Below are positions 1-64,000 of a DNA stretch of 64,000 nt, in pieces (within the stretch, counting starts at the first letter, position 1; each line of letters begins with the position of its first letter). The notes under the pieces are model-generated. The model did no database searches. It had not been told where the DNA came from and saw nothing but the letters and a program-made list of their open reading frames with translations. The position numbers and the translations under genes are program-made. Where the stretch lies: the NCBI GenBank assembly GCA_014859095.1, contig JACUUV010000002.1:94376-158375 (forward strand), written 5' to 3'. The DNA is from Clostridia bacterium. Its GTDB lineage: Bacteria > Bacillota > Clostridia > Peptostreptococcales > Acidaminobacteraceae.

Positions 1-25
1 GGCAGATAATCAAAAGGAGGACATT

Positions 26-985
26 ATGAAAATAGGATACATTTTCGCAGGACAAGGCGCTCAAAAATCTGGTATGGGCAAAGAATTCTACGATCATTTT
101 GAAGCATCCCGCGTCGTTTACGACCGTGCAAATCTCGCACTCGGTTATGATTTGAAATCACTTTGTTTTCATGGTTCACAGGAGGAACTCAACAAGACGG
201 AAATCACACAGCCTGCAATTTTGACGACTTCCATTGCCATTTTAAAGGCTTTTGAAACTAAAATAGATATGATCCCCGCTGCGGTGGCTGGCCTCTCTCT
301 GGGAGAATATACAGCGCATGTCTCAGCAGGCTCGTTACAATTTGAAGATGCTGTTCAACTTGTCAAAAAAAGAGGCGCATTCATGCAAAATGCTGTGCCG
401 TTTGGAATTGGAGGCATGACAGCACTCACAGGTGTCACACCTGAGACTGTGGCAGAAATAGTTGCTGAAGCTTCAGCATTTGGTATCGTCGAAGTCTGCA
501 ATTTCAATTCCACTCAGCAAATCGTTCTCGGAGGCGAACTTGCCGCGCTTGAAAAAGCCGGTGAAATCGCCAAAGAAAAAGGCGCGAAGCGCATCGTTCC
601 GCTGGCAGTCAGCGCACCTTTCCATACTTCCATGCTCTCAAAAGCGGAAACGGAACTTGCAGAGGTTCTCGAGACCGTCTCCTTTGAAAAAATGAATACT
701 CCGGTCATATCCAATGTGGATGGCCGTATAGTATCCTCAGAGGAAAGAATCAAACATTATCTGGCAAAACAGGTGACTTCCGCCGTTCAATGGGTAGATT
801 GCATCAAATCCATGAAAATGATGGGCATCGATACCCTTGTCGAGTTCGGTCCAGGAAACGCATTGTCTTCATTTGTGGCAAAAATCGACCGTTCGATCAA
901 AGTGCTTTCCATCCACAATTTGGAATCATTCCACGAGGCCATATCGTATTTCAAAGATCAATCCGATCTTCACAAAGCTATCTAA
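26..985 (+). CDS. fabD: malonyl-CoA:ACP transacylase
   Basis: ORF with FAGQGAQ and AGLSLGEYTA active-site motifs; first of a fab gene run; SD aaaggagg. Confidence 0.96.
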   Translation: MKIGYIFAGQGAQKSGMGKEFYDHFEASRVVYDRANLALGYDLKSLCFHGSQEELNKTEITQPAILTTSIAILKAFETKIDMIPAAVAGLSLGEYTAHVSAGSLQFEDAVQLVKKRGAFMQNAVPFGIGGMTALTGVTPETVAEIVAEASAFGIVEVCNFNSTQQIVLGGELAALEKAGEIAKEKGAKRIVPLAVSAPFHTSMLSKAETELAEVLETVSFEKMNTPVISNVDGRIVSSEERIKHYLAKQVTSAVQWVDCIKSMKMMGIDTLVEFGPGNALSSFVAKIDRSIKVLSIHNLESFHEAISYFKDQSDLHKAI

Positions 986-999
986 AGATGAGGTGAAAA

Positions 1000-1722
1000 A
1001 TGAAAGTTGCCATAGTAACAGGCGCAGGCAGAGGTATAGGGCGCTCAATCGCAGAAGTTCTCGCGAACGAGGGCTACAACCTTGTGCTCAATTATAGAAG
1101 CAATAAAGATGAGCTGGAGCAATTCGTTCAGACCCTTAAAACAAAAGTATTGCTCGTTCAAGGCGACGTCAGCGATTATGCCGATGCCGAAAGGATGATT
1201 CAGATCACAAAAGAAACCTTCGGACAGATTGATTTGCTCGTGAACAACGCTGGCATAACACGTGACAACCTTCTGATCAAAATGACGGAGGAGGAATTTG
1301 ACTCCGTATCCAGCACCAACCTTAAAGGCACATTCAATTGCACCAAACACATCGCTCGAATCATGATGAAGCAAAGATTCGGACGCATTGTCAACATCGC
1401 TTCCGTTGTGGGCATCACGGGCAATATAGGACAAGCCAATTATGCCGCGTCGAAAGCGGGTGTCATCGGCTTCACAAAATCAGTGGCCCGTGAACTCGCA
1501 CCACGAGGGATTACAGTAAATGCGATCGCTCCCGGATTCATAAAAACAAAAATGACTGATGCGATCAGTGATGAAGCTAAAACAGCCGCCCTCTCAAGGA
1601 TCCCACTCGGAACGTTCGGAACACCTGAAGACGTCGCGAATGTCGTGGCATTTCTCGCATCGGACAAAGCGGCATACATCACAGGTCAAGTCATAAAAGT
1701 CGATGGCGGAATGGCCATTTAG
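1000..1722 (+). CDS. fabG: 3-oxoacyl-ACP reductase (SDR family)
   Basis: TGAGRGIGRSIA cofactor motif, YAASKAG active site, C-terminal VDGGMAI. Confidence 0.96.
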   Translation: MKVAIVTGAGRGIGRSIAEVLANEGYNLVLNYRSNKDELEQFVQTLKTKVLLVQGDVSDYADAERMIQITKETFGQIDLLVNNAGITRDNLLIKMTEEEFDSVSSTNLKGTFNCTKHIARIMMKQRFGRIVNIASVVGITGNIGQANYAASKAGVIGFTKSVARELAPRGITVNAIAPGFIKTKMTDAISDEAKTAALSRIPLGTFGTPEDVANVVAFLASDKAAYITGQVIKVDGGMAI

Positions 1723-1754
1723 AATTCAAAAGATGATTAATGGAGGAATTTTAC

Positions 1755-2993
1755 GTGAAAAATAGAGTAGTGGTAACAGGATTGGGAATTATCTCCCCTA
1801 TTGGAACAGGAAAAGATGCATTTTGGACAGGTATCAAGGAAGGCAAATGTGGAATCAGTATGATTGAATCTTTCGATACTGAAAATTTCAAAGTCAAAGT
1901 GGCTGGTGAAGTCAAAGACTTCGATCCGACTGTATTTGTCAACAAAAAAGAAGCCAAACGCATGGACCGATTCACCCAGTTCGCTATAGGAGCTTCAAAA
2001 CTCGCAATAGAAGATGCAAATCTGACTATAAATGATGATAATGCAGAAAACGTCGGTATTTATATGGGTTGTGGAATCGGTGGTCTGATCACTATTGAAG
2101 ATACTGCTGGAAAATTGTTTTCAAAAGGAGCGGATAGAATCTCCCCTTTCTTCATCCCTATGTCCATATCCAATATGGCAGCCGGCAACGTCTCCATCGA
2201 ATTGGGTGTCAAAGGGTCTTGCCTGACTTACAACACGGCCTGCGCATCCAGTGCGAGCGCTATAGGTGAGGCTCTTAAAGAACTTAGATATGGCAATCAC
2301 GATGTAATGATCGCAGGTGGTACGGAAGCATCCATTTCAGCACTTGGCGTTGGTGGTTTCCAAGCCATGACAGCTCTTTGTGAATCACATGACCCAAACC
2401 GCGCGTCCATACCGTTTGATAAGGAACGCAGTGGATTCGTAATGTCAGAAGGTGCGGCAATGCTGGTTCTCGAAAAGCTTGAACACGCTTTAAATAGAGG
2501 CGCTCACATCTATGCGGAGCTTGTAGGTTATGGTTCAACGAGTGATTCTCATCATATCACTACCCCAGCACCAGGTGGTGAAGGGGGAGCAAGAGCTATG
2601 AAAATGGCCATCAAAGACGCGGGAATTACAAATGAAGACATCCACTACATCAATGCCCATGGAACAAGCACACCTTATAACGACATTTTTGAGACTGCCG
2701 CCATCAAGGCGACATTTGGTGACCATGCCTATAAAATTCCGGTATCCTCCACAAAATCCATGACTGGTCACCTACTTGGAGCAGCAGGCGGAATTGAATC
2801 CGCAGTATGTTCACTTGCCGTAGAAAATGACTTTATACCGGCAACCATCAATCTTGAGGATAACGATCCTTTATGCGATCTGGATTATGTTCCTAAAATC
2901 AGTAGAAATCAAACCGTTGATTATGCTCTGACGAATTCTCTTGGATTCGGTGGTCATAATGCGACACTCATTTTTGCAAAATACAAAGGTTAG
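1755..2993 (+). CDS. fabF: beta-ketoacyl-ACP synthase II
   Basis: RVVVTGLGIISPIG start, NTACASSASAIGEA active-site Cys region, NAHGTSTPYND; GTG start at 1755 preceded by atggaggaa SD (the ATG at 1740 overlaps the SD). Confidence 0.95.
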   Translation: MKNRVVVTGLGIISPIGTGKDAFWTGIKEGKCGISMIESFDTENFKVKVAGEVKDFDPTVFVNKKEAKRMDRFTQFAIGASKLAIEDANLTINDDNAENVGIYMGCGIGGLITIEDTAGKLFSKGADRISPFFIPMSISNMAAGNVSIELGVKGSCLTYNTACASSASAIGEALKELRYGNHDVMIAGGTEASISALGVGGFQAMTALCESHDPNRASIPFDKERSGFVMSEGAAMLVLEKLEHALNRGAHIYAELVGYGSTSDSHHITTPAPGGEGGARAMKMAIKDAGITNEDIHYINAHGTSTPYNDIFETAAIKATFGDHAYKIPVSSTKSMTGHLLGAAGGIESAVCSLAVENDFIPATINLEDNDPLCDLDYVPKISRNQTVDYALTNSLGFGGHNATLIFAKYKG

Positions 2994-3002
2994 GAGTTCA
3001 TC

Positions 3003-3428
3003 ATGCTACTCAATAGCAATCAAATCCAAGAAATAATTCCACACCGCTACCCTTTCATTTTAGTGGATAGAATCACTGAAATCGAAGAAGGTGTTCGTGC
3101 GACCGGAATTAAGAACGTTACAGTAAACGAATATTTCTTCCAAGGACATTTTCCGCAAGAACATGTCATGCCAGGTGTATTGATTGTAGAGGCACTTGCA
3201 CAGGTCGGAGCGGTACTGCTCCTCAAAAAACCTGAAAACATTGGAAAAATCGCCTATTTTGCAGGCATCAACAATTGCAAATTCAGAAAGAAAGTCGTTC
3301 CTGGAGATTCTTTGGTTCTTGAGATTGAAATGATCAAGTCCAGAGCGAATTTCGGAGTCGGCAAAGCCGTCGCTAAAGTTGACGGCGCTGTAGTCTGCGA
3401 AGCCGAACTTTCATTTATGATCGGTTAA
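3003..3428 (+). CDS. fabZ: 3-hydroxyacyl-ACP dehydratase
   Basis: [13 protein letters not shown] and [20 protein letters not shown] hotdog-fold motifs. Confidence 0.96.
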
Positions 3429-3441
3429 ATTCTTCCTTCTT

Positions 3442-3480
3442 AAAAGGCATTGGTGATTCATAAACCAGATGCCTTTTTTT
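3442..3480 (+). terminator. Rho-independent terminator after fabZ
   Basis: aaaaggcattggtgattcataaaccagatgccttttttt stem-loop with T-run. Confidence 0.8.
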
Positions 3481-3530
3481 TATTTTTATGATATACTGTT
3501 TCGAAATAGATTGATATAGGAGGCTTTACA

Positions 3531-4334
3531 GTGCATTCTTTAACGGAATATGATAAAATCGTCATCAAAATCGGCTCTTCATCACTAACGCACGACAGCG
3601 GTCTGATCGATTTGTGGAAAATGGAACAACTCGTCAAACAAATCGCCAATTTATATAATAAAGGACTCTCTGTAATCGTTGTCTCATCTGGGGCCATAGC
3701 GGCTGGTATGGGGAAGATGAAATTTGAGAGCAGGCCAAAGGAAATCCCCGAAAAACAAGCTGCTGCCGCAGTAGGACAATGCACACTCATGCATATGTAT
3801 GAAAAATTTTTTTCGGAATATGGCATTACAGTTGCTCAGATATTGCTTACCAAAGAGGATATGGACAACCCTTCCAGACGCCAACACAGTATCAACGCAC
3901 TCTCCACGCTCATAAAGCATGGGATTGTTCCTATAGTCAATGAAAATGATGTCGTTGCGATCGATGAGATCAAAGTTGGAGACAATGACACACTTTCAGC
4001 TGAAGTCTGTTTCATGATGGACTATGAGATGTTGATCATACTTTCCGACATTGATGGTGTTTATGACAAAGACCCAAGGTCTAATCCGGATGCGGTTATG
4101 ATTCCTCTCATAGAATCACTGGAGGCCATGGACCGGATTTCAGCCGGAGGTTCCGGCAGTGAAGTCGGCACAGGAGGCATGCAAACAAAATTAGGCGCTG
4201 CCCGTTTGCTTTCAAGAGCCCATAAAGACCTCCTGATTGTGAACAGCAGAACCGAGAACATACTCAACCTTGTATTTACAGGTAAAGCACGTGGAACTTT
4301 ATTCAAATTTTCAAATAGGAGAAATTCGTCTTAA
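3531..4334 (+). CDS. proB: glutamate 5-kinase (short form without C-terminal PUA domain)
   Basis: KIGSSSLTHD, VSSGAIAAGM, GTGGMQTKL motifs; adjacent to proA; GTG start with taggagg SD. Confidence 0.93.
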   Translation: MHSLTEYDKIVIKIGSSSLTHDSGLIDLWKMEQLVKQIANLYNKGLSVIVVSSGAIAAGMGKMKFESRPKEIPEKQAAAAVGQCTLMHMYEKFFSEYGITVAQILLTKEDMDNPSRRQHSINALSTLIKHGIVPIVNENDVVAIDEIKVGDNDTLSAEVCFMMDYEMLIILSDIDGVYDKDPRSNPDAVMIPLIESLEAMDRISAGGSGSEVGTGGMQTKLGAARLLSRAHKDLLIVNSRTENILNLVFTGKARGTLFKFSNRRNSS

Positions 4335-4345
4335 GGGAGGGTGAA

Positions 4346-5614
4346 ATGGAAGCTTTTATTGGAATTGAACAAATGGGGCAAAATGCCAAAACAGCCTCAA
4401 GAAAACTCAGAATGCTAGAGACCGTACAAAAGAACAAACTTCTCGGAGTTATGGCGGAAACGCTTGAAAAACATAAATCGGCCATTTTGGCAGCAAATCA
4501 GATGGATCTTGACGCAGCCAGCAAAATGGGTCTCAAAGAAGCCTTGCTCGAGCGCCTTGAATTGAACGAAAAGAAATTTGTTGATATGGTCATCGGATTG
4601 AGACAGGTAATGGAACTCAAAGACCCTGTTGGAGAAATCGACAGTATGCACATCAATCAAGATGGTCTTGAAATCGGATCCAAACGGGTTCCACTCGGAG
4701 TCATTGGCATTATTTACGAATCTCGGCCAAATGTCACCATAGATGCAGCGGCACTTTGCCTTAAAACCGGAAATGCAGTGATTTTAAAGGGCGGCTCAGA
4801 CGCACTGTTGACCAATCAGGCCATTATGGCTTCTGTCAAAGAAGCCCTCTCGGATCAAAATCTTCCTGAAGGTTGTGTCCAGCTAGTGGAATCCACAGAT
4901 CGGTCACTTGTGAAAGATTTGCTCGAAGCGACAAATTATGTGGACTGCATCATCCCAAGAGGTGGAGCAGGACTGATCAAATTTGTGGTCGATAATGCAA
5001 AAGTGCCTATTATTGAAACCGGTGCCGGCAATTGCCATATTTATGTGGATGATGACTACGAGATCGGTGGCGCACTAGACATAATCACCAACGCCAAAGT
5101 ACAGAGACCTGGAGCATGCAATGCTGTTGAGACCGTTTTGGTCCATAGAGGCATAGCAGAAACATTTGTGCCACAGTTGGTCAAACACATGACCGAGCAA
5201 AAGGTTTCACTTTTCCTTTGTCAAAATGCCCTGGAACTATTGGATGAAATACCCGCTTCAGTCCTGCTCGCCACCGAGGAAGACTGGAGAACCGAATACC
5301 TGGATTTCAAACTCGCAGTCCGGATCGTATACTCCCTGGATGAGGCACTGGACCATATTGATGAATACAGCACCGGACACTCGGAAGCCATATTGACACA
5401 TAATTATGAGAATGCCAGAAAGTTTCTTTCAGCTGTGGACAGTTCAGCAGTCTATGTCAACGCATCTACAAGATTCACGGACGGCAGTCAGTTCGGTTTC
5501 GGAGCGGAAATCGGAATCAGCACACAGAAATTACATGCCAGAGGACCAATGGGCTTAAGAGCCCTTACCTCTTCCAAATACGTGATTTATGGGAATGGAC
5601 AAATCAGGAAGTGA
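4346..5614 (+). CDS. proA: glutamate-5-semialdehyde dehydrogenase
   Basis: ESRPNVTIDAAALCLKTGNAVILKGG, PRPGACNAVET-like catalytic region (VQRPGACNAVETVLVH), C-terminal GPMGLRALTSSKYVIYG. Confidence 0.96.
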   Translation: MEAFIGIEQMGQNAKTASRKLRMLETVQKNKLLGVMAETLEKHKSAILAANQMDLDAASKMGLKEALLERLELNEKKFVDMVIGLRQVMELKDPVGEIDSMHINQDGLEIGSKRVPLGVIGIIYESRPNVTIDAAALCLKTGNAVILKGGSDALLTNQAIMASVKEALSDQNLPEGCVQLVESTDRSLVKDLLEATNYVDCIIPRGGAGLIKFVVDNAKVPIIETGAGNCHIYVDDDYEIGGALDIITNAKVQRPGACNAVETVLVHRGIAETFVPQLVKHMTEQKVSLFLCQNALELLDEIPASVLLATEEDWRTEYLDFKLAVRIVYSLDEALDHIDEYSTGHSEAILTHNYENARKFLSAVDSSAVYVNASTRFTDGSQFGFGAEIGISTQKLHARGPMGLRALTSSKYVIYGNGQIRK

Positions 5615-5689
5615 TATCGCCATTTTTGATATGACAATTTGATAACAATCTATAAAGATTACTTGCATTTATATACCTCTCATTTTATA

Positions 5690-5711
5690 ATTATCATAGG
5701 AGCGTGATAAT
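5690..5711. promoter_or_regulatory. Inverted repeat ATTATCA-N8-TGATAAT over the MarR-gene SD; candidate autoregulatory operator
   Basis: attatcataggagcgtgataat immediately upstream of the MarR-family start codon. Confidence 0.4.
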
Positions 5712-5712
5712 C

Positions 5713-6186
5713 ATGAAAGACAACAACAATAAGATTAAAAGCATAATAAAACAGGTTATGATTTTCAATGATTTTTATGAAGAGGTTATCCAGACTAGTT
5801 TTATGAAAAATCAAAATCAAGCGGTAAGCAAACTTGAGTTTAGATTGTTGCACACGGTATACCGTCATGAAAAATTGATGATCACGGAAGTATCCGAACT
5901 CTTGAATATTTCTTTACCTAACTGCAGCCGATATGTAAAGACTGCTATCGAAGATGGCTATATAAAGAAACAGATCGACCTTGATGACAAACGCATTTAC
6001 TATATATCACTAACGGATAAAGGACGATCCATCGTCGAATCGACATTAGTAAACTTTACAGATGACATGGGACAACAATTGGTGGATCTTGATATGAATA
6101 GTCTGGAACGTCTGAACCAATCCATATCCGATCTCAACACTGTCATCAACGAAACTCTCAAACCCACAACAACAAGACGCAACTGA
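5713..6186 (+). CDS. MarR-family transcriptional regulator
   Basis: winged-helix pattern LRLLHTVYRHEKLMITEVSELLNISLPNCSRYVKTAIEDGYIKKQIDLDDKRIYYISLTDKG; ATG at 5713 fits the ataggag SD. Confidence 0.85.
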   Translation: MKDNNNKIKSIIKQVMIFNDFYEEVIQTSFMKNQNQAVSKLEFRLLHTVYRHEKLMITEVSELLNISLPNCSRYVKTAIEDGYIKKQIDLDDKRIYYISLTDKGRSIVESTLVNFTDDMGQQLVDLDMNSLERLNQSISDLNTVINETLKPTTTRRN

Positions 6187-6210
6187 ATTGAATTTAGCAA
6201 CGATTCGAAT

Positions 6211-6239
6211 ACCTGTCCATATGGACAGGTGTTTTTTTG
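6211..6239 (+). terminator. Rho-independent terminator after MarR gene
   Basis: acctgtccatatggacaggtgttttttt perfect 10-bp stem plus T-run. Confidence 0.85.
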
Positions 6240-6295
6240 TTGACTTGACGAGAATTGAGGATTATAATTTAAGTATCAAATGAATGATTGTTCAT
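6240..6295 (+). promoter_or_regulatory. sigmaA-like promoter (TTGACT-17-TATAAT) plus CadC/SmtB-like operator ATGAATGATTGTTCAT
   Basis: ttgact 6240-6245, tataat 6263-6268, imperfect dyad 6280-6295 just downstream. Confidence 0.6.
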
Positions 6296-6318
6296 ATATT
6301 CATATAAGGAGAGGTAAC

Positions 6319-6675
6319 ATGCCAAATTCAGAATTTTGTCAATGTAATATTGTTCATGAAGATGCGGTCAACCGTGGTAAAGAAGGTCTCATCGAAGAAC
6401 GCAGCTCTGAACAGGTCGCAATGCTTTTCAAGGTGTTTGGCGACCCAACCCGCATTAAAATATTGCATTTGCTCTCCCTGGACGAGATGTGTGTTTGTGA
6501 TATCTCAACAGTTCTTGGAATGAGTCAGTCCGCAATTTCTCATCAACTCAGTTCACTGAGGCAAGCTGGTCTTGTCAAAAATCGTAAAGATGGAAAAGTG
6601 GTTTATTACACACTGGATGACGAACACGTCTTGACCATTTTGAATCAAGGACTGGACCACATCACACACAAATAG
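6319..6675 (+). CDS. ArsR/SmtB-family metal-sensing repressor (CadC/CmtR-like)
   Basis: DEMCVCDISTVLGMSQSAISHQLSSLRQAGLV (CxC in alpha-3/HTH), N-terminal CQC, adjacent P-type ATPase; ATG 6319 with aaggagagg SD. Confidence 0.9.
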   Translation: MPNSEFCQCNIVHEDAVNRGKEGLIEERSSEQVAMLFKVFGDPTRIKILHLLSLDEMCVCDISTVLGMSQSAISHQLSSLRQAGLVKNRKDGKVVYYTLDDEHVLTILNQGLDHITHK

Positions 6676-6685
6676 GAGAAAACAC

Positions 6686-8800
6686 ATGGAAAAAATCAGT
6701 TTGTCACTTGATGGTCTTGGATGTGCCAGTTGCGCATCTAAAATTGAATCGAGATCCAAGCAGCTTGAGGGAATTGAAAACGTCGTACTGGATTTTTCAA
6801 AATCCAAACTGACTCTGGAGCTTCATGAGGGTTCGAAAGATGAGCTTATTCGCAAAATCACAAATATCGTCAACGCACTTGAACCGGACGTCAAAGTGGA
6901 GATTCAAATGCCTGGATCACCTCCTTCAAACAGACCCGGTGTCAATATCAAATATGTTCATAATCGAAAAGAACTTCTGAGACTCGGGATATCTTTATCA
7001 CTATTCACGATAGGGCTTATATTCAAAAGCGCGCCTTATATTCAAATAGGTGCACTCATAACAGCATATTTGCTGTCCGGTCACAAAGTTTTGATGCGAT
7101 CCTTCAGGAACATTCTAAGAGGTGATATCTTTGATGAGAATTTCCTTATGTCCATCGCAACGTTCGGCGCGATAGCAATCGGTGAATATCCGGAAGCTGT
7201 GGCTGTAATGATATTTTATGAAATTGGAGAATATTTTCAGGATCTAGCTGTTGCCAAGTCAAAAAATGCCATTGGTGCCCTGATGGATATTAGACCGGAC
7301 ATCGCCGTGGTGAGACGTGACGGATTTTGGACTACGGTTTCCCCCGAGTCCATAGAGAAAGGCGAAGTCCTTTTGGTCAAACCTGGAGAGCGCATTCCAC
7401 TTGATGGAACAGTTGCAAATGGAACAAGTACCCTGGACACATCCGCTTTGACAGGTGAATCCATTCCAGTCACGGTTACTGTTGGAGATCAAGTCCTCAG
7501 TGGCAGCGTCGTTCAAAATGGTCTGCTCCAGATTGAAGCTACCGCAGTCTATTCTGAATCGACCATTGCCAGAATTTTGGACCTCGTAGAAAACGCAACA
7601 GCGCATAAAGCGCCAACAGAAAATTTTATCACAAAATTCGCCCGTTATTATACCCCAGCCGTTGTGTTTTTCGCCGTATTCATCGCAACCGTCCCCCCAT
7701 TCCTTCTGAATATGGGAACCTTTGAAGATTGGCTTTATAGAAGTCTTATCTTTTTAGTGATCTCCTGTCCATGTGCCTTGGTCGTGTCGGTGCCTTTAGG
7801 GTTCTTTTCCGGCATTGGCAATGCTTCGCACAATGGTATTCTGATCAAAGGCAGCAATTATCTCGAAGCGCTCAACAGCATCGATACTGTGATATTTGAC
7901 AAAACTGGCACCCTGACTGAGGGCGTTTTCGAGGTGTCTGCCGTCTATCCCGCGGAAGAAAACAAAAGAGACGAACTCTTTTTATCTGCAAAACTCGCAG
8001 AAAGTCATTCCAATCACCCGATTGCCAAATCCATTGTCGCTTACTGTGATGTGGAAATCTCTGAAAACGATATCCTCGATTATGAGGAACTCAGCGGATA
8101 CGGCATTCGCATGACATCAAAATATGGCAGAATACTCGCAGGCAATGAAAAGCTGCTCAAAGAACATCACATTGATGTTCCGATCATTCAAAGCGCTTAC
8201 AGTGTGGTCTACATTGCAAAGGGCAACAAATATCTGGGTGCATTTGATATCAGAGATCGCATCAAAACCGATGCGAAAATGACTATCGATGCCATGAAGG
8301 GAAGCAATATACACACAGTCATGCTTACAGGTGACCGAAAGGCATCTGCAGATGAAGTCGGCGATTTGCTGGGGATCGATGAGATATACAGCCAGCTTTT
8401 GCCAGAAGACAAGTATAACAAAGTCATGTCCTTGATCTCAGCTGGCGGAAAAGTGGCTTTCATCGGTGACGGTATAAACGATGCTCCCGTTCTCGCCGGA
8501 GCTACCGTGGGCATATCCATGGGCGCCATTGGAAGCGATGCGGCCATAGAGGCATCAGACGTTGTTTTTATGACAGATGAACCATCAAAGCTAATTCATG
8601 CCATTCAGATTTCCAAACGGACAAAGCAAATTGTCACTCAGAACATCATATTCGCTCTCGGAACAAAATTCCTGATTATGGGACTCGGCATATTCGGACT
8701 AAGTTCCATGTGGATGGCGATTTTCGCAGATGTGGGTGTCGCACTCATAGCAGTTATGAATTCTGTCAGAATTCTGCACTTCAAATCTTCGGCAAACTAA
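6686..8800 (+). CDS. heavy-metal-translocating P-type ATPase (Zn/Cd/Pb type, ZntA/CadA-like)
   Basis: GCASC N-terminal metal-binding motif, SCPCALVVSVPLGFFSGIG, DKTGTLTEG, GDGINDAPVL. Confidence 0.94.
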   Translation: MEKISLSLDGLGCASCASKIESRSKQLEGIENVVLDFSKSKLTLELHEGSKDELIRKITNIVNALEPDVKVEIQMPGSPPSNRPGVNIKYVHNRKELLRLGISLSLFTIGLIFKSAPYIQIGALITAYLLSGHKVLMRSFRNILRGDIFDENFLMSIATFGAIAIGEYPEAVAVMIFYEIGEYFQDLAVAKSKNAIGALMDIRPDIAVVRRDGFWTTVSPESIEKGEVLLVKPGERIPLDGTVANGTSTLDTSALTGESIPVTVTVGDQVLSGSVVQNGLLQIEATAVYSESTIARILDLVENATAHKAPTENFITKFARYYTPAVVFFAVFIATVPPFLLNMGTFEDWLYRSLIFLVISCPCALVVSVPLGFFSGIGNASHNGILIKGSNYLEALNSIDTVIFDKTGTLTEGVFEVSAVYPAEENKRDELFLSAKLAESHSNHPIAKSIVAYCDVEISENDILDYEELSGYGIRMTSKYGRILAGNEKLLKEHHIDVPIIQSAYSVVYIAKGNKYLGAFDIRDRIKTDAKMTIDAMKGSNIHTVMLTGDRKASADEVGDLLGIDEIYSQLLPEDKYNKVMSLISAGGKVAFIGDGINDAPVLAGATVGISMGAIGSDAAIEASDVVFMTDEPSKLIHAIQISKRTKQIVTQNIIFALGTKFLIMGLGIFGLSSMWMAIFADVGVALIAVMNSVRILHFKSSAN

Positions 8801-8814
8801 ATGTGAAAATAACC

Positions 8815-8843
8815 GAACAGCGCGAAAGCGCTGTTCTTTCTTT
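8815..8843 (+). terminator. Rho-independent terminator after P-type ATPase gene
   Basis: gaacagcgcgaaagcgctgttctttcttt; 9-bp stem, GAAA loop. Confidence 0.85.
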
Positions 8844-9060
8844 AAGCCCAGTTTAATATTTTAAACCTTTTGATGCTTTTTTGTCACTAAAAAACAACAA
8901 AAATAAAATCGATAAATCACTAGTATTTCTCTATTTTTCTGTTATAATTGTACTTGTGTAAAAAACAGTATTAGTATACTTACCGGTTAATATTTTAAGT
9001 ATTAAGTGACGAATGCATTTGCTTACGCTTGAAATGGATTAGGTTTAAGGAGGGTTTAAA

Positions 9061-9873
9061 TTGAAAGGTTATAAAAAAATCAAACTCCATGGTTTCAACA
9101 ACCTCACAAAGACATTGAGCTTTAACATTTATGACATTTGTTATACGCGAACAACAGAAGATCGAATCAAATACATTGAATACATCGATGAACAATACAA
9201 TTCAGAGCGTTTGACGAAAATACTACAGGATGTCACCAAAATGATCGGAGCCCATGTACTTAATGTTGCAAAACAAGATTATGATCCACAAGGTGCAAGT
9301 GTCACAATTCTTATTTCCGAAGAGGAAGTACCGGATGATGCCGTTGATTCATCTTGCAACAAAGGCGTTTTGGTCAATGTACCTCAGCATGTTGTCGGCC
9401 ATTTGGACAAAAGTCATTTGACGGTCCATACTTATCCTGAATACCATCCTGAAAATGGCATCAGTACGTTCAGAGTGGATATCGATGTCTCGACTTGTGG
9501 TCAGATTTCTCCACTTAAAGCGCTCAATTATCTTATTGACAGCTTTGACTCGGACATCATTACTGCGGATTATCGTGTAAGAGGATTTACAAGAGATGCC
9601 ACTGGTCAAAAGTTATTCATTGACCACAACATCAATTCCATCCAAAATTTCATTGCCAAAAGAACCCTGAACAAATATCAGTTGATCGATGTCAACGTTT
9701 ATCAGGAAAATATATTCCACATAAAAATGATGTTGAAGAATTTCGAACTCAACAACTATCTTTTTGCTGTTTCAAAAGATGAATTGCCACCTAAAGACCA
9801 AAGAGAAATCATGACAAAACTCAAAAAAGAAATGGCAGAAATCTATTATGGAAGAAACATCAGCAAAAACTAA
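9061..9873 (+). CDS. speD: S-adenosylmethionine decarboxylase proenzyme (E. coli-type)
   Basis: [15 protein letters not shown] processing/active-site region, [24 protein letters not shown] start with aaggaggg SD. Confidence 0.93.
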
Positions 9874-9897
9874 ACACCCTGTAAAAGGAGGTTATTA

Positions 9898-11343
9898 ATG
9901 TTTGACCATAAGAAAACACCGGTCTTTACCGCTATGCAAGAATACCGAGACCGCAAAGTGATTCCATTTGACGTCCCTGGTCACAAGCATGGTCGCGGAC
10001 TGAAAGAATACAAGGATTATTTTGGCGATGCCATGTTGGAACTGGATGTTAACTCCATGAAACCTTTGGATTTCCTGGGAAATCCCATTGGTGTCATCAA
10101 AGAATCAGAAGAATTGCTGGCCGACGCTTTCGGTGCCGATCAGGGATATTTCATTGTCAATGGTACATCTTTTGCCGTTCAAGTCATGATTATGGCAGCA
10201 GTCCGCAGTGGCGACAAGATCATTCTACCGAGAAACGTTCACAAATCCGCTATCAACGCACTCATCTTATGTGGTGCTTTGCCTGTATATATGGAACCTG
10301 AAATCGATGAGGAAATGGGCGTATCCCATAACATCACACTTAATGCTCTTGAAAGAGCCTACAATGCTCATCCGGATGCAAAAGCAGTATTTATAATCAA
10401 CCCGACCTATTATGGGGCTGTATGCGATCTCAAAACCGTTGTCGACTATTGCCATTCCAGAGACATGTTGGTTCTTGTTGACGAGGCTCATGGTACGCAT
10501 TTCCATTTCAATGACGCATTTCCACTCAGTGGCATGCAGGCAGGAGCAGACGTCTCCGCTGTCAGTCTTCACAAAACCGGCGGATCATTGACGCAAAGTT
10601 CCGCACTGCTCGTGAATGATCGGGTTATTGACGGTCATTATGTTCGAAAAATCATCAACCTCATGCAGACCACAAGTCCCTCTTATCTGCTTATGGGGTC
10701 ACTGGATGTCGCCAGAAAACAGCTGGTACTTCATGGAGAAGCGATGCTGAACCATATAATAGATGTGGCTGAGTACGCACGCAAAAAAATCAATGCCATA
10801 CCCGGATGCTATGCCATCGGACGTGAAGCCGTCGGCAATCCAGGCATTTATAATTTCGACCCCACAAAGCTCAGTGTGACCACCAGGAACATGGGACTCA
10901 ATGGCATGGAGCTTTATGATTTGCTTCGTGACGATTACAATATTCAAATGGAGACTGGTGACATATTTAACTCACTGGCTATTTTAAGCCTCGGAGATGA
11001 CTACGATCATGTGGATGCATTGATCGATGCCCTCACCGATATCCAAAAAAAATGCCAAGGCGAACGAATCGAGTATAAAAAAATAGATTTGCATTACCCT
11101 GAAGTGGTATTAACACCTAGAGAAGCATTCTACGCTGAAAAGGTTGTTTTACTTCTGGAGGATACTGCAGGAAGAATCAGCGGCGAATCGCTGATGAGTT
11201 ACCCACCTGGCATTCCCGTCGTAAGTTACGGCGAGCTTATCAATAACTCAGTCATCGAACAAATCAAGCTTTTCAAATCTTCCCACGGTATCATCACCGG
11301 CATGGAAGATCCTGAGGCAAACACCATTAAAGTCATTAAGTGA
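9898..11343 (+). CDS. speA: Orn/Lys/Arg decarboxylase family, probable arginine decarboxylase
   Basis: PFDVPGHKHGRG, VDEAHGTHFHF, VSLHKTGGSLTQSSALLV (PLP lysine); clustered with speD/speE/agmatinase. Confidence 0.9.
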   Translation: MFDHKKTPVFTAMQEYRDRKVIPFDVPGHKHGRGLKEYKDYFGDAMLELDVNSMKPLDFLGNPIGVIKESEELLADAFGADQGYFIVNGTSFAVQVMIMAAVRSGDKIILPRNVHKSAINALILCGALPVYMEPEIDEEMGVSHNITLNALERAYNAHPDAKAVFIINPTYYGAVCDLKTVVDYCHSRDMLVLVDEAHGTHFHFNDAFPLSGMQAGADVSAVSLHKTGGSLTQSSALLVNDRVIDGHYVRKIINLMQTTSPSYLLMGSLDVARKQLVLHGEAMLNHIIDVAEYARKKINAIPGCYAIGREAVGNPGIYNFDPTKLSVTTRNMGLNGMELYDLLRDDYNIQMETGDIFNSLAILSLGDDYDHVDALIDALTDIQKKCQGERIEYKKIDLHYPEVVLTPREAFYAEKVVLLLEDTAGRISGESLMSYPPGIPVVSYGELINNSVIEQIKLFKSSHGIITGMEDPEANTIKVIK

Positions 11344-11357
11344 CTAAGGAGGTAAAA

Positions 11358-12203
11358 ATGGAACTTTGGTACACAGAAAAACACACGGATACCGTTGACT
11401 TTTCAATTAAAGTCAAAAAACACTTTTACTCTGAAACGAGCCCGTTTCAACAAATTGATTTCTTTGAATCCGAAGAATTCGGCACATTTTTCACACTTGA
11501 CGGTCTCATGATGGTCAACGAAAAAGACGAATTTGTCTATCACGATATGATCACACACGTCGCAATGGCGACCAATCCCGACATTAAGCGCGTACTTGTC
11601 ATAGGCGGTGGCGACGGTGGTACCGTCAGAGAGCTTACCAGATACCCGCATATCGAGAAAATCGATATGGTTGAAATTGACGAAATGGTTGTTCGTGCAT
11701 GTGAGAAGTATCTTCCAATCACATCATCAAAACTGACCGATACAAGAGTGAGCCTTTATTTCGAAGACGGATTGAAGTTCATTCATGGAAAAGAAAATGT
11801 CTATGATCTGATTTTAGTGGACTCCACGGATCCAATCGGTCCTGGTGAAGGTCTTTTTTCTGAAGCCTTCTACAACGATTGTTATGCAGCGCTTTCTGAA
11901 AACGGCATTTTGATCAACCAACATGAAAGTCCATATTATCCAAGCTATGCCCGTGAAATGAAACGTTCACATTCAAAGATAAAAAAGTTATTCCCGATCA
12001 GTCAGGTTTATCAATTCCATATGCCGACATATCCATCCGGTCATTGGCTTTTTGGTTTCGCATCGAAAAGACTCGATCCAATCAAGGATTTCAAACCCGA
12101 AATATGGTCAGAACTTGGCATAGAGACCAAATACTACAACACTGATTTGCATGTAGGCTGTTTCGCACTCCCTACTTTCGTAAAAAAAATGCTAGAAGAA
12201 TAG
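11358..12203 (+). CDS. speE: spermidine synthase
   Basis: VLVIGGGDGGTVREL, LVDSTDPIGPGEGLF; ATG 11358 with aaggagg SD. Confidence 0.96.
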   Translation: MELWYTEKHTDTVDFSIKVKKHFYSETSPFQQIDFFESEEFGTFFTLDGLMMVNEKDEFVYHDMITHVAMATNPDIKRVLVIGGGDGGTVRELTRYPHIEKIDMVEIDEMVVRACEKYLPITSSKLTDTRVSLYFEDGLKFIHGKENVYDLILVDSTDPIGPGEGLFSEAFYNDCYAALSENGILINQHESPYYPSYAREMKRSHSKIKKLFPISQVYQFHMPTYPSGHWLFGFASKRLDPIKDFKPEIWSELGIETKYYNTDLHVGCFALPTFVKKMLEE

Positions 12204-12212
12204 GAGTTTACA

Positions 12213-13061
12213 ATGCACTCGAATATCCATACTTTTATTGGTTGTGATGCTTCATTTGAAGAATCGCAACTCATCATTTTCGGAGCTCCCTTCGATTCGA
12301 CCACCTCATTCAGACCCGGTACGCGATTCGCACCGGATTACATCAGAATGGACTCTTTTGGTCTGGAAACATACAGCCCATACAATGAAAAGGATTTGAC
12401 TGATTATGCCCTTACCGACATCGGCAATCTGGATTTGCCTTTCGGCAATGCTGAAAAATCTCTCCAAATCATTGAGGACACCACGACGGAAATTCTCACG
12501 GCAGGAAAGAAACCTTTTCTAATCGGAGGAGAACATCTCGTTTCACTTGGCTCAATCCGAGCGGCATACAAGAAATATCCTAACATGAAACTATTGCACT
12601 TTGATGCACATGCAGACCTCCGTGACCAATATATGGGCGAACCTCTTTCCCACTCCGCTGTCATCAGACGCTCTTGGGACTTCATGGGCGACGGCACCAT
12701 ATTCCAGTTCGGAATCCGTTCCGGGGAAAGAGCTGAGTTTGAATGGGCGAAATCTCATACCCATCTCGAAAAATTCGGTTATGAGACATTGAAATCGGTT
12801 GTTGACTCGATAGGAAGCGATGATCCGGTTTACATCACCATTGATCTCGATGTATTTGATCCTTCCATCTTTTCCGGAACAGGCACACCTGAACCGGGTG
12901 GCTTGTTCTTCAGTGACATGATCAAGATTCTGAAAACCATCACCGGTCTCAATATCATTGGAGCCGATGTGGTGGAATTATCTCCTCATTACGACCAGAC
13001 CGGTGTCAGTACAGCAACGGCGTGCAAAGTCATAAGAGAGCTCATGCTCGCTATGTTATAA
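12213..13061 (+). CDS. speB: agmatinase / ureohydrolase family
   Basis: GGEHLVSLGSIRA, LHFDAHADLRD, YITIDLDVFDPSIFSGTGTPEPGG metal-binding motifs. Confidence 0.93.
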   Translation: MHSNIHTFIGCDASFEESQLIIFGAPFDSTTSFRPGTRFAPDYIRMDSFGLETYSPYNEKDLTDYALTDIGNLDLPFGNAEKSLQIIEDTTTEILTAGKKPFLIGGEHLVSLGSIRAAYKKYPNMKLLHFDAHADLRDQYMGEPLSHSAVIRRSWDFMGDGTIFQFGIRSGERAEFEWAKSHTHLEKFGYETLKSVVDSIGSDDPVYITIDLDVFDPSIFSGTGTPEPGGLFFSDMIKILKTITGLNIIGADVVELSPHYDQTGVSTATACKVIRELMLAML

Positions 13062-13097
13062 AAAAATAAGAACTTGCGAAAGCAAGTTCTTATTTTT
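13062..13097 (+). terminator. Rho-independent terminator after speB
   Basis: aaaaataagaacttgc-gaaa-gcaagttcttattttt, perfect 16-bp stem. Confidence 0.9.
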
Positions 13098-13107
13098 CGC
13101 AAAACAA

Positions 13108-13135
13108 AAGCCAAAAGTGCAAACACTCTTGGCTT
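13108..13135 (-). terminator. terminator hairpin of the flippase gene; stem reaches into its TAA
   Basis: aagccaaaagtg-caaa-cactcttggctt, one G-T wobble; directly at the CDS end (13134). Confidence 0.75.
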
Positions 13136-14666
13136 ATTGACCTAAATTTTCAAAATCCTGTTTGATGATCACTTTGAACAAATAAATGGACACCACATAA
13201 ACCAGTACGGCCGCAAATATTGAAATCAGCAAATTCAGTCTCATAGGAAGCGTTCCTTCGAGTCTGCCAAACAAGCTTGTCGCGGATATGATCATGAGAG
13301 CGTTGCTGAGAAGCGTGAGCCCGATTTTCTTCATAGTCTGATAATCTGGTGGCTGAATCCTATAAACCCGCCACAGATTCAGTACAGCAGCCACAGCGTA
13401 TGCAAGCAAAGTTGAAATTGCTGCACCATTGATGTTTATTGATGGTGTGCCGATCAACACATAAGCGGCGATTACTTTGACAATTGCTCCGATCAAAAGG
13501 TGTCTGACAGGTCTCTTGTATTCATTGAGTCCTTGCAAGATGCTCGTCGTAGCCAGATAAAGCGATAGAAATACGATCGAGAGCCCGAGAATTGATAACA
13601 CCGATGCCGCACCCATTGCAACATCAACTTTTGATGGATATAGGAAAAGTAATATTTGTTCAGAAAATGCCGCTATGCCAAGCCCCATTGGAAGACCGAG
13701 CAGTACTGAAAGTAAAATGCCGAACTGAATCTGATGGGGCAGTTCCGGACTTCGTCTCGTGAAACTTTTGGTCACCATTGGAAGCAAACTCACCTGAAGT
13801 GCTGAGAATACCACTTGTGACAGATTAATGATCGGTGCGGAATAGAATGATACAAAAGAATACATGATCGCCGATTCGGCGGCATATCCTATTTGACCGA
13901 GTCTCCAGATTACAAGCACCCCGTCGATCATGGAAAGCAGCGGCATGATTGAAGCGCCCATAGCAAGTGGCAACACCAATTTTCCGATTTTCTTCATCAC
14001 CGCACGAACATCTTTTACTTTATGTTTTCCTCCAGGATGAAATTTCCTGAATTTGACTACTACATATGCCCAACTGGATAGAGCTCCGAAAGCGGCTCCT
14101 GATGTTCCAGCGGCAGCCAGCATACTGTCACCTAAAGACAATCCTGCAAATATGACTACAAGCGCCAGTCCAAAAGTCACTCGACCGATCTGTTCAATCA
14201 ATTGTGACACACCATAAATCTGCAATCTCTGCTCACCTTGAAAGAAGCCCCTATAGCTCGCATTGATCGCCACAAAATACGAGGCGACCCCCAGCACATA
14301 AAATGAATACGTGCTTTCCGGGAACCCCAGAGCTCCGGATATGATTTTTGCAAACCCAATCAGAAAAAGTGCGGTAAACAGACCAAAAAAATTCATCAGC
14401 ATTTTTGCTACCGACAAAACGTCGAGTCCCGATGAGATGTCATCGTTCGCAACGGCTTCAGCCGTCAATTTTGCAATTACAGCAGGGATCGCAGCTGATG
14501 AGAGTACGATCAGCATGTTGTACCACGGATATGCAAGCGAATAATACGCTACCGCGTCTTCTGTCATAAACACAGCAAGAGGGACACGATAAAGTGCCCC
14601 AATAATTTTGATCAATATGCCGATGATGCCTAATATTCCTAAATTTCTTGCGAATTTATTTTTCAT
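13134..14666 (-). CDS. polysaccharide biosynthesis/MATE-like flippase (SpoVB/MurJ-like)
   Basis: multi-TM protein, KIIGALYRVPLAVFMTEDAVAYYSLAYPWYNMLIVLSSAAIPAVIAKL typical of the SpoVB family. Confidence 0.85.
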   Translation of the reverse strand: MKNKFARNLGILGIIGILIKIIGALYRVPLAVFMTEDAVAYYSLAYPWYNMLIVLSSAAIPAVIAKLTAEAVANDDISSGLDVLSVAKMLMNFFGLFTALFLIGFAKIISGALGFPESTYSFYVLGVASYFVAINASYRGFFQGEQRLQIYGVSQLIEQIGRVTFGLALVVIFAGLSLGDSMLAAAGTSGAAFGALSSWAYVVVKFRKFHPGGKHKVKDVRAVMKKIGKLVLPLAMGASIMPLLSMIDGVLVIWRLGQIGYAAESAIMYSFVSFYSAPIINLSQVVFSALQVSLLPMVTKSFTRRSPELPHQIQFGILLSVLLGLPMGLGIAAFSEQILLFLYPSKVDVAMGAASVLSILGLSIVFLSLYLATTSILQGLNEYKRPVRHLLIGAIVKVIAAYVLIGTPSININGAAISTLLAYAVAAVLNLWRVYRIQPPDYQTMKKIGLTLLSNALMIISATSLFGRLEGTLPMRLNLLISIFAAVLVYVVSIYLFKVIIKQDFENLGQ

Positions 14667-14730
14667 TAGTATGTCTCCAGTCAGTAATCTTTCAATATTA
14701 TATCACAGATTTACTCAGGAGCACATCAAA

Positions 14731-15690
14731 TCAATTGCCTTTTCCGCCACCTTTGTTTTTTCCATTGCCTTTGTTATCATTAGGTGATGCCGCTTTCTTT
14801 TCGGTAATTACAAACTTGGATGGTGTATTTTGTTCTTTGATCGCTTGTCCTGGTGGGACAGGTTTTTCGTTATCTATATTTTTGCTTTCTTCAACTTTTT
14901 TCTCTTGTCCAGGTGGTAAAGTAGGTTTTTCTTCCTCTTCAATTTGAGGTTCTGCATCAAGAGCAACCGGTTCTATTTCTACTGGTTCCTCTATCTTTTT
15001 CTCTTGACCTGGTGGTAAGAAGTTTTCTTTGGCCATTGCATAACGACCCAGTGACAATCCTTCACTTTTCGCATTCTTAAGTTCACTCGCTTCTCGAACT
15101 GTGGACACCAAAGTGAAATCGAAAGTGTATTCGGTCTCTTCTATTACATCCAAAATTTCAGTCATAAGCTCATCTGAGCCGGATTTGGAATTTTTTCTAT
15201 CAACCATTGCAGTTGCGAGAATCACATTATGGTTCTCATTTGTCAGATATCCCATGGCATTCGATAGTTTAATGAGCTCATTGATGACTGCATGGAGATC
15301 CTTATCTTCATTGAGCACGTAAGCTTCAAGCAGTTCATCTGCCTCGGTGTTCATCGGATCAATGCCTACGACTTTTCTGGATTCATCCACAGTGATTTGA
15401 AGACTCGGATTGATATCCAGGGAAACGACGGCATATGCAGCCGGCATAGCGATTTGAGACATCACAAGCGTCAGCAATACAAACGTGGCAACCGCAACTT
15501 GCGCCTTCAATCCAAAGACCCATCCCTTTTTTGAGGAAGGTTTTTCCACTAAATCACCTGATGTGTAAATTACATCAGCTCCGATTCTCATGGAGTCTTT
15601 TCTTTTGATGCGGTTGAAATGGCCATCACTCGTCATAACCACTGCATGAGATTCTAAAATTTCCATTATTTTGCCTTTATTGGCTCTCAT
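14731..15690 (-). CDS. rsgI: RsgI-like anti-sigma factor with PPGQ-repeat, Gly/Asn/Lys-rich C-terminus
   Basis: N-terminal RsgI domain (KGKIMEILESHAVVMTSDG), one TM, AAYAVVSLDINPSLQITVDESRKVVGIDPMNTEA; downstream of and overlapping sigI. Confidence 0.88.
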   Translation of the reverse strand: MRANKGKIMEILESHAVVMTSDGHFNRIKRKDSMRIGADVIYTSGDLVEKPSSKKGWVFGLKAQVAVATFVLLTLVMSQIAMPAAYAVVSLDINPSLQITVDESRKVVGIDPMNTEADELLEAYVLNEDKDLHAVINELIKLSNAMGYLTNENHNVILATAMVDRKNSKSGSDELMTEILDVIEETEYTFDFTLVSTVREASELKNAKSEGLSLGRYAMAKENFLPPGQEKKIEEPVEIEPVALDAEPQIEEEEKPTLPPGQEKKVEESKNIDNEKPVPPGQAIKEQNTPSKFVITEKKAASPNDNKGNGKNKGGGKGN

Positions 15691-16348
15691 ACTCATCACC
15701 CCTTATCACATCTCCGATCCACTCTTTTATGATGGAATATTCTTTATCGAAAATCACTGCTATTGATAAAATATATTTATTGTGTAAATATACAAATCTT
15801 CTACTCTCTTTGAACAACTTGACAATATTTGAAACCGGCAACTTAAGTTCCTTATAGATATAAGTCATGAAATTTTCATTTTCAGAAATCCTCATGCCAA
15901 GCCTGATTGCCCTTTTCCTTGAATTCACATGCTTTGGGCTGACATCCACCAGATCATCGAATGTGAAACCGAATTTTTTCAAATGCTCGGTGAATTCAGC
16001 GATTTCCATGCGCATATCCACTGAATCACTCTCATCCATGATGGCTTCCATGACATCCGATTCTGAAAGCTGATACCCTTTTCGATTCTCTTTTCTCAAA
16101 AAATCAATGACTCTATTTTTGATGACTGTAGTGGCAAAAGTCTCAAATTTACTTGTTGATCCGTCATAAGCATCTATGGCATTATTCAGGGCTTCAAGGC
16201 CAATTGAATATTCCATATCATTTTCTGTGCTTATGTATCTTCCCGTGACAGATGAAACCGTGTAAATTACGAATGGAATGTGTTCTTTTATAAAAATCTC
16301 TCTAGATACGGGATCTATCTTGGCTTCTTTCGCAGATATTGAATCCAT
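15677..16348 (-). CDS. sigI: RNA polymerase sigma factor SigI
   Basis: EYSIGLEALNNAIDAYDGSTSKFETFATTVIKNRVIDFLRKENRKG region 2 motif; paired with rsgI. Confidence 0.9.
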   Translation of the reverse strand: MDSISAKEAKIDPVSREIFIKEHIPFVIYTVSSVTGRYISTENDMEYSIGLEALNNAIDAYDGSTSKFETFATTVIKNRVIDFLRKENRKGYQLSESDVMEAIMDESDSVDMRMEIAEFTEHLKKFGFTFDDLVDVSPKHVNSRKRAIRLGMRISENENFMTYIYKELKLPVSNIVKLFKESRRFVYLHNKYILSIAVIFDKEYSIIKEWIGDVIRGDEYESQ

Positions 16349-16458
16349 CTAATCCTCCAATGATGATTAAGCATGACATTATGTTTCATTATATCACTGA
16401 AGTCCCATAATTGTTTTCACTAAGTTATACGTTCATAATATTAAGTTTTGGTGACACA

Positions 16459-16490
16459 CAAAAAAAAACACCCGAATGGGTGAATTTTTT
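16459..16490 (-). terminator. Rho-independent terminator after hydrolase gene
   Basis: minus-strand cacccattcgggtgttttttttt. Confidence 0.8.
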
Positions 16491-17308
16491 TATATTTTGA
16501 AGGTGCTACCGGCTGTATAGACAAATCCAATGACGCTGCTAAAAAATTCAATCGGTTTTTCATACATCGATGCATGACCGCAATTTTCTATCACAAGAAA
16601 TTTTGAATCCGGGATACACTGTGCAAGTTCTCTTTGACAAGATAATGGCGTAATGACATCCTCACTTGCCCCAATGATCAACGTAGGCACATTGAAACAC
16701 TTCAAATTTTCTCTCTCGTCATGGGTTTCAGCACTTCGAACCAGACGTATAAATCCCTCATACCATTTCTCGTCAAATAAGTGATCAAACATTTTTTCTC
16801 TCGCATCCAGCCAATCCGCCCTTGATTCATAAAATCCAGTGGAATAGATTGGTGGAATCGTTGCCTTGAAAAACGTCTTACCATCATAAGTGGATGCCGC
16901 ATGAATCCAGTTTTCACCAATCGCCCTAAGTTGTTTTCCTGTATAAGCAGTCGTATTGGCAAGAATCAAATGTTCGAGCACTCCAGGATAGCGCGTCACG
17001 AAATTCATGGCCACTTCTCCACCATAGGATATCCCCAGAAGTGTAACTCTTTTGAGCCCCAGTCCGCTGATGACATCATAAACAAGTTCCGATTGAATGG
17101 TTTGGTCATAAGTCGCGTCCAGATATTCTGACTTGCCTTGATCAAAAAAATCGACAAGAACGACTTTCATATGTTTCACCAAATAGGAGAGAAAAGGTTT
17201 CCAGCTTGCGCTGCTCATCATGATGCCATTGAGAATCATCAATGTCTTATCACTCTCACCATGAATCTCATAGTATATTTTTCCGTTTTTCGTCTCCAAA
17301 TAAGCCAT
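16490..17308 (-). CDS. alpha/beta hydrolase
   Basis: MAYLETKNGKIYYEIHGES start, LLGISYGGEVAMNF nucleophile elbow, ENCGHASMYEKP catalytic His region. Confidence 0.86.
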   Translation of the reverse strand: MAYLETKNGKIYYEIHGESDKTLMILNGIMMSSASWKPFLSYLVKHMKVVLVDFFDQGKSEYLDATYDQTIQSELVYDVISGLGLKRVTLLGISYGGEVAMNFVTRYPGVLEHLILANTTAYTGKQLRAIGENWIHAASTYDGKTFFKATIPPIYSTGFYESRADWLDAREKMFDHLFDEKWYEGFIRLVRSAETHDERENLKCFNVPTLIIGASEDVITPLSCQRELAQCIPDSKFLVIENCGHASMYEKPIEFFSSVIGFVYTAGSTFKI

Positions 17309-17309
17309 T

Positions 17310-18197
17310 TTAGTTCCCCTTAATGATTTCAACAACTTTGTCGAGCCTGTCCACCATAGGATTGTGAGCCGAATTTTCAAGAATTTCAAGTCTGGCTATC
17401 GGTTTAAGGGCATCGTAGATGCCTTCAGCCATGGTCACAGGGACGACCAGATCCTTATCTCCCTGGACAATCACAACGGGACACTTTATTTTCGAAATTT
17501 CATTTGTACCTTGTGAATAACCATTGTGCTCACCGGATAAATTGAATCTGGTGAGTGCGTAATCCACATCAACAAGATTTCTCTGCAAAAGCATTTCTTT
17601 TATATATCGATCGTAATCCTCTTCATCTGGAGTATTCCCTGCTGTATAGATTGCCATATTCCAAAGCATCTTATAAAATTTCGCATCTCCGGACTCAAGA
17701 GCTCTCAACACTGGAGCAACTTGGATGGGATCCATTTCAATTTCATCTTTCGTCATAAGCAATTGATCGAGAAGCGGCCCACCATTTGAATCCCTTTTAA
17801 ACATAGGGTATCCTTTGATGCCGACACTTTCAAGTAAAACGATTCTTTTCACCAAATCCGGGTTGTCGCATGCGAATTGCATTGCCACACCGCCACCGGT
17901 GGACCAGCCCACCACTTCAATATCTTTCAGTCTGAGTTTCTCAACGAAAAATTCAAGATCTTCACTGAGATCTTTCAAACTATCAAAGCGCTCGTGATAA
18001 GACGAATGACCAAACCCTCTCATGTCCACCGCAAAAATCTTGAAGTCGTCGTAAAGCTCATCCATCAGTTTATCGAAATGAAGCGATGAAGACATATTGC
18101 CATGAATCAATAAAAGATTTCTCTCTCCCTTGCCACCTTCTCTATACGCCAAAACTTCATTTCTAACCTGTATTTTTTTAAACTCAAACTCTTTCAT
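17310..18197 (-). CDS. alpha/beta hydrolase
   Basis: LLLIHGNMSSSLHFDKL, VVGWSTGGGVAMQF nucleophile elbow, ENSAHNPMVDR. Confidence 0.88.
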   Translation of the reverse strand: MKEFEFKKIQVRNEVLAYREGGKGERNLLLIHGNMSSSLHFDKLMDELYDDFKIFAVDMRGFGHSSYHERFDSLKDLSEDLEFFVEKLRLKDIEVVGWSTGGGVAMQFACDNPDLVKRIVLLESVGIKGYPMFKRDSNGGPLLDQLLMTKDEIEMDPIQVAPVLRALESGDAKFYKMLWNMAIYTAGNTPDEEDYDRYIKEMLLQRNLVDVDYALTRFNLSGEHNGYSQGTNEISKIKCPVVIVQGDKDLVVPVTMAEGIYDALKPIARLEILENSAHNPMVDRLDKVVEIIKGN

Positions 18198-18224
18198 CTA
18201 AAGACCTCCTTCATAACTTGACCG

Positions 18225-18258
18225 AAAAAAAGGGAATCGATTCAGCGACTCCCCTTTA
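18225..18258 (-). terminator. probable terminator between substrate-binding protein and hydrolase genes
   Basis: minus-strand aaaggggagtcgctgaatcgattcccttttttt. Confidence 0.65.
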
Positions 18259-18278
18259 ATCGATATCATTATACCCTA

Positions 18279-19544
18279 TCAGTTGATAATGGAAGCTATG
18301 GATTGAAGTGGTTTGACTTCAAGCCATTCACCATTGAGATTTTCATGGCTGATCTTTGAAAGATTCATTTCTTGGGTACCGGCTCTGAGTCCGTTACCAA
18401 AGTCAATCTCTCCACCGAACGGGTTCATGATCGGTGCGGATTCGAGAGCGTCCATATAGGTGTCCCAAGTGATGACGCCATCCACCCTTTTAAGACCTTC
18501 AACGAAGAAGTGTGCCGCAATCCAACCTGTCATTGCATAGACATTGGTCTCATAACCAACAGTGTACTCTGCAAACTCTTCAAGTGCAAGAGCTCTTTCG
18601 CCTTCAAATGATACCCAGCCATTGCCGTAAACATCAAATTTTCCTGCGATTTCATTGACTACACCTTGTGCGATTACAGGAGATACGTTGACATAAGTCG
18701 TGATGACATCTTTGTTCACGTTTTGTGCTGCAAGTTCCTTAAGAATTGTAGGAATAGTAGCTTGGATCGCCGCGCCAATTATAAAGTCAACATCTGCATC
18801 TTTTATAGATGTAACTGCTGAAGATACGTCAGTAGCACCTGCGGCAACCTGTTGAACCACAAGTTCCACACCTAGTTCTTTGGCCATGTTTTCCGCTCCC
18901 CACAAGAGGTCTTTGCCAGCATCATCGTTTGTATAGATGACACCGATCTTTGCCGCTTTAAAGTCACCGACAGCACGTGCGACCATGATTTGGCCTTCCG
19001 TCTTATAGATGGGTTGAACAGGGAATATATTTCTTTCATTGCCCACAGCATTGTCATTATATAGTTGTCCAATACCAGTCGCAAAGTAAACAGCCGGGAT
19101 ACCGTAGTTCTTCAAATCCTCTAAAGTGGCCGCTACTACAGGCGTACCGAAATGCCCAACTATCGCAAAAACTTTTTCATCTTCTACCATGCTTGATAGC
19201 GCCGCTTTGCCTTTGATTGGATCGAATTCATCGTCCGTGTGCTTGAATATGAGATCTCTACCTTGGATGCCACCTTGTTCATTGATCATACCGAAATATG
19301 CTTCAATTCCCGCATTGAACGGTACCCCTACAGGTGCAAAAGCTCCTGAAGTCGCGGCGGAGTTGGCGACAGTGATTTCAGTGTCAGTGATTCCTTGCGC
19401 CCATTTCAGTTCCTGGGCAGGTGCCGGAGCAGGAGTCGTGTCACCTTCTGTCGGTGCTGCAACTGCCGCAGGTTCTTCTTTCGCACAACCCGCGATAGAA
19501 AACACCAATACGAATACCAATAAAAGTGCTAAGATTCTTTTCAT
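18279..19544 (-). CDS. ABC transporter substrate-binding lipoprotein (branched-chain amino acid/amide type)
   Basis: lipobox VFSIAGCAKE, GITDTEITVANSAATSGAFAPVGVPFNAGIEAYF periplasmic-binding domain. Confidence 0.92.
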   Translation of the reverse strand: MKRILALLLVFVLVFSIAGCAKEEPAAVAAPTEGDTTPAPAPAQELKWAQGITDTEITVANSAATSGAFAPVGVPFNAGIEAYFGMINEQGGIQGRDLIFKHTDDEFDPIKGKAALSSMVEDEKVFAIVGHFGTPVVAATLEDLKNYGIPAVYFATGIGQLYNDNAVGNERNIFPVQPIYKTEGQIMVARAVGDFKAAKIGVIYTNDDAGKDLLWGAENMAKELGVELVVQQVAAGATDVSSAVTSIKDADVDFIIGAAIQATIPTILKELAAQNVNKDVITTYVNVSPVIAQGVVNEIAGKFDVYGNGWVSFEGERALALEEFAEYTVGYETNVYAMTGWIAAHFFVEGLKRVDGVITWDTYMDALESAPIMNPFGGEIDFGNGLRAGTQEMNLSKISHENLNGEWLEVKPLQSIASIIN

Positions 19545-19641
19545 ATAAATTTCCTCCTCTAGTTTTGGACCAGTGTCGGTTGACCCCCCACTGTCATTGA
19601 AGATCTATATCAGATCGAATCCTCTTCGATCAAATACCAAA

Positions 19642-20373
19642 TTAATGTGCACCAAGATACGCTTCTATCAGTTGCGGATCGTTCTTCAGTTTTTCCGCTT
19701 CCCCATGCATCTTGATTTGACCAAGTTCAAGCACATAGGCGTAATCTGCGATTTTAAGCGTCTGTGCCGCATTTTGCTCGACTATGATTACGGTTGTACC
19801 CGCTGCCTTGATTTCCTCCACGATGGCCATTATGCCCTGTACTATAAGTGGTGCGAGGCCTAATGACGGCTCATCGAGCAAGAGAATCCTAGGACTGCTC
19901 ATAAGTGCTCTGGCGATTGCGAGCATTTGCTGTTCACCACCTGAAAGCGTTGAAGAAACTTGATTTTTTCTTTCCTCAAGCACTGGAAAATAACGATAGA
20001 CAGTTTCAAAATTTTTATCGATCTGCTTTTTGTCCTTAAGTGTGAATGCCCCTATTTTAAGATTTTCCTCAACTGTGAATTCCCTGAACACCTGTCTGCC
20101 TTCCGGAGACTGGGCAATTCCCATGGCTGCTATTTTTTCAGGTTCAACCCTCGTAATATCCTTGTCGTAGTATACAATCGAACCACCTGAAGAATCAATG
20201 AGTCCCGAAAGCGTCCTTAGAGTTGTAGTCTTTCCAGCACCGTTGGCACCGAGTAAAGCAACGATTTCACCTTCTTTGACTTCAATGTCAATCCCTTTGA
20301 GCGCTTCAATGGCACCGTACCTGACCACCAATTTTTTGACCGAGAGTGCTGTTTTTTTACTGTTTCGTGTCAT
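19642..20373 (-). CDS. livF: ABC transporter ATP-binding protein LivF-like
   Basis: GANGAGKTTT Walker A, LSGGEQQMLAIARALMSSPRILLLDEPSLGLAP. Confidence 0.93.
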   Translation of the reverse strand: MTRNSKKTALSVKKLVVRYGAIEALKGIDIEVKEGEIVALLGANGAGKTTTLRTLSGLIDSSGGSIVYYDKDITRVEPEKIAAMGIAQSPEGRQVFREFTVEENLKIGAFTLKDKKQIDKNFETVYRYFPVLEERKNQVSSTLSGGEQQMLAIARALMSSPRILLLDEPSLGLAPLIVQGIMAIVEEIKAAGTTVIIVEQNAAQTLKIADYAYVLELGQIKMHGEAEKLKNDPQLIEAYLGAH

Positions 20374-21181
20374 GATCCACCTCGATTCCCAAATAAGCGA
20401 CTTGTACGGCCTTGTTTTCCTTGATTTCTTTAGGCGTGCCCTTGGCAAGGAATTTTCCAAATGAGATGGCACAGATTCTGTCACAGACATCCATCACCAG
20501 ACGCATGTCGTGCTCAACGAGCAATATCGAACACCCGAGCTCATCTCGAATCTTTCTGATTCTGCTGGCCAGTTCAATGGTTTCCACATCATTGAGACCT
20601 GCTGCCGGCTCATCTAGAATGATCAATTTCGGATTTGATATCAGCGATCTGGCGAATTCCACTTTTTTGAGAATGCCATAGGGTTGGCCGCCTACAGGCA
20701 GATTGGCCCGATCTTCAATTCCAAGAGTCTCCAATATCTCATATGCCTTCGCCCGCATCTCGCGTTCTTCCCTCACCGCTTTCGGACTTCTGAAGGCCTG
20801 GGAGAAAATCGTCGCTTTAAAATCCGTATGCGCTCCGATCAAAACGTTGTCGATGATACTGAGTTCTCTGATCAGCTCGACATTTTGAAAAGTTCTCACA
20901 AGTCCGAGCTTTATGATTTCATGGACGTTGTGCTCCAGAAGATTCTGGGTCTGTCCTTTTCTATCTTTAAAATATATCGCTCCGGAATTTGGCTTGTAAA
21001 ATTGTGTGATGCAGTTGAACGCGGTTGTTTTACCCGCACCATTTGGACCTATAAGTCCAAAAACCTCATTCTCCTTGATTTCAAAAGAGAGGCCGTCTAC
21101 TGCCTTAAGACCACCGAATGCAATGGATAGTTCTTCAATCTTCAGCACCAGTCCATTCATGTCAACTTCATTGTTTTGCAT
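20357..21181 (-). CDS. livG: ABC transporter ATP-binding protein LivG-like
   Basis: GPNGAGKTTAFNCITQFY Walker A, LIILDEPAAGLNDVET, VEHDMRLVMDVCDRI. Confidence 0.93.
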   Translation of the reverse strand: MQNNEVDMNGLVLKIEELSIAFGGLKAVDGLSFEIKENEVFGLIGPNGAGKTTAFNCITQFYKPNSGAIYFKDRKGQTQNLLEHNVHEIIKLGLVRTFQNVELIRELSIIDNVLIGAHTDFKATIFSQAFRSPKAVREEREMRAKAYEILETLGIEDRANLPVGGQPYGILKKVEFARSLISNPKLIILDEPAAGLNDVETIELASRIRKIRDELGCSILLVEHDMRLVMDVCDRICAISFGKFLAKGTPKEIKENKAVQVAYLGIEVDHDTKQ

Positions 21182-21182
21182 A

Positions 21183-22178
21183 TCACTTTGCTCCCTTTCT
21201 CAATTTATTGAATGCTCTTTTTATATCATGTCCCGCATAAATCAATCCATGCGGATAGAATATGATGACAAGTATGATCAAGATTCCGTTGAGTATATAA
21301 GACAATTGATTGAAGTAGGGCAATTGTTTCAGAAAAAGGTCCGGTACAGCAAATACGATGACTGCGCCAAGCAGTGTGCCATAAATGGATCTTAGCCCCC
21401 CTATGATGATCATCGCAAGGAAATCCAGAGATAGTTTGAGTGACCAAATACTTGGATAGGAGTATTTGATGAAATGCACATATAGGACTCCGGCGATACT
21501 CGCATAAATGGTGGCAAGCGCAAAAGCGATCAATCGATGATTGAGTAGATTGACGCCCATTGCCTGTGACGCGGCTTCACTGCCCCTCATGGCATTGAGT
21601 GCCCTGCCTAGTCTTCCATTGACCATGTTGTATGTCAAAATCATGACCAGTACAAGTACGGACACTATAAAATAATACATCGTGGTCCGGTCCAGAGTGA
21701 AGACTCCGAACAGCGTGGGGTAGTTGGCTGTTTTGCCGCTGAATCCGTTTGTGAAGAAATCAAATTCCTCAAACGTCTTTCGCATGACTTCTGATACAGC
21801 AAGTGTGGCGATGGCAAGATAAATTCCTTCTATTTTAAGTGACACCAGTCCGACCAACACTCCAATGAGTGTCGGAATGAGTATCGCAAGGAAAATCGCA
21901 ACTTCAAAAGGCAAATTCAGATCTATGGTCGCATAAGCGGAAAGATACGCAGCGAGTCCCATAAAACCGGAAGTTCCAAGTGATATGAGTCCGGAATAAC
22001 CGAGAAGAATGTTAAGCCCCAGTGCAGCTATTGCAAATATGAAGGCTCCTCCGAGCGTTGTAATGTAACTTACTTTGAAAATTCCAATTTTTGCCAGTAT
22101 AGGGACCAATGCCAGTAAAATTCCAAACAATAGGAATTGAAAATATGGATTCCTCAGCCATTTCAATATCGTTTTCAT
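21183..22178 (-). CDS. livM: branched-chain amino acid-type ABC permease LivM-like
   Basis: LNILLGYSGLISLGTSGFMGLAAYLSA, MIIIGGLRSIYGTLLGA. Confidence 0.92.
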   Translation of the reverse strand: MKTILKWLRNPYFQFLLFGILLALVPILAKIGIFKVSYITTLGGAFIFAIAALGLNILLGYSGLISLGTSGFMGLAAYLSAYATIDLNLPFEVAIFLAILIPTLIGVLVGLVSLKIEGIYLAIATLAVSEVMRKTFEEFDFFTNGFSGKTANYPTLFGVFTLDRTTMYYFIVSVLVLVMILTYNMVNGRLGRALNAMRGSEAASQAMGVNLLNHRLIAFALATIYASIAGVLYVHFIKYSYPSIWSLKLSLDFLAMIIIGGLRSIYGTLLGAVIVFAVPDLFLKQLPYFNQLSYILNGILIILVIIFYPHGLIYAGHDIKRAFNKLRKGAK

Positions 22179-22186
22179 CTCTCCAC

Positions 22187-23062
22187 CTATACTTTCTTAA
22201 TGATTTTTTTACCGATGAGTCCATATGGCCTGAAAACCAGGAAAACCAGAATCAGGATATATAGAATCTGCCCACCCCATACGGACGAACCATAATAAAG
22301 CAAGAGATTTCTACTGATTCCGATGACATATGCACCGATGACCGGTCCGTAAAACGTTTGAAAACCACCAAGAACCACAGCAATAAGTGCATTGATCTGT
22401 ATCTCATCCATCAACCCTAGCGTAACGGAAGTCATCGGTGCCGCCATGACACCAGAGAGTACTCCCAGTATGCCTGCCACAGCCCATGCGCCCATGGTCA
22501 CCGTTTTCGTAGGCACACCCATAAGTTTAGCGGTGTACTCGTTCGATGCTGTAGCCCTCACTGCCAGTCCCACTTTTGTTTTCTGCAGGATGTAGAAGAG
22601 TGTCGCCATGATGGCAATCCCAAATACTATATTAAAAAGTCCATTATAGGAAATATCAGCACCCAATATGGATATGTTCCCACTTTCAATAAGTCTTGGT
22701 AGCCTGAGTGGATCGACTCCAAAAAGCATTGGTGCCACACCTAAGACGATCATGACCATACCAAGAGTGACAATCTGTTTTGCCACAGGAGACACCTTCT
22801 TCGTATGTCTAATGATCACGAGGTCTATCAGGAGTCCCACTATGATCGCACTAATGACACCTGCAATGATTGCCATCCAAAGTGGCCATCCCATCCGGCC
22901 AAAAAAATAGGTGACTACAAAAGTATTGAACATCGCCACAGCACCCTGTGAGAAATTCGTTATGTTGGAAGTCCTAAACACAATGATTATGCCTAAAGAG
23001 GCCAATGCGTACAAACTTCCGGTTTCCAAGCTTCTGAATATGACTTGCAAAAAAGTGCTCAC
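22187..23062 (-). CDS. livH: branched-chain amino acid-type ABC permease LivH-like
   Basis: SLYALASLGIIIVFRTSNITNFSQGAVAMF, VLGGFQTFYGPVIGAYVIGISRNLL. Confidence 0.92.
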   Translation of the reverse strand: MSTFLQVIFRSLETGSLYALASLGIIIVFRTSNITNFSQGAVAMFNTFVVTYFFGRMGWPLWMAIIAGVISAIIVGLLIDLVIIRHTKKVSPVAKQIVTLGMVMIVLGVAPMLFGVDPLRLPRLIESGNISILGADISYNGLFNIVFGIAIMATLFYILQKTKVGLAVRATASNEYTAKLMGVPTKTVTMGAWAVAGILGVLSGVMAAPMTSVTLGLMDEIQINALIAVVLGGFQTFYGPVIGAYVIGISRNLLLYYGSSVWGGQILYILILVFLVFRPYGLIGKKIIKKV

Positions 23063-23224
23063 TCACTTCACCTCGTTTGATTAAATTTTAAACTTTATAC
23101 CGTTCAATTTAGTATAAAGCAATTCCTATGCCAAAAACAAATGAGCTCTCAACGGTATTCAAAAGTCACATTTTCAATGTTAAAAGCACATCTCCACAAA
23201 AGCTGTATAATAAAAAAACAAAGA

Positions 23225-23266
23225 ATGTTCAGATAATGTACAATTTTCTGTACATTATCTGAACAT
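23225..23266 (-). terminator. 18-bp perfect inverted repeat overlapping the aroE stop codon; terminator-like
   Basis: atgttcagataatgtaca-attttc-tgtacattatctgaacat; minus strand is followed by a T-rich tract. Confidence 0.75.
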
Positions 23267-24067
23267 CCCCATCAGCATCAACCTGTTTTTTTCTGTATTC
23301 ATACTATGACCAGTCCAAAGGCTTTCCGCCTCAAGCGCTTGAACAATCAACATATCAAGTCCTCCGAGTACCTTTATGCCTATCTTGGAAGCTTCTCGCA
23401 TCAACATAGTCTCGGGTGGATTATAAATCAGGTCGATCACAGCGTCATGATGGAGGAGTAATTCCCTGGAAACAGGCATGGTTTCAATATGACTGCCCAT
23501 ACCGAGTGGCGTGCAGTTCACTAATAGATCTACCGGTTTTCTGTTCAATTCCAGTGATGTGTAATTTATGCATCTCGCTTTTTTGAAATAGGTTTCATCA
23601 CAATTCCGCGATCTCGATACCACTGATATGTCATCAAATCCCAAGTCCATAAGAGCTTGATAAACCATTTTTGCAGCGCCTCCAGCTCCCAGAATTGTAG
23701 CGTTCCTTTTCTCCCGAAGATCCAATTGATTAAAAAGAAACATGAATCCATCGTAATCGGTATTGTAACCTATCCATTTCCCGTCTTCTGATACAACCGT
23801 ATTGACTGCACCGATTTTCCTCGCTCTTTCATCCACTTCATCCAAAAATCCGAGGATTGCCTCTTTGTAAGGAATCGTCACATTGAAACCTGAAAACGAT
23901 CTCACATATTCTGTTAGCACATCCAAGGAGAATTCTTCTCTCGGAATGTCTATCAATGAATAAAAGCCATCGATTCCATTCAATTGAAACATACGATTGT
24001 GAAGGTTGGGAGAAAAACTATAAGCGATATTCGCACCGAGTAGTCCATATTTTTTAATCACTTCCAT
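23255..24067 (-). CDS. aroE: shikimate dehydrogenase
   Basis: YSFSPNLHNRMF, GFNVTIPYKEAI, ILGAGGAAKMVYQAL, VNCTPLGM. Confidence 0.95.
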   Translation of the reverse strand: MEVIKKYGLLGANIAYSFSPNLHNRMFQLNGIDGFYSLIDIPREEFSLDVLTEYVRSFSGFNVTIPYKEAILGFLDEVDERARKIGAVNTVVSEDGKWIGYNTDYDGFMFLFNQLDLREKRNATILGAGGAAKMVYQALMDLGFDDISVVSRSRNCDETYFKKARCINYTSLELNRKPVDLLVNCTPLGMGSHIETMPVSRELLLHHDAVIDLIYNPPETMLMREASKIGIKVLGGLDMLIVQALEAESLWTGHSMNTEKNRLMLMGMFR

Positions 24068-25151
24068 TTACACCTCTACTTATGAAAATTTGATCACATA
24101 TGACCATAGCCGCAACAGCCCTGACCACATGGACCGCCCTAAGCGCAACACATGGATCATGTCTGCCCTTGATGCTCAACATTGAATTTTCCATTGTTCC
24201 AAAATCAAGAGTTTCCTGTGCCATTGCAATTGAAGGTGTGGGTTTAACCGCACAATCGAACTTGATCGGCATTCCGTTGCTGATACCGCCGTTTATTCCA
24301 CCACTGCGATTGGTTGCTGTAATCACAGTGCCTTTGCTGTTTTTCAAGAATCGGTCATTGGCTACAGAACCGTTCATCCTCGAAAGACCAAACCCCGCAC
24401 CAAAACTGACCCCTTTAACGCCAGGGATCGAAAATAGTCCATGTGCAAGGGTACTTTCCAGACTGTCAAAAAACGGTTCGCCAATACCTGGCTTCACTCC
24501 GGTGATCACAGTTTCCACAACACCACCTATGGAATCCCCGCGCGCTCCAGTCTTTCGAATTTCCTCTAAAAACCTTTCTGAATAATCAGGATGAATGGCA
24601 AATTTCAGTCCGTCGATTAGTCTTACCGTTGCCTCGTTCATCTCTTCAAGGGTTTTTCCCTGCAAGGCTCCTACTGACAAAAGCTGTGAAACAACCTCAA
24701 TGCCTTTTGAAATCAATATTTGCTCAGCGATTGCACCTGCAAACACAATTGGTGCGGTCAATCTTCCCGAGAAATGTCCACCACCGCGTGGGTCGTTTGC
24801 TCCATTATATTTAATGAAGCCGGTATAATCCGCATGACCTGGTCTGAAAACCATGTCGGATTCCCGATAATCGGACGATCGTTGGTCTTTATTGGCAAAC
24901 CGTACACTAAGGGGTGTACCGGTAGTTTTTCCATCATAGAGTCCACTCAACACCTCGTATTCATCCGTTTCATTTCTGGAGGTGGTCAGTCCTGAAGAAT
25001 CGGGTTTTCTCTGGTCCAACCGCGAATGGACAAAACCGAGGTCCACCTTGAAACCTGGAGGCAATCCTTCGATTATACAGCCCACACTATTCCCATGGGA
25101 CTCCCCATATAGACTGATTCTAAATAGTTTTCCAAATTGGCTTGACATCAA
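24054..25151 (-). CDS. aroC: chorismate synthase
   Basis: SLYGESHGNSVGCIIEGLPPG, RPGHADYTGFIKY, GGHFSGRLTA, NRSGGINGGISNGMPI. Confidence 0.96.
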   Translation of the reverse strand: MMSSQFGKLFRISLYGESHGNSVGCIIEGLPPGFKVDLGFVHSRLDQRKPDSSGLTTSRNETDEYEVLSGLYDGKTTGTPLSVRFANKDQRSSDYRESDMVFRPGHADYTGFIKYNGANDPRGGGHFSGRLTAPIVFAGAIAEQILISKGIEVVSQLLSVGALQGKTLEEMNEATVRLIDGLKFAIHPDYSERFLEEIRKTGARGDSIGGVVETVITGVKPGIGEPFFDSLESTLAHGLFSIPGVKGVSFGAGFGLSRMNGSVANDRFLKNSKGTVITATNRSGGINGGISNGMPIKFDCAVKPTPSIAMAQETLDFGTMENSMLSIKGRHDPCVALRAVHVVRAVAAMVICDQIFISRGVNGSD

Positions 25152-27429
25152 TATCGCCTCCCACTTTATTATAGTCCTCCCAAAATTCAGGATAGGATTT
25201 GCTCACACAATCAGCACCTTCAATGCATACTGAGCCGCTTGAACACGTCGCGGCAATGGCCAGTGCCATAGCTACGCGGTGATCGTTCCACGAGGAGACA
25301 GTGGCACTTTTCAGCTGCTCTACACCAACAATTTTCAGTCCATCAACCGTCTCGACGATATCGGCTCCCATTTTTTTCAGTTCAACTGCCATTGCATGTA
25401 TGCGATCGGACTCTTTGAGTCGAACGCGTTCACCCTTTTCAAACACAGTGATCCCCTTTGTAAGCGCGGCTTTCACCGCAAGAATAGGCAGCAAATCCGG
25501 GCACTGTGATATATCGAACTCACGTCTTGAGTTTTCATGGGGTTCCAAATCGAATATGTCGATCATGGATGTGATGACCCGATCGCCCTGTAAAGAAAGA
25601 GGTTCCAGACCTGTCACGTCGACTTCGCTGCCCAGACTGTTGGCAACCAGCCAAAATGCCCCTTGTGAATAATCACCTTCAAGTGAAAGATCCACAGCAC
25701 TATAGAATTGGTTTCCAGGAATATGATAGACGTTCTCCGATGAATGTTCAATGTCGATGTTAAATTGTTTCAGTGTTTCTATGGTTAGATCGATGTATGG
25801 ACCCGACTCCAAATCCGTTGTGATATGAATTTCCGAATCATCATTCATGAGCGGTAATGTCATCAGTAGACCCGTTATAAATTGGGAGCTCACATTTCCG
25901 GGCAGTTCGAACCTCCCGGGGCCGAAATTCCCATGAATAGTCAAAGGCAACTCCCCTGAACTCATTTCGTACTTTACACCTTTTTGATCAAAGAGATCAT
26001 AGTATGGCGTCAAGGGTCTTTTGACGAGTCGACCCTCTCCTGTGAAAGTGACATTTTCTGATGTCAAAAATGCGAATGGAATCAAGAATCTCAAAGTGGA
26101 ACCGGACTCATGGCAATCAATGGTCAACGGTTCATGGATTACAGGTTTTCTCGTTTCATAGTAAGTCCCGATTATCTTGTTGCTGATTTGATAATAGACA
26201 CCTGATCGATCTGATTTGACACTCACTATTTCCGCTCCAAATCTCGTCATGGCATCAAGTGTCGCCTGAATGTCCACAGATTCCGAAACCGGACCGATGA
26301 CCGACACCTGTTCAGACAATCCTGCGCATATTATGGCTCTGTGGCTCAGACTTTTTGAAGGCGGTATGGCCACTGTGCCTTTCAGTTTATTGGGTCCGAC
26401 CATCACATTAAAGGATTCTTTCACACAATCAATTTTTTTCATCAATACATCCATTCCGTCTTCGACGACCTTAAGTTCACCTATCTCTTGAATCTCAATC
26501 CAACGGATATTTTTACCCGTCGCTTTTTTATCAAAAACCATGTGTTGCGAAATTTTGCATAGGTCATCATTGTGATCCAGTGTCACTGGAAGTCCGAATT
26601 TGACGATACGTTTCATCCATAGGTGATAATCCTCACCCGAGATGACATTTTCATCATATGCAAGTTTCAATTTCATGGCCATTCCTATGGCTACAGCCTG
26701 ACCATGACTTATACCTTCATAATCATAATAGGCTTCAATGGCGTGGCCTATGGTATGGCCAAAATTCAAAAGCTGTCTGATGCCCTTGTCCTTTTCGTCC
26801 TGTTTCACTACAGACTGCTTGATATCAACACATGATTCCACGATTTCCATGATGAGGTCCATCTGCTCGGGATCCATTAAAGAATCCATATCAATCCGAT
26901 CAAGCACATCTCCGAGATTCGGATCAAAACCTATGGCATATTTTATAATTTCTGCAAATCCGTTTGAAAATTCAGACCTGGGCAACGTATAAAGAAAAGT
27001 TGGGTCTCTGTATATTTTGGATGCCTCGTAAAAAGTGCCGATCCTATTTTTGGCGGACTTATGATTGATGCCCGTTTTACCCCCCACACTGCTGTCCACC
27101 ATGGCAAGCAATGTTGTGGGAATTTGAACAAATTCCATGCCACGCATGTAAGTGGACGCGGCGAAGCCGGCCAAATCACCAACGACTCCCCCTCCAAGCG
27201 CACAAAGAACATCTGAACGGTTCATCCTCAGATCCGCAAGCTTATCTATGATTTTCGTGTACATATCAAAATTCTTTGAGTGCTCCCCTGGTGACAAAAC
27301 CAGAAACTCACACGTCTGAAATCTGTCAATGTGATGTCTGTAAATATTGGCATCCGTAACAATTAGAATACGTGCGCCCTTATAATCTTCGAAAATTCTC
27401 TTTTCATCCATTGCTTCATATGACGGCAT
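25120..27429 (-). CDS. aroBA: bifunctional 3-dehydroquinate synthase / EPSP synthase (AroB-AroA fusion)
   Basis: single 769-aa ORF: N-terminal AroB motifs (GGGVVGDLAGFAAS, TTLLAMVDSSVGGKTGIN, LNFGHTIGHAIE) then AroA motifs from about residue 340 (PPSKSLSHRA, GSTLRFLIPFA, LKESDRI, WNDHRVAMALAIAA). Confidence 0.93.
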   Translation of the reverse strand: MPSYEAMDEKRIFEDYKGARILIVTDANIYRHHIDRFQTCEFLVLSPGEHSKNFDMYTKIIDKLADLRMNRSDVLCALGGGVVGDLAGFAASTYMRGMEFVQIPTTLLAMVDSSVGGKTGINHKSAKNRIGTFYEASKIYRDPTFLYTLPRSEFSNGFAEIIKYAIGFDPNLGDVLDRIDMDSLMDPEQMDLIMEIVESCVDIKQSVVKQDEKDKGIRQLLNFGHTIGHAIEAYYDYEGISHGQAVAIGMAMKLKLAYDENVISGEDYHLWMKRIVKFGLPVTLDHNDDLCKISQHMVFDKKATGKNIRWIEIQEIGELKVVEDGMDVLMKKIDCVKESFNVMVGPNKLKGTVAIPPSKSLSHRAIICAGLSEQVSVIGPVSESVDIQATLDAMTRFGAEIVSVKSDRSGVYYQISNKIIGTYYETRKPVIHEPLTIDCHESGSTLRFLIPFAFLTSENVTFTGEGRLVKRPLTPYYDLFDQKGVKYEMSSGELPLTIHGNFGPGRFELPGNVSSQFITGLLMTLPLMNDDSEIHITTDLESGPYIDLTIETLKQFNIDIEHSSENVYHIPGNQFYSAVDLSLEGDYSQGAFWLVANSLGSEVDVTGLEPLSLQGDRVITSMIDIFDLEPHENSRREFDISQCPDLLPILAVKAALTKGITVFEKGERVRLKESDRIHAMAVELKKMGADIVETVDGLKIVGVEQLKSATVSSWNDHRVAMALAIAATCSSGSVCIEGADCVSKSYPEFWEDYNKVGGDIDVKPIWKTI

Positions 27430-27539
27430 ACTGTTTCTCCAATGCTATTTGATTCTTATAGTAAATTATACCATTTCATTGCCACATTGCCATTTCATTT
27501 GATAGAATATTAATTGAAACATAATAGGAGGTACAAAAT

Positions 27540-28766
27540 ATGAATGATCAAATGCTTGAAAAATATGCGAACATAGCAGTCAAGGTGGGGGTCAACCTTC
27601 AAAAGGGACAACCGCTGATCGTCAATGCTCCAATTGGTGCAAGTGACTTCGTCAGGGCAATCACAAAAGTTGCTTATGAATGTGGTGCGAGCATAGTCCG
27701 TGCGGAATATCATGATGATCTGCAAACCAAACTCAGATACACACATTCCGATGAGAGTTTTCTTGAGTACTTTCCCGATTGGCGTGCGAAATATATGGAA
27801 AACTTTGCTGCAGATGGCGCGGCTGTCATCAGTGTTCTCGCTCCGAATCCAGACTTGATGGCAGATGTGGAACCTTCCAAGTTGTCAAAAGCGAATAAAG
27901 CCACAGCTCAGGCCATACAACCTTATCGGGATATCGTTGGCAAAGGTGGTGTCAGTTGGCTGGGTATTGCGGTACCCTCTCCAGAATGGGCGAAAAAAGT
28001 ATATCCGGAACTTTTCGAGGAAGAAGGCATCAAAGCTTTATGGGAAAACATACTTAAAATCACAAGAGCGGACCAGGACGACCCGATCAAAGCCTGGGAA
28101 GATCATGTGACCATTCTTCAAAACAAAGTGGATTATCTTAATGATTTGAATATCGATCATTTGATTTTTGAAGCACCCGGTACAGATCTCAAGGTCAAAC
28201 TTCCAAAGGGTTATGTTTGGGAAGGAGGCGGAAGCATCAACAATAAAAACAACGCCTATTTCGTTCCTAACATTCCAACAGAAGAAGTATTCACCATGCC
28301 ACACAGACTTGGTGTTGACGGTACTTTGGCTGCGACAATGCCCCTGAGTTATAACGGAGTGCTAATTGATGGATTTTCTTTTACCTTTGAAGCCGGTAAA
28401 ATTGTGGACTTCACTGCAAAGCAAGGTTATGAGACACTTAAGGGACTTCTTGAAACCGATGAGGGATCCATGTACCTCGGAGAAGTGGCACTAGTCCCTG
28501 TGACCTCCCCAATCTATCAATCCAAAAAAGTGTTTTTTAACACTTTGTACGATGAAAATGCCACATGTCACTTCGCTATCGGACGTGCTTACCCTTCTAC
28601 GATAGAAGATGGCATCCACAAGTCCATAGAACAGCTTAAAGAGGCTGGTGCCAACTTCAGTGTGGTACATGTGGACTTCATGGTCGGAGGCGAATCACTC
28701 GACGTGAAGGCAGTGACTGAGGATGGCAGAACTGTTGAACTTATGATAAAAGGGCGTTGGGTATAA
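27540..28766 (+). CDS. aminopeptidase, M29 (AmpS/thermophilic) family
   Basis: NVQKGQ-like start (GVNLQKGQPLIVNAP), GRAYPSTIEDG, HVDFMVGGESLDVKAVTEDG. Confidence 0.92.
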   Translation: MNDQMLEKYANIAVKVGVNLQKGQPLIVNAPIGASDFVRAITKVAYECGASIVRAEYHDDLQTKLRYTHSDESFLEYFPDWRAKYMENFAADGAAVISVLAPNPDLMADVEPSKLSKANKATAQAIQPYRDIVGKGGVSWLGIAVPSPEWAKKVYPELFEEEGIKALWENILKITRADQDDPIKAWEDHVTILQNKVDYLNDLNIDHLIFEAPGTDLKVKLPKGYVWEGGGSINNKNNAYFVPNIPTEEVFTMPHRLGVDGTLAATMPLSYNGVLIDGFSFTFEAGKIVDFTAKQGYETLKGLLETDEGSMYLGEVALVPVTSPIYQSKKVFFNTLYDENATCHFAIGRAYPSTIEDGIHKSIEQLKEAGANFSVVHVDFMVGGESLDVKAVTEDGRTVELMIKGRWV

Positions 28767-28858
28767 AAAAACAAGCGTCTTTTCTTGTGTTATACAGTGT
28801 GAATTGTTATAATTCTACTGTGAGAAAATTAGACATGTTTTTTAGAATAGAGGGAAGT

Positions 28859-31102
28859 ATGACTGAATTATTAGCACCAGCAGGAAGTATGGAAGCATTA
28901 AAGGCTGCAATTTCTAATGGTTGTGATGCAATATACTTGGGTATGCAAAAATTTGGTGCACGTGCATACTCCTCCAATTTCGATATGGAATCGTTAAAAG
29001 AGGCAGTAGCATATGCGCATCTGAGAAGTGTTAAAATCTATGTTACCATGAATACCATCGTTTTTGAAGATGAAATTTCAGAGATGAAAGCACAAATGGA
29101 TGAGTTGAATGAAATCGGTGTTGATGGCATTATTGTCCAGGACCTGGCTGCACTCGATTATATAGTCAAAAACTTTGTTGACCTTCAAGTTCATTGTTCC
29201 ACTCAAATGGGAATAGACGATTTGGACGGAACTTTATTGTTTAAGGAGCTTGGTGCAAAAAGAGTCGTTCTCTCCCGAGAAGTAGAGATTGAAAAAGTCA
29301 AAGAGATCAGAAGACTTGCCGACATACCACTTGAAATTTTTGTTCATGGCGCTTTATGTGTCTCTTACTCCGGAAACTGTCTGATGTCCGGATTAATCGG
29401 TTATCGAAGCGGAAACCGGGGAAGATGTGTTGGGTCATGTCGCAAGGCGTATGAACTTATCGACAAGACGACAGATACCATTATAGACCAAAACTATATT
29501 CTATCGACTAAGGATTTGAACACTATTGATTATATTGAGGACTTAAAAGAAATTGATTCCTTAAAAATCGAAGGTCGAATGAAAGAGCCTGCGTATGTCG
29601 CTAATGTCGTATCAAAGTATCGCAAGGCCTTAGATCATAAAGTAACCGTAGAAGATAAGGATGATTTAAGCAAAACCTTCAACAGAACTTTTACCAAAGG
29701 CTATTTGTTTCATGAAGATCCGAAAGAGATTACAAACATTTTAAGACCAAATAATTTTGGTTTTGAAATTGGCAGAATCAGCAAGATTATTAAAGACACC
29801 TATGAAATTAGACTTACTCGACCTCTAAATCAAAACGATATCATCAGAATAAGTCATAACAATGAAGATGTTATTTTATCTGTTGTAAAACTTTACGATA
29901 AAGATGACAACTTGATCAACAAAGCAGATGATGTCTGCTATATCAAAATCAAGGAAAAGCTGTCTAAGGGTGATTTGGTCTATTTGACAAAGGATTATTC
30001 CTACTACAAAGAACTGGAATCATCACTGGAAAATGAATTTAGGCGATTTGACCTGGATGTTAAAGTGTATGCTTATCCGGATTCAAATCTGGTCATATAT
30101 GCGAACGGCTTAGGTTTTGATTTTTTATACGAAGGAACTGAAATACTAGGTAAAGCCATAAATAATCCAACAACAAAAGAGCAGGTGATTAAACAACTCT
30201 CCAGATTAAATGATACGATATTCGAGCTTAAGTCTGTGGACTATGAGGATTGTGGTGCATTTATTCCAGCTAAACTTTTAAATGCAGCCAGAAGAGATAT
30301 AGTACAGGGCTTATATGACTTGAAGCAAAGTAGCCAAAGGAAAAGAACCAAGTCACCTACCGCAAAAGAAAAATTATGCTATACCCCTCAAAAACCATAC
30401 CTTACGGCTTCGGTATCCACTAAGGAGCAATATGATGCTTGCGTGAGCAGTGGTATAACAGAAATCTATTTTGAAAACGTTGTCAGAAGAAACCAAATCG
30501 AGTATACGAAAAAAGAGGGACCACTGCTCATCGGAGGATATGGTGGAATTCATCACTATAGAACAACCAATCCTTTCATTACCGACTATTCTCTAAACGT
30601 TGTCAATTCTACCAGTTGCTATGAATTATATAGATTGGGTGCAAAACGAGTCACATTATCTTATGAAATGAATAAAAATCAAATTGAAGATTTGATGACT
30701 GCTTACCATGTAGAAAATGGAGGCGCTCCCGCACTTGAAATGATTGTATATGGCAGGGCGCCCATGATGTTTACGAAATATTGTCCACTGAAAAAAATGA
30801 ATCGATGCGGTGATTGCAAAACGAAGCGCTATGAGATCCAAGATGAGCAAGGATCGTTCCCGATCATCACTCATGAGGATTGTACAGTGACCATCCTTAA
30901 TGGAAAGACGCTTAATCTTTTAGATGAGCTGCAAAACATAAAAGGAATCGAGGCATTCAGATTGAATTTCACAGTTGAATCAAAAGAGCAGGTTATGGAA
31001 ACCATCAATAAGGCCTTTAGCAAATTAAATGGCACATCGAATCAAACTGTTTTTAATCAGGAAACCGACACAAGAGGACATTTTAACAAGGAGATCATGT
31101 AA
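28859..31102 (+). CDS. U32 family peptidase / RlhA-like
   Basis: MTELLAPAGSMEALKAAISNGCDAIYLG, HGALCVSYSGNCLMSGLIGYRSGNRGRCVGSCRKAY; ATG 28859 with agaggga SD. Confidence 0.92.
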   Translation: MTELLAPAGSMEALKAAISNGCDAIYLGMQKFGARAYSSNFDMESLKEAVAYAHLRSVKIYVTMNTIVFEDEISEMKAQMDELNEIGVDGIIVQDLAALDYIVKNFVDLQVHCSTQMGIDDLDGTLLFKELGAKRVVLSREVEIEKVKEIRRLADIPLEIFVHGALCVSYSGNCLMSGLIGYRSGNRGRCVGSCRKAYELIDKTTDTIIDQNYILSTKDLNTIDYIEDLKEIDSLKIEGRMKEPAYVANVVSKYRKALDHKVTVEDKDDLSKTFNRTFTKGYLFHEDPKEITNILRPNNFGFEIGRISKIIKDTYEIRLTRPLNQNDIIRISHNNEDVILSVVKLYDKDDNLINKADDVCYIKIKEKLSKGDLVYLTKDYSYYKELESSLENEFRRFDLDVKVYAYPDSNLVIYANGLGFDFLYEGTEILGKAINNPTTKEQVIKQLSRLNDTIFELKSVDYEDCGAFIPAKLLNAARRDIVQGLYDLKQSSQRKRTKSPTAKEKLCYTPQKPYLTASVSTKEQYDACVSSGITEIYFENVVRRNQIEYTKKEGPLLIGGYGGIHHYRTTNPFITDYSLNVVNSTSCYELYRLGAKRVTLSYEMNKNQIEDLMTAYHVENGGAPALEMIVYGRAPMMFTKYCPLKKMNRCGDCKTKRYEIQDEQGSFPIITHEDCTVTILNGKTLNLLDELQNIKGIEAFRLNFTVESKEQVMETINKAFSKLNGTSNQTVFNQETDTRGHFNKEIM

Positions 31103-31107
31103 GAAAA

Positions 31108-31145
31108 AACCCTCAAAACTATTGAAATCAATGGTTTTGAGGGTT
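31108..31145. terminator. bidirectional-looking terminator between convergent U32 and HAD genes
   Basis: aaccctcaaaac...gttttgagggtt with nested attga-aa-tcaat. Confidence 0.8.
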
Positions 31146-31156
31146 CTCTATTTTAT

Positions 31157-31981
31157 TTATGCAATTATTCGCTCATGAAGATCAAACAGTTCCACCAAAT
31201 GCTTAGCCACTGCATCATCGCCGTTATCCCCAATGGATTCATGACCAATGAGTTTTTCTTTGAGCTTAGGATGTGCATTGCCCATGACATACCCTTTACC
31301 CACAACGCTCAGCATCTCGAAATCGTTGAGCCCGTCTCCAAATGCGATTACCTCATGAGGTTCTATCCCATACCTTTTGAGCGACTTGAGTATGGCCTCT
31401 CCCTTATTCACACCTTTTGGCATAATTTCAAGACATTGCGGCATGGAAAAAGTCACATCGACATGCTCTCCATACATTTGCGTCACAGCATTCGCTATAG
31501 GAATCAATTTTTCATTGTCGTATGATGTGAAAAACACCTTGTTGATCGGTTCATGAAGATGATCCTCGAATTTACATAATGTATATTGAAAGTCATCCTC
31601 TTTATAATACTTGGCAAAAACCTGATCCGGTTCTTCCATCAACCAGTGGGCACCTTTGTAAAGGTTCTTGTAAACGCCTTCAGGAACTTCAATTTTTAAA
31701 ATATTCTCTATGATTTCTTTGTCAATAAAAGACTGATCGATGAGTTCGCCACTGAAATCCGCTATGGTTGCTCCATTTGCAGTAATCAGGAACGTGTCTA
31801 CCCCTAGTTTTTTACTGATATTGAGTGCATCACAATGGTGTCTACCAGTTGCGATCCAAAACGGTATATTTTCATTTGTAAGCGCTTTTACCACACTTTT
31901 GGTGTATTCGCTAAGTGCATGATCTTTATTGAGCAATGTGCCATCCAAATCTGAGATGACCAATTTTATTCTATTTTTCAT
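31157..31981 (-). CDS. Cof-type HAD-superfamily phosphatase
   Basis: VISDLDGTLLNKDH, IATGRHH, AFGDGLNDFEML. Confidence 0.9.
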   Translation of the reverse strand: MKNRIKLVISDLDGTLLNKDHALSEYTKSVVKALTNENIPFWIATGRHHCDALNISKKLGVDTFLITANGATIADFSGELIDQSFIDKEIIENILKIEVPEGVYKNLYKGAHWLMEEPDQVFAKYYKEDDFQYTLCKFEDHLHEPINKVFFTSYDNEKLIPIANAVTQMYGEHVDVTFSMPQCLEIMPKGVNKGEAILKSLKRYGIEPHEVIAFGDGLNDFEMLSVVGKGYVMGNAHPKLKEKLIGHESIGDNGDDAVAKHLVELFDLHERIIA

Positions 31982-32061
31982 TCGTAATACCTCCAGTTGC
32001 ATCAGTATAACGCAAACTGTCACTTTTCGCAATCTCGACCATGTAATATTTTTGTTAACTA

Positions 32062-32096
32062 TAAAAAAAGAGGGTCGATGCAAGCATCGCCCTCTA
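32062..32096 (-). terminator. terminator after hcp
   Basis: agagggcgatgcttgcatcgaccctctttttttat on the minus strand. Confidence 0.75.
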
Positions 32097-32109
32097 CTTT
32101 ATTATTGAA

Positions 32110-33756
32110 TTAACCCAAGAACTGTACCAAATCTTCTTCTACTGTACCGATGCCGTTGATTCCAAATGTGTTGACAAGTACGTTTGCCACGTTTGGAGAA
32201 AGGAACGCAGGTAATGTAGGTCCGAGTTTGATGTTTTTTACGCCTAAGTAGAGAAGAGCCAAAAGAACGATGACAGCTTTTTGCTCATACCAAGCGATAT
32301 TGTATGAAATAGGCAGATCGTTGATGTCATTGAGTTCAAATACTTCTTTGAGTTTAAGAGCGATCACTGCAAGTGAGTAGGAATCATTACATTGACCAGC
32401 GTCGAGAACTCTTGGAATACCACCGATATCACCAAGACCAAGCTTGTTGTATCTGTATTTTGCACAACCTGCTGTAAGGATTACTGTATCCTTAGGCAAT
32501 GTTTCTGCAAACTCAGTGTAGTAATCTCTAGATTTCATTCTGCCGTCACAACCCGCCATTACAAAGAATTGCTTGATTGCGCCGGTTTTAACTGCATCAA
32601 CTACTTTATCAGCAAGTGCCATAACTTGGTTATGAGCAAATCCGCCTACGATTGTGCCTGTTTCAATTTCTGTAGGTGATGCGAGTTTTTTGGCATGCTC
32701 AATGATTTCGCTGAAATCTTTGGCTTTGCCATCCACTCTGCCCTGAATGTGTTTGAAACCATCAAATCCAGCAGATCCTGTAGTGTAGATTCTATCTTTG
32801 TAGCTTGCCAGAGGTGGTACGATACAGTTTGTAGTGAAAAGAACTGGTCCATTGAAACTTTCGAACTCTTCTTTTTGCTTCCACCATGCATTACCGTAGT
32901 TGCCTACGAAATGATCATACTTCTTAAATGCAGGATAGTAGTTCGCTGGAAGCATTTCACTGTGCGTATATACGTCTACTCCGGTACCGGCTGTTTGTGC
33001 CAAGAGTTCTTCCATGTCCTTAAGGTCATGACCGGAAATCAGGATTGCAGGATTGTTTCTAACGCCAATGTTGACTTCTGTGATTTCAGGGTTACCGTAG
33101 TTTGATGTGTTGGCCTTGTCGAGAAGTGCCATCACGTTAACACCGAATTTACCTGTCTCAAGTACGAGTGCTACGAGTTCATCAGCTGATAATCCGTCAT
33201 TGATTGTCGCAAGCAATGCTTTTTCGATGAAATCATAGATCTCTTCATCAGCAAACCCTAAGTTAGCAGCGTGCTCAGCATAAGCGGCCATACCTTTGAG
33301 ACCGTAAATAATAAGTTCTCTAAGGCTTCTTACGTCTTCATTTTCAGTAGATAAAACACCTACTCCTGAATTTGATTTTTCTTCATAGCTGTCTACTGAT
33401 CCAGTCCATACCGCTGAATCATGGTATACTTTATCTTCAAGTTTGCCAGCCGCCTCTAAAGCCGCTTTCACACGATCTCTCTCTGCAACAGCACCTGTAA
33501 TTTTAGCTGTGATTGCACTATGGTCAAAGTTTGCATTGGTGATTGTCGCAAAAAGACCGTCGAGAATTACAGCATCTGAACTTGAATCGTTAAGACCCGC
33601 TTTTCTCGCTTGTTGATTGTATTCCGAAACGCCTTTTAAAGTATAGATCAATAAATCTTGAAGATTGGCTACGTCATCCGTCTTACCGCAAACACCAATC
33701 TTTGTGCAGCCTTTGTTCCCCGCCGCTTCTTGACACTGATAACAAAACATGCTCAT
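32110..33756 (-). CDS. hcp: hybrid cluster protein (hydroxylamine reductase)
   Basis: [23 protein letters not shown] Cys motif, C-terminal [11 protein letters not shown]-like sequence ([17 protein letters not shown]). Confidence 0.95.
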
Positions 33757-33872
33757 CTGATAAATCTCCTTTCAATAATCGCATTGTATTATTTGTTGTG
33801 ATTGAATACCTCATGTTCTTTTACAACCGATATTCTCGAGATTAATCATACCGTTTTGAAAGGTGTGTTTCG

Positions 33873-33886
33873 GTAACATATGTTAC
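33873..33886. promoter_or_regulatory. perfect 14-bp palindrome GTAACATATGTTAC upstream of hcp; candidate Crp/Fnr-family operator
   Basis: sequence read directly, 117 bp upstream of the hcp start. Confidence 0.45.
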
Positions 33887-33896
33887 ACTCTGTAAA

Positions 33897-34646
33897 CTAT
33901 TTCAATTGATTGATTATGGATGCAGAATAGGCAGCTCCAAATCCATTGTCGATGTTGACCACAGTGACACCGCTGGCGCAGCTGTTGAGCATCGTCAATA
34001 GCGCGCTGATGCCACCGAAACTTGCACCATAGCCGACACTTGTGGGGACTGCAATCACAGGTTTGTCCACAAGTCCACCCACCACACTGGCGAGAGCTCC
34101 TTCCATTCCAGCTATAACGATGACCACACGGGCACCTCTGATGACATCCAGTTTTGCAAACAGTCTATGGATTCCGGCAATGCCTACATCAATGACCTTT
34201 TCAACACGATTTCCAAGAATCCGCGCGGTTTCATAGGCCTCCTCGACAACAGGAAGATCGGATGTTCCTGCGGCCACTATAGCGATATAGGATTCCGATT
34301 CTTGTAAGGCGGAATTGATTACAGTTATCGTTCTTCCAATAGCATTATACTTCGCTTTGGTATTGCTTGAATGTACCGCTTCAAACATTTCTTCCGTTGC
34401 TCTAGTGGCCAGAACATTGACACCACTTTCACAGAGATGCTCAACAATGGCCGTCACTTGCTCTACTGTTTTGCCTTCAGAGTAGATCACTTCAGGGTAT
34501 CCCACACGGATTGCCCTGTGATTGTCGATCATAGCAAATCCCATATCTGTAAAAGGCAGTGTCTTCAATTGTTTTAGCGCATCATCCGTATTCATTTCAC
34601 CCGACTGTACGCGTTTTAACAAAAGTTCAAGATTATCTCTTTGCAT
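33897..34646 (-). CDS. larB: nickel pincer cofactor biosynthesis protein LarB
   Basis: PurE-like [51 protein letters not shown]; adjacent larE and larC. Confidence 0.93.
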
Positions 34647-34648
34647 TT

Positions 34649-35476
34649 CTAAACTCCTTTTTCTATGGTACGGTTGAAACTTCCCATTGTGTAGCCCCCC
34701 ATATCCAGTGTCACATATTCAAAGCCGATTGTTTTCAATACTTTTGCAATATTCGACATGAGTTCAAGGTCAAAAATCTTGTGCATTTCATCTTTGCCTA
34801 TTTCGAGTCTGGCTATGTCTTCGTGTTTTCTGACACGGATGGCTCTTATCCCCATGTCTATGATGGTTTTCTCAGCTCTCTCAATCATCTCAAGTGATTT
34901 GAAGTCTACAATGGTATTATATGGTAGTCTGGTCAAAAGACACGCATAAGGGGGCTTGTCCCATGTCTCAAGGCTAAGTGCTTTCGACCATGTCCTGATT
35001 TCTTCTTTTGTGATATCGTTTTCAAGCAATGGGCTTTTCACTCTGAGTTCATCCAATGCTTTCATACCCGGTCTGTAGTCCTTTTTGTCATCGGCATTTG
35101 ATCCATCCGCAACTGAAGAAAACCCTTCATTTGCCGCAAATTCGATGATTTTTGAAAACACTATCTTTTTGCACTTGTAACATCTATCTACAGGATTGTT
35201 TAGTATAGTATCTGAGATTCCAAGTTCAATGAACTGGTGTCTCACATCGATACTACTCGTTAAAGCTTTAGCCTCATCTATTTCCCATCCGGCGATATAT
35301 GGTGCATTGACTGTGATTGCTATTGTGGAGTCTCCAAGACATTCTTTGGCAATTTTGATTAAAAATGTGCTGTCAACGCCTCCAGAGAAGGCTACAGCAA
35401 GTTTTTCCATCTTCTCGACTGACAAGCACAATTTGTCCAGTTTCGGATATTCGTTTCTAAGTTCTCTTAAAGTCAT
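34649..35476 (-). CDS. larE: ATP-dependent sacrificial sulfur transferase LarE
   Basis: [14 protein letters not shown]-loop, [22 protein letters not shown]. Confidence 0.93.
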
Positions 35477-36738
35477 TGTCGTTCCTTTCCCTTGGCTATA
35501 ATAGCTTCTATGATTTCATAGACATCTTTTATGGACATCTCATTTTCCAGTGCAATACGTTTGCAATCTTCATATTCGAGCTTTTGGTTCACGCATTCGC
35601 CATCAAGGTACGCTTCTTTGAGGGTCACGTCACCAAAGCTCGTGTTCACTTTCGTGAATTTGCGATCGAGCTTCTGCTTTTCAACAGCATACATGCGAAG
35701 ACCGATGGAGGTCGTTTCTTTGAAAAGTGTCTTCTTGACCTCATCAAGCCGATCGTCCTGAACAAGTATGGAGAGTTTTATGGCAGGTCTTCCCTTTTTC
35801 ATTATGATTGGTGTTTTATAGACATCTAACGCTCCGGATTTAAACAGTCTTTCTTCGGCATAAACCAACAACTCTGAACTCATATCATCGATATTCGATT
35901 CGATGATCCATTGTTTCTCGGTTGATGTTTTTTTGTGTGTTTCAAGCTCGATGAGCATCACTCTTAACAAGTTTGGAATTTCGAGGTTCCTGGTACCTAG
36001 ACCATAACCGATTTCAGAAATGGTGAAATTTCTGTCTTCAGTAAATTCATCAACAAAAGCCTTTAATATCGCCGCACCAGTTGGGGTGGTCATTTCATTT
36101 TTTTCAACTTTTGAGCAGATAGGCACCCCTTTTAGAATCTCAGCTGTGGCAGGTGCCGGAACCGGCATCAGACCGTGGTCACATCTCACGAAACCGCTTC
36201 CCGTTTCAACTTTAGATGCCATGATGCAATTGACATTAAGCGCATCAAAACAAATGGCTGCACCAACGATATCCACTATGGAATCAATGGCACCCACTTC
36301 ATGAAAATGGACTGTATCCATCGTTCTGTTGTGAATATGTGCTTCAGCACGAGCAATTTCATCGAATATTCTGATGCTGTATTGTTTTACCCGCTCATCC
36401 AGTGTGCTTATTTCAATGATTTTCTTGATTTCTCCATAATCCCTCATCCCAGTGTGGTCGTGTGATTGCTGAGTGTGATGATGATGATCATGATCATCAT
36501 CATGGGCATGGGCATGTTTCGCATTCAAGTCAATGACATCGACTTTTGTGCCAAAAATGCCATGTTTGTCGCCTTTTGACAACTTGATTTCAAATTCACC
36601 ATCAAGTCCAAGTTTGCTGAGTTCTTTTTTTATGTGTTCTATTGATACACCGAGATCCACCATTGCGCCAAGGTTCATATCGCCACTGATTCCGGCGAAG
36701 CAGTCATAGTATAACGCTTTCATATCGTTCTCCTCCAA
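35473..36738 (-). CDS. larC: nickel insertion protein LarC (single ORF, His/Asp-rich insert)
   Basis: YYDCFAGISGDMNLGA, HAHAHDDDHDHHHHTQQSHDH, TVHFHEVGAIDSIVDIVGA. Confidence 0.93.
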   Translation of the reverse strand: MEENDMKALYYDCFAGISGDMNLGAMVDLGVSIEHIKKELSKLGLDGEFEIKLSKGDKHGIFGTKVDVIDLNAKHAHAHDDDHDHHHHTQQSHDHTGMRDYGEIKKIIEISTLDERVKQYSIRIFDEIARAEAHIHNRTMDTVHFHEVGAIDSIVDIVGAAICFDALNVNCIMASKVETGSGFVRCDHGLMPVPAPATAEILKGVPICSKVEKNEMTTPTGAAILKAFVDEFTEDRNFTISEIGYGLGTRNLEIPNLLRVMLIELETHKKTSTEKQWIIESNIDDMSSELLVYAEERLFKSGALDVYKTPIIMKKGRPAIKLSILVQDDRLDEVKKTLFKETTSIGLRMYAVEKQKLDRKFTKVNTSFGDVTLKEAYLDGECVNQKLEYEDCKRIALENEMSIKDVYEIIEAIIAKGKERQ

Positions 36739-36790
36739 ACTTATTTCACTTTACATTATACTCAAATATTTAGCAAAGCGAAATAATTAT

Positions 36791-37528
36791 CTAGTATTTC
36801 ACATGCATGAGGCAAAGGCCTCCAGCAGGTGCGGTGAATCCCGCTTCCATTCGATATTGACTATCAAACAATGCGTCTAGTCCAGTCTCCTGTCTGCTGC
36901 CGTTACCAACCTCTATGAGCGTGCCTACGATTATTCTGACCATATTGTAAAGAAAGCCGTCTGCAGTCAGATTGATGATGATTTCCTCATCAGTTTCTTC
37001 AAATGTGATGGCACTCAGATTTCTCACGGTGGATTTCTTTGTCTTATCCGAAGAAAACACCTTAAAATCATGATTTCCTATGAATGATTCTGAAGCCAAC
37101 TTCATTTTCGTGACATCAAGCTTTTCCCCTTCGTAGACATAGACGAGTCGTCTTTGAAACAAAGGCAGATAAGCAGCTCTCCATATTCTATATTGATAAG
37201 TCTTTTCCACCGCACTGAAACGCGAATGAAACCTTTGATCCACAGGTTCGATGGAAAAAACCACAATGTCCTCAGGCAAAAACTTGTTCATGATCGAGCG
37301 CAGCGCATCGCAGTCCACTTGTTTCGCAACCGAAAAATCCGCTATTTGGCACGCGGCATGCACTCCGGCATCGGTTCGACCTGAACCCTGAATTTCAATG
37401 CTTTCGCAGAAATGTTTGGAGAGTACCCCTTCAATTTTCCCTTGAATGGTCATTTCTGAATTTTTAAGTTTTTGCCAACCTCTGTATTTGCCACCCTCGT
37501 AACCAATCGTCATCTTATATTTCTTCAT
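36791..37528 (-). CDS. truA: tRNA pseudouridine synthase A
   Basis: GYEGGKYRGWQ, GSGRTDAGVHAACQIADF, RFHSRFSA. Confidence 0.95.
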   Translation of the reverse strand: MKKYKMTIGYEGGKYRGWQKLKNSEMTIQGKIEGVLSKHFCESIEIQGSGRTDAGVHAACQIADFSVAKQVDCDALRSIMNKFLPEDIVVFSIEPVDQRFHSRFSAVEKTYQYRIWRAAYLPLFQRRLVYVYEGEKLDVTKMKLASESFIGNHDFKVFSSDKTKKSTVRNLSAITFEETDEEIIINLTADGFLYNMVRIIVGTLIEVGNGSRQETGLDALFDSQYRMEAGFTAPAGGLCLMHVKY

Positions 37529-37550
37529 TGGTCTCTCCTTCTAAAATGAA

Positions 37551-37580
37551 ATCCAGGGCTTCCTAATCAAGGCCCTGGAT
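37551..37580 (-). terminator. possible terminator/stem-loop downstream of the 110-aa gene
   Basis: atccagggc...gccctggat; no strong T-run. Confidence 0.45.
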
Positions 37581-37592
37581 CCTGTTGATCTT

Positions 37593-37925
37593 TTAGATTT
37601 CATCATGCTCGATGATCAGAACCTGATCTCCCAGATCCTTATCGATTTCTTTTAACGCATCAATAACAGGTTTGTTTGAAGCAAACGGGATTTCCATAAC
37701 GACGACTTTATAACCTTTATCCAGATAGGTCATGATGTTCTTTTTATACCAGCCCATATATATGCAAACACGTGAATCCTGATCGAATTGTCTACCATAA
37801 TTGCAAAAATTCACCAAATCGCTCTCTTCTTCAATCACTCTGATGCTTTTTTCATTGATTATAGCTTCCACTTCAGGTGTCACATCTTTATAAGCAACAA
37901 CCACAACAGAATATTTTGAACCCAT
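37593..37925 (-). CDS. hypothetical protein (110 aa)
   Basis: intact ORF with upstream SD-like sequence (gggaggt); no recognised family. Confidence 0.75.
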   Translation of the reverse strand: MGSKYSVVVVAYKDVTPEVEAIINEKSIRVIEEESDLVNFCNYGRQFDQDSRVCIYMGWYKKNIMTYLDKGYKVVVMEIPFASNKPVIDALKEIDKDLGDQVLIIEHDEI

Positions 37926-37990
37926 AAACGTACCTCCCAGGTATTTTGATTATATTATATCAAAATTGACAAAAAATAGACAATTTTTTC

Positions 37991-39001
37991 TCATCTTGTC
38001 GCAAAGATGTAATCTTCCATCTCGGTAAGTTTATTGATTTCATCGCTTTCCAGCTGCTTGTACAATATTTGGCGATAGTGCCTGCTCAAGTCGGACTGTT
38101 CAGTGTAACCCTTGATTCCAATATCATTCCAATGTATTTTCTTTTTCTTGTAAAAGAGATCATAATTGACAATACGTTCCCCATTTTCCATGTATTCCAG
38201 TGCCAAAAGAATTTTTTTGACCTCCTCCGGCTTCATGTAGGTGTATAGCACAAGTTGATAGGCCTCATTCGAGGCAAAAAACTTCATCCCGTCTTCTCCC
38301 CATTCTTCCTTGAGCACAATTCCGACACCAAGTTGATCGAATATATACACCAGACGATCGTATTGAATCTTGTAAGCATCATAATTGTCTTGGATTTTCA
38401 CGGTCAAATCATACCACTTGTTCTCGTCCAAGTTTCGATTGATATATTTAAGCGCATGATGGTCAAGTACATCAATCACTTCAGAAAAATGAGCTTCCGT
38501 ATATATCGAAGACGTGTTCAAATCAGAATACTCCAGCCTTTTATTGATATTGCCTCTGGTGAAACATATGATCGTCCCTTCCGAATGCAAACTGAAAATG
38601 GTTCTCGTCGGTTCAATGACCGCGTTGAAGTCTTCAGCGATACAACTGACAGTACTATCCATATTGCCTACGACTTTCATGATGACAATACGCGGTGATT
38701 TTCTGACGTATTTGATCAGACTTCCCATATTTGAATTGATCAGCCTCATAAAAAAAATTTGGGGACTCTCGTTAATGATAATACAGTTTCTCACATCAAT
38801 ATTGATTATATTTTCCCTTGCATAGTCAGCTAAATAAAGCAAAGTCTGGGATGGTTTCATCTCTGAGATGATTTCTTCAAAAATCTTCGCGTCGGATTTG
38901 ACTTTCTCTGAGACAAAGTGAGATTTCACAAAACTCTTGAACTGCTCTCTATCGCTTGGTTCAATTATTAAAATTTTAGGACCGCTTCTTACAAATGACA
39001 T
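37991..39001 (-). CDS. hypothetical protein (336 aa)
   Basis: long intact ORF, no overlapping plausible gene; no recognised family. Confidence 0.8.
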   Translation of the reverse strand: MSFVRSGPKILIIEPSDREQFKSFVKSHFVSEKVKSDAKIFEEIISEMKPSQTLLYLADYARENIINIDVRNCIIINESPQIFFMRLINSNMGSLIKYVRKSPRIVIMKVVGNMDSTVSCIAEDFNAVIEPTRTIFSLHSEGTIICFTRGNINKRLEYSDLNTSSIYTEAHFSEVIDVLDHHALKYINRNLDENKWYDLTVKIQDNYDAYKIQYDRLVYIFDQLGVGIVLKEEWGEDGMKFFASNEAYQLVLYTYMKPEEVKKILLALEYMENGERIVNYDLFYKKKKIHWNDIGIKGYTEQSDLSRHYRQILYKQLESDEINKLTEMEDYIFATR

Positions 39002-39198
39002 GCTTGACCTACTTTCGGTATTGATAATTCTTTTCTTTGATAACTATTAGTTTACGCCGATTCATGTAAAAATCAATAGATTGTGACACTAACCCATAAT
39101 TATTTTTCATTATATTTAATTTGTCGAAATTTTCTGATATATAATGGGTATATAATTTAAGTGGTAAACACTTATTACAATGAAAGGATGGATCGATT

Positions 39199-39699
39199 AT
39201 GTCGGAAGTATTTGAGTTCGATAAGGCAACTGAGAAATTGAAGCTTTTGGATGCATTTATTGAAACACAACCCGCCAAAGATGAAGCCGTTATTTCGGTG
39301 CTTCACAAGGCACAATCACTATTTGGCTATCTCCCAGCTGAATTGCAGCTTCACGTCGCAAGAAAACTTGATGTTCCCGCCGCTAAAGTCTATGGTGTCG
39401 TCAGTTTCTACTCGTTTTTCTCGCAGGAAAAAAGAGGTGATTTTACCGTCAATATCTGTATGGGAACAGCTTGCTTTGTCAAAGGCATCGACAAAGTCAT
39501 TGCAGAGTTCTCAAATCAACTCGGGATCAAGAACAAAGAGACCACAGCCGATGGTTTATTCACACTTAATGATGTCCGCTGTATCGGAGCATGTGGGCTT
39601 GCACCTGTCGTCATGATCAACGACAAAGTTTACGGTCATGTCAAAGCTGAAGATGTTGGTCAAATCATAATGGATTGCAAAGAACAAAAAGGAGTGTAG
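39199..39699 (+). CDS. NuoE-like 2Fe-2S subunit of bifurcating hydrogenase (HndA/HydC-like)
   Basis: VYGVVSFYSFFSQEKRGDFTVNICMGTACFVKG, DVRCIGACGLAPVVMINDKVYG. Confidence 0.94.
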   Translation: MSEVFEFDKATEKLKLLDAFIETQPAKDEAVISVLHKAQSLFGYLPAELQLHVARKLDVPAAKVYGVVSFYSFFSQEKRGDFTVNICMGTACFVKGIDKVIAEFSNQLGIKNKETTADGLFTLNDVRCIGACGLAPVVMINDKVYGHVKAEDVGQIIMDCKEQKGV

Positions 39700-39703
39700 C
39701 GAC

Positions 39704-40099
39704 ATGCCTATAAAATCTTTGAAAGAACTAAAAAAAATTCGTGAAGATCAAGTCAAAAAAGTAAAACTTAGGGAATCCGGTGAGTCAGAGGATACCACTA
39801 TCGAAGTACTCGTCGGTATGGCCACTTGTGGAATTGCCGCAGGCAGCAGAGATGTTCTTAACAGACTTGTGGACCTGATCGGCGAAAAATCACTTGACAA
39901 TGTGAAAGTCATCCAAGTCGGATGCATGGGATATTGTCACAGTGAACCTACTGTTCAAATCAACACACCTGGAAAAGAACCAACTATCTACGGCAATGTC
40001 AAGGGTAGCGTGGTGGATGACATCGTTGAAAAACATATTTTGAATAATGAAATCCTCGACGATCACGTTCTCATTAAGACTTTCAACAGCGCACTCTAA
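39704..40099 (+). CDS. thioredoxin-like [2Fe-2S] ferredoxin subunit (HndB-like)
   Basis: VGMATCGIAAGSRDVL, VIQVGCMGYCHSEPTVQI; position between NuoE- and NuoF-like genes. Confidence 0.92.
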   Translation: MPIKSLKELKKIREDQVKKVKLRESGESEDTTIEVLVGMATCGIAAGSRDVLNRLVDLIGEKSLDNVKVIQVGCMGYCHSEPTVQINTPGKEPTIYGNVKGSVVDDIVEKHILNNEILDDHVLIKTFNSAL

Positions 40100-40111
40100 G
40101 GAGGTGGGAGT

Positions 40112-41905
40112 ATGGCAACAAAAAGAACGCATATCATGGTTTGTGGCGGAACCGGTTGCGTGTCATCAAGAAGTTTGGAAATTGTTGATTCTTTCAGAAC
40201 CAAACTGATTGAAAAGGGATATCAAGATGAAATAACGGTGATCAAGACCGGTTGTTTCGGATTTTGCGGACAAGGACCAATTATAAAAATCCATCCCGAC
40301 AATGTCTTTTATGTCCAGGTCGGTATGGACGACATTGATGAGATTATCGATGAGCACATCATCAAAGGTAGAACGGTTTCCAGATTGCTTTATAAAGAGC
40401 CTGAGACACATCGTCCTCTGCCAAAACATGATGACATGAGCTTCTATAAGAAGCAATATCGAATCGCACTTAGAAATTGTGGATTGATCAATCCAGAAGA
40501 TATCAACGAATACATAGCCTTTGGGGGTTATGAAGCACTGGGGATGGCACTTACAGAATACACGCCGGAAAAAGTTATAGAAATTGTAAAAGATAGCGGT
40601 CTTAGAGGCCGTGGAGGCGGTGGTTTCTCAACTGGACTCAAATGGGAGTACACACGCAAACCACCATCTGATCAGAAATATGTCATATGCAACGCGGACG
40701 AAGGCGATCCGGGAGCATTTATGGACAGATCCATTTTGGAAGGCGATCCACATTCCGTCATCGAAGCGATGACCATCGCTGGATATGCAATAGGTGCCAG
40801 TGTGGGAATTGTTTACATCCGAGCTGAATACCCACTCGCCATCAAACGCCTTGAAGTTGCGCTTGAACAGGCGAGAGAATTTGGATTGCTCGGGAAGAAC
40901 ATATTTGAAAGCGGCTTCAGTTTTGACATCAACATCAAGCTGGGAGCCGGCGCATTTGTCTGCGGTGAGGAAACAGCCTTGATTCACTCTGTTGAGGGCA
41001 GCCGTGGCGAGCCTACGAAAAAACCGCCTTTTCCGTCCATAGAAGGGTATCATAAAAAACCGACTTCGGTAAATAACGTCGAAACGTTGGCGAACATCCC
41101 TCCGATCATTACAAAAGGCGCAGAATGGTTTCATGCCATTGGAACTGAGAAATCAAAGGGTACAAAAGTTTTCGCGCTGGCCGGAAAAATAAACAATGTC
41201 GGTCTCGTTGAAGTTCCCATGGGAACGACACTCCGTGAAATCATTTATGATATCGGTGGTGGCATCATCGATGGCAAAGCATTTAAAGCCGTGCAGACCG
41301 GTGGTCCTTCGGGAGGCGTCATAACAACTGTCGACCTGGATACACCTATTGATTATGAGAGTTTACGTGCCATAGGTTCCATGATGGGTTCCGGTGGTAT
41401 GATTGTTATGGACGAGGACGATTGCATGGTCAACATCGCAAAATTCTATCTGGATTTCACTCAAGACGAATCCTGTGGCAAATGTACACCATGTAGACTC
41501 GGTACAAAACGCATGTTTGAAATTCTCGAGAAAATCACTAAAGGCAAAGGGACAATGAAAGATATCGAAAAATTACGATCCCTCGGTCATGCGGTCAAGG
41601 ACAGCGCACTTTGTGGTTTGGGTCAGACAGCACCCAATCCGGTACTCAGTACTCTTGATTACTTCTACGATGAATACCTCGCGCATATTGTCGACAAGAA
41701 ATGTCCTGCTGGCGCATGTAAGGCTCTTGCGAAATATAAAATCGATCCTGTGAAGTGTATTGGTTGTTCCGCTTGTGCACGTGTGTGTCCCGTCAGTTGC
41801 ATCGATGGCAAACCTAAAGGAAAATACGTCATCAATGAGGATGAGTGTATCTCATGTGGCGCTTGCTTTACGGCTTGTCGCTTCGACGCTGTAATCAAGC
41901 CGTGA
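40112..41905 (+). CDS. NuoF-like NADH/flavin subunit of bifurcating hydrogenase (HydB/HndC-like)
   Basis: GLRGRGGGGFSTGLKW, NADEGDPGAFMDR, ESCGKCTPCRLGTKRM, two C-terminal 4Fe-4S motifs. Confidence 0.95.
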   Translation: MATKRTHIMVCGGTGCVSSRSLEIVDSFRTKLIEKGYQDEITVIKTGCFGFCGQGPIIKIHPDNVFYVQVGMDDIDEIIDEHIIKGRTVSRLLYKEPETHRPLPKHDDMSFYKKQYRIALRNCGLINPEDINEYIAFGGYEALGMALTEYTPEKVIEIVKDSGLRGRGGGGFSTGLKWEYTRKPPSDQKYVICNADEGDPGAFMDRSILEGDPHSVIEAMTIAGYAIGASVGIVYIRAEYPLAIKRLEVALEQAREFGLLGKNIFESGFSFDINIKLGAGAFVCGEETALIHSVEGSRGEPTKKPPFPSIEGYHKKPTSVNNVETLANIPPIITKGAEWFHAIGTEKSKGTKVFALAGKINNVGLVEVPMGTTLREIIYDIGGGIIDGKAFKAVQTGGPSGGVITTVDLDTPIDYESLRAIGSMMGSGGMIVMDEDDCMVNIAKFYLDFTQDESCGKCTPCRLGTKRMFEILEKITKGKGTMKDIEKLRSLGHAVKDSALCGLGQTAPNPVLSTLDYFYDEYLAHIVDKKCPAGACKALAKYKIDPVKCIGCSACARVCPVSCIDGKPKGKYVINEDECISCGACFTACRFDAVIKP

Positions 41906-41922
41906 AGGGGGGAATCTTTTAA

Positions 41923-43659
41923 ATGCTGAATATTACGATCAACGGAAAAGCAATACAGGTTCCAAAAGGAACCACCATATTACAAGCTTCAAGAGAAGTG
42001 AATCTCAAAATTCCAACACTCTGTCATTTGAATCTCAAAGAGTTTGGCATCATCAATCAAAGTGCGTCATGCAGAGTCTGTATGGTTGAAGTGGAAGGCA
42101 GAGCCGCACTTGTGCCTTCTTGTTCGGAACTTTGCACCGAAGGCATGGTCATCAGAACGGATACAAAACGTGCCATCATTGCCAGAAGAACTGCAGTGGA
42201 ACTGCTGCTTTCCAACCATCCATTCGAATGCCTGACATGTGCGAAAAATCTGGAGTGCGATCTCCAGGCATTAGCTCAAGAACTGGGCATTCGGGAGATT
42301 CACTACACCGGTGAAAAAATGAATTATCCAATTGATGACTCCTCTTATTCACTGATCAAGGATCCCAACAAATGCATCATGTGCAGACGCTGTGAAACCA
42401 TGTGCAATGTTGTTCAGACCTGTGGTATCCTATCTGCAGTTAACCGTGGCTTTGACGTTATTGTTGGACCGGCATTTCATCTCGATATGGTCGACACTTC
42501 ATGTACTTTCTGTGGTCAATGCGTTGCGGTGTGTCCTACAGGTGCTTTGACAGAAATGAACCACACTGCAAAAGTTTGGCAAGCGCTGAACAATCCAAAG
42601 AAACATGTGGTTGTTCAAGTAGCCCCCGCTGTCAGGGTTGCTATCGGTGAAATGTTCGATATGGATCCTGGAACCATTACCACTGGAAAATTGGTCAGTG
42701 CCTTAAGAGCACTCGATTTTGACGCGATCTTTGATACGGATTTCGGTGCTGACCTTACCATCATGGAAGAAGCTTCCGAGCTCATCCACAGGATCCAAAA
42801 TGGTGGACGGCTTCCAATGCTCACAAGTTGTTGCCCAGCCTGGGTTAAATTCTTCGAACATCAGTTCCCTGATTTGCTGGATATTCCTTCAACGTGCAAG
42901 TCACCTCAGATTATGCTTGGCTCAATGATTAAAACCTACTATGCTGAAAAAATCAAAAAAGATCCAAACGATATCGTGGTGGTTTCAGTCATGCCATGTC
43001 TGGCCAAAAAAGCTGAAGCAGCCCGACCTGAACTCACGAAAGATGATAACAGCGACGTGGATATCGTCATCACTACAAGAGAACTTGTTCAGATGCTGAA
43101 AATCGCAGGCATCGACTTCGCCGGTTTGCCAAACAGCGATTTTGACCAATTGCTTGGTCAAAGTACCGGCGCTTCTGTCATATTCGGTACAACCGGTGGT
43201 GTCATTGAAGCCGCTGTTAGAACCGCTTATGAATGGATCACCAATGAAACCCTTGAAAAAGTGGACTTTGTTCAACTCAGGGGGCTCGAGGGCATTCGAT
43301 CCGCTACGGTGAACATCGGAGATATGAATCTTCGCATCGGTATCGCCCACGGACTCGGCAACGCCAGAAAACTGCTCAATGACATCCGTGACGGCATCTC
43401 ACAATTTGATGCGATTGAAATCATGGCATGTCCAGGCGGTTGCATCGGCGGAGGAGGACAACCGTATCATCATGGTGATATGGAGATCATCAAGAAAAGA
43501 CAACTTGCCATATACCAAGAGGACCAAGGTAAAGTGCTTCGGAAGTCACACGAGAATCCATACATCAAACAGATTTATGATGAATTCCTTGGTGAACCGA
43601 ATTCGCATAAGGCACACGAACTTTTACACACACATTATGTGTCTAAAGAGCGAATCTGA
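41923..43659 (+). CDS. [FeFe]-hydrogenase catalytic subunit (HydA/HndD-like)
   Basis: H-cluster motifs TSCCPAW, MPCLAKKAEA, MACPGGCIGGGGQPY; N-terminal 2Fe-2S and 4Fe-4S domains. Confidence 0.96.
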   Translation: MLNITINGKAIQVPKGTTILQASREVNLKIPTLCHLNLKEFGIINQSASCRVCMVEVEGRAALVPSCSELCTEGMVIRTDTKRAIIARRTAVELLLSNHPFECLTCAKNLECDLQALAQELGIREIHYTGEKMNYPIDDSSYSLIKDPNKCIMCRRCETMCNVVQTCGILSAVNRGFDVIVGPAFHLDMVDTSCTFCGQCVAVCPTGALTEMNHTAKVWQALNNPKKHVVVQVAPAVRVAIGEMFDMDPGTITTGKLVSALRALDFDAIFDTDFGADLTIMEEASELIHRIQNGGRLPMLTSCCPAWVKFFEHQFPDLLDIPSTCKSPQIMLGSMIKTYYAEKIKKDPNDIVVVSVMPCLAKKAEAARPELTKDDNSDVDIVITTRELVQMLKIAGIDFAGLPNSDFDQLLGQSTGASVIFGTTGGVIEAAVRTAYEWITNETLEKVDFVQLRGLEGIRSATVNIGDMNLRIGIAHGLGNARKLLNDIRDGISQFDAIEIMACPGGCIGGGGQPYHHGDMEIIKKRQLAIYQEDQGKVLRKSHENPYIKQIYDEFLGEPNSHKAHELLHTHYVSKERI

Positions 43660-43672
43660 TGAGTTGAATATT

Positions 43673-43704
43673 AAAAGGACGCGGAAAATTTCCGCGTCCT
43701 TTTT
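43673..43704 (+). terminator. Rho-independent terminator of the hydrogenase operon
   Basis: aaaaggacgcggaaa-a-tttccgcgtccttttt perfect stem. Confidence 0.88.
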
Positions 43705-43718
43705 GAATGACGACAAAA

Positions 43719-44207
43719 TCACTCTTTTTTATTATTGAAGAATGTATAACCCAATCCCGCCAATGAGGCAAGCAATGCAATCGGCAATCCGAAGGAAAGT
43801 CTGAGTACCGAACTGTAAAGTTGTCGCATGTCGCGATTTAAATTCACAGCCACAATCAAGAGTATGATCACAACAAACATCAAGACAAACTGTGCCAAAT
43901 GAACCCATTTGGATGATGGTTTTCTCATTCCGCTCATAATCATTGCGGCTATGCCTAAAATCGGAATCAAAACAAGCAAATACCCCAAATAGATCGCACT
44001 AGCGGCAAACGGGAACCCGTAGGCGTTTCCAAATGCTCTAACCATAGGTGCGGCATAGTGAATACCTCTGATGAGAGTGAATCCAGAAAAACCGGATTCT
44101 GAAGAGGCAAACATATCAAACTCACTATTTATTGTAAACCACGGTATAAAAAAACTGATAACAATGATTAAACTCAAAGCCATTAAAATGGTTTGCCTAT
44201 ATTTCAT
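43719..44207 (-). CDS. hypothetical multi-TM membrane protein (162 aa)
   Basis: several hydrophobic helices; upstream aggagatc SD. Confidence 0.75.
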   Translation of the reverse strand: MKYRQTILMALSLIIVISFFIPWFTINSEFDMFASSESGFSGFTLIRGIHYAAPMVRAFGNAYGFPFAASAIYLGYLLVLIPILGIAAMIMSGMRKPSSKWVHLAQFVLMFVVIILLIVAVNLNRDMRQLYSSVLRLSFGLPIALLASLAGLGYTFFNNKKE

Positions 44208-44311
44208 AATGATCTCCTCGTATTCATGATAAGACTATTATATCATTTGAATCACATATTTTAAATCCTTCAAAAATTTGATACTATGAAATGAATAGAA
44301 AGGAGCTTCCT

Positions 44312-45658
44312 ATGAAATCCATTGAACACTTGATTGAAGAAATGAAACAATATAATGAAACTTTTTGGGTGAACCCGGGTAAGATCAATTCCGAAAAAGC
44401 CCTCAAACTGCTACAAAAATCACATCCAGGATTACCAAATCTTGAGGCAGTCATGGATGCGGATATGAGATTGAGACGGTTTGCTCCGTTCTTTGTTTCA
44501 GCTTTCCCAGAATCGGCAGAAAAGAGTGGCATCATCGAATCCCCACTGATTTCAATTCCCGAATTTCAAAAGTCCGTCATACCTTTTGTGGGGGGGCGCA
44601 TTTTAGGAAAGTGGTACCTGAAAGCAGATCATCTTCTTCCCATATCAGGCTCGATCAAAGCTCGCGGGGGTGTTTATGAAATTATAAAATTTGCTGAAAC
44701 CCTCGCTCTTAGCGAAGGCATCCTAAATCTTGAGGAAAACTACAAGTGTTTTGCTGAAGAAAAATTCAAATCACTTTTTGGAAAATATACGATTGTCGTA
44801 GGCTCCACAGGCAACCTTGGACTCAGTATCGGTACAATTGGAAGCACACTTGGTTTCAAAGTCATGGTGCACATGTCACATGACGCCAAAGCATGGAAAA
44901 TAGAATTACTTCGCAGCAAAGGCGTTGAAGTGGTCTTGCACGATTCCGACTACTCCGTTGCGGTTGCTGAAGGACGTAAAAGCGCACTTTCAGATCCATA
45001 CAGTTACTTTGTCGACGATGAGAACTCTATTGAACTCTTTGTTGGATATGCAGTTGCTGCACTGCGACTAAAACAACAAATGATCGATCAAAAAATCGAT
45101 GTGAATTCGGAACACCCCCTATTCGTCTACTTGCCTTGCGGTGTCGGCGGTGCACCTGGTGGGATAGCATATGCACTCAAACTGGTCTTTGGCGACGACG
45201 TTTTTGTCTTTCTTGCCGAGCCGACTCATGCACCATGCATGATGCTGGGTATGGCAACAGGAAAGTATGACAGGATTTCGGTCGGCGACATTGATATCGA
45301 CCTCAAGACGGATGCCGATGGCCTTGCGGTAGGTCGAGCCTCCGGTTTCGTTGGTCAGGTCCTATCGCCATTGATTGATGGCATCTATACGATTTCAGAC
45401 GATAAGCTCTACTTCATGCTGTTCATCTTACACGAATCGGAATCCATGAATCTGGAACCATCCGCTCTCGCCGGTCTTTCAGGGCCAATCAAAATGTTTT
45501 ATGATAGTGAGGGATTCAGTCATCTGGCTGAAAATGGATTGCTGGAGAAAATGGAAAATTCAACCCATATTTCTTGGGCAACGGGTGGCAATCTTGTGCC
45601 TGATTTGATGATGAAGTCTTATATCAAGAAAGGACAAGGGTTGTCAGGAACACTGTAA
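44312..45658 (+). CDS. dsdA: D-serine dehydratase (PLP-dependent ammonia-lyase)
   Basis: SGSIKARGGVYEI PLP lysine motif, GSTGNLGLSIGT, PCGVGGAPGGIAY. Confidence 0.93.
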   Translation: MKSIEHLIEEMKQYNETFWVNPGKINSEKALKLLQKSHPGLPNLEAVMDADMRLRRFAPFFVSAFPESAEKSGIIESPLISIPEFQKSVIPFVGGRILGKWYLKADHLLPISGSIKARGGVYEIIKFAETLALSEGILNLEENYKCFAEEKFKSLFGKYTIVVGSTGNLGLSIGTIGSTLGFKVMVHMSHDAKAWKIELLRSKGVEVVLHDSDYSVAVAEGRKSALSDPYSYFVDDENSIELFVGYAVAALRLKQQMIDQKIDVNSEHPLFVYLPCGVGGAPGGIAYALKLVFGDDVFVFLAEPTHAPCMMLGMATGKYDRISVGDIDIDLKTDADGLAVGRASGFVGQVLSPLIDGIYTISDDKLYFMLFILHESESMNLEPSALAGLSGPIKMFYDSEGFSHLAENGLLEKMENSTHISWATGGNLVPDLMMKSYIKKGQGLSGTL

Positions 45659-45697
45659 AAAAGGAGAATGTTTCTTCAGTGTCATCTTGAAAGGTCA

Positions 45698-45739
45698 GCT
45701 GAGACGCTAATAAGTTTCCTTCGGAAACTTAACTACGCG
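45698..45739 (+). repeat. REP-like palindromic element, copy 1
   Basis: gctgagacgctaataagtttccttcggaaacttaactacgcg; same sequence at 57707-57747 and inverted at 63604-63646. Confidence 0.9.
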
Positions 45740-45801
45740 CTTGCTTAAGAGATAAAAAATAGAATGCCCAAAGGCATTCTATTTTTTATCTCTTAAGCAA
45801 G
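45740..45801 (-). terminator. 29-bp perfect inverted repeat, 4-nt loop, spanning the stop codon and coding end of the SpoU gene
   Basis: cttgcttaagagataaaaaatagaatgcc-caaa-ggcattctattttttatctcttaagcaag. Confidence 0.9.
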
Positions 45802-46655
45802 CCTTTACGTTTCAAGGTTGCCTCATATAAAATTACGGTTGCAGCGATGCCGACATTAAGCGAGTCACAATCGCCGAACATCGGTATCTTAACCGCTTGA
45901 TATGGAAGCGTATACCATTCTCTGGATATGCCATGACGTTCACTGCCCATGATTATGGCGATATTGCCTGAATAATCTTCTTCAAAATAATCCACAGCGC
46001 CATCGGTATCCGTCAAAATGATTTTAAAATGGTGTTTGATCAACCATTTGGAGACGTTCTCAAACTCATCTTCCACTATAGGAATCTTAAAGCATGATCC
46101 CTGAGAGCTCCTTATGAATTTTGGATGGGTCAATCTGGTCTTTCGGTTGCAAATCACAATCAAGTCCACATCTGTTCCATCAGCCGATCTTGTGATGGTA
46201 CCCACATTTCCCGGGATTTCCAGACCATCCATGATCATGACCAAATTGGTCTTCTTCGGCTTGTAATCTTCAAGTGCTGTCTTTGGAAAGTAACACAGCG
46301 TAATCATACCTGCCGGGTTGCCGCTTTCCGACACCTGTTCCATGGTTTTTTTCGAAATCAGGTAAACATCTGGCGCCAGTGCTATGAGCTTCTCCAACAT
46401 ATGATACGCTTCCGGGGTCACTATGGACTCGACCGCCACCAGGAGGTATTCTATCTTGAGGTTATACCCTATCACAAACTGGTTGGCCCATATGCCTTCC
46501 ACTGGAATCAACTGCTTGGTGTTGCTTTTTTTGTTGTTGTTGATTTGATCCACACGTTTGACCATGGGAGATTTCGACCCTGCAAAATGAACTTTGTTGG
46601 GATTGTTGGCTTTGATCCATTTTTCCTTTTCCTCAACTTCCAGTTTTAGAAACAT
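45786..46655 (-). CDS. TrmH/SpoU-family RNA 2'-O-methyltransferase
   Basis: PGNVGTITRSADGTDVD, IIMGSERHGIS, SLNVGIAATVILYEA. Confidence 0.92.
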   Translation of the reverse strand: MFLKLEVEEKEKWIKANNPNKVHFAGSKSPMVKRVDQINNNKKSNTKQLIPVEGIWANQFVIGYNLKIEYLLVAVESIVTPEAYHMLEKLIALAPDVYLISKKTMEQVSESGNPAGMITLCYFPKTALEDYKPKKTNLVMIMDGLEIPGNVGTITRSADGTDVDLIVICNRKTRLTHPKFIRSSQGSCFKIPIVEDEFENVSKWLIKHHFKIILTDTDGAVDYFEEDYSGNIAIIMGSERHGISREWYTLPYQAVKIPMFGDCDSLNVGIAATVILYEATLKRKGLLKR

Positions 46656-46665
46656 CGATCCCCCA

Positions 46666-48963
46666 TTATGCCTTGACTTTTATTTTGACTTTTTTATTTT
46701 CTACAACTGCACTCAGCAAGTTGCCTTCTTTGAGCAGTTTTCTGATGTAGAGTTCAGCAATCTCGTCCTCTATCAACTTTTGAATTGTTCTTCTAAGCGG
46801 TCTAGCGCCATACTTATCATCAAAGCCCTGATCCAAAATAAGATCTTTGACCTCTTGAGATACTTCGAGCACCATATTTTTTTCTTTGACTTCATCGTTA
46901 ACTTCATTCAGTTGCAATTCAATGATTTGTCTTAGTTCATCACGAACCAATGCCTTGAATACGACGATATCATCTATTCTATTTAAGAATTCAGGTTTGA
47001 AAGTTTCTTTCATCATTTCCCTGATTTTCTGTTCCTGCTTATCATCCGATTCGCTTCCAAAACCAATACCTGTGGATTTTAGATTCGTTCCCACATTTGA
47101 AGTCATAATGATTACTGTGTTTTCAAAGAATACAGTTCTCCCTTGACCATCAGTGAGTCGTCCATCTTCAAGTATTTGTAATAAGACGTTGAATACATCG
47201 GAGTGTGCCTTTTCAATTTCGTCGAGCAAAATGACCGCATAAGGTTTTCTTCGCACCTTCTCAGTCAATTGTCCGCCTTGCTCATAACCGACATATCCAG
47301 GAGGCGCACCAATCAATTTCGAAACGGTGTGTTTTTCCATGTACTCTGACATATCCATACGGATCATGGCTTCTTCAGTACCAAAGAGTTCTTCAGCAAG
47401 CGCTCTCGCAAGCTCTGTCTTGCCCACACCTGTTGGACCAACAAAAACAAATGAAGCCGGTTTTCTTTTTTTCCTGAAACCGGATCGGTTTCTTCTAATG
47501 GCCTTTGAAATGGACTCCACTGCATGATTTTGTCCTATCACCCTCTTATGGAGTCTGGATTCGAGTTCGATCAGTTTCGATGCTTCCTCTTCTGTGATTT
47601 TTTGAACCGGAATCTTGGTCCAAGCTTCTATGACATACGCCACATCTTCCACTGTCAACTGGTCATGTGATGAACTGTCTTCCAGCGCTTGAATTTTTTC
47701 TCCGATTCTAATGGCTTCCATCCTTAGTTCAGCGGAATGCTCAAAATTATCATGTTCGACCGCTTCAGCACGCTCGGATTCGATTCTATAGAGTTCTTCC
47801 TCCAGTGCTTTCACTTCGACCAGACCCTTATTTTTAAGATTTGCCCTGGATCCGGCCTCATCGATGACGTCGATAGCCTTGTCTGGTAAAAATCGGTCTG
47901 TAATGTACCTTTCAGACATTTTCACTGCTGCCTCAATCACTTCATCTGAAATCTGAACGCGATGAAAGCTCTCATAATAATCACGAATTCCTCTTAAAAT
48001 TTCAATGCTGTCTTCCACAGAAGGTTCATCGATGATCACAGGTTGGAATCTTCTTTCCAGCGCGGCATCTTTTTCAATATGCTTTCGGTATTCTTCCATA
48101 GTCGTGGCACCAATGATTTGAACCTCACCACGCGCAAGAGCCGGTTTGAGGATATTGGCGGCATTCATGACGCCACCGTGAACTTCTCCCGCTCCCATGA
48201 TGTTGTGCACCTCGTCGATGACCAAAATCACATTGCCATGTTTCGAAGCTTCATTGATGACGGATTTCATTCTACCTTCAAATTGCCCTCTGAACTGTGT
48301 CCCGGCTACTATGGCAGTCATATCGAGAAGGTAGATCTGAGTATCGAGAAGTTTCTCAGGAACAGACTTTTCAACGATTCGTACAGCGAGGCCTTCAGCG
48401 ATAGCCGTTTTACCCACACCAGGTTCTCCAAGCAACAGAGGATTGTTTTTGCCTCTGCGGTTTAGGATTTGGACAACACGGTCAATTTCCCTATGTCTAC
48501 CGATGACTCGGTCTATTTCATTGTTTTTAGCCTTTTCAATCAAATTTGTTCCATATTTCTCAAGAGTCTTGAGTTTCATTTTCTTGGATTTCTTTCCATA
48601 AGTTGGGGCTTCCTGATCATCATCCATATAGTCATCCTCTTCAAGCATTTCCTCATCATAGATCATGTCCTCGTCAAACTCATCCTCTTCATCTTCATGG
48701 GTATCGGAGTCGTAACTCATGAGATTCATGAGCGGATTGTTCTCATCTTCAGAGATGTTCTCAAACAATTTGTTCATCTGCTTCGAAAGATTATCCATCT
48801 CTTCAGGGCTGAGATTGATTTGGTTCATGATTTCATCCATTACAGGATAACCCTTTTTTTGCGCACATTCGAGACAAAGGTCCACATATTCTGTTTTTCC
48901 GTTTTCAATTCTTGCAGTGCGCATCATCGCCACATTTTTTTTACATTCAGAACATTTTTTCAT
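46666..48963 (-). CDS. clpE: ClpE-like AAA+ Clp ATPase with N-terminal zinc finger
   Basis: CSECKKN...CLECAQKK zinc finger, GEPGVGKTAIAEGLA, GPTGVGKTELARALAEELFG; start set to MKKCSECKK at 48963. Confidence 0.92.
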   Translation of the reverse strand: MKKCSECKKNVAMMRTARIENGKTEYVDLCLECAQKKGYPVMDEIMNQINLSPEEMDNLSKQMNKLFENISEDENNPLMNLMSYDSDTHEDEEDEFDEDMIYDEEMLEEDDYMDDDQEAPTYGKKSKKMKLKTLEKYGTNLIEKAKNNEIDRVIGRHREIDRVVQILNRRGKNNPLLLGEPGVGKTAIAEGLAVRIVEKSVPEKLLDTQIYLLDMTAIVAGTQFRGQFEGRMKSVINEASKHGNVILVIDEVHNIMGAGEVHGGVMNAANILKPALARGEVQIIGATTMEEYRKHIEKDAALERRFQPVIIDEPSVEDSIEILRGIRDYYESFHRVQISDEVIEAAVKMSERYITDRFLPDKAIDVIDEAGSRANLKNKGLVEVKALEEELYRIESERAEAVEHDNFEHSAELRMEAIRIGEKIQALEDSSSHDQLTVEDVAYVIEAWTKIPVQKITEEEASKLIELESRLHKRVIGQNHAVESISKAIRRNRSGFRKKRKPASFVFVGPTGVGKTELARALAEELFGTEEAMIRMDMSEYMEKHTVSKLIGAPPGYVGYEQGGQLTEKVRRKPYAVILLDEIEKAHSDVFNVLLQILEDGRLTDGQGRTVFFENTVIIMTSNVGTNLKSTGIGFGSESDDKQEQKIREMMKETFKPEFLNRIDDIVVFKALVRDELRQIIELQLNEVNDEVKEKNMVLEVSQEVKDLILDQGFDDKYGARPLRRTIQKLIEDEIAELYIRKLLKEGNLLSAVVENKKVKIKVKA

Positions 48964-49148
48964 AATTACACCTGCTTTATATGAGATCTTAGGGATATAC
49001 ATACACATCAATTTGTTGTATCTATTCATTATACCCCATTTTGTCACTTGATTTATACTTGTAAACTTTAAATTTTTATGAACAGCATGACTTCCGTTCA
49101 TAATTTTGATAAACTGATATTAATTCATTATAATTTTGGGAGGTCACT

Positions 49149-49790
49149 ATGGATCAAAATCTACATAGCGTTATGCTTAAGAAAGTCGATCGTACCATTG
49201 CCAATTTGGAAAAGAACAATATGCATGGTCACTATGTCACAAGCATCGAAGCATTGCACGAAAAGATCAAATCGATTGTACCTGAAAATTCTGTAGTCTC
49301 TGTCGGTGGTTCCATGACTCTTTTTGAGACTGGCGTTATCGACCTTTTGAGAAATGAACCGTATGTTTTTTTGGATCGTTATGCTGAGGGTTTGACACCT
49401 GAGGAAATCAAAAGTATTTTTAGACAGTCTTTTTCTGCAGATGCCTACTTTGCCAGCACCAACGCCATCACTGAAAATGGTGAACTCTATAACGTAGATG
49501 GCACGGGAAACCGTGTTGCGGCCATGATTTTCGGTCCGGACAAAGTCATCATCATCGCAGGACTGAACAAAATCGTTAAAGACCTTGATGAAGCGGTACA
49601 CCGAAATCGTGAAGTATCCGCACCTGCCAATGTAAAGCGGTTGAGTATGCAAACACCTTGTCAAACAACTGGAACCTGCTCAGACTGCAAAAGTATAGGA
49701 CGCATATGTGTGGCTTATACAACCATTGGCTTCCAAAGAGTGAAAGATAGGATTCACGTCATTTTTGTAGATGGTGCTTACGGATATTAA
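49149..49790 (+). CDS. LUD-domain (LutC/YkgG-like) protein
   Basis: VSVGGSMTLFETGVIDLL, CQTTGTCSDCKSIGRICVAYTTIGFQRVKDRIHVIFVD. Confidence 0.88.
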   Translation: MDQNLHSVMLKKVDRTIANLEKNNMHGHYVTSIEALHEKIKSIVPENSVVSVGGSMTLFETGVIDLLRNEPYVFLDRYAEGLTPEEIKSIFRQSFSADAYFASTNAITENGELYNVDGTGNRVAAMIFGPDKVIIIAGLNKIVKDLDEAVHRNREVSAPANVKRLSMQTPCQTTGTCSDCKSIGRICVAYTTIGFQRVKDRIHVIFVDGAYGY

Positions 49791-49803
49791 TTTCACTTAA
49801 TTT

Positions 49804-49850
49804 AAAAACCCTAGTGATGGCAACTTTCTGCCGGACTAGGGTTTGTTTTT
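49804..49850. terminator. terminator between convergent genes
   Basis: aaaccctagt...actagggtttgtttttt with nested ggca/tgcc. Confidence 0.8.
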
Positions 49851-50074
49851 TATTCCTTAAGCTCTTCGGATCTCATGACCTGTTCAACTATGACCTTATC
49901 GTTTTCCCAGTATAAAATCATGGCCATCGGACCAGTTACAAGCAAGCAGGCTTCATCTGAATCGGTTCCAATCCGATCGAGATTGTCTGCTATGGCCTTA
50001 AAGATCGCTTCTTCGGAAAATGGTAAATCTTCTATTGAAGGTTCAATCTGAACCTTTAGCATTTGCTCCGCCAT
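49850..50074 (-). CDS. hypothetical small protein (about 74 aa)
   Basis: ORF with MAEQMLKVQIEPS start and aggaggg SD. Confidence 0.65.
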   Translation of the reverse strand: MAEQMLKVQIEPSIEDLPFSEEAIFKAIADNLDRIGTDSDEACLLVTGPMAMILYWENDKVIVEQVMRSEELKE

Positions 50075-50140
50075 ATACCCTCCTGTTTTTCTTTCATGAT
50101 TTAATTTTACACCCATTGTCGTGAATTGCAAAGACAAACA

Positions 50141-51793
50141 TTAAACGATGCGTCTTTTTAGTGCTTTTAAGAATGCGACCTTGATGAGCACCATTACTAT
50201 GGCTGTTATACCTAGATTAAACAGAGGATTGTTTTTTAACATGAAGAAATGTACAGCCGCTACCGCCCCGCAAATTCCCATATAAACAAATGTGGCTCCC
50301 ATGTTCTTGTTTCCACCCGGAATCATTTCTCTTGAAAAAGGAAGACTCAGTCTTGAAAAATTTATTTTGAATCCAAGCAGCAAAATCGTCATTACATTGA
50401 CAACAAGAACCCCAAAAACACTTTCAAAGCCACAAAGCACTATGAATATGGCACTCATCACTATCATTCCGGGCAGGACATATTTAAAATAATAAGCCTT
50501 GAGTGCTCCTGTCATGATAATATTTTTATTGTCGATCGGGAAGCTGTCATAGATAAACGCAGCTTCAAATTTTTCACTATATTGTATGAAATCAAAATTG
50601 GTCGTAAAAAACATCGTTGACATATAAAGCGCGACGTAAGCCATTGAGCCTTTGAGTCCCGCAATGCCTGCTAGAATCCCATCACTACCCTGAATTATGG
50701 GAAACAGCATTATAAATGGAAACAACATGGAGATCGCTTGATTGGGATAAATCATCAGTTTCAGTTTTCGGTCCCTGCTGAGATTGGAATCGGAAAATTT
50801 CATGAAAGCCAGTTCTGTGTGATCTTTCGAGAAGACATTGAACAAGATGTCTTTAATTCTTGAGCTCAAATTATTCTTACTGATGAAGATTCCATCTTCA
50901 ATCTGAAGTTTCATCAAATAACTTTCAAATTTCGGGAAAATCCACTTGATTAGAATCAGACCCGCTAAAATAGGCACAACAATTCCCATGACCGCCATAA
51001 TGATGTAAGTCGTATCCGTAGTGCCTTCCACGACCACCTTGAAAAGACCCGCATACCATGCGGGAGGCATAAGATAAGTCCACCACTTGATGTTGATGGT
51101 CAGTTCAAGGTCCACAAACTCAAATATTCGAGCCGCCACCTGATAAGCGAGTATCGTCGTAATCGATAATATGATTTGGAAAATGTTGATGATGTCTTTG
51201 AGCTTCTCGCCAGAAAATCTTTCGAGAAGCGCACTGTATACGATTGTTGTTATGATGACAATCAAAAATGACAAGGCGATCATCATAATCAGAAATGCCA
51301 GTAGAATCTTCGGTCCATAGACACCCGTACCAATGACCATGGACATAAGGTTCAGTGCCAGAAACATTGCGACCATATAATAAACGATATGAATGATCCT
51401 TGCGGCATTCATGGTTTGCTGGTTCACTGGTTTCGTCATGATAATGTTCTTATCCCTGACATCTAGGAGAACACCAGAAAAGTCCGAAACCATGTACATC
51501 ACCATGAAAAAGAGATCCATCGATGCCACTATCGTGATTTTATAGTAAAGGTCAAAAGGCGTGGTCATCATCATTCCTACAAAAAAACCGACAAATACGA
51601 GCATCAGCAAGTTGGCCTTAAGTCCTTTGACTTTCTTTTCCTTGCCATCGCTTAAATGAATTGGCGATTTTCTCTCATCAAGTGTCAGCTTGAGTGTCAG
51701 GATGGATTTAAGCATTTCGAAGTCCACCTCCGACTTTGAAAAAATCCACTTCAACCGATTCAATATTTTTATGAGAACAAATTTTTGCTCCAT
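50141..51793 (-). CDS. ABC exporter permease-like membrane protein (550 aa)
   Basis: many TM segments; translationally adjacent to an ABC ATPase gene. Confidence 0.82.
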   Translation of the reverse strand: MEQKFVLIKILNRLKWIFSKSEVDFEMLKSILTLKLTLDERKSPIHLSDGKEKKVKGLKANLLMLVFVGFFVGMMMTTPFDLYYKITIVASMDLFFMVMYMVSDFSGVLLDVRDKNIIMTKPVNQQTMNAARIIHIVYYMVAMFLALNLMSMVIGTGVYGPKILLAFLIMMIALSFLIVIITTIVYSALLERFSGEKLKDIINIFQIILSITTILAYQVAARIFEFVDLELTINIKWWTYLMPPAWYAGLFKVVVEGTTDTTYIIMAVMGIVVPILAGLILIKWIFPKFESYLMKLQIEDGIFISKNNLSSRIKDILFNVFSKDHTELAFMKFSDSNLSRDRKLKLMIYPNQAISMLFPFIMLFPIIQGSDGILAGIAGLKGSMAYVALYMSTMFFTTNFDFIQYSEKFEAAFIYDSFPIDNKNIIMTGALKAYYFKYVLPGMIVMSAIFIVLCGFESVFGVLVVNVMTILLLGFKINFSRLSLPFSREMIPGGNKNMGATFVYMGICGAVAAVHFFMLKNNPLFNLGITAIVMVLIKVAFLKALKRRIV

Positions 51794-51801
51794 AAATCCT
51801 C

Positions 51802-52581
51802 CTATCTTACAATTACGTCAACAAACTCAGATGCTATGGCTTCATGTTTGTTGAATCCCGTCAGCTGATTGAATATTTCCTGCAACGACCCTTCCTTGCT
51901 TGCCGTTTTAAGTTCCTCAAAATTACCGTCTGCAACAATGATGCCGTCATTCAGCACAATGATCCTGTCGCTGATTTTCTCGACAACCTCCATGATATGG
52001 GACGAGTAAAATACAGTTTTCCCTTGCTCTGCCAGCTTTTTGATGATCTCTTTGAAAACCATCACACTATTTGCATCCAATCCACTGATCGGCTCGTCAA
52101 GAAATAGGATTTCCGGATTATGGATTAAACTGGAGATGATCATAAGCTTCTGTTTCATGCCCTTGGAATATGAGGATATTCTATTGTAGAAAGCTTCATT
52201 GATCCCGAAAAGTGTGAACAATCGATCCGCCTTATCATCTACTACGGCACTGTCCATCTTATATAGTTCACCTATGAATCTCAAATATTCATATCCTGAA
52301 AGACTGTCATAGATGGTGGCCACCTCTGGCACGTATCCAATTTTTCTTTTATATTCAATGGGATTGTTTTTTATATTTTCACCGAAAATTTCCACCACAC
52401 CTTCATATTGGTCGATCATTCCGAGCATTATTTTCACAGTGGTGCTTTTTCCTGCCCCGTTTGGTCCTATGTAACCTATGATTTGTCCTGCATGAATGTC
52501 CAGATTGACACCTTTCAAAACATAGTCCCCGTCGGATTTGTATCTCATTTTCAAGTTCGAAATTCTAATGACTGATTTCAT
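51802..52581 (-). CDS. ABC transporter ATP-binding protein
   Basis: GYIGPNGAGKSTTVKIMLG, YSKGMKQKLMIISSLIHNPEILFLDEPISGLD. Confidence 0.93.
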   Translation of the reverse strand: MKSVIRISNLKMRYKSDGDYVLKGVNLDIHAGQIIGYIGPNGAGKSTTVKIMLGMIDQYEGVVEIFGENIKNNPIEYKRKIGYVPEVATIYDSLSGYEYLRFIGELYKMDSAVVDDKADRLFTLFGINEAFYNRISSYSKGMKQKLMIISSLIHNPEILFLDEPISGLDANSVMVFKEIIKKLAEQGKTVFYSSHIMEVVEKISDRIIVLNDGIIVADGNFEELKTASKEGSLQEIFNQLTGFNKHEAIASEFVDVIVR

Positions 52582-52708
52582 ACCCACCTCCGCGCATCTC
52601 TACCGATGATTGTACCAAATATATTAACAAAATACCATGTTGAAACTCCAATAAAAATGAGATATAATGAGTCGTTATGTTTTAAATACATTTAATAGGG
52701 GGAGAAAC

Positions 52709-53923
52709 TTGAAAAAAAATACAAAGGGCTGGACAGTTGTCCTTGCCGGTGCAGGGATAAACCTTGCATTTGGTATACTCTATGCATGGAGTATTTTTGG
52801 GAGTCAATTGCAAAGAACACTTGGGTGGTCAAAAACTGAGGCTTCTATTCCATACACAGTTGCAATTATTATGTTTACTGTCATGATGATACCCGCAGGG
52901 CGCCTTCAAGACCGCATAGGACCTCGTTGGGTGGTAACGATCGGTGGTGTCTTGATCGGACTCGGTTGTATACTTGCAAGTTTTACAGACAGTTTACTTG
53001 GTCTCACGCTTACTTTCGGTGTTCTTGCAGGATCGGGAATAGGACTCGGTTATGCGTCCACCACACCACCAGCTCTCAAATGGTTCCCACCGGAGAAAAA
53101 AGGCCTGATTTCTGGAATCGTCGTCGGTGGATTCGGACTGGCCACTTTATATATCGTTCCACTTACAACATACTTACTTTCACGTTATGATGTTTTTAGT
53201 TCTTTCAGAATACTCGGAATCATATTTCTTTTCATGACCATACCTCTAGCTCAATTGATCAAGAATCCTGATCAGCCTGCTGTATCTATGAGCAAGGTTA
53301 AAAAACCACCAATAGAGGATCTTTCTTTAAAAGAAATGCTGAAGACAAAGCAGTTCTATATGCTCTGGTTCATGTTCTTTGCCGGTGCGACAGGCGGTCT
53401 GATGACCATCGGAAGTTTGAAGACTTTGGTTCTTCAGAATCTGGGCGAGACCGCAGCACTTCAACTCGTCGCTTTTGCGGCAATTGCCAATGCTGTGGGA
53501 CGACCTGCCGCAGGAGTCATTTCCGAAAAATTCGGTCGTGGCAAAACCATGATGGTGCTTTATCTTCTTCAGGCGACAGCATTATACTTCTTCAACAGCC
53601 TGAATACTTTTACAGCTATATTTGCTGCCGCACTCATGATTTACTTTGCTTACGGTTCGATGCTTTCCGTTTACCCTTCCGCTTGTGCTGACAGTTTCGG
53701 TACAAAAAACCTCGGCCTCAACTACGGCATCTTATTCTCCGCATGGGGAGCAGGCGGTGTCTTCGGTCCGATTCTAGGTGGAAGAATAGCAGATGCAACA
53801 GGTTCCTACCAGATGGCATTTACAGTTTCTGCGGTGATTCTTCTTGTTGCGGCGGTCGTAGGATACAGATACAAATCTTATTCGAATGTACGACACTCTT
53901 ACTCAGTCACTAGAAATGGATAA
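52709..53923 (+). CDS. MFS transporter, OxlT-like (oxalate/formate antiporter family)
   Basis: GAGINLAFGILYAWSIFGSQLQ, GSGIGLGYASTTPPALKWFPPEKKGLISGIVVGGFG; TTG start at 52709 with agggggag SD. Confidence 0.88.
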   Translation: MKKNTKGWTVVLAGAGINLAFGILYAWSIFGSQLQRTLGWSKTEASIPYTVAIIMFTVMMIPAGRLQDRIGPRWVVTIGGVLIGLGCILASFTDSLLGLTLTFGVLAGSGIGLGYASTTPPALKWFPPEKKGLISGIVVGGFGLATLYIVPLTTYLLSRYDVFSSFRILGIIFLFMTIPLAQLIKNPDQPAVSMSKVKKPPIEDLSLKEMLKTKQFYMLWFMFFAGATGGLMTIGSLKTLVLQNLGETAALQLVAFAAIANAVGRPAAGVISEKFGRGKTMMVLYLLQATALYFFNSLNTFTAIFAAALMIYFAYGSMLSVYPSACADSFGTKNLGLNYGILFSAWGAGGVFGPILGGRIADATGSYQMAFTVSAVILLVAAVVGYRYKSYSNVRHSYSVTRNG

Positions 53924-53928
53924 ATTAA

Positions 53929-53965
53929 AAAAACCCTTGCCGGATCACCTGGTAAGGGTTTTTCT
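53929..53965 (+). terminator. Rho-independent terminator after MFS gene
   Basis: aaacccttgccggatcacctggtaagggtttttc. Confidence 0.85.
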
Positions 53966-54039
53966 TTAAAGTGTTTATTGTCTTTGACCGTCTTTTATGG
54001 TAATCTCAACTCAAACTTCAAAATTAAGGAGGCGTATTT

Positions 54040-54783
54040 ATGAACACAGCTGCTTTTTTAGACATCGATGGCACGCTCTATAGAAACTCGCTCATGATCG
54101 AGCACTTCAAGAAAATGGTAAAATACGAGGTGATCGATCCCGGACTTTGGCATACAGGTGTAAAACCCGCTTTTGTGGAATGGCGAAAACGCGTCGGTGA
54201 ATATGAGGATTATATGCTCGAACTCGTTGCCATTTACTATGAAGCCCTAAAAGGGAGACGCGCTGCAGATCTTGAATTCATTTCCAATCAGGTGATTCAC
54301 CTGCACGGTGATATCGTTTACAAATACACCAGAAGCCGAATCCTTTGGCATCAAATGCAGGGGCATAAAGTGTTTTTCATATCAGGAAGCCCAGATTTCC
54401 TGGTTTCCAAAATGGCTGAGAAATACCAAATAGACGGTTATAGAGGTACCAGCTATCTCATTGACGATGAGGGATGCTTCACCGGAGAGGTTTCACCGAT
54501 GTGGGATTCAGAAAGCAAAAATAAAGCCATTGACCAATTCGTCAAGGCTTTTGATATCGATCTTTCTAATAGTTATGCTTATGGGGATACCAACGGAGAT
54601 TACTCCATGCTTTGCCGTGTAGGCAATCCTGTCGCCATCAACCCGGCCAAAGAACTGATACTCAATATAAAGCATTCTCCAGAACTCTCAAAGAAGACTA
54701 CCATCATCATCGAGAGAAAAGATGTGATTTATAAACTTCCTCCATCCGTTGAAATCATTGATGAGCATTCACTCTTGATTTGA
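54040..54783 (+). CDS. HAD-IB family (phosphoserine phosphatase-like) hydrolase
   Basis: AAFLDIDGTLYRNS, FFISGSPDFLV, AYGDTNGDYSML. Confidence 0.9.
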   Translation: MNTAAFLDIDGTLYRNSLMIEHFKKMVKYEVIDPGLWHTGVKPAFVEWRKRVGEYEDYMLELVAIYYEALKGRRAADLEFISNQVIHLHGDIVYKYTRSRILWHQMQGHKVFFISGSPDFLVSKMAEKYQIDGYRGTSYLIDDEGCFTGEVSPMWDSESKNKAIDQFVKAFDIDLSNSYAYGDTNGDYSMLCRVGNPVAINPAKELILNIKHSPELSKKTTIIIERKDVIYKLPPSVEIIDEHSLLI

Positions 54784-55596
54784 CGTATATTTCTCACTTT
54801 TCAAATGTTTTAAAAGTGGCAATTGCTCTCTGATTCTAGTGACTTCTTCAAAATTGATGTTTCCGATCATAAACCCTTCATCCTCATTGAGCTCACCTAT
54901 GACATCACCCCATGGATTGACCACAATGGAGTGTCCATAAGAAATATAACTGGAATCATAATTACGCGCAGGTGCACAACCCACAGCAAAAACCTGATTG
55001 TCCACAGCTCTTGACCTGAAAAGCAGTTCCCAATGCGCAGGTCCTGTGCTCATATTGAAGGCCGCAGGGTAAATCAGCATCTGCGCTCCTTTTTTTACCA
55101 TGTACCGTGCCAGTTCTGGAAAACGAATATCATAACAGATCGCCACACCAATCTTACCGTATATTGTATCCACTACTGTAGGTGCATCTCCGGCGCTGAG
55201 CGCATCGGACTCCCTGAAATATTGGCCATTTTGGATGTCAATATCAAGCATGTGGATTTTTCTGTGTTTTGCAATTTGCTGGCCTTCGGGATCAAAAATA
55301 AAAGTCGTGTTGAAAATCTGATCTCCTGCCTTCTCAGGAATCGAGCCGCCTATGAGATAAACGGATTTCGATTTTGAGATTTCTTTCATTCTCGTCCATG
55401 TGGCTCCGCCTTCTGCTTCAGCATACTCTTTAAATCGATGTGTCTCATAAGGACAATTGAACATTTCAGGTAATACTATGATATTTGCTCCTCTGTCCGC
55501 CAGCATTGCGACGTTTTCCATCGCTTTGTCCACTGCAATATCCTTGTTTTCATGAACCGCTATTTGAACAATCCCTAGTTTAAACTGTTTTCCCAA
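54769..55596 (-). CDS. carbon-nitrogen hydrolase (Nit2/omega-amidase-like)
   Basis: NIIVLPEMFNCPY (Glu), KHRKIHMLD (Lys), GVAICYDIRFPELAR (Cys). Confidence 0.93.
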   Translation of the reverse strand: MGKQFKLGIVQIAVHENKDIAVDKAMENVAMLADRGANIIVLPEMFNCPYETHRFKEYAEAEGGATWTRMKEISKSKSVYLIGGSIPEKAGDQIFNTTFIFDPEGQQIAKHRKIHMLDIDIQNGQYFRESDALSAGDAPTVVDTIYGKIGVAICYDIRFPELARYMVKKGAQMLIYPAAFNMSTGPAHWELLFRSRAVDNQVFAVGCAPARNYDSSYISYGHSIVVNPWGDVIGELNEDEGFMIGNINFEEVTRIREQLPLLKHLKSEKYTSNQE

Positions 55597-55602
55597 AAAT
55601 TA

Positions 55603-56199
55603 TCACCTCATCAATACCTTTCTAACCAGCAGATCCATGTCCTCATCAAAAACTGTGGCTCTGTCTTCTATGCGATCATGATCTAGTCCCGCATATTTAA
55701 AATGTCCCATCAAAGGCATTCTTAGATTTCTATATAAAAGCTCAACTGTGAGTTCACTGCCGACAAACTGATTCTCGTAGGCATTTGCACCACCAAGAGA
55801 TATGAGAAAACCAAATTTCTCCTCTACATTCAATGAAGATACAAAAGGTTTTTGATGTGCAAAATCACACATGAATATCATCTGGCACCTGTCAATCAAC
55901 ACTTTAAGTTTTGAAGTCACATTGTTGAAATAAACCGGCGATACGATAATTATGCCATCGGCGGTTCTCATCAACTGATAAACAAGGTTCATGTCATCTT
56001 CGTAAACACACTTGCCGTAATTTTGTCTGCAACAATCACAGTCGATACAATGACTGATCTTTAGTTTATTGATATCCAGCACATTCACATCACAACCTTC
56101 TATCGAAAAGCGTGACGTAAGTTTTTCCACAATCCATCCAGAATTGCCACTTGCCTTGTGACTGCCCATGAATATTACCACTTTTTTATTTGCTTTCAA
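55603..56199 (-). CDS. flavodoxin-like NAD(P)H-dependent FMN reductase / iron-sulfur flavoprotein-like
   Basis: FMGSHKASGNSG, CIDCDCCRQNYGKCVYEDDM, IIVSPVYFNNVTSKLKVLIDR. Confidence 0.88.
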   Translation of the reverse strand: MKANKKVVIFMGSHKASGNSGWIVEKLTSRFSIEGCDVNVLDINKLKISHCIDCDCCRQNYGKCVYEDDMNLVYQLMRTADGIIIVSPVYFNNVTSKLKVLIDRCQMIFMCDFAHQKPFVSSLNVEEKFGFLISLGGANAYENQFVGSELTVELLYRNLRMPLMGHFKYAGLDHDRIEDRATVFDEDMDLLVRKVLMR

Positions 56200-56981
56200 A
56201 TCCCATTCTCCATATTCAGCTCATTGATCAGAGTCTCACATAAAGACTCATCCCCACAAACGACATTGTATTTTTCATCTTCCTTTGTAAACGTAAAGCT
56301 TCTACCTGCTTCTGTGATCATCAACATCCCAGCAGCCATATCCCACCAACCGAGTCTAAGCTCCCAGTAGGCATCCAAAACTCCAGCTGCCACTAGACAC
56401 AAATCGTATGCTGCTGCTCCAAGCCTACGTATGCCTTTGACTTTTGGAACCATCTTGGCCACGTTCTCAGAATTGTTGTTATGAGCGGTTGCCCTGTCAT
56501 AAGGGAAACCAGTCGCCAAAACAGCTTTCCCCATTCCGACCGATTCTTTCTTGCCGATTAAAACATGGTTCATGTAGGCGCCTTTTCCCGACTGTGCGTA
56601 AAAAATCTCATCAAGCATCGGCACATACACTACACCAAACACCGGTTCATCATTTTTCCACCTTGCGATGGAAACAGCAAAAATCGGATGTCCAATAGAA
56701 AAATTCGTGGTTCCATCCAAGGGATCGATGATCCAAGTGTATTCCCCACTCCCCATCGAAAGTCCTTGTTCCTCGGATAAAACGGTGTCCTCTTTGAACC
56801 ATTCGCTAAGTTGATCGACTATCATCCGGTCGCAGGCAAGATCCACTTCGGTCACAAAATCGACATCAGTGCTCTTTGTCGAGATTTTCATATTTTCAGA
56901 TCTGAAATAAGATTTTTGATATTCACCAATTTTCTTTGCCATTTCAATAACAGGCCAATAAATTTCATCTATATTATACAC
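56196..56981 (-). CDS. inositol monophosphatase family protein
   Basis: VTEVDLACDRMI, LSEEQG, WIIDPLDGTTNFSIGHP, WDMAAGMLMITEAG. Confidence 0.94.
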   Translation of the reverse strand: MYNIDEIYWPVIEMAKKIGEYQKSYFRSENMKISTKSTDVDFVTEVDLACDRMIVDQLSEWFKEDTVLSEEQGLSMGSGEYTWIIDPLDGTTNFSIGHPIFAVSIARWKNDEPVFGVVYVPMLDEIFYAQSGKGAYMNHVLIGKKESVGMGKAVLATGFPYDRATAHNNNSENVAKMVPKVKGIRRLGAAAYDLCLVAAGVLDAYWELRLGWWDMAAGMLMITEAGRSFTFTKEDEKYNVVCGDESLCETLINELNMENGI

Positions 56982-57144
56982 TTTTTCTTCCTTTCATCTC
57001 AATCATGATTTTACCTAATAACTATACACCCTTTACCCCTATTAGTGAACGCAATTTTTGAACATTTTGTAAAAGGCAAATATAATGGCGTTTAAACCAT
57101 AACTTTGGGGTAAGAATATACCATAACAATATATGGAGGTTAAC

Positions 57145-57645
57145 ATGAGAGATCAAATCACGTTCGGGGGAAACCCTGTTACATTATTAGGAAAAGAAAT
57201 TAAGGTCGGAGACAAAGCACTCGACTTTGTGGCAGTGAACACCGACTTGTCACCATTTAAATTTTCAGAACTCGATAAAAAAATCAAAATCATCAGTGTC
57301 GTCCCATCAGTGGATACACGTATTTGCGAATTCCAGACCATCAGATTCAACGAAGAAGCCACCAAACATCCTGATGTGGTCGTATTGACGATCAGTGTGG
57401 ATTTGCCTTTTGCACAAAAGAGATTTTGTGTGGCAAACGACATTGAAAATTCCATTGTTGTTTCAGACCATAAAGATTTGGATTTTGGTATGAAATACGG
57501 ATTTGCAATGAAAGAAATGCGTCTACTAGGCCGTGGAATCGTGGTAGTCGATGCACAGAACATCGTCAGATATGTCGAGTATGTCAGTGAAATCGGATCT
57601 CATCCTGATTATGACAAAGTTCTCGATTTCCTTGAAAAAATGTAA
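57145..57645 (+). CDS. tpx: thiol peroxidase
   Basis: ITFGGNPVTLLGKEIKVGDKALDF, VPSVDTRICEFQTIRFNEEA, LLGRGIVVVDAQN. Confidence 0.95.
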   Translation: MRDQITFGGNPVTLLGKEIKVGDKALDFVAVNTDLSPFKFSELDKKIKIISVVPSVDTRICEFQTIRFNEEATKHPDVVVLTISVDLPFAQKRFCVANDIENSIVVSDHKDLDFGMKYGFAMKEMRLLGRGIVVVDAQNIVRYVEYVSEIGSHPDYDKVLDFLEKM

Positions 57646-57670
57646 TATTGGGATTCCTCCCATAAGGAGA

Positions 57671-57689
57671 GCCAAGAGTGCGAGCACTC
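57671..57689 (+). repeat. duplicate copy of the terminal hairpin sequence gccaagagtgcgagcactc
   Basis: identical 19-nt string at 57751-57769. Confidence 0.9.
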
Positions 57690-57706
57690 GAGGGCACTCA
57701 ATCAAA

Positions 57707-57747
57707 CCGAGACGCTAATAAGTTTCCTTCGGAAACTTAACTACGCG
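57707..57747 (+). repeat. REP-like palindromic element, copy 2
   Basis: ccgagacgctaataagtttccttcggaaacttaactacgcg. Confidence 0.9.
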
Positions 57748-57777
57748 AAAGCCAAGAGTGCGAGCACTCTTGGCTTT
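57748..57777 (-). terminator. 14-bp perfect hairpin abutting the TAA of the LysO C-terminal gene
   Basis: aaagccaagagtgc-ga-gcactcttggcttt. Confidence 0.85.
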
Positions 57778-58367
57778 TATTTGTATAAAAAGAACGGGAC
57801 GAGTATTGGAACAATCATTGTGAGGATCAGTCCTGTGGAGAATGAAAGAATGGCCGTTTCGCTGTTTGTGTTTCTCGATACGATCGGCAAAGTTGTATCC
57901 ATTGCAGTTGCACCCGAAGGAGCAATGGCCTCAACAAATCCAATATGTTTGGCAACAAATGGGATCAAGGCAATGGCAAATATCTCGCGAATGACATTTG
58001 TGATGAATGCAAGCACTGAAAGTTCCGATGAGTAAGGCGCGATAATAATGGATGAAAGGGTATACCAACCAAGTCCTGACCCGATAGCTCCTGACTCATT
58101 CAACGGATAAGTCAATAAGGTTCCCGCCAACACCGCTCCAATCAAACTTCCAACGACCACACCAAATGGGACGATAAAAAACATTGCGCCTGATTTTCTG
58201 ATGTCTTTAAGTACATTCTTGTTTTTACCTATATCCATCCCCACGAAAAACAAAAGCAAACATAAGCCGATGGTCAACATATGATCTGTAACGCCGTAAA
58301 ACGAATCTGGAAGAAACAAACCCACACCGATACCGGCTACTACGGCTAAAATTATTTTTAGTGTCAT
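57777..58367 (-). CDS. LysO-family (DUF340) transporter, C-terminal half
   Basis: MDIGKNKNVLKDI, GAIGSGLGWYTLSSIIIAPYSS, VEAIAPSGATAMDTTLPIVSRNT. Confidence 0.87.
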   Translation of the reverse strand: MTLKIILAVVAGIGVGLFLPDSFYGVTDHMLTIGLCLLLFFVGMDIGKNKNVLKDIRKSGAMFFIVPFGVVVGSLIGAVLAGTLLTYPLNESGAIGSGLGWYTLSSIIIAPYSSELSVLAFITNVIREIFAIALIPFVAKHIGFVEAIAPSGATAMDTTLPIVSRNTNSETAILSFSTGLILTMIVPILVPFFLYK

Positions 58368-58368
58368 A

Positions 58369-58662
58369 TTATGCTTTCTCCCTTCTTAACCATAACCAAC
58401 CACGTCTGAACAACATGACAAACAGAACACTGCCCACAACTGTAAATGCGGCAAATATGCTCGCATGAAGACCAATTTGTGCAAATGCATCGATTACTTT
58501 GTCGTCCATGCCGATTCTGAGTCCCATGGTAAAAAGAAGTGCAAAAAGACAGATCAACTGTACGATGTCGAGTCTATGGTAAAGTTCCTTATGCACAAGT
58601 CCCTTATAACTGAGCAAACCGCCCAGTATCAATAATCCCAAATACAATAAAATACTACTCAT
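58369..58662 (-). CDS. LysO-like (DUF340) N-terminal half
   Basis: small TM protein directly upstream of the DUF340 C-terminal ORF; LFALLFTMGLRIGMDDKVI. Confidence 0.78.
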   Translation of the reverse strand: MSSILLYLGLLILGGLLSYKGLVHKELYHRLDIVQLICLFALLFTMGLRIGMDDKVIDAFAQIGLHASIFAAFTVVGSVLFVMLFRRGWLWLRREKA

Positions 58663-59368
58663 TGATGCGCTCCTTTATCGGTAATGTCTTGACGAACCTA
58701 ATAATGCCACTCTCAGGATCCAGTTCGACCCTAAGGGGATAGATTTCAACTCCACTATTCATCGCCTTATAAAAAGTATCATAAAAGACAGGATCTGTCA
58801 CCCCATTGGGTTCAAATATTTCTGCTTCTCCCAGCACCAAAATAATCACCGATGCCCGCTCTCCACCTTCCTTGATGGCCATTAGCGATTCAAGATGCTT
58901 GGTTCCCCGTACTGTCGGTGCATCTGGAAATTTTGCCACACCCTCTTCCGCAAGAGAGCATCCTTTGACTTCCACCCAAATGACTTCATCTAAATCATTC
59001 CTCAATTTGAAATCTATTCTGGAATGTCCGAATTTGACTTCTGGTTTGATCTCTGTCAACTTCCCAAGCGGACTGATTTCGAAATTTCCAAGGATGGCCT
59101 CAGCAATATATCTGTGGTAGCCCGAATGAACGAGAACGTATCCACCATCTAAAGCCGCTGCAATCATGTCCCATTCCGTTTTCCGTTTGGGACCCGCAGC
59201 GTACCTGATCAGGCATTCATTCCCTATAAATAATAGTTCTTTAAGTCGTCCTGGATCGTGTACATGTACCTTTACCTGTGCACCATCCACTTCCACCTCA
59301 GCCAAATATCGATTGGGACGATCCACAAACAAACCTTTTTTCAAATCACCAATTGTAATTAAGTTCAT
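58655..59368 (-). CDS. sfsA: DNA/RNA nuclease SfsA family
   Basis: FVDRPNRYLAEVEVDG, HVHDPGRLKELL, VEVKGCSLAEEGVAKFPDAPTVRGTKHLESL. Confidence 0.95.
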   Translation of the reverse strand: MNLITIGDLKKGLFVDRPNRYLAEVEVDGAQVKVHVHDPGRLKELLFIGNECLIRYAAGPKRKTEWDMIAAALDGGYVLVHSGYHRYIAEAILGNFEISPLGKLTEIKPEVKFGHSRIDFKLRNDLDEVIWVEVKGCSLAEEGVAKFPDAPTVRGTKHLESLMAIKEGGERASVIILVLGEAEIFEPNGVTDPVFYDTFYKAMNSGVEIYPLRVELDPESGIIRFVKTLPIKERINE

Positions 59369-60726
59369 GACTGGTCCTCCAACTTCATGATATTTTCCAC
59401 ATATTTTTCTATCCTATATTTTCTTTTAAGTCCCTCTGCGTTCATATAACGCACTTTCCCGAAAATCGCTCTTTCAGAGAATGGTCTGTCATGCTTTCCA
59501 AAGCACCATGCGATTCCAGCATAGCCATTTGGATCTCTACCATCCAGTTGATATTTATCATTGAGATAAAGCAATATCTCAAAAGCCTCTTCCGGTGTTT
59601 TGGTCCATTCGATGACTTTTTTCCCCCAGTACATACGCATGGTACCATGCATAAATCCGGTGAGGACCATTTCCTTTTGTGCGGCATTCCAGTAGGTATC
59701 GTGCGTTCTCCCTTGCTCCAATGTTTCTATATTGTACTCGTATGGTCTTGCGTCAATTCTATGTCGATCCAGCTCTTTGATTGCCCAATCGGGCAGAATT
59801 TTCATAAGATCAAGGTCATAATTCGGGTTGTAATGAACAAAATTATAAGCGAGCTCACGTCTGATAAACAGTTGTTCAATCAAACCGGCCGAATTTTTAC
59901 CCGATTTCATCGCTTCCTCGTACACAGTAACCGGTGACAATTGCCCAAAATGGATGTATGGACTCAGATGGGAAGTCACATCTTTCTCTGGGTGATTGGA
60001 CAGGCTATCATAATATTCAAGTTCATTTTCAATATAAGAACACAATCTATTCAGCGCTTCGCGTTCTCCACCCTTAACTTTTCTAATACTCGGCAAGTCT
60101 TCCAAATGACTGAGATTTTTCTCAAACACAGACTCCAAGTGAACTGACTCTTGGACATTTCCTATAGTGGATTTGTTTTTCAGTTGAGATGACTCGAATC
60201 CAACCGCAAAATATGCAGCCTGACGCTGCAGTGCTTTTCTGATGGCATATGCTGCATAGGCTTCTTTTGGATAGGCTGTCTCAATAGGGACAATCACATT
60301 GGTCTCCACCGTGAAGACCTGTTTTTGAATCAGTTGCCCCACATCGTCTTTCAATTGCTTCAAAGGACGTGTGATCGAATCATCAAAAACTACAATTGAC
60401 GCTCTATGTGAAAGGTCTGTTATCAATGCTTTCACGTCTCCAACCTGAACAGCAAACGAGATTCCCAGCTCATTCAAATCCGTTTTCAAATCGTCGATAC
60501 CTTCAAGCATGAATTCGTAATGTCTTCGATTGGCACCAGGATATCTTTCCATAACGATGAAACAGACAAGTAAAGGCAAATTGTGCTTGTTGGCAAGCTG
60601 GATCGACAATTCGAGCGCATGGTTGTTTTTAATCCTCTGTGCGGATTGCATCCAATATAATACATATTCCCCATTCTCATCGAAACCGAATGAATTGTAT
60701 ATTTTAATCCGTTCTGATTGAATCAT
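59365..60726 (-). CDS. phr: class II deoxyribodipyrimidine photolyase
   Basis: YVLYWMQSAQRIKNNHALE, HDTYWNAAQKEMVLTGFMHGTMRMYWGKKVIEW, DPNGYAGIAWCFGKHDRPF; ATG 60726 with ggaggaag SD. Confidence 0.94.
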   Translation of the reverse strand: MIQSERIKIYNSFGFDENGEYVLYWMQSAQRIKNNHALELSIQLANKHNLPLLVCFIVMERYPGANRRHYEFMLEGIDDLKTDLNELGISFAVQVGDVKALITDLSHRASIVVFDDSITRPLKQLKDDVGQLIQKQVFTVETNVIVPIETAYPKEAYAAYAIRKALQRQAAYFAVGFESSQLKNKSTIGNVQESVHLESVFEKNLSHLEDLPSIRKVKGGEREALNRLCSYIENELEYYDSLSNHPEKDVTSHLSPYIHFGQLSPVTVYEEAMKSGKNSAGLIEQLFIRRELAYNFVHYNPNYDLDLMKILPDWAIKELDRHRIDARPYEYNIETLEQGRTHDTYWNAAQKEMVLTGFMHGTMRMYWGKKVIEWTKTPEEAFEILLYLNDKYQLDGRDPNGYAGIAWCFGKHDRPFSERAIFGKVRYMNAEGLKRKYRIEKYVENIMKLEDQS

Positions 60727-60874
60727 ATCTTCCTCCCGATTCGGGTACAAAATGTCCCTCTATTTTACTCTTCTTTTTTCTCTAATTCAACCTCAGCTGA
60801 CACAAACAATTGTTTTAACTCCAGCTTTATAATATAATAAACCATAATGTTCACCATTATCAGAAGGAGGCACC

Positions 60875-62077
60875 ATGATAGAACTTAAGATCCACGAGCG
60901 TCACCATGAGAAATACTCAAATCACTACCCATTGCTATTTAAAGAAGCAATTATGGGAAATCACATATTTGACACAGGAGAACTCCAAGAAGGTGAGCTC
61001 TTAAAACTTACCGATGAACGTGGCAAATACATGGCCACAGCTTATTACGGAAGACAAAACAAAGGTCTTGGATGGATTATAACCACCAACTCAAAAGAAA
61101 AAATCGATACCCTATTCTTCAAAAGAAAAATATATCAAGCTCTTGAAAAGAGGATTGGTCTTTACAACAATCCCAAAACCAATGCTTTTAGAGTTTTTAA
61201 TGGCGAAGGCGATGGCATTGGGGGACTTCAGATCGATTTTCTGAATGGCAATTATCTGATCTCTTATTACAGCAAAGGCATCTATAAATTCAACAACGAA
61301 ATCGTTGCTGCACTTTCAAGTGTTGTGGAGTACGATTCCATTTATGAAAAAAAACGATTTGAAGACGAATCAGAATCCGACTTCGATGGTTTTGTAAAAG
61401 GTAAGCGAATCGATTTTCCGCTTCTCGTTAAAGAAAATGGTGTCAATCTCAATGTTTACTTCAACGACGGAGCCATGATAGGTTTTTTTATGGACCAACG
61501 GGAAGTGAGAAGAACTCTTCGAAACAATTATGCCAAAAATAAGACAGTTCTAAATACATTTTCTTATACTGGCGCATTTTCATTGTTTGCTGCTCTTGGT
61601 GGCGCAAAAAAAACAACCAGTGTGGATTTGGCTAACAGAAGTCTGGAAAGAACCATAGAAAACTTCAAGTCCAACGGAATTGATCCCTCTGAACATGAAA
61701 TCATTGTAGAAGACGTTTTTCACTATTTCAAATGGGCTCAAAAAAAGAATCTGAAATATGACATCGTCATTTTGGATCCACCAAGCTTCGCAAAATCAAA
61801 AGATTTCGTATTCAATGCGGAAAAGGATTATCCTGAACTTCTTGCGAGTGCCATTGCGGTGACGAAAGACTCTGGTATCATAATTGCCTCAAACAATTCA
61901 TCAACAATAGATATGGAAAAATTCAAGCAGCTGATCGGAAAAGGCTTCAATGTGGCAGGTTTGAGATTTGAGATTTTCGAGTCTTACCAATTGCCTAAAG
62001 ATTTCAGAACCAATCGCTTTTACGAATACAGCGACTACCTTAAAGTACTATTCATTCGTATTAAAAAGAAAGGATAA
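60875..62077 (+). CDS. class I SAM-dependent rRNA methyltransferase (RlmI-like, N-terminal PUA)
   Basis: GGLQIDFLNG, FFMDQREVRRTL, LNTFSYTGAFSLFAALGGAKKTTSVDLA, VILDPPSFAKSK. Confidence 0.93.
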   Translation: MIELKIHERHHEKYSNHYPLLFKEAIMGNHIFDTGELQEGELLKLTDERGKYMATAYYGRQNKGLGWIITTNSKEKIDTLFFKRKIYQALEKRIGLYNNPKTNAFRVFNGEGDGIGGLQIDFLNGNYLISYYSKGIYKFNNEIVAALSSVVEYDSIYEKKRFEDESESDFDGFVKGKRIDFPLLVKENGVNLNVYFNDGAMIGFFMDQREVRRTLRNNYAKNKTVLNTFSYTGAFSLFAALGGAKKTTSVDLANRSLERTIENFKSNGIDPSEHEIIVEDVFHYFKWAQKKNLKYDIVILDPPSFAKSKDFVFNAEKDYPELLASAIAVTKDSGIIIASNNSSTIDMEKFKQLIGKGFNVAGLRFEIFESYQLPKDFRTNRFYEYSDYLKVLFIRIKKKG

Positions 62078-62083
62078 AACCCC

Positions 62084-63559
62084 TTGAACTTGAAACCCAA
62101 CCTCAAATTCATTTGGCTTTTGGCTTTGGCACTGCTTTTGGGTGGTTGTCAGTCCACGTACAAATCAGCACCGGCTCCTGAAATTTATCTTACAGATGTC
62201 AAAGAGATGGTATATGAACCAGATGTCATCGGTATTCAATCCGTTATCGAAACCTATGATACCTATACATCCGCAATCCATTATCCGGTATTTGGTTACC
62301 AGACTATAGATGCCATAGTATACGACTTCATCCAAAACCGGCATGAATTGTTCCGTCAGGAACTTGCTGAAATCCTCGAGGCAAACGAAAGCAAATGGCC
62401 ACTTGAACTGCATATGGAATACGATATTGTCTACCAGACTCCGCGACATGCGGCGATTTTATTCAAAGAGCGTAAACATCTTGGAAGCGCTCAGGTATCG
62501 GTAAACAGATTCACATTCAATTTCAATTTTGATACGGACAAACAGTTGACACTGGCGGATTTGTTTGAGAACAACGCCAGTTACCTTAAAATCATCTCCG
62601 AGCTCTCATATGAATTGTTGACTGAAGGCGATTTGATTCCCTCGGCAGTGGATATGAACTGGGTAAAAGGCGGCTTGTCTCCTCATGAAAAGAATTACTC
62701 GAACTTCCTGATGCAATCCAATACGCTTGTCCTACTTTTCAACAAATACCAACTCGGTCCCGCATTCATTGGGGCACCATCCATTGAAATCCCATATGAG
62801 AGTCTCAATGCCTATTTGCCGCTCAAAGAAAGTCTTCTCAATAATTTCAATGGTAAAATTTCAAAGTTGACTTCAGATCCAATCCTGTCATTGGATTTGG
62901 AGGCTGATAATCTTGAACCTGCGAGCTCCGAGAAAGCTCCAGAATCGTTTTACAAAAAAAGGATCGCCATCACTTTCGATGACGGACCTCATCCGATTTT
63001 CACGCCAATCATAGTGAATACACTGGGGAGCTACAATGCAAAAGCAACTTTTTTCTTATTGGGCAACCGTATTGCGGATTATCCCGACGTGGCAAAGCAT
63101 TTACTCTCAGAAGGACACATGATCGGCAATCATTCATTCAGCCATCCCCAACTTTCACGGATGTCCACAGAGGAAATATTGAATGAGGTGACCAGAACTC
63201 AAAACATCATTGAAAACGCCACCGATTTCACCCCATTTCTCATGCGTCCACCATTTGGCGCAATCAATGATGTCGTATTGACTACGGCTCAGATGCCTAT
63301 GATTCTTTGGTCCATTGACTCAGAAGATTGGATTTACAAAGATCCGGACTATATAGTAAACTTTGTTCTGGACCATGCGTTTGACGGGGCCATAATACGT
63401 CTCCACGACACTCTTCCCAACACGACACATGCCATAGGTCCAATGGTGGAAGGATTGATCAGCGCAGGATATGAGCTTGTGACTGTGGATAAACTGCTGG
63501 GAATCACCAAGGATTCTGCGGATAAAAATTTAAGGTCATTTTCTAGGGCTTTAAAATAA
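62084..63559 (+). CDS. lipoprotein polysaccharide deacetylase, PdaC-like (DUF4163/DUF3298-like region plus NodB domain)
   Basis: lipobox LLLGGCQS; DTDKQLTLADLF DUF3298-type region; KRIAITFDDGPHPIFTP, GNHSFSHPQLS, FMRPPFGAIN; TTG start. Confidence 0.9.
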   Translation: MNLKPNLKFIWLLALALLLGGCQSTYKSAPAPEIYLTDVKEMVYEPDVIGIQSVIETYDTYTSAIHYPVFGYQTIDAIVYDFIQNRHELFRQELAEILEANESKWPLELHMEYDIVYQTPRHAAILFKERKHLGSAQVSVNRFTFNFNFDTDKQLTLADLFENNASYLKIISELSYELLTEGDLIPSAVDMNWVKGGLSPHEKNYSNFLMQSNTLVLLFNKYQLGPAFIGAPSIEIPYESLNAYLPLKESLLNNFNGKISKLTSDPILSLDLEADNLEPASSEKAPESFYKKRIAITFDDGPHPIFTPIIVNTLGSYNAKATFFLLGNRIADYPDVAKHLLSEGHMIGNHSFSHPQLSRMSTEEILNEVTRTQNIIENATDFTPFLMRPPFGAINDVVLTTAQMPMILWSIDSEDWIYKDPDYIVNFVLDHAFDGAIIRLHDTLPNTTHAIGPMVEGLISAGYELVTVDKLLGITKDSADKNLRSFSRALK

Positions 63560-63603
63560 GGTTACAATATTTGCGCAAAGCGCAAATATTGTAACCTTAT
63601 TTT
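63553..63603 (+). terminator. 24-bp perfect hairpin (AAA loop) spanning the stop codon of the deacetylase gene
   Basis: aaaataaggttacaatatttgcgc-aaa-gcgcaaatattgtaaccttatttt. Confidence 0.9.
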
Positions 63604-63646
63604 ACGCGTAGTTAAGTTTCCGAAGGAAACTTATTAGCGACTCAGC
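63604..63646 (-). repeat. REP-like palindromic element, copy 3 (inverted orientation)
   Basis: acgcgtagttaagtttccgaaggaaacttattagcgactcagc = reverse complement of copies 1 and 2 with one change. Confidence 0.9.
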
Positions 63647-63977
63647 TAATATTTACAGATGCTATTGAAGCGAAACTATACTAGCCTCTATGTATCTATG
63701 TTTCACATATTTACAGTTCATTTATTTTGCTGAGACGTAGTTATGTTTCTTATACTCTATTGAACATAGAAACATAGGCTCCTGTGTTTGCTGGGCTAGG
63801 CTAGTATAGTTTCGCTTCGCGAGAACCATACCTACGCCCAATGTTTCGTTTCACAAAACATTGCAAGTCGCCCAATATTTGCGCAAAGCGCAAATATTGT
63901 ACCTACGCGAATAATTAAAAGAAGGGGACCACAGCGAAGCTGTAAATGGTTCTTACGCAACATCTCGAAATATAAAA
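63640..63977. repeat. hairpin-dense mosaic between inverted copies 3 and 4
   Basis: 20-bp perfect IR gaagcgaaactatactagcc (63667-63686) / ggctagtatagtttcgcttc (63799-63818); caatgttt/aaacattg (839-846/856-863); caatatttgcgcaaagcgcaaatattg (63873-63899); recurring TACGC tags. Confidence 0.85.
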
Positions 63978-64000
63978 CTGAGACGCTAATAAGTTTCCTT
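63978..64000 (+). repeat. REP-like palindromic element, copy 4 (cut by window end)
   Basis: ctgagacgctaataagtttcctt = first part of copies 1 and 2. Confidence 0.88.

Follow-up and report, generated by a model that had tools for sequence, protein, structure and literature searches.

GTAG-tagged REPs (Di Nocera et al. 2013, PMC3733652) are short imperfect hairpins with GTAG ahead on one strand, are extragenic and near gene 3' ends, and occur singly or in clusters. The same paper reports that some REP families lie inserted in longer palindromes; it makes no mention of Firmicutes. Perfect stems can be created or repaired in one step by template switching, which yields multi-base double changes without GU intermediates and, possibly, loop inversion (Monttinen and Loytynoja 2022, PMC8794818); quasipalindrome correction, as in the quasipalindrome mutations of E. 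coli (PMC7202029), belongs to the same kind. No repeated element setting the palindrome end was found in PMC8794818 or PMC7202029. A literature search for a terminator-targeting repeat of like kind yielded nothing closer than the REP papers.

The repeat described here resembles GTAG-tagged REPs in being a multicopy, extragenic, imperfect palindrome of 20–40 bp with an unpaired GTAG end. It differs in that no associated RAYT was found, none of the RAYT-like genes having this repeat on its flanks within the 3–4 kb examined, and in that the adjoining stems are drawn from arbitrary host sequence, with one end that coincides exactly with the element. Two properties, near-perfect WC pairing with almost no GU and simultaneous mirrored arm changes, are shared with template-switch hairpins (PMC8794818, PMC7202029), but here the same element fixes one palindrome end at dozens of loci, and this fixed border is a new feature relative to known template switching. 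Many adjoining hairpins have the A-tract/stem/T-tract layout of bidirectional intrinsic terminators and lie between convergent genes, although their stems pass the T-tract into codons or a promoter and contain almost no GU. Insertions tied to palindromic repeats are also known from REP sequences that serve as IS targets (PMC1525189); unlike those, the present element involves no insertion sequence or coding region.

The window, i.e. the whole 64,000-nucleotide stretch analysed, contains the repeat GACGCTAATAAGTTTCCTTCGGAAACTTAACTACGCG at 45703–45739 and 57711–57747 on the plus strand and, on the opposite strand, at 63605–63641. The element is about 70 nt long and has two parts: X, which varies, and H, a conserved hairpin that has a CGC/GCG clamp in a consensus fold of 32 copies; read on the minus strand, H is GCGTAG-TTAAGTTTCC-GAA-GGAAACTTATTAGC. 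H loops in the consensus fold set are TTC/GAA, TGC/GCA, TAC/GTA and TTT/AAA, in small numbers. An Rfam search of the window gave no match, and an RNA family is thus not indicated. The features of the window are as follows.

45671–45704, plus strand: X part of the repeat, TTTCTTCAGTGTCATCTTGAAAGGTCAGCTGAGAC, which differs among copies
45703–45739, plus strand: REP-like H hairpin of copy 1 (CGC clamp, arms TAAGTTTCC/GGAAACTTA, loop TTC, CTAC, GCG clamp)
45739–45768, plus strand: arm of the 30-bp palindrome on the element side (inner arm), the probable copied arm judging from the inverted-repeat search and orthologs
45769–45772, plus strand: 4-nt loop CAAA, from the inverted-repeat search
45773–45802, plus strand: outer arm, comprising the trailer and, from the SpoU-family gene, the stop codon (45786–45788) and the final 14 coding nt
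57671–57690, plus strand: upstream partial duplicate of the copy 2 terminator hairpin (left arm, loop and 6 nt of right arm)
57691–57747, plus strand: repeat copy 2, with the thiol peroxidase gene on one side and lysO on the other
57748–57777, plus strand: hairpin adjoining copy 2, with a 14-bp stem
63552–63604, minus strand: 25-bp perfect palindrome adjoining copy 3, which includes the final part of the polysaccharide deacetylase gene (62084–63559) and its stop codon
63605–63670, minus strand: repeat copy 3, inverted
63671–63909, plus strand: composite of further hairpin modules, several with a CTACGC end (GGCTAGTATAGTTTCGC..., CCAATGTTTCG..., CCAATATTTGCGC...)
63910–63943, plus strand: partial hairpin duplicate ahead of copy 4 (left arm, loop and about 5 nt)
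63978–64000, plus strand: start of copy 4, interrupted by the contig (window) end

Further hairpin modules that end in CTACGC recur across loci and make up composites. The stretch at 63671–64000 is a long composite of this kind at the contig end, and its module loops occur in both orientations (TTT/AAA).

The genome containing the window (G000; 2.98 Mb in 134 contigs), which belongs to a genus of uncultured Clostridia, carries 23 copies of the repeat, and two further species of the same genus carry 38 (G001) and 25 (G002). These three were the only carriers among 41 genomes of the family, and no copies were detected in a fourth species (G003), about 70% identical. An exact-pattern scan of GTDB contigs, in which records near the window's genome were possibly omitted, recovered the repeat only from two Bacillota/Clostridiales MAGs. 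The assemblies are themselves fragmented MAGs, and repeats often sit at contig ends. The repeat is extragenic, mainly at gene 3' ends, and most copies lie between convergent genes. The copy 2 locus in G002 (L074, C164, about 46.2–47.7 kb) has no element; an extra putative beta-lactamase-like gene, identified by eye, there separates the thiol peroxidase gene from lysO.

Copy 1 lies between the D-serine ammonia-lyase gene dsdA on the plus strand and a SpoU-type gene on the minus strand (45786–46655; Pfam SpoU_methylase, 110 bits), and its CTACGC end directly adjoins the palindrome. The original prediction of a 29-bp perfect palindrome (45740–45768 / 45773–45801) was correct, and an inverted-repeat search of the window extended the stem by one pair to arms of 30 nt (45739–45768 / 45773–45802) that are 100% complementary around a 4-nt loop. 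The SpoU-type stop codon was likewise found where predicted, inside the outer arm, which with the extra pair holds 14 coding nt. By computation, ~1e-12 stems of this kind would be expected by chance in 64 kb. The core of the copy 1 hairpin fits an intrinsic terminator, with a short stem and a T-tract, but a 12-bp basal part lies outside the T-tract. At the orthologous place G001 has an identical 30-bp stem and G002 a different perfect stem of 21 bp that also extends into codons. An assembly artefact was ruled out because these three separate assemblies agree. The element-free relative G003, only about 70% identical, has an ordinary short terminator that stops outside the stop codon, as anticipated if the long stem accompanies the element.

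The same arrangement was observed throughout the carrier genomes. Among 80 distinct copies, 22 adjoin a recurrent module and 52 of the remainder have a strong hairpin, with stems of up to 33 bp. The stem begins 0–1 nt past CTACGC in 50 of these 52 host-type hairpins, so that the predicted junction of repeat and stem base is exact across copies. Base pairs in repeat-adjoining stems numbered 968 WC, 2 GU and 11 mismatched (981 pairs) vs 1338, 78 and 60, respectively, in identically scored control terminators at gene ends without the repeat in the same genomes (1476 pairs), a comparison for which pair-level p values assume independent pairs and are indicative only. At the hairpin level, the whole stem was perfect in 39/50 repeat-adjoining hairpins vs 28/90 controls (Fisher p 9e-8). 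A stop codon fell within 24/37 repeat-adjoining hairpins vs 9/59 others. The repeat is thus strongly associated with long stop-spanning hairpins but is not strictly required for them, since five perfect stop-spanning examples of at least 18 bp occur with no element at the base (window 23225–23266, L181, L183, L185 and L196).

The example at 23225–23266 is an 18-bp hairpin that spans the stop and last codons of a minus-strand gene (23255–24067), and an orthologous-looking place in G002 (L196:14648) has a longer version of 20 bp. Closely similar AAAGCCAAGAGTGC.GCACTCTTGGCTTT terminators were also noted at unrelated loci (L004, L011, L040, L051, L096 and L118), with a similar one at 13107–13135 of the window; they mostly adjoin the element, and one instance is without it.

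Orthologous stems differ by mirrored changes. At 10 curated loci, compared across species pairs that are non-independent, both members of the base pair had changed in 31 cases and a single member in 4, with 0 changes to GU. At 31101–31152 of the window, which is element-free in G000, an imperfect terminator ends short of the stop codon, and in the element-bearing G002 ortholog the stem spans the stop codon and two codons.

A locus upstream of clpB separates the palindrome from gene ends. Among the genes of the relatives that are mentioned here, a family model confirmed ClpB alone (TIGR03346, 1251 bits); sequence inspection is the basis of the assignments for the DEAD-box-like gene, the CIRCE operator and the promoter. 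The region upstream of clpB contains a putative CIRCE operator and a putative sigma-A promoter, TTGACA-17-TATAAT. In G000, ...CTACGCG precedes a palindrome of 25 bp (L226:4459–4512). Its outer arm contains the 17-nt spacer and the -10 box of this promoter, so that the -10 box recurs inverted in the inner arm. The palindrome in G001 is a different one, 16 bp long and formed from that species' own distinct spacer. In G002, H is deleted, GTACGCG alone is left and the palindrome is imperfect. In G003 the promoter is present and both repeat and palindrome are absent. Because a promoter is not a pre-existing terminator, the best reading of the inner arm here is that it was copied from host DNA.

Several sites record how copies arrive and decay. 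Filled and empty sites were paired at one locus (G000 L006 vs G001 L124) and beside a DEAD-box-like gene (G000 and G002 vs G001). In G001 (L156) the element is inserted into a terminator that is already a perfect 16-bp hairpin in G000 (L226), and a further G001 site (L165, vs G002 L194) gained a unit of about 92 bp with its own hairpin and no target duplication. Upstream partial hairpin duplicates, comprising a complete left arm, the loop and a few nt of right arm, were found in 26 cases; they stop at -5 to +12 nt relative to the end of the loop, 15 are preceded by an older ACGC end, and the flanking duplicates are roughly 19–41 nt long. Compared with IS200/IS605-type MITEs, which insert without target duplication, the picture is mixed, as many copies carry such a partial duplicate and the L165 insertion carries none. 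A regrowth model, in which the element enters the right arm and the left arm is regrown, was rejected as a general rule because the downstream hairpin usually retains the loop and apex of the upstream duplicate. A decayed copy (L189; G000 C48 39501–59500) has lost its right H arm, together with the inner arm of the hairpin, by deletion between two AGTTT repeats.

These observations bear on whether the element finds its palindromes or makes them. A mobile repeat could insert exactly at the foot of older long perfect hairpins, mostly bidirectional terminators, with RNA selection keeping them perfect. The perfect stop-spanning hairpins without the element, the insertion into an existing hairpin at L156, the partial duplicates that flank several insertions and resemble target duplication, and the position of most copies between convergent genes are all in keeping with such target choice. 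We nevertheless regard it as unlikely, although a serious candidate. The clpB hairpin is a promoter rather than a terminator and is absent from the element-free species; for one and the same element position, the stem ends differently on the host side from species to species but identically on the element side; GU pairs are nearly absent; and the clpB hairpin is imperfect where H was deleted.

Transposition itself could alternatively produce the palindrome. A REP/RAYT or other HUH transposase might cleave at CTACGC and leave a 3'-OH from which snap-back synthesis would start, with the flanking strand as template; this would account for a border exact at one position; the opposite-strand H, with GTAG and an imperfect hairpin, matches GTAG-tagged REPs (PMC3733652), and RAYT-sized Y1 transposase genes are present in 4/4 genomes. 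This route appears improbable, however, as no RAYT gene has flanking CTACGC/GCGTAG within the examined 3–4 kb, and the only RAYT type common to all three carriers is also in element-free G003. RAYT was accordingly rejected as the mover, its genes lacking flanking repeats and its distribution not tracking the repeat. Target-primed reverse transcription of an element RNA would give a sharp 3' end, a ragged 5' part and variable-length target duplications, as seen in the CTACGC end, the variable X part and the flanking duplicates. It is nonetheless highly improbable: an RVT_1 search of G001, which has the most copies (38) and is 96% complete, returned no reverse transcriptase match, and the mirrored arm changes would be left unexplained. 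Reverse transcriptase was rejected as the mover on that absence, and a group IIC intron or derivative was dismissed on the same RVT_1 result, the element length and the lack of an Rfam match in the window. An IS200-type gene near GCGTAG in G000 (C88) was set aside as its surroundings are unlike the element. No transposase or reverse transcriptase tracks the repeat. At L078 and L213 a RAYT-like gene lies near GGGGACAGG/CCTGTCCCC repeats, a different repeat family that also adjoins some element copies (L009, L010).

On balance, the inner arm is best taken as copied from host DNA and not as part of an ordinary terminator. Replication template switching, with the REP-like hairpin fixing one end, is the best explanation, and we consider it somewhat more likely than not. 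Template switching during replication would both make the adjoining hairpin and keep its arms perfect, at the DNA level. Replication would write one arm as the reverse complement of its partner, in most cases with a host gene end or promoter as the template for the inner arm. Which arm served as template can be told clearly only at loci where codons or a promoter constrain one of the two. The element would set the inner end of every such palindrome. By conjecture, the stable H hairpin, with its CGC/GCG clamp and no gap to the next stem, might fold in the nascent strand or template and cause the polymerase to quit the template, or to rejoin it, at a fixed base. The outer end and loop, both of which vary, would arise from short inverted repeats in host DNA, and the partial upstream hairpin copies may reflect copying that often stopped shortly past the loop and restarted elsewhere.

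The original prediction that the non-coding arm was copied from the gene end agrees with the exact border and mirrored arm changes, by which the inner arm behaves as a host DNA copy. Its restriction of the process to gene 3' ends does not hold, as the clpB hairpin derives from a promoter, nor does a single copying event coupled to insertion: the host-side palindrome end varies by species at the same element position (30 vs 21 bp at dsdA–SpoU; 25 vs 16 bp at clpB), which indicates that arms were rewritten after insertion. Overall the prediction was supported in part: the repeat marks the end of the copied arm exactly, and some perfect stop-spanning hairpins without the element and some insertions into already perfect terminators count against it.

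Taken together, the data suggest that host DNA has repeatedly been turned into mirror images by replication errors at the element. A bolder and more tentative reading is that the element is a palindrome generator, whose hairpin end turns replication back at a fixed base. If true, its last hairpin would be continually rebuilt from adjacent host DNA, and neighbouring codons and promoters would be coupled to non-coding DNA, with both rewritten. With dozens of natural loci where one template-switch palindrome end is fixed and the other free, it becomes directly testable how perfect hairpins and double changes arise. Covariation without GU can stem from DNA copying and not RNA function, which calls for caution in covariation-based RNA discovery. 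A REP-like repeat can thereby reshape adjacent promoters and gene ends, and the inverted -10 box upstream of clpB may affect heat-shock expression.

Follow-up and report, generated by a model that had tools for sequence, protein, structure and literature searches.

The window that we analyzed, 64,000 nucleotides of contig C48 (C48:94376-158375), contains copies of a short palindromic repeat. Almost all copies of this repeat start precisely at the base on which another hairpin ends. We lean towards the view that these copies belong to a family of non-autonomous, REP-like mobile palindromes, which attach precisely to the 3′ foot of hairpins, in most cases terminators, and that the joining is accompanied by fold-back rewriting of these hairpins. 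The pattern suggests a small mobile element that would target terminator hairpins and perhaps help to rebuild them.

The inner palindrome of the repeat, AAGTTTCC-NNN-GGAAACTT, is found at positions 45712, 57720 and 63614 of the window, where dinucleotide shuffling gives an expectation of 0.01; the repeat is real and its count is beyond chance. The cores of these copies are located at 45705..45739 on the minus strand (copy 1, reading CGCGTAGTTAAGTTTCCGAAGGAAACTTATTAGCG on that strand), 57713..57747 on the minus strand (copy 2) and 63605..63639 on the plus strand (copy 3). A fourth copy, at 63978..64000 on the minus strand, is partial because C48 ends there. Strands are given in the H|CGCGTAG orientation, in which the hairpin comes first and CGCGTAG follows. 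Three full copies and a truncated fourth had been reported in an earlier note on this DNA, and all of them were recovered. The family core can be written as CGCGTAG(G/T)TAAGTTTCC-GAA-GGAAACTTA(T/C)TAGCG; its GTAG, its 9-bp inner stem and its CG/CG bounds are as that note had described them. The GTAG lies at the foot of the 9-bp stem, is enclosed by three CGC/GCG pairs and is partly paired in the consensus fold, which was built from 20 copies and has 15 pairs with bulges. No compensatory changes were found in the conserved stem of this 20-copy consensus, so that the stem is defined by sequence conservation and not by covariation. Downstream of the core there is a TCTCAG followed by 20-60 variable nucleotides, which brings the element to about 60-100 nt, and with DNA parameters the element is strongly folded. 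The orientation and the CGCG start are constant across copies. In the window's genome (G000) 25 places lie within 2 mismatches of the palindrome, and the Rfam 15 covariance models gave nothing in the window at the gathering threshold, with only weak matches to unrelated families in 63540-64000. The suggestion that this is a new, dispersed family is thus supported: the repeat is multicopy, dispersed and REP-like in build, and we found no published name for it.

The family is specific to one genus of Bacillota. It is present in three genomes of the genus, with about 25 copies in the window's genome; two sister species (G001, which has the most, and G002) carry about 30 copies each. Copies at contig ends are incomplete. 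The search also covered the fourth genome of the genus (G003) and 57 further genomes of the family and order, and the repeat was absent from all of them. When 85,462 species were scanned, with a list from which the window's own genome was possibly left out, the only matches were in contigs of 'Clostridiales bacterium isolate SMBSF52' and 'Bacillota bacterium isolate LH_M70', which by the match positions are G001 and G002. G000, G001 and G002 are also the only genomes with a clear excess of the GCGTAG(G/T)TA foot. All these genomes are drafts; G001 and G002 are metagenome-assembled genomes (MAGs), and as G002 is 77% complete, the absence of a gene there means little.

The dominant feature of copies 1, 2 and 3, which their earlier description missed, is that each abuts a perfect hairpin, with stems of 30, 13 and 25 bp, respectively. 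The 30-bp-stem hairpin (45739..45802) shares one base with copy 1, and its outer arm takes in the last codons and the stop of a minus-strand open reading frame (ORF), 45786-46655. Copy 2 is abutted by the terminator-like hairpin AAAGCCAAGAGTGCGAGCACTCTTGGCTTT (57748..57777), and copy 3 by a hairpin at 63552..63604 that covers the last codons of ORF 62084-63559 and has a CAATATTTGCGC hairpin inside it. Among 84 unique copies from the three genomes, nearly every one has a hairpin directly before CGCGTAG, at an offset of zero. About one third of these (27 of 84) are preceded by a conserved AT-rich hairpin of the type ATTTTTTGC-GAA-GCAAAAAAT. In the remaining 57 copies, a perfect stem of at least 10 bp ends at offset 0 in 40 (median 18.5, maximum 33), a single mismatch interrupts a long stem in a further 8, and among the last 9 are second units of tandem arrays, arms with an apparent one-base indel and one hairpin with a larger loop. 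Outside the AT-rich class, the abutting hairpin differs by locus and is usually the terminator of the preceding gene.

Could these hairpins simply be the form that terminators take in this genus? In a 400-kb sample such a stem ends at 4.4e-4 of positions, a null that is based on position and holds no model of terminator biology; the fairer comparison is given by counts per 400 kb, where perfect stems of at least 12 bp number 25 in the window's genome, repeat copies included, and 15 in the repeat-free sister species. Perfect stems are therefore rare, the abutting hairpins are not simply how terminators look in the genus, and we rejected the idea that all its terminators are perfect palindromes. 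Perfect terminators are also found without the element, which means that the perfection of a palindrome does not require it.

The copies lie downstream of genes in a fixed orientation. Of the 48 copies tested, 42 have a sense reading frame that ends near the hairpin. The stop codon typically lies where the hairpin starts (median −1, with values from −27 to +85), and in 28 of the 48 copies the frame stops within the hairpin, often only one base into it. Beyond the element, part of the abutting hairpin is frequently repeated: at least 12 nt of the copy's own hairpin, comprising the loop-proximal part and the 3′ arm, recur there in 23 of 46 copies, and the other half of the tested copies lack such a 12-nt duplication. 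When hairpins and downstream regions were mismatched, 2.6% of pairs reached 12 nt; orthologs, and loci with a recurrent terminator in common, are counted in this percentage. The duplicate, which resembles a target-site duplication, often ends at the same base as the hairpin. On the far side of copy 2 (locus L015), for example, a 20-nt direct repeat of the hairpin 3′ half lies at 57670..57689 on the minus strand. At several loci (L007, L026, L062, L071, L083 and L089) copies form tandem arrays by way of such a repeat of the hairpin half.

The earlier note had proposed that syntenic loci be compared for presence and absence of the repeat, and this comparison revealed element-free orthologous sites in the sister species. 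L117 in G002, the ortholog of L027, carries AAAGCCAAGAGTGCGAGCACTCTTGGCTTT without the element, and terminators are likewise present at the empty sites L116 and L118 of G001, which correspond to L012 and L013. The G003 ortholog of L014 has an ordinary terminator downstream of the stop. Where the element is found in both species, the hairpin arms differ yet stay complementary, including arms that overlap coding sequence: a single covarying pair distinguishes L007 from L069, several distinguish L026 from L057, and in L025/L073 it is the outer pairs, at the codon end, that covary. In L031/L097 and L032/L051 a whole inner or outer stem is swapped, in the last case with one mismatch. All of the evidence comes from comparing draft assemblies, of which two or more are MAGs, and the covariation of the arms could also reflect selection for terminator function.

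Signs of hairpin exchange are found within the window as well. The earlier note had described copies 3 and 4 as bounding an interior of about 340 bp, like a BIME or MITE. A composite does exist here, at 63605..63909, which starts with CGCGTAGTTA and ends with TACCTACGCG, but only its left end is the palindrome; its right end is a different hairpin, CAATATTTGCGC-AAA-GCGCAAATATTG, at 63873..63901. All 29 nt of the latter recur unchanged in the inner part of the hairpin at 63552-63604, about 300 bp away, and the G002 ortholog of the 63552-63604 hairpin has another inner stem within the same outer stem, so that inner hairpins appear to be exchanged locally, perhaps via a shared GTTAC. Similar composites, of the form hairpin-1|CGCGTAG ... 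CTACGCG|hairpin-2 with a different hairpin at each end, are found between convergent genes, for example at L072, L073, L092, L097 and L151.

A mechanism that would fit the exact abutment, the gene-end context, the empty orthologous sites, the half duplication, the arm covariation and the hairpin swaps, all of which can be read directly from the sequences, is the following. The element would join the exact 3′ foot of a hairpin, mostly the intrinsic terminator of the preceding gene, and the target may be a terminator hairpin extruded in single-stranded DNA, on the lagging strand or as a cruciform. A staggered insertion in such a palindrome would leave the 3′ half of the hairpin duplicated on the far side. 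Once in place, the element's own hairpin may stall the polymerase right after the terminator, and through this stall the nascent 3′ arm would fold back and be rewritten from the 5′ arm. Such rewriting would make the terminator palindrome perfect up to the junction, let it run into codons and let neighboring hairpins swap their inner parts. That template switching perfects quasipalindromes is established in E. coli (PMC7202029). This process resembles what we propose for the terminator arms in that fold-back synthesis perfects imperfect inverted repeats; it differs in being a mutational process and not an element, and in our case it would operate beside an element that had inserted. For the joining enzyme, the leading candidate is a Y1/HUH tyrosine transposase of the RAYT group encoded in the genome. 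We put forward a stronger version only tentatively and think that it may well prove wrong: that the element targets the three-dimensional foot of the terminator hairpin and not a sequence, that its insertion duplicates the 3′ half and drives rebuilding into a perfect palindrome reaching into codons, and that terminators in this genus are continually rewritten, with their inner stems exchanged. If the insertion rule is true, this would be a small mobile element of bacteria that targets structure and settles at the ends of genes, leaving the genes intact. Its copies would then be a natural record of fold-back template switching, in which locus-specific perfect palindromes covary between species and enter codons. 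The birth and rewriting of terminator hairpins, and the use of a terminator hairpin as a target by a RAYT-type enzyme, would become directly testable. PMC8266576 calls the mechanism of REP dissemination poorly understood.

Another question that is raised by the build of the repeat is whether it is an ordinary GTAG REP mobilized by a resident RAYT, with the abutment explained by the preference for gene 3′ ends that REPs are known to have, a reading that we find rather doubtful. As described in PMC3733652 and PMC8266576, the GTAG REPs and REPtrons with RAYT (TnpA_REP) share with our repeat a palindrome that is short and bulged, with a GTAG at one foot of its main stem (here followed by 9 bp) and a 3-nt loop, an intergenic location at gene 3′ ends (REPs lie close to ORF 3′ ends according to Di Nocera 2013, PMC3733652) and an arrangement in pairs and clusters. 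RAYT-like genes are available too: PF01797 proteins are encoded in all four genus genomes, and of the six in the window's genome three match NCBIfam REP_Tyr_transpos below its cut-off. None of the six is on C48, which agrees with the earlier statement that the window has no RAYT gene. A check proposed at that time, for RAYT genes flanked by the palindrome, yielded one partial case. Directly upstream of RAYT L003 (263 aa) there is the 3′ half of a copy, and the contig starts inside this copy (L003:1-170, at the start of G000:C100). None of the RAYT loci examined had a complete copy, and apart from L003 no copy was detected at any of them. In G001, the orthologous RAYT (L124) has the same downstream gene, presumably nitroreductase-like judging from its sequence, and is without a palindrome copy upstream. 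The terminal repeat that flanks RAYT genes, where visible (L003, L124 and L125), is GGGGACAGGT: L124 lies between inverted copies of it that fit GGGGWSAS, and L003 has one downstream. This repeat occurs within about 100 nt of 11 of 28 copies with the AT-rich hairpin versus 0 of 56 others (a split of 28/56 and not 27/57, as one more copy was assigned to the AT-rich class). Against the REP reading, the GTAG of our repeat is internal, within CGC/GCG pairs, the RAYT loci here carry another repeat family, and our repeat is missing from G003 even though RAYT-like genes are present there. Moreover, passages of the REP papers make no mention of abutment at offset 0 to a locus-specific perfect hairpin or of a duplicated hairpin 3′ half. 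In Di Nocera 2013 (PMC3733652), whose main text does not contain the words Firmicutes or Clostridi-, RAYT-like genes that carry GGGGWSAS terminal repeats are set apart as a kind of their own (TIRYT). The 11 palindrome copies beside such repeats are a likeness to the TIRYT elements of that paper; most copies, including all 56 without the AT-rich hairpin, have none within about 100 nt, and the family as a whole is not bounded by GGGGWSAS repeats as TIRYT mini-elements are. Thus, of the link to RAYT and REP that the earlier note had drawn by inference, the genes and the partial copy stand; with another terminal repeat at the RAYT loci, we do not file the repeat as a RAYT-mobilized GTAG REP, though it is built like one.

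Movement may also need no dedicated enzyme, if replication switches template between hairpins that share microhomology (GTTAC, CGCG), as in mitochondrial mobile hairpins. The local copying of an inner hairpin, the GTTAC that is shared at the junction, the modular merging, the tandem units and the perfected palindromes all speak for it, and the GC clusters of yeast mitochondria merge, shuffle and have putative target duplications (PMC4478555). We consider this unlikely, as copies dispersed over the genome at exactly the foot of hairpins, with duplications of ~20-30 nt, fit insertion better and as the orientation and CGCG start are constant. The GC clusters and double-hairpin elements are likewise short mobile palindromes; unlike them, our repeat is bacterial, lies at gene-end hairpins and duplicates half of its target hairpin versus 2-3 nt. 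Selection as an RNA element, a conserved 3′-UTR structure following terminators that would protect mRNA ends, back up termination or control read-through, would agree with the fixed orientation downstream of genes, the strong fold (with DNA parameters) and the covarying arms of the neighboring hairpins. It is made improbable by the turnover at orthologous loci between sister species, the tandem duplications, the absence from G003, the copies beside a RAYT-type terminal repeat and the conserved stem without compensatory change. Lastly, a retroelement-like copying might be primed at mRNA 3′ ends or at terminator hairpins, by analogy with group IIC introns, which show, according to PMC7161350, that a mobile element can target terminator stem-loops by inserting directly after them (Robart 2007, cited there). 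The repeat holds the same position, its target duplications vary and reverse transcriptase genes are found in G000 and G002. Yet, G001, with the most copies, has no RVT_1 match and G003, with no copies, has one; we rejected mobilization by reverse transcriptase on this distribution, which does not require such an enzyme. An element of ~60-100 nt without an Rfam match is also far too short for such an intron, and we regard retroelement-like copying as very improbable indeed. The repeat family is neither the group IIC introns nor the mitochondrial GC clusters. Non-autonomous insertion at the hairpin foot is the reading that we favor.

Other hairpins were noted in these genomes. A recurrent terminator-like hairpin, CAAGAGTGCNNGCACTCTTG, is found at 5-6 places per genome in G000, G001 and G002, with and without the repeat, and is absent from G003. 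A bare terminator repeat or an uptake signal was rejected as a reading, on this count of 5-6 copies per genome and because 9-mers in 464 kb are led by ordinary AT-rich words. A CGC, a possible scar of the element, follows perfect element-free hairpins at a few places, some of which are the last codon of the neighboring gene. At 13062-13097 of the window, a perfect 16-bp terminator-like hairpin is followed by CGCAAAAC and a second imperfect hairpin, which may be an element remnant or a coincidence. The 8084-bp contig C90 of G000 (L135) begins with the palindrome and ends near an inverted CAATGTTT hairpin; it is possible that this is an 8-kb autonomous element, and assembly breaks at repeats are the simpler reading. 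Finally, GCGTAGGTACTGT / GCGTAGGTAAGAT units with a spacing of 32 nt occur at L136 (G000:C56), L148 (G001:C158) and L161 (G001:C322), and these are possibly a further hairpin module of the same superfamily.
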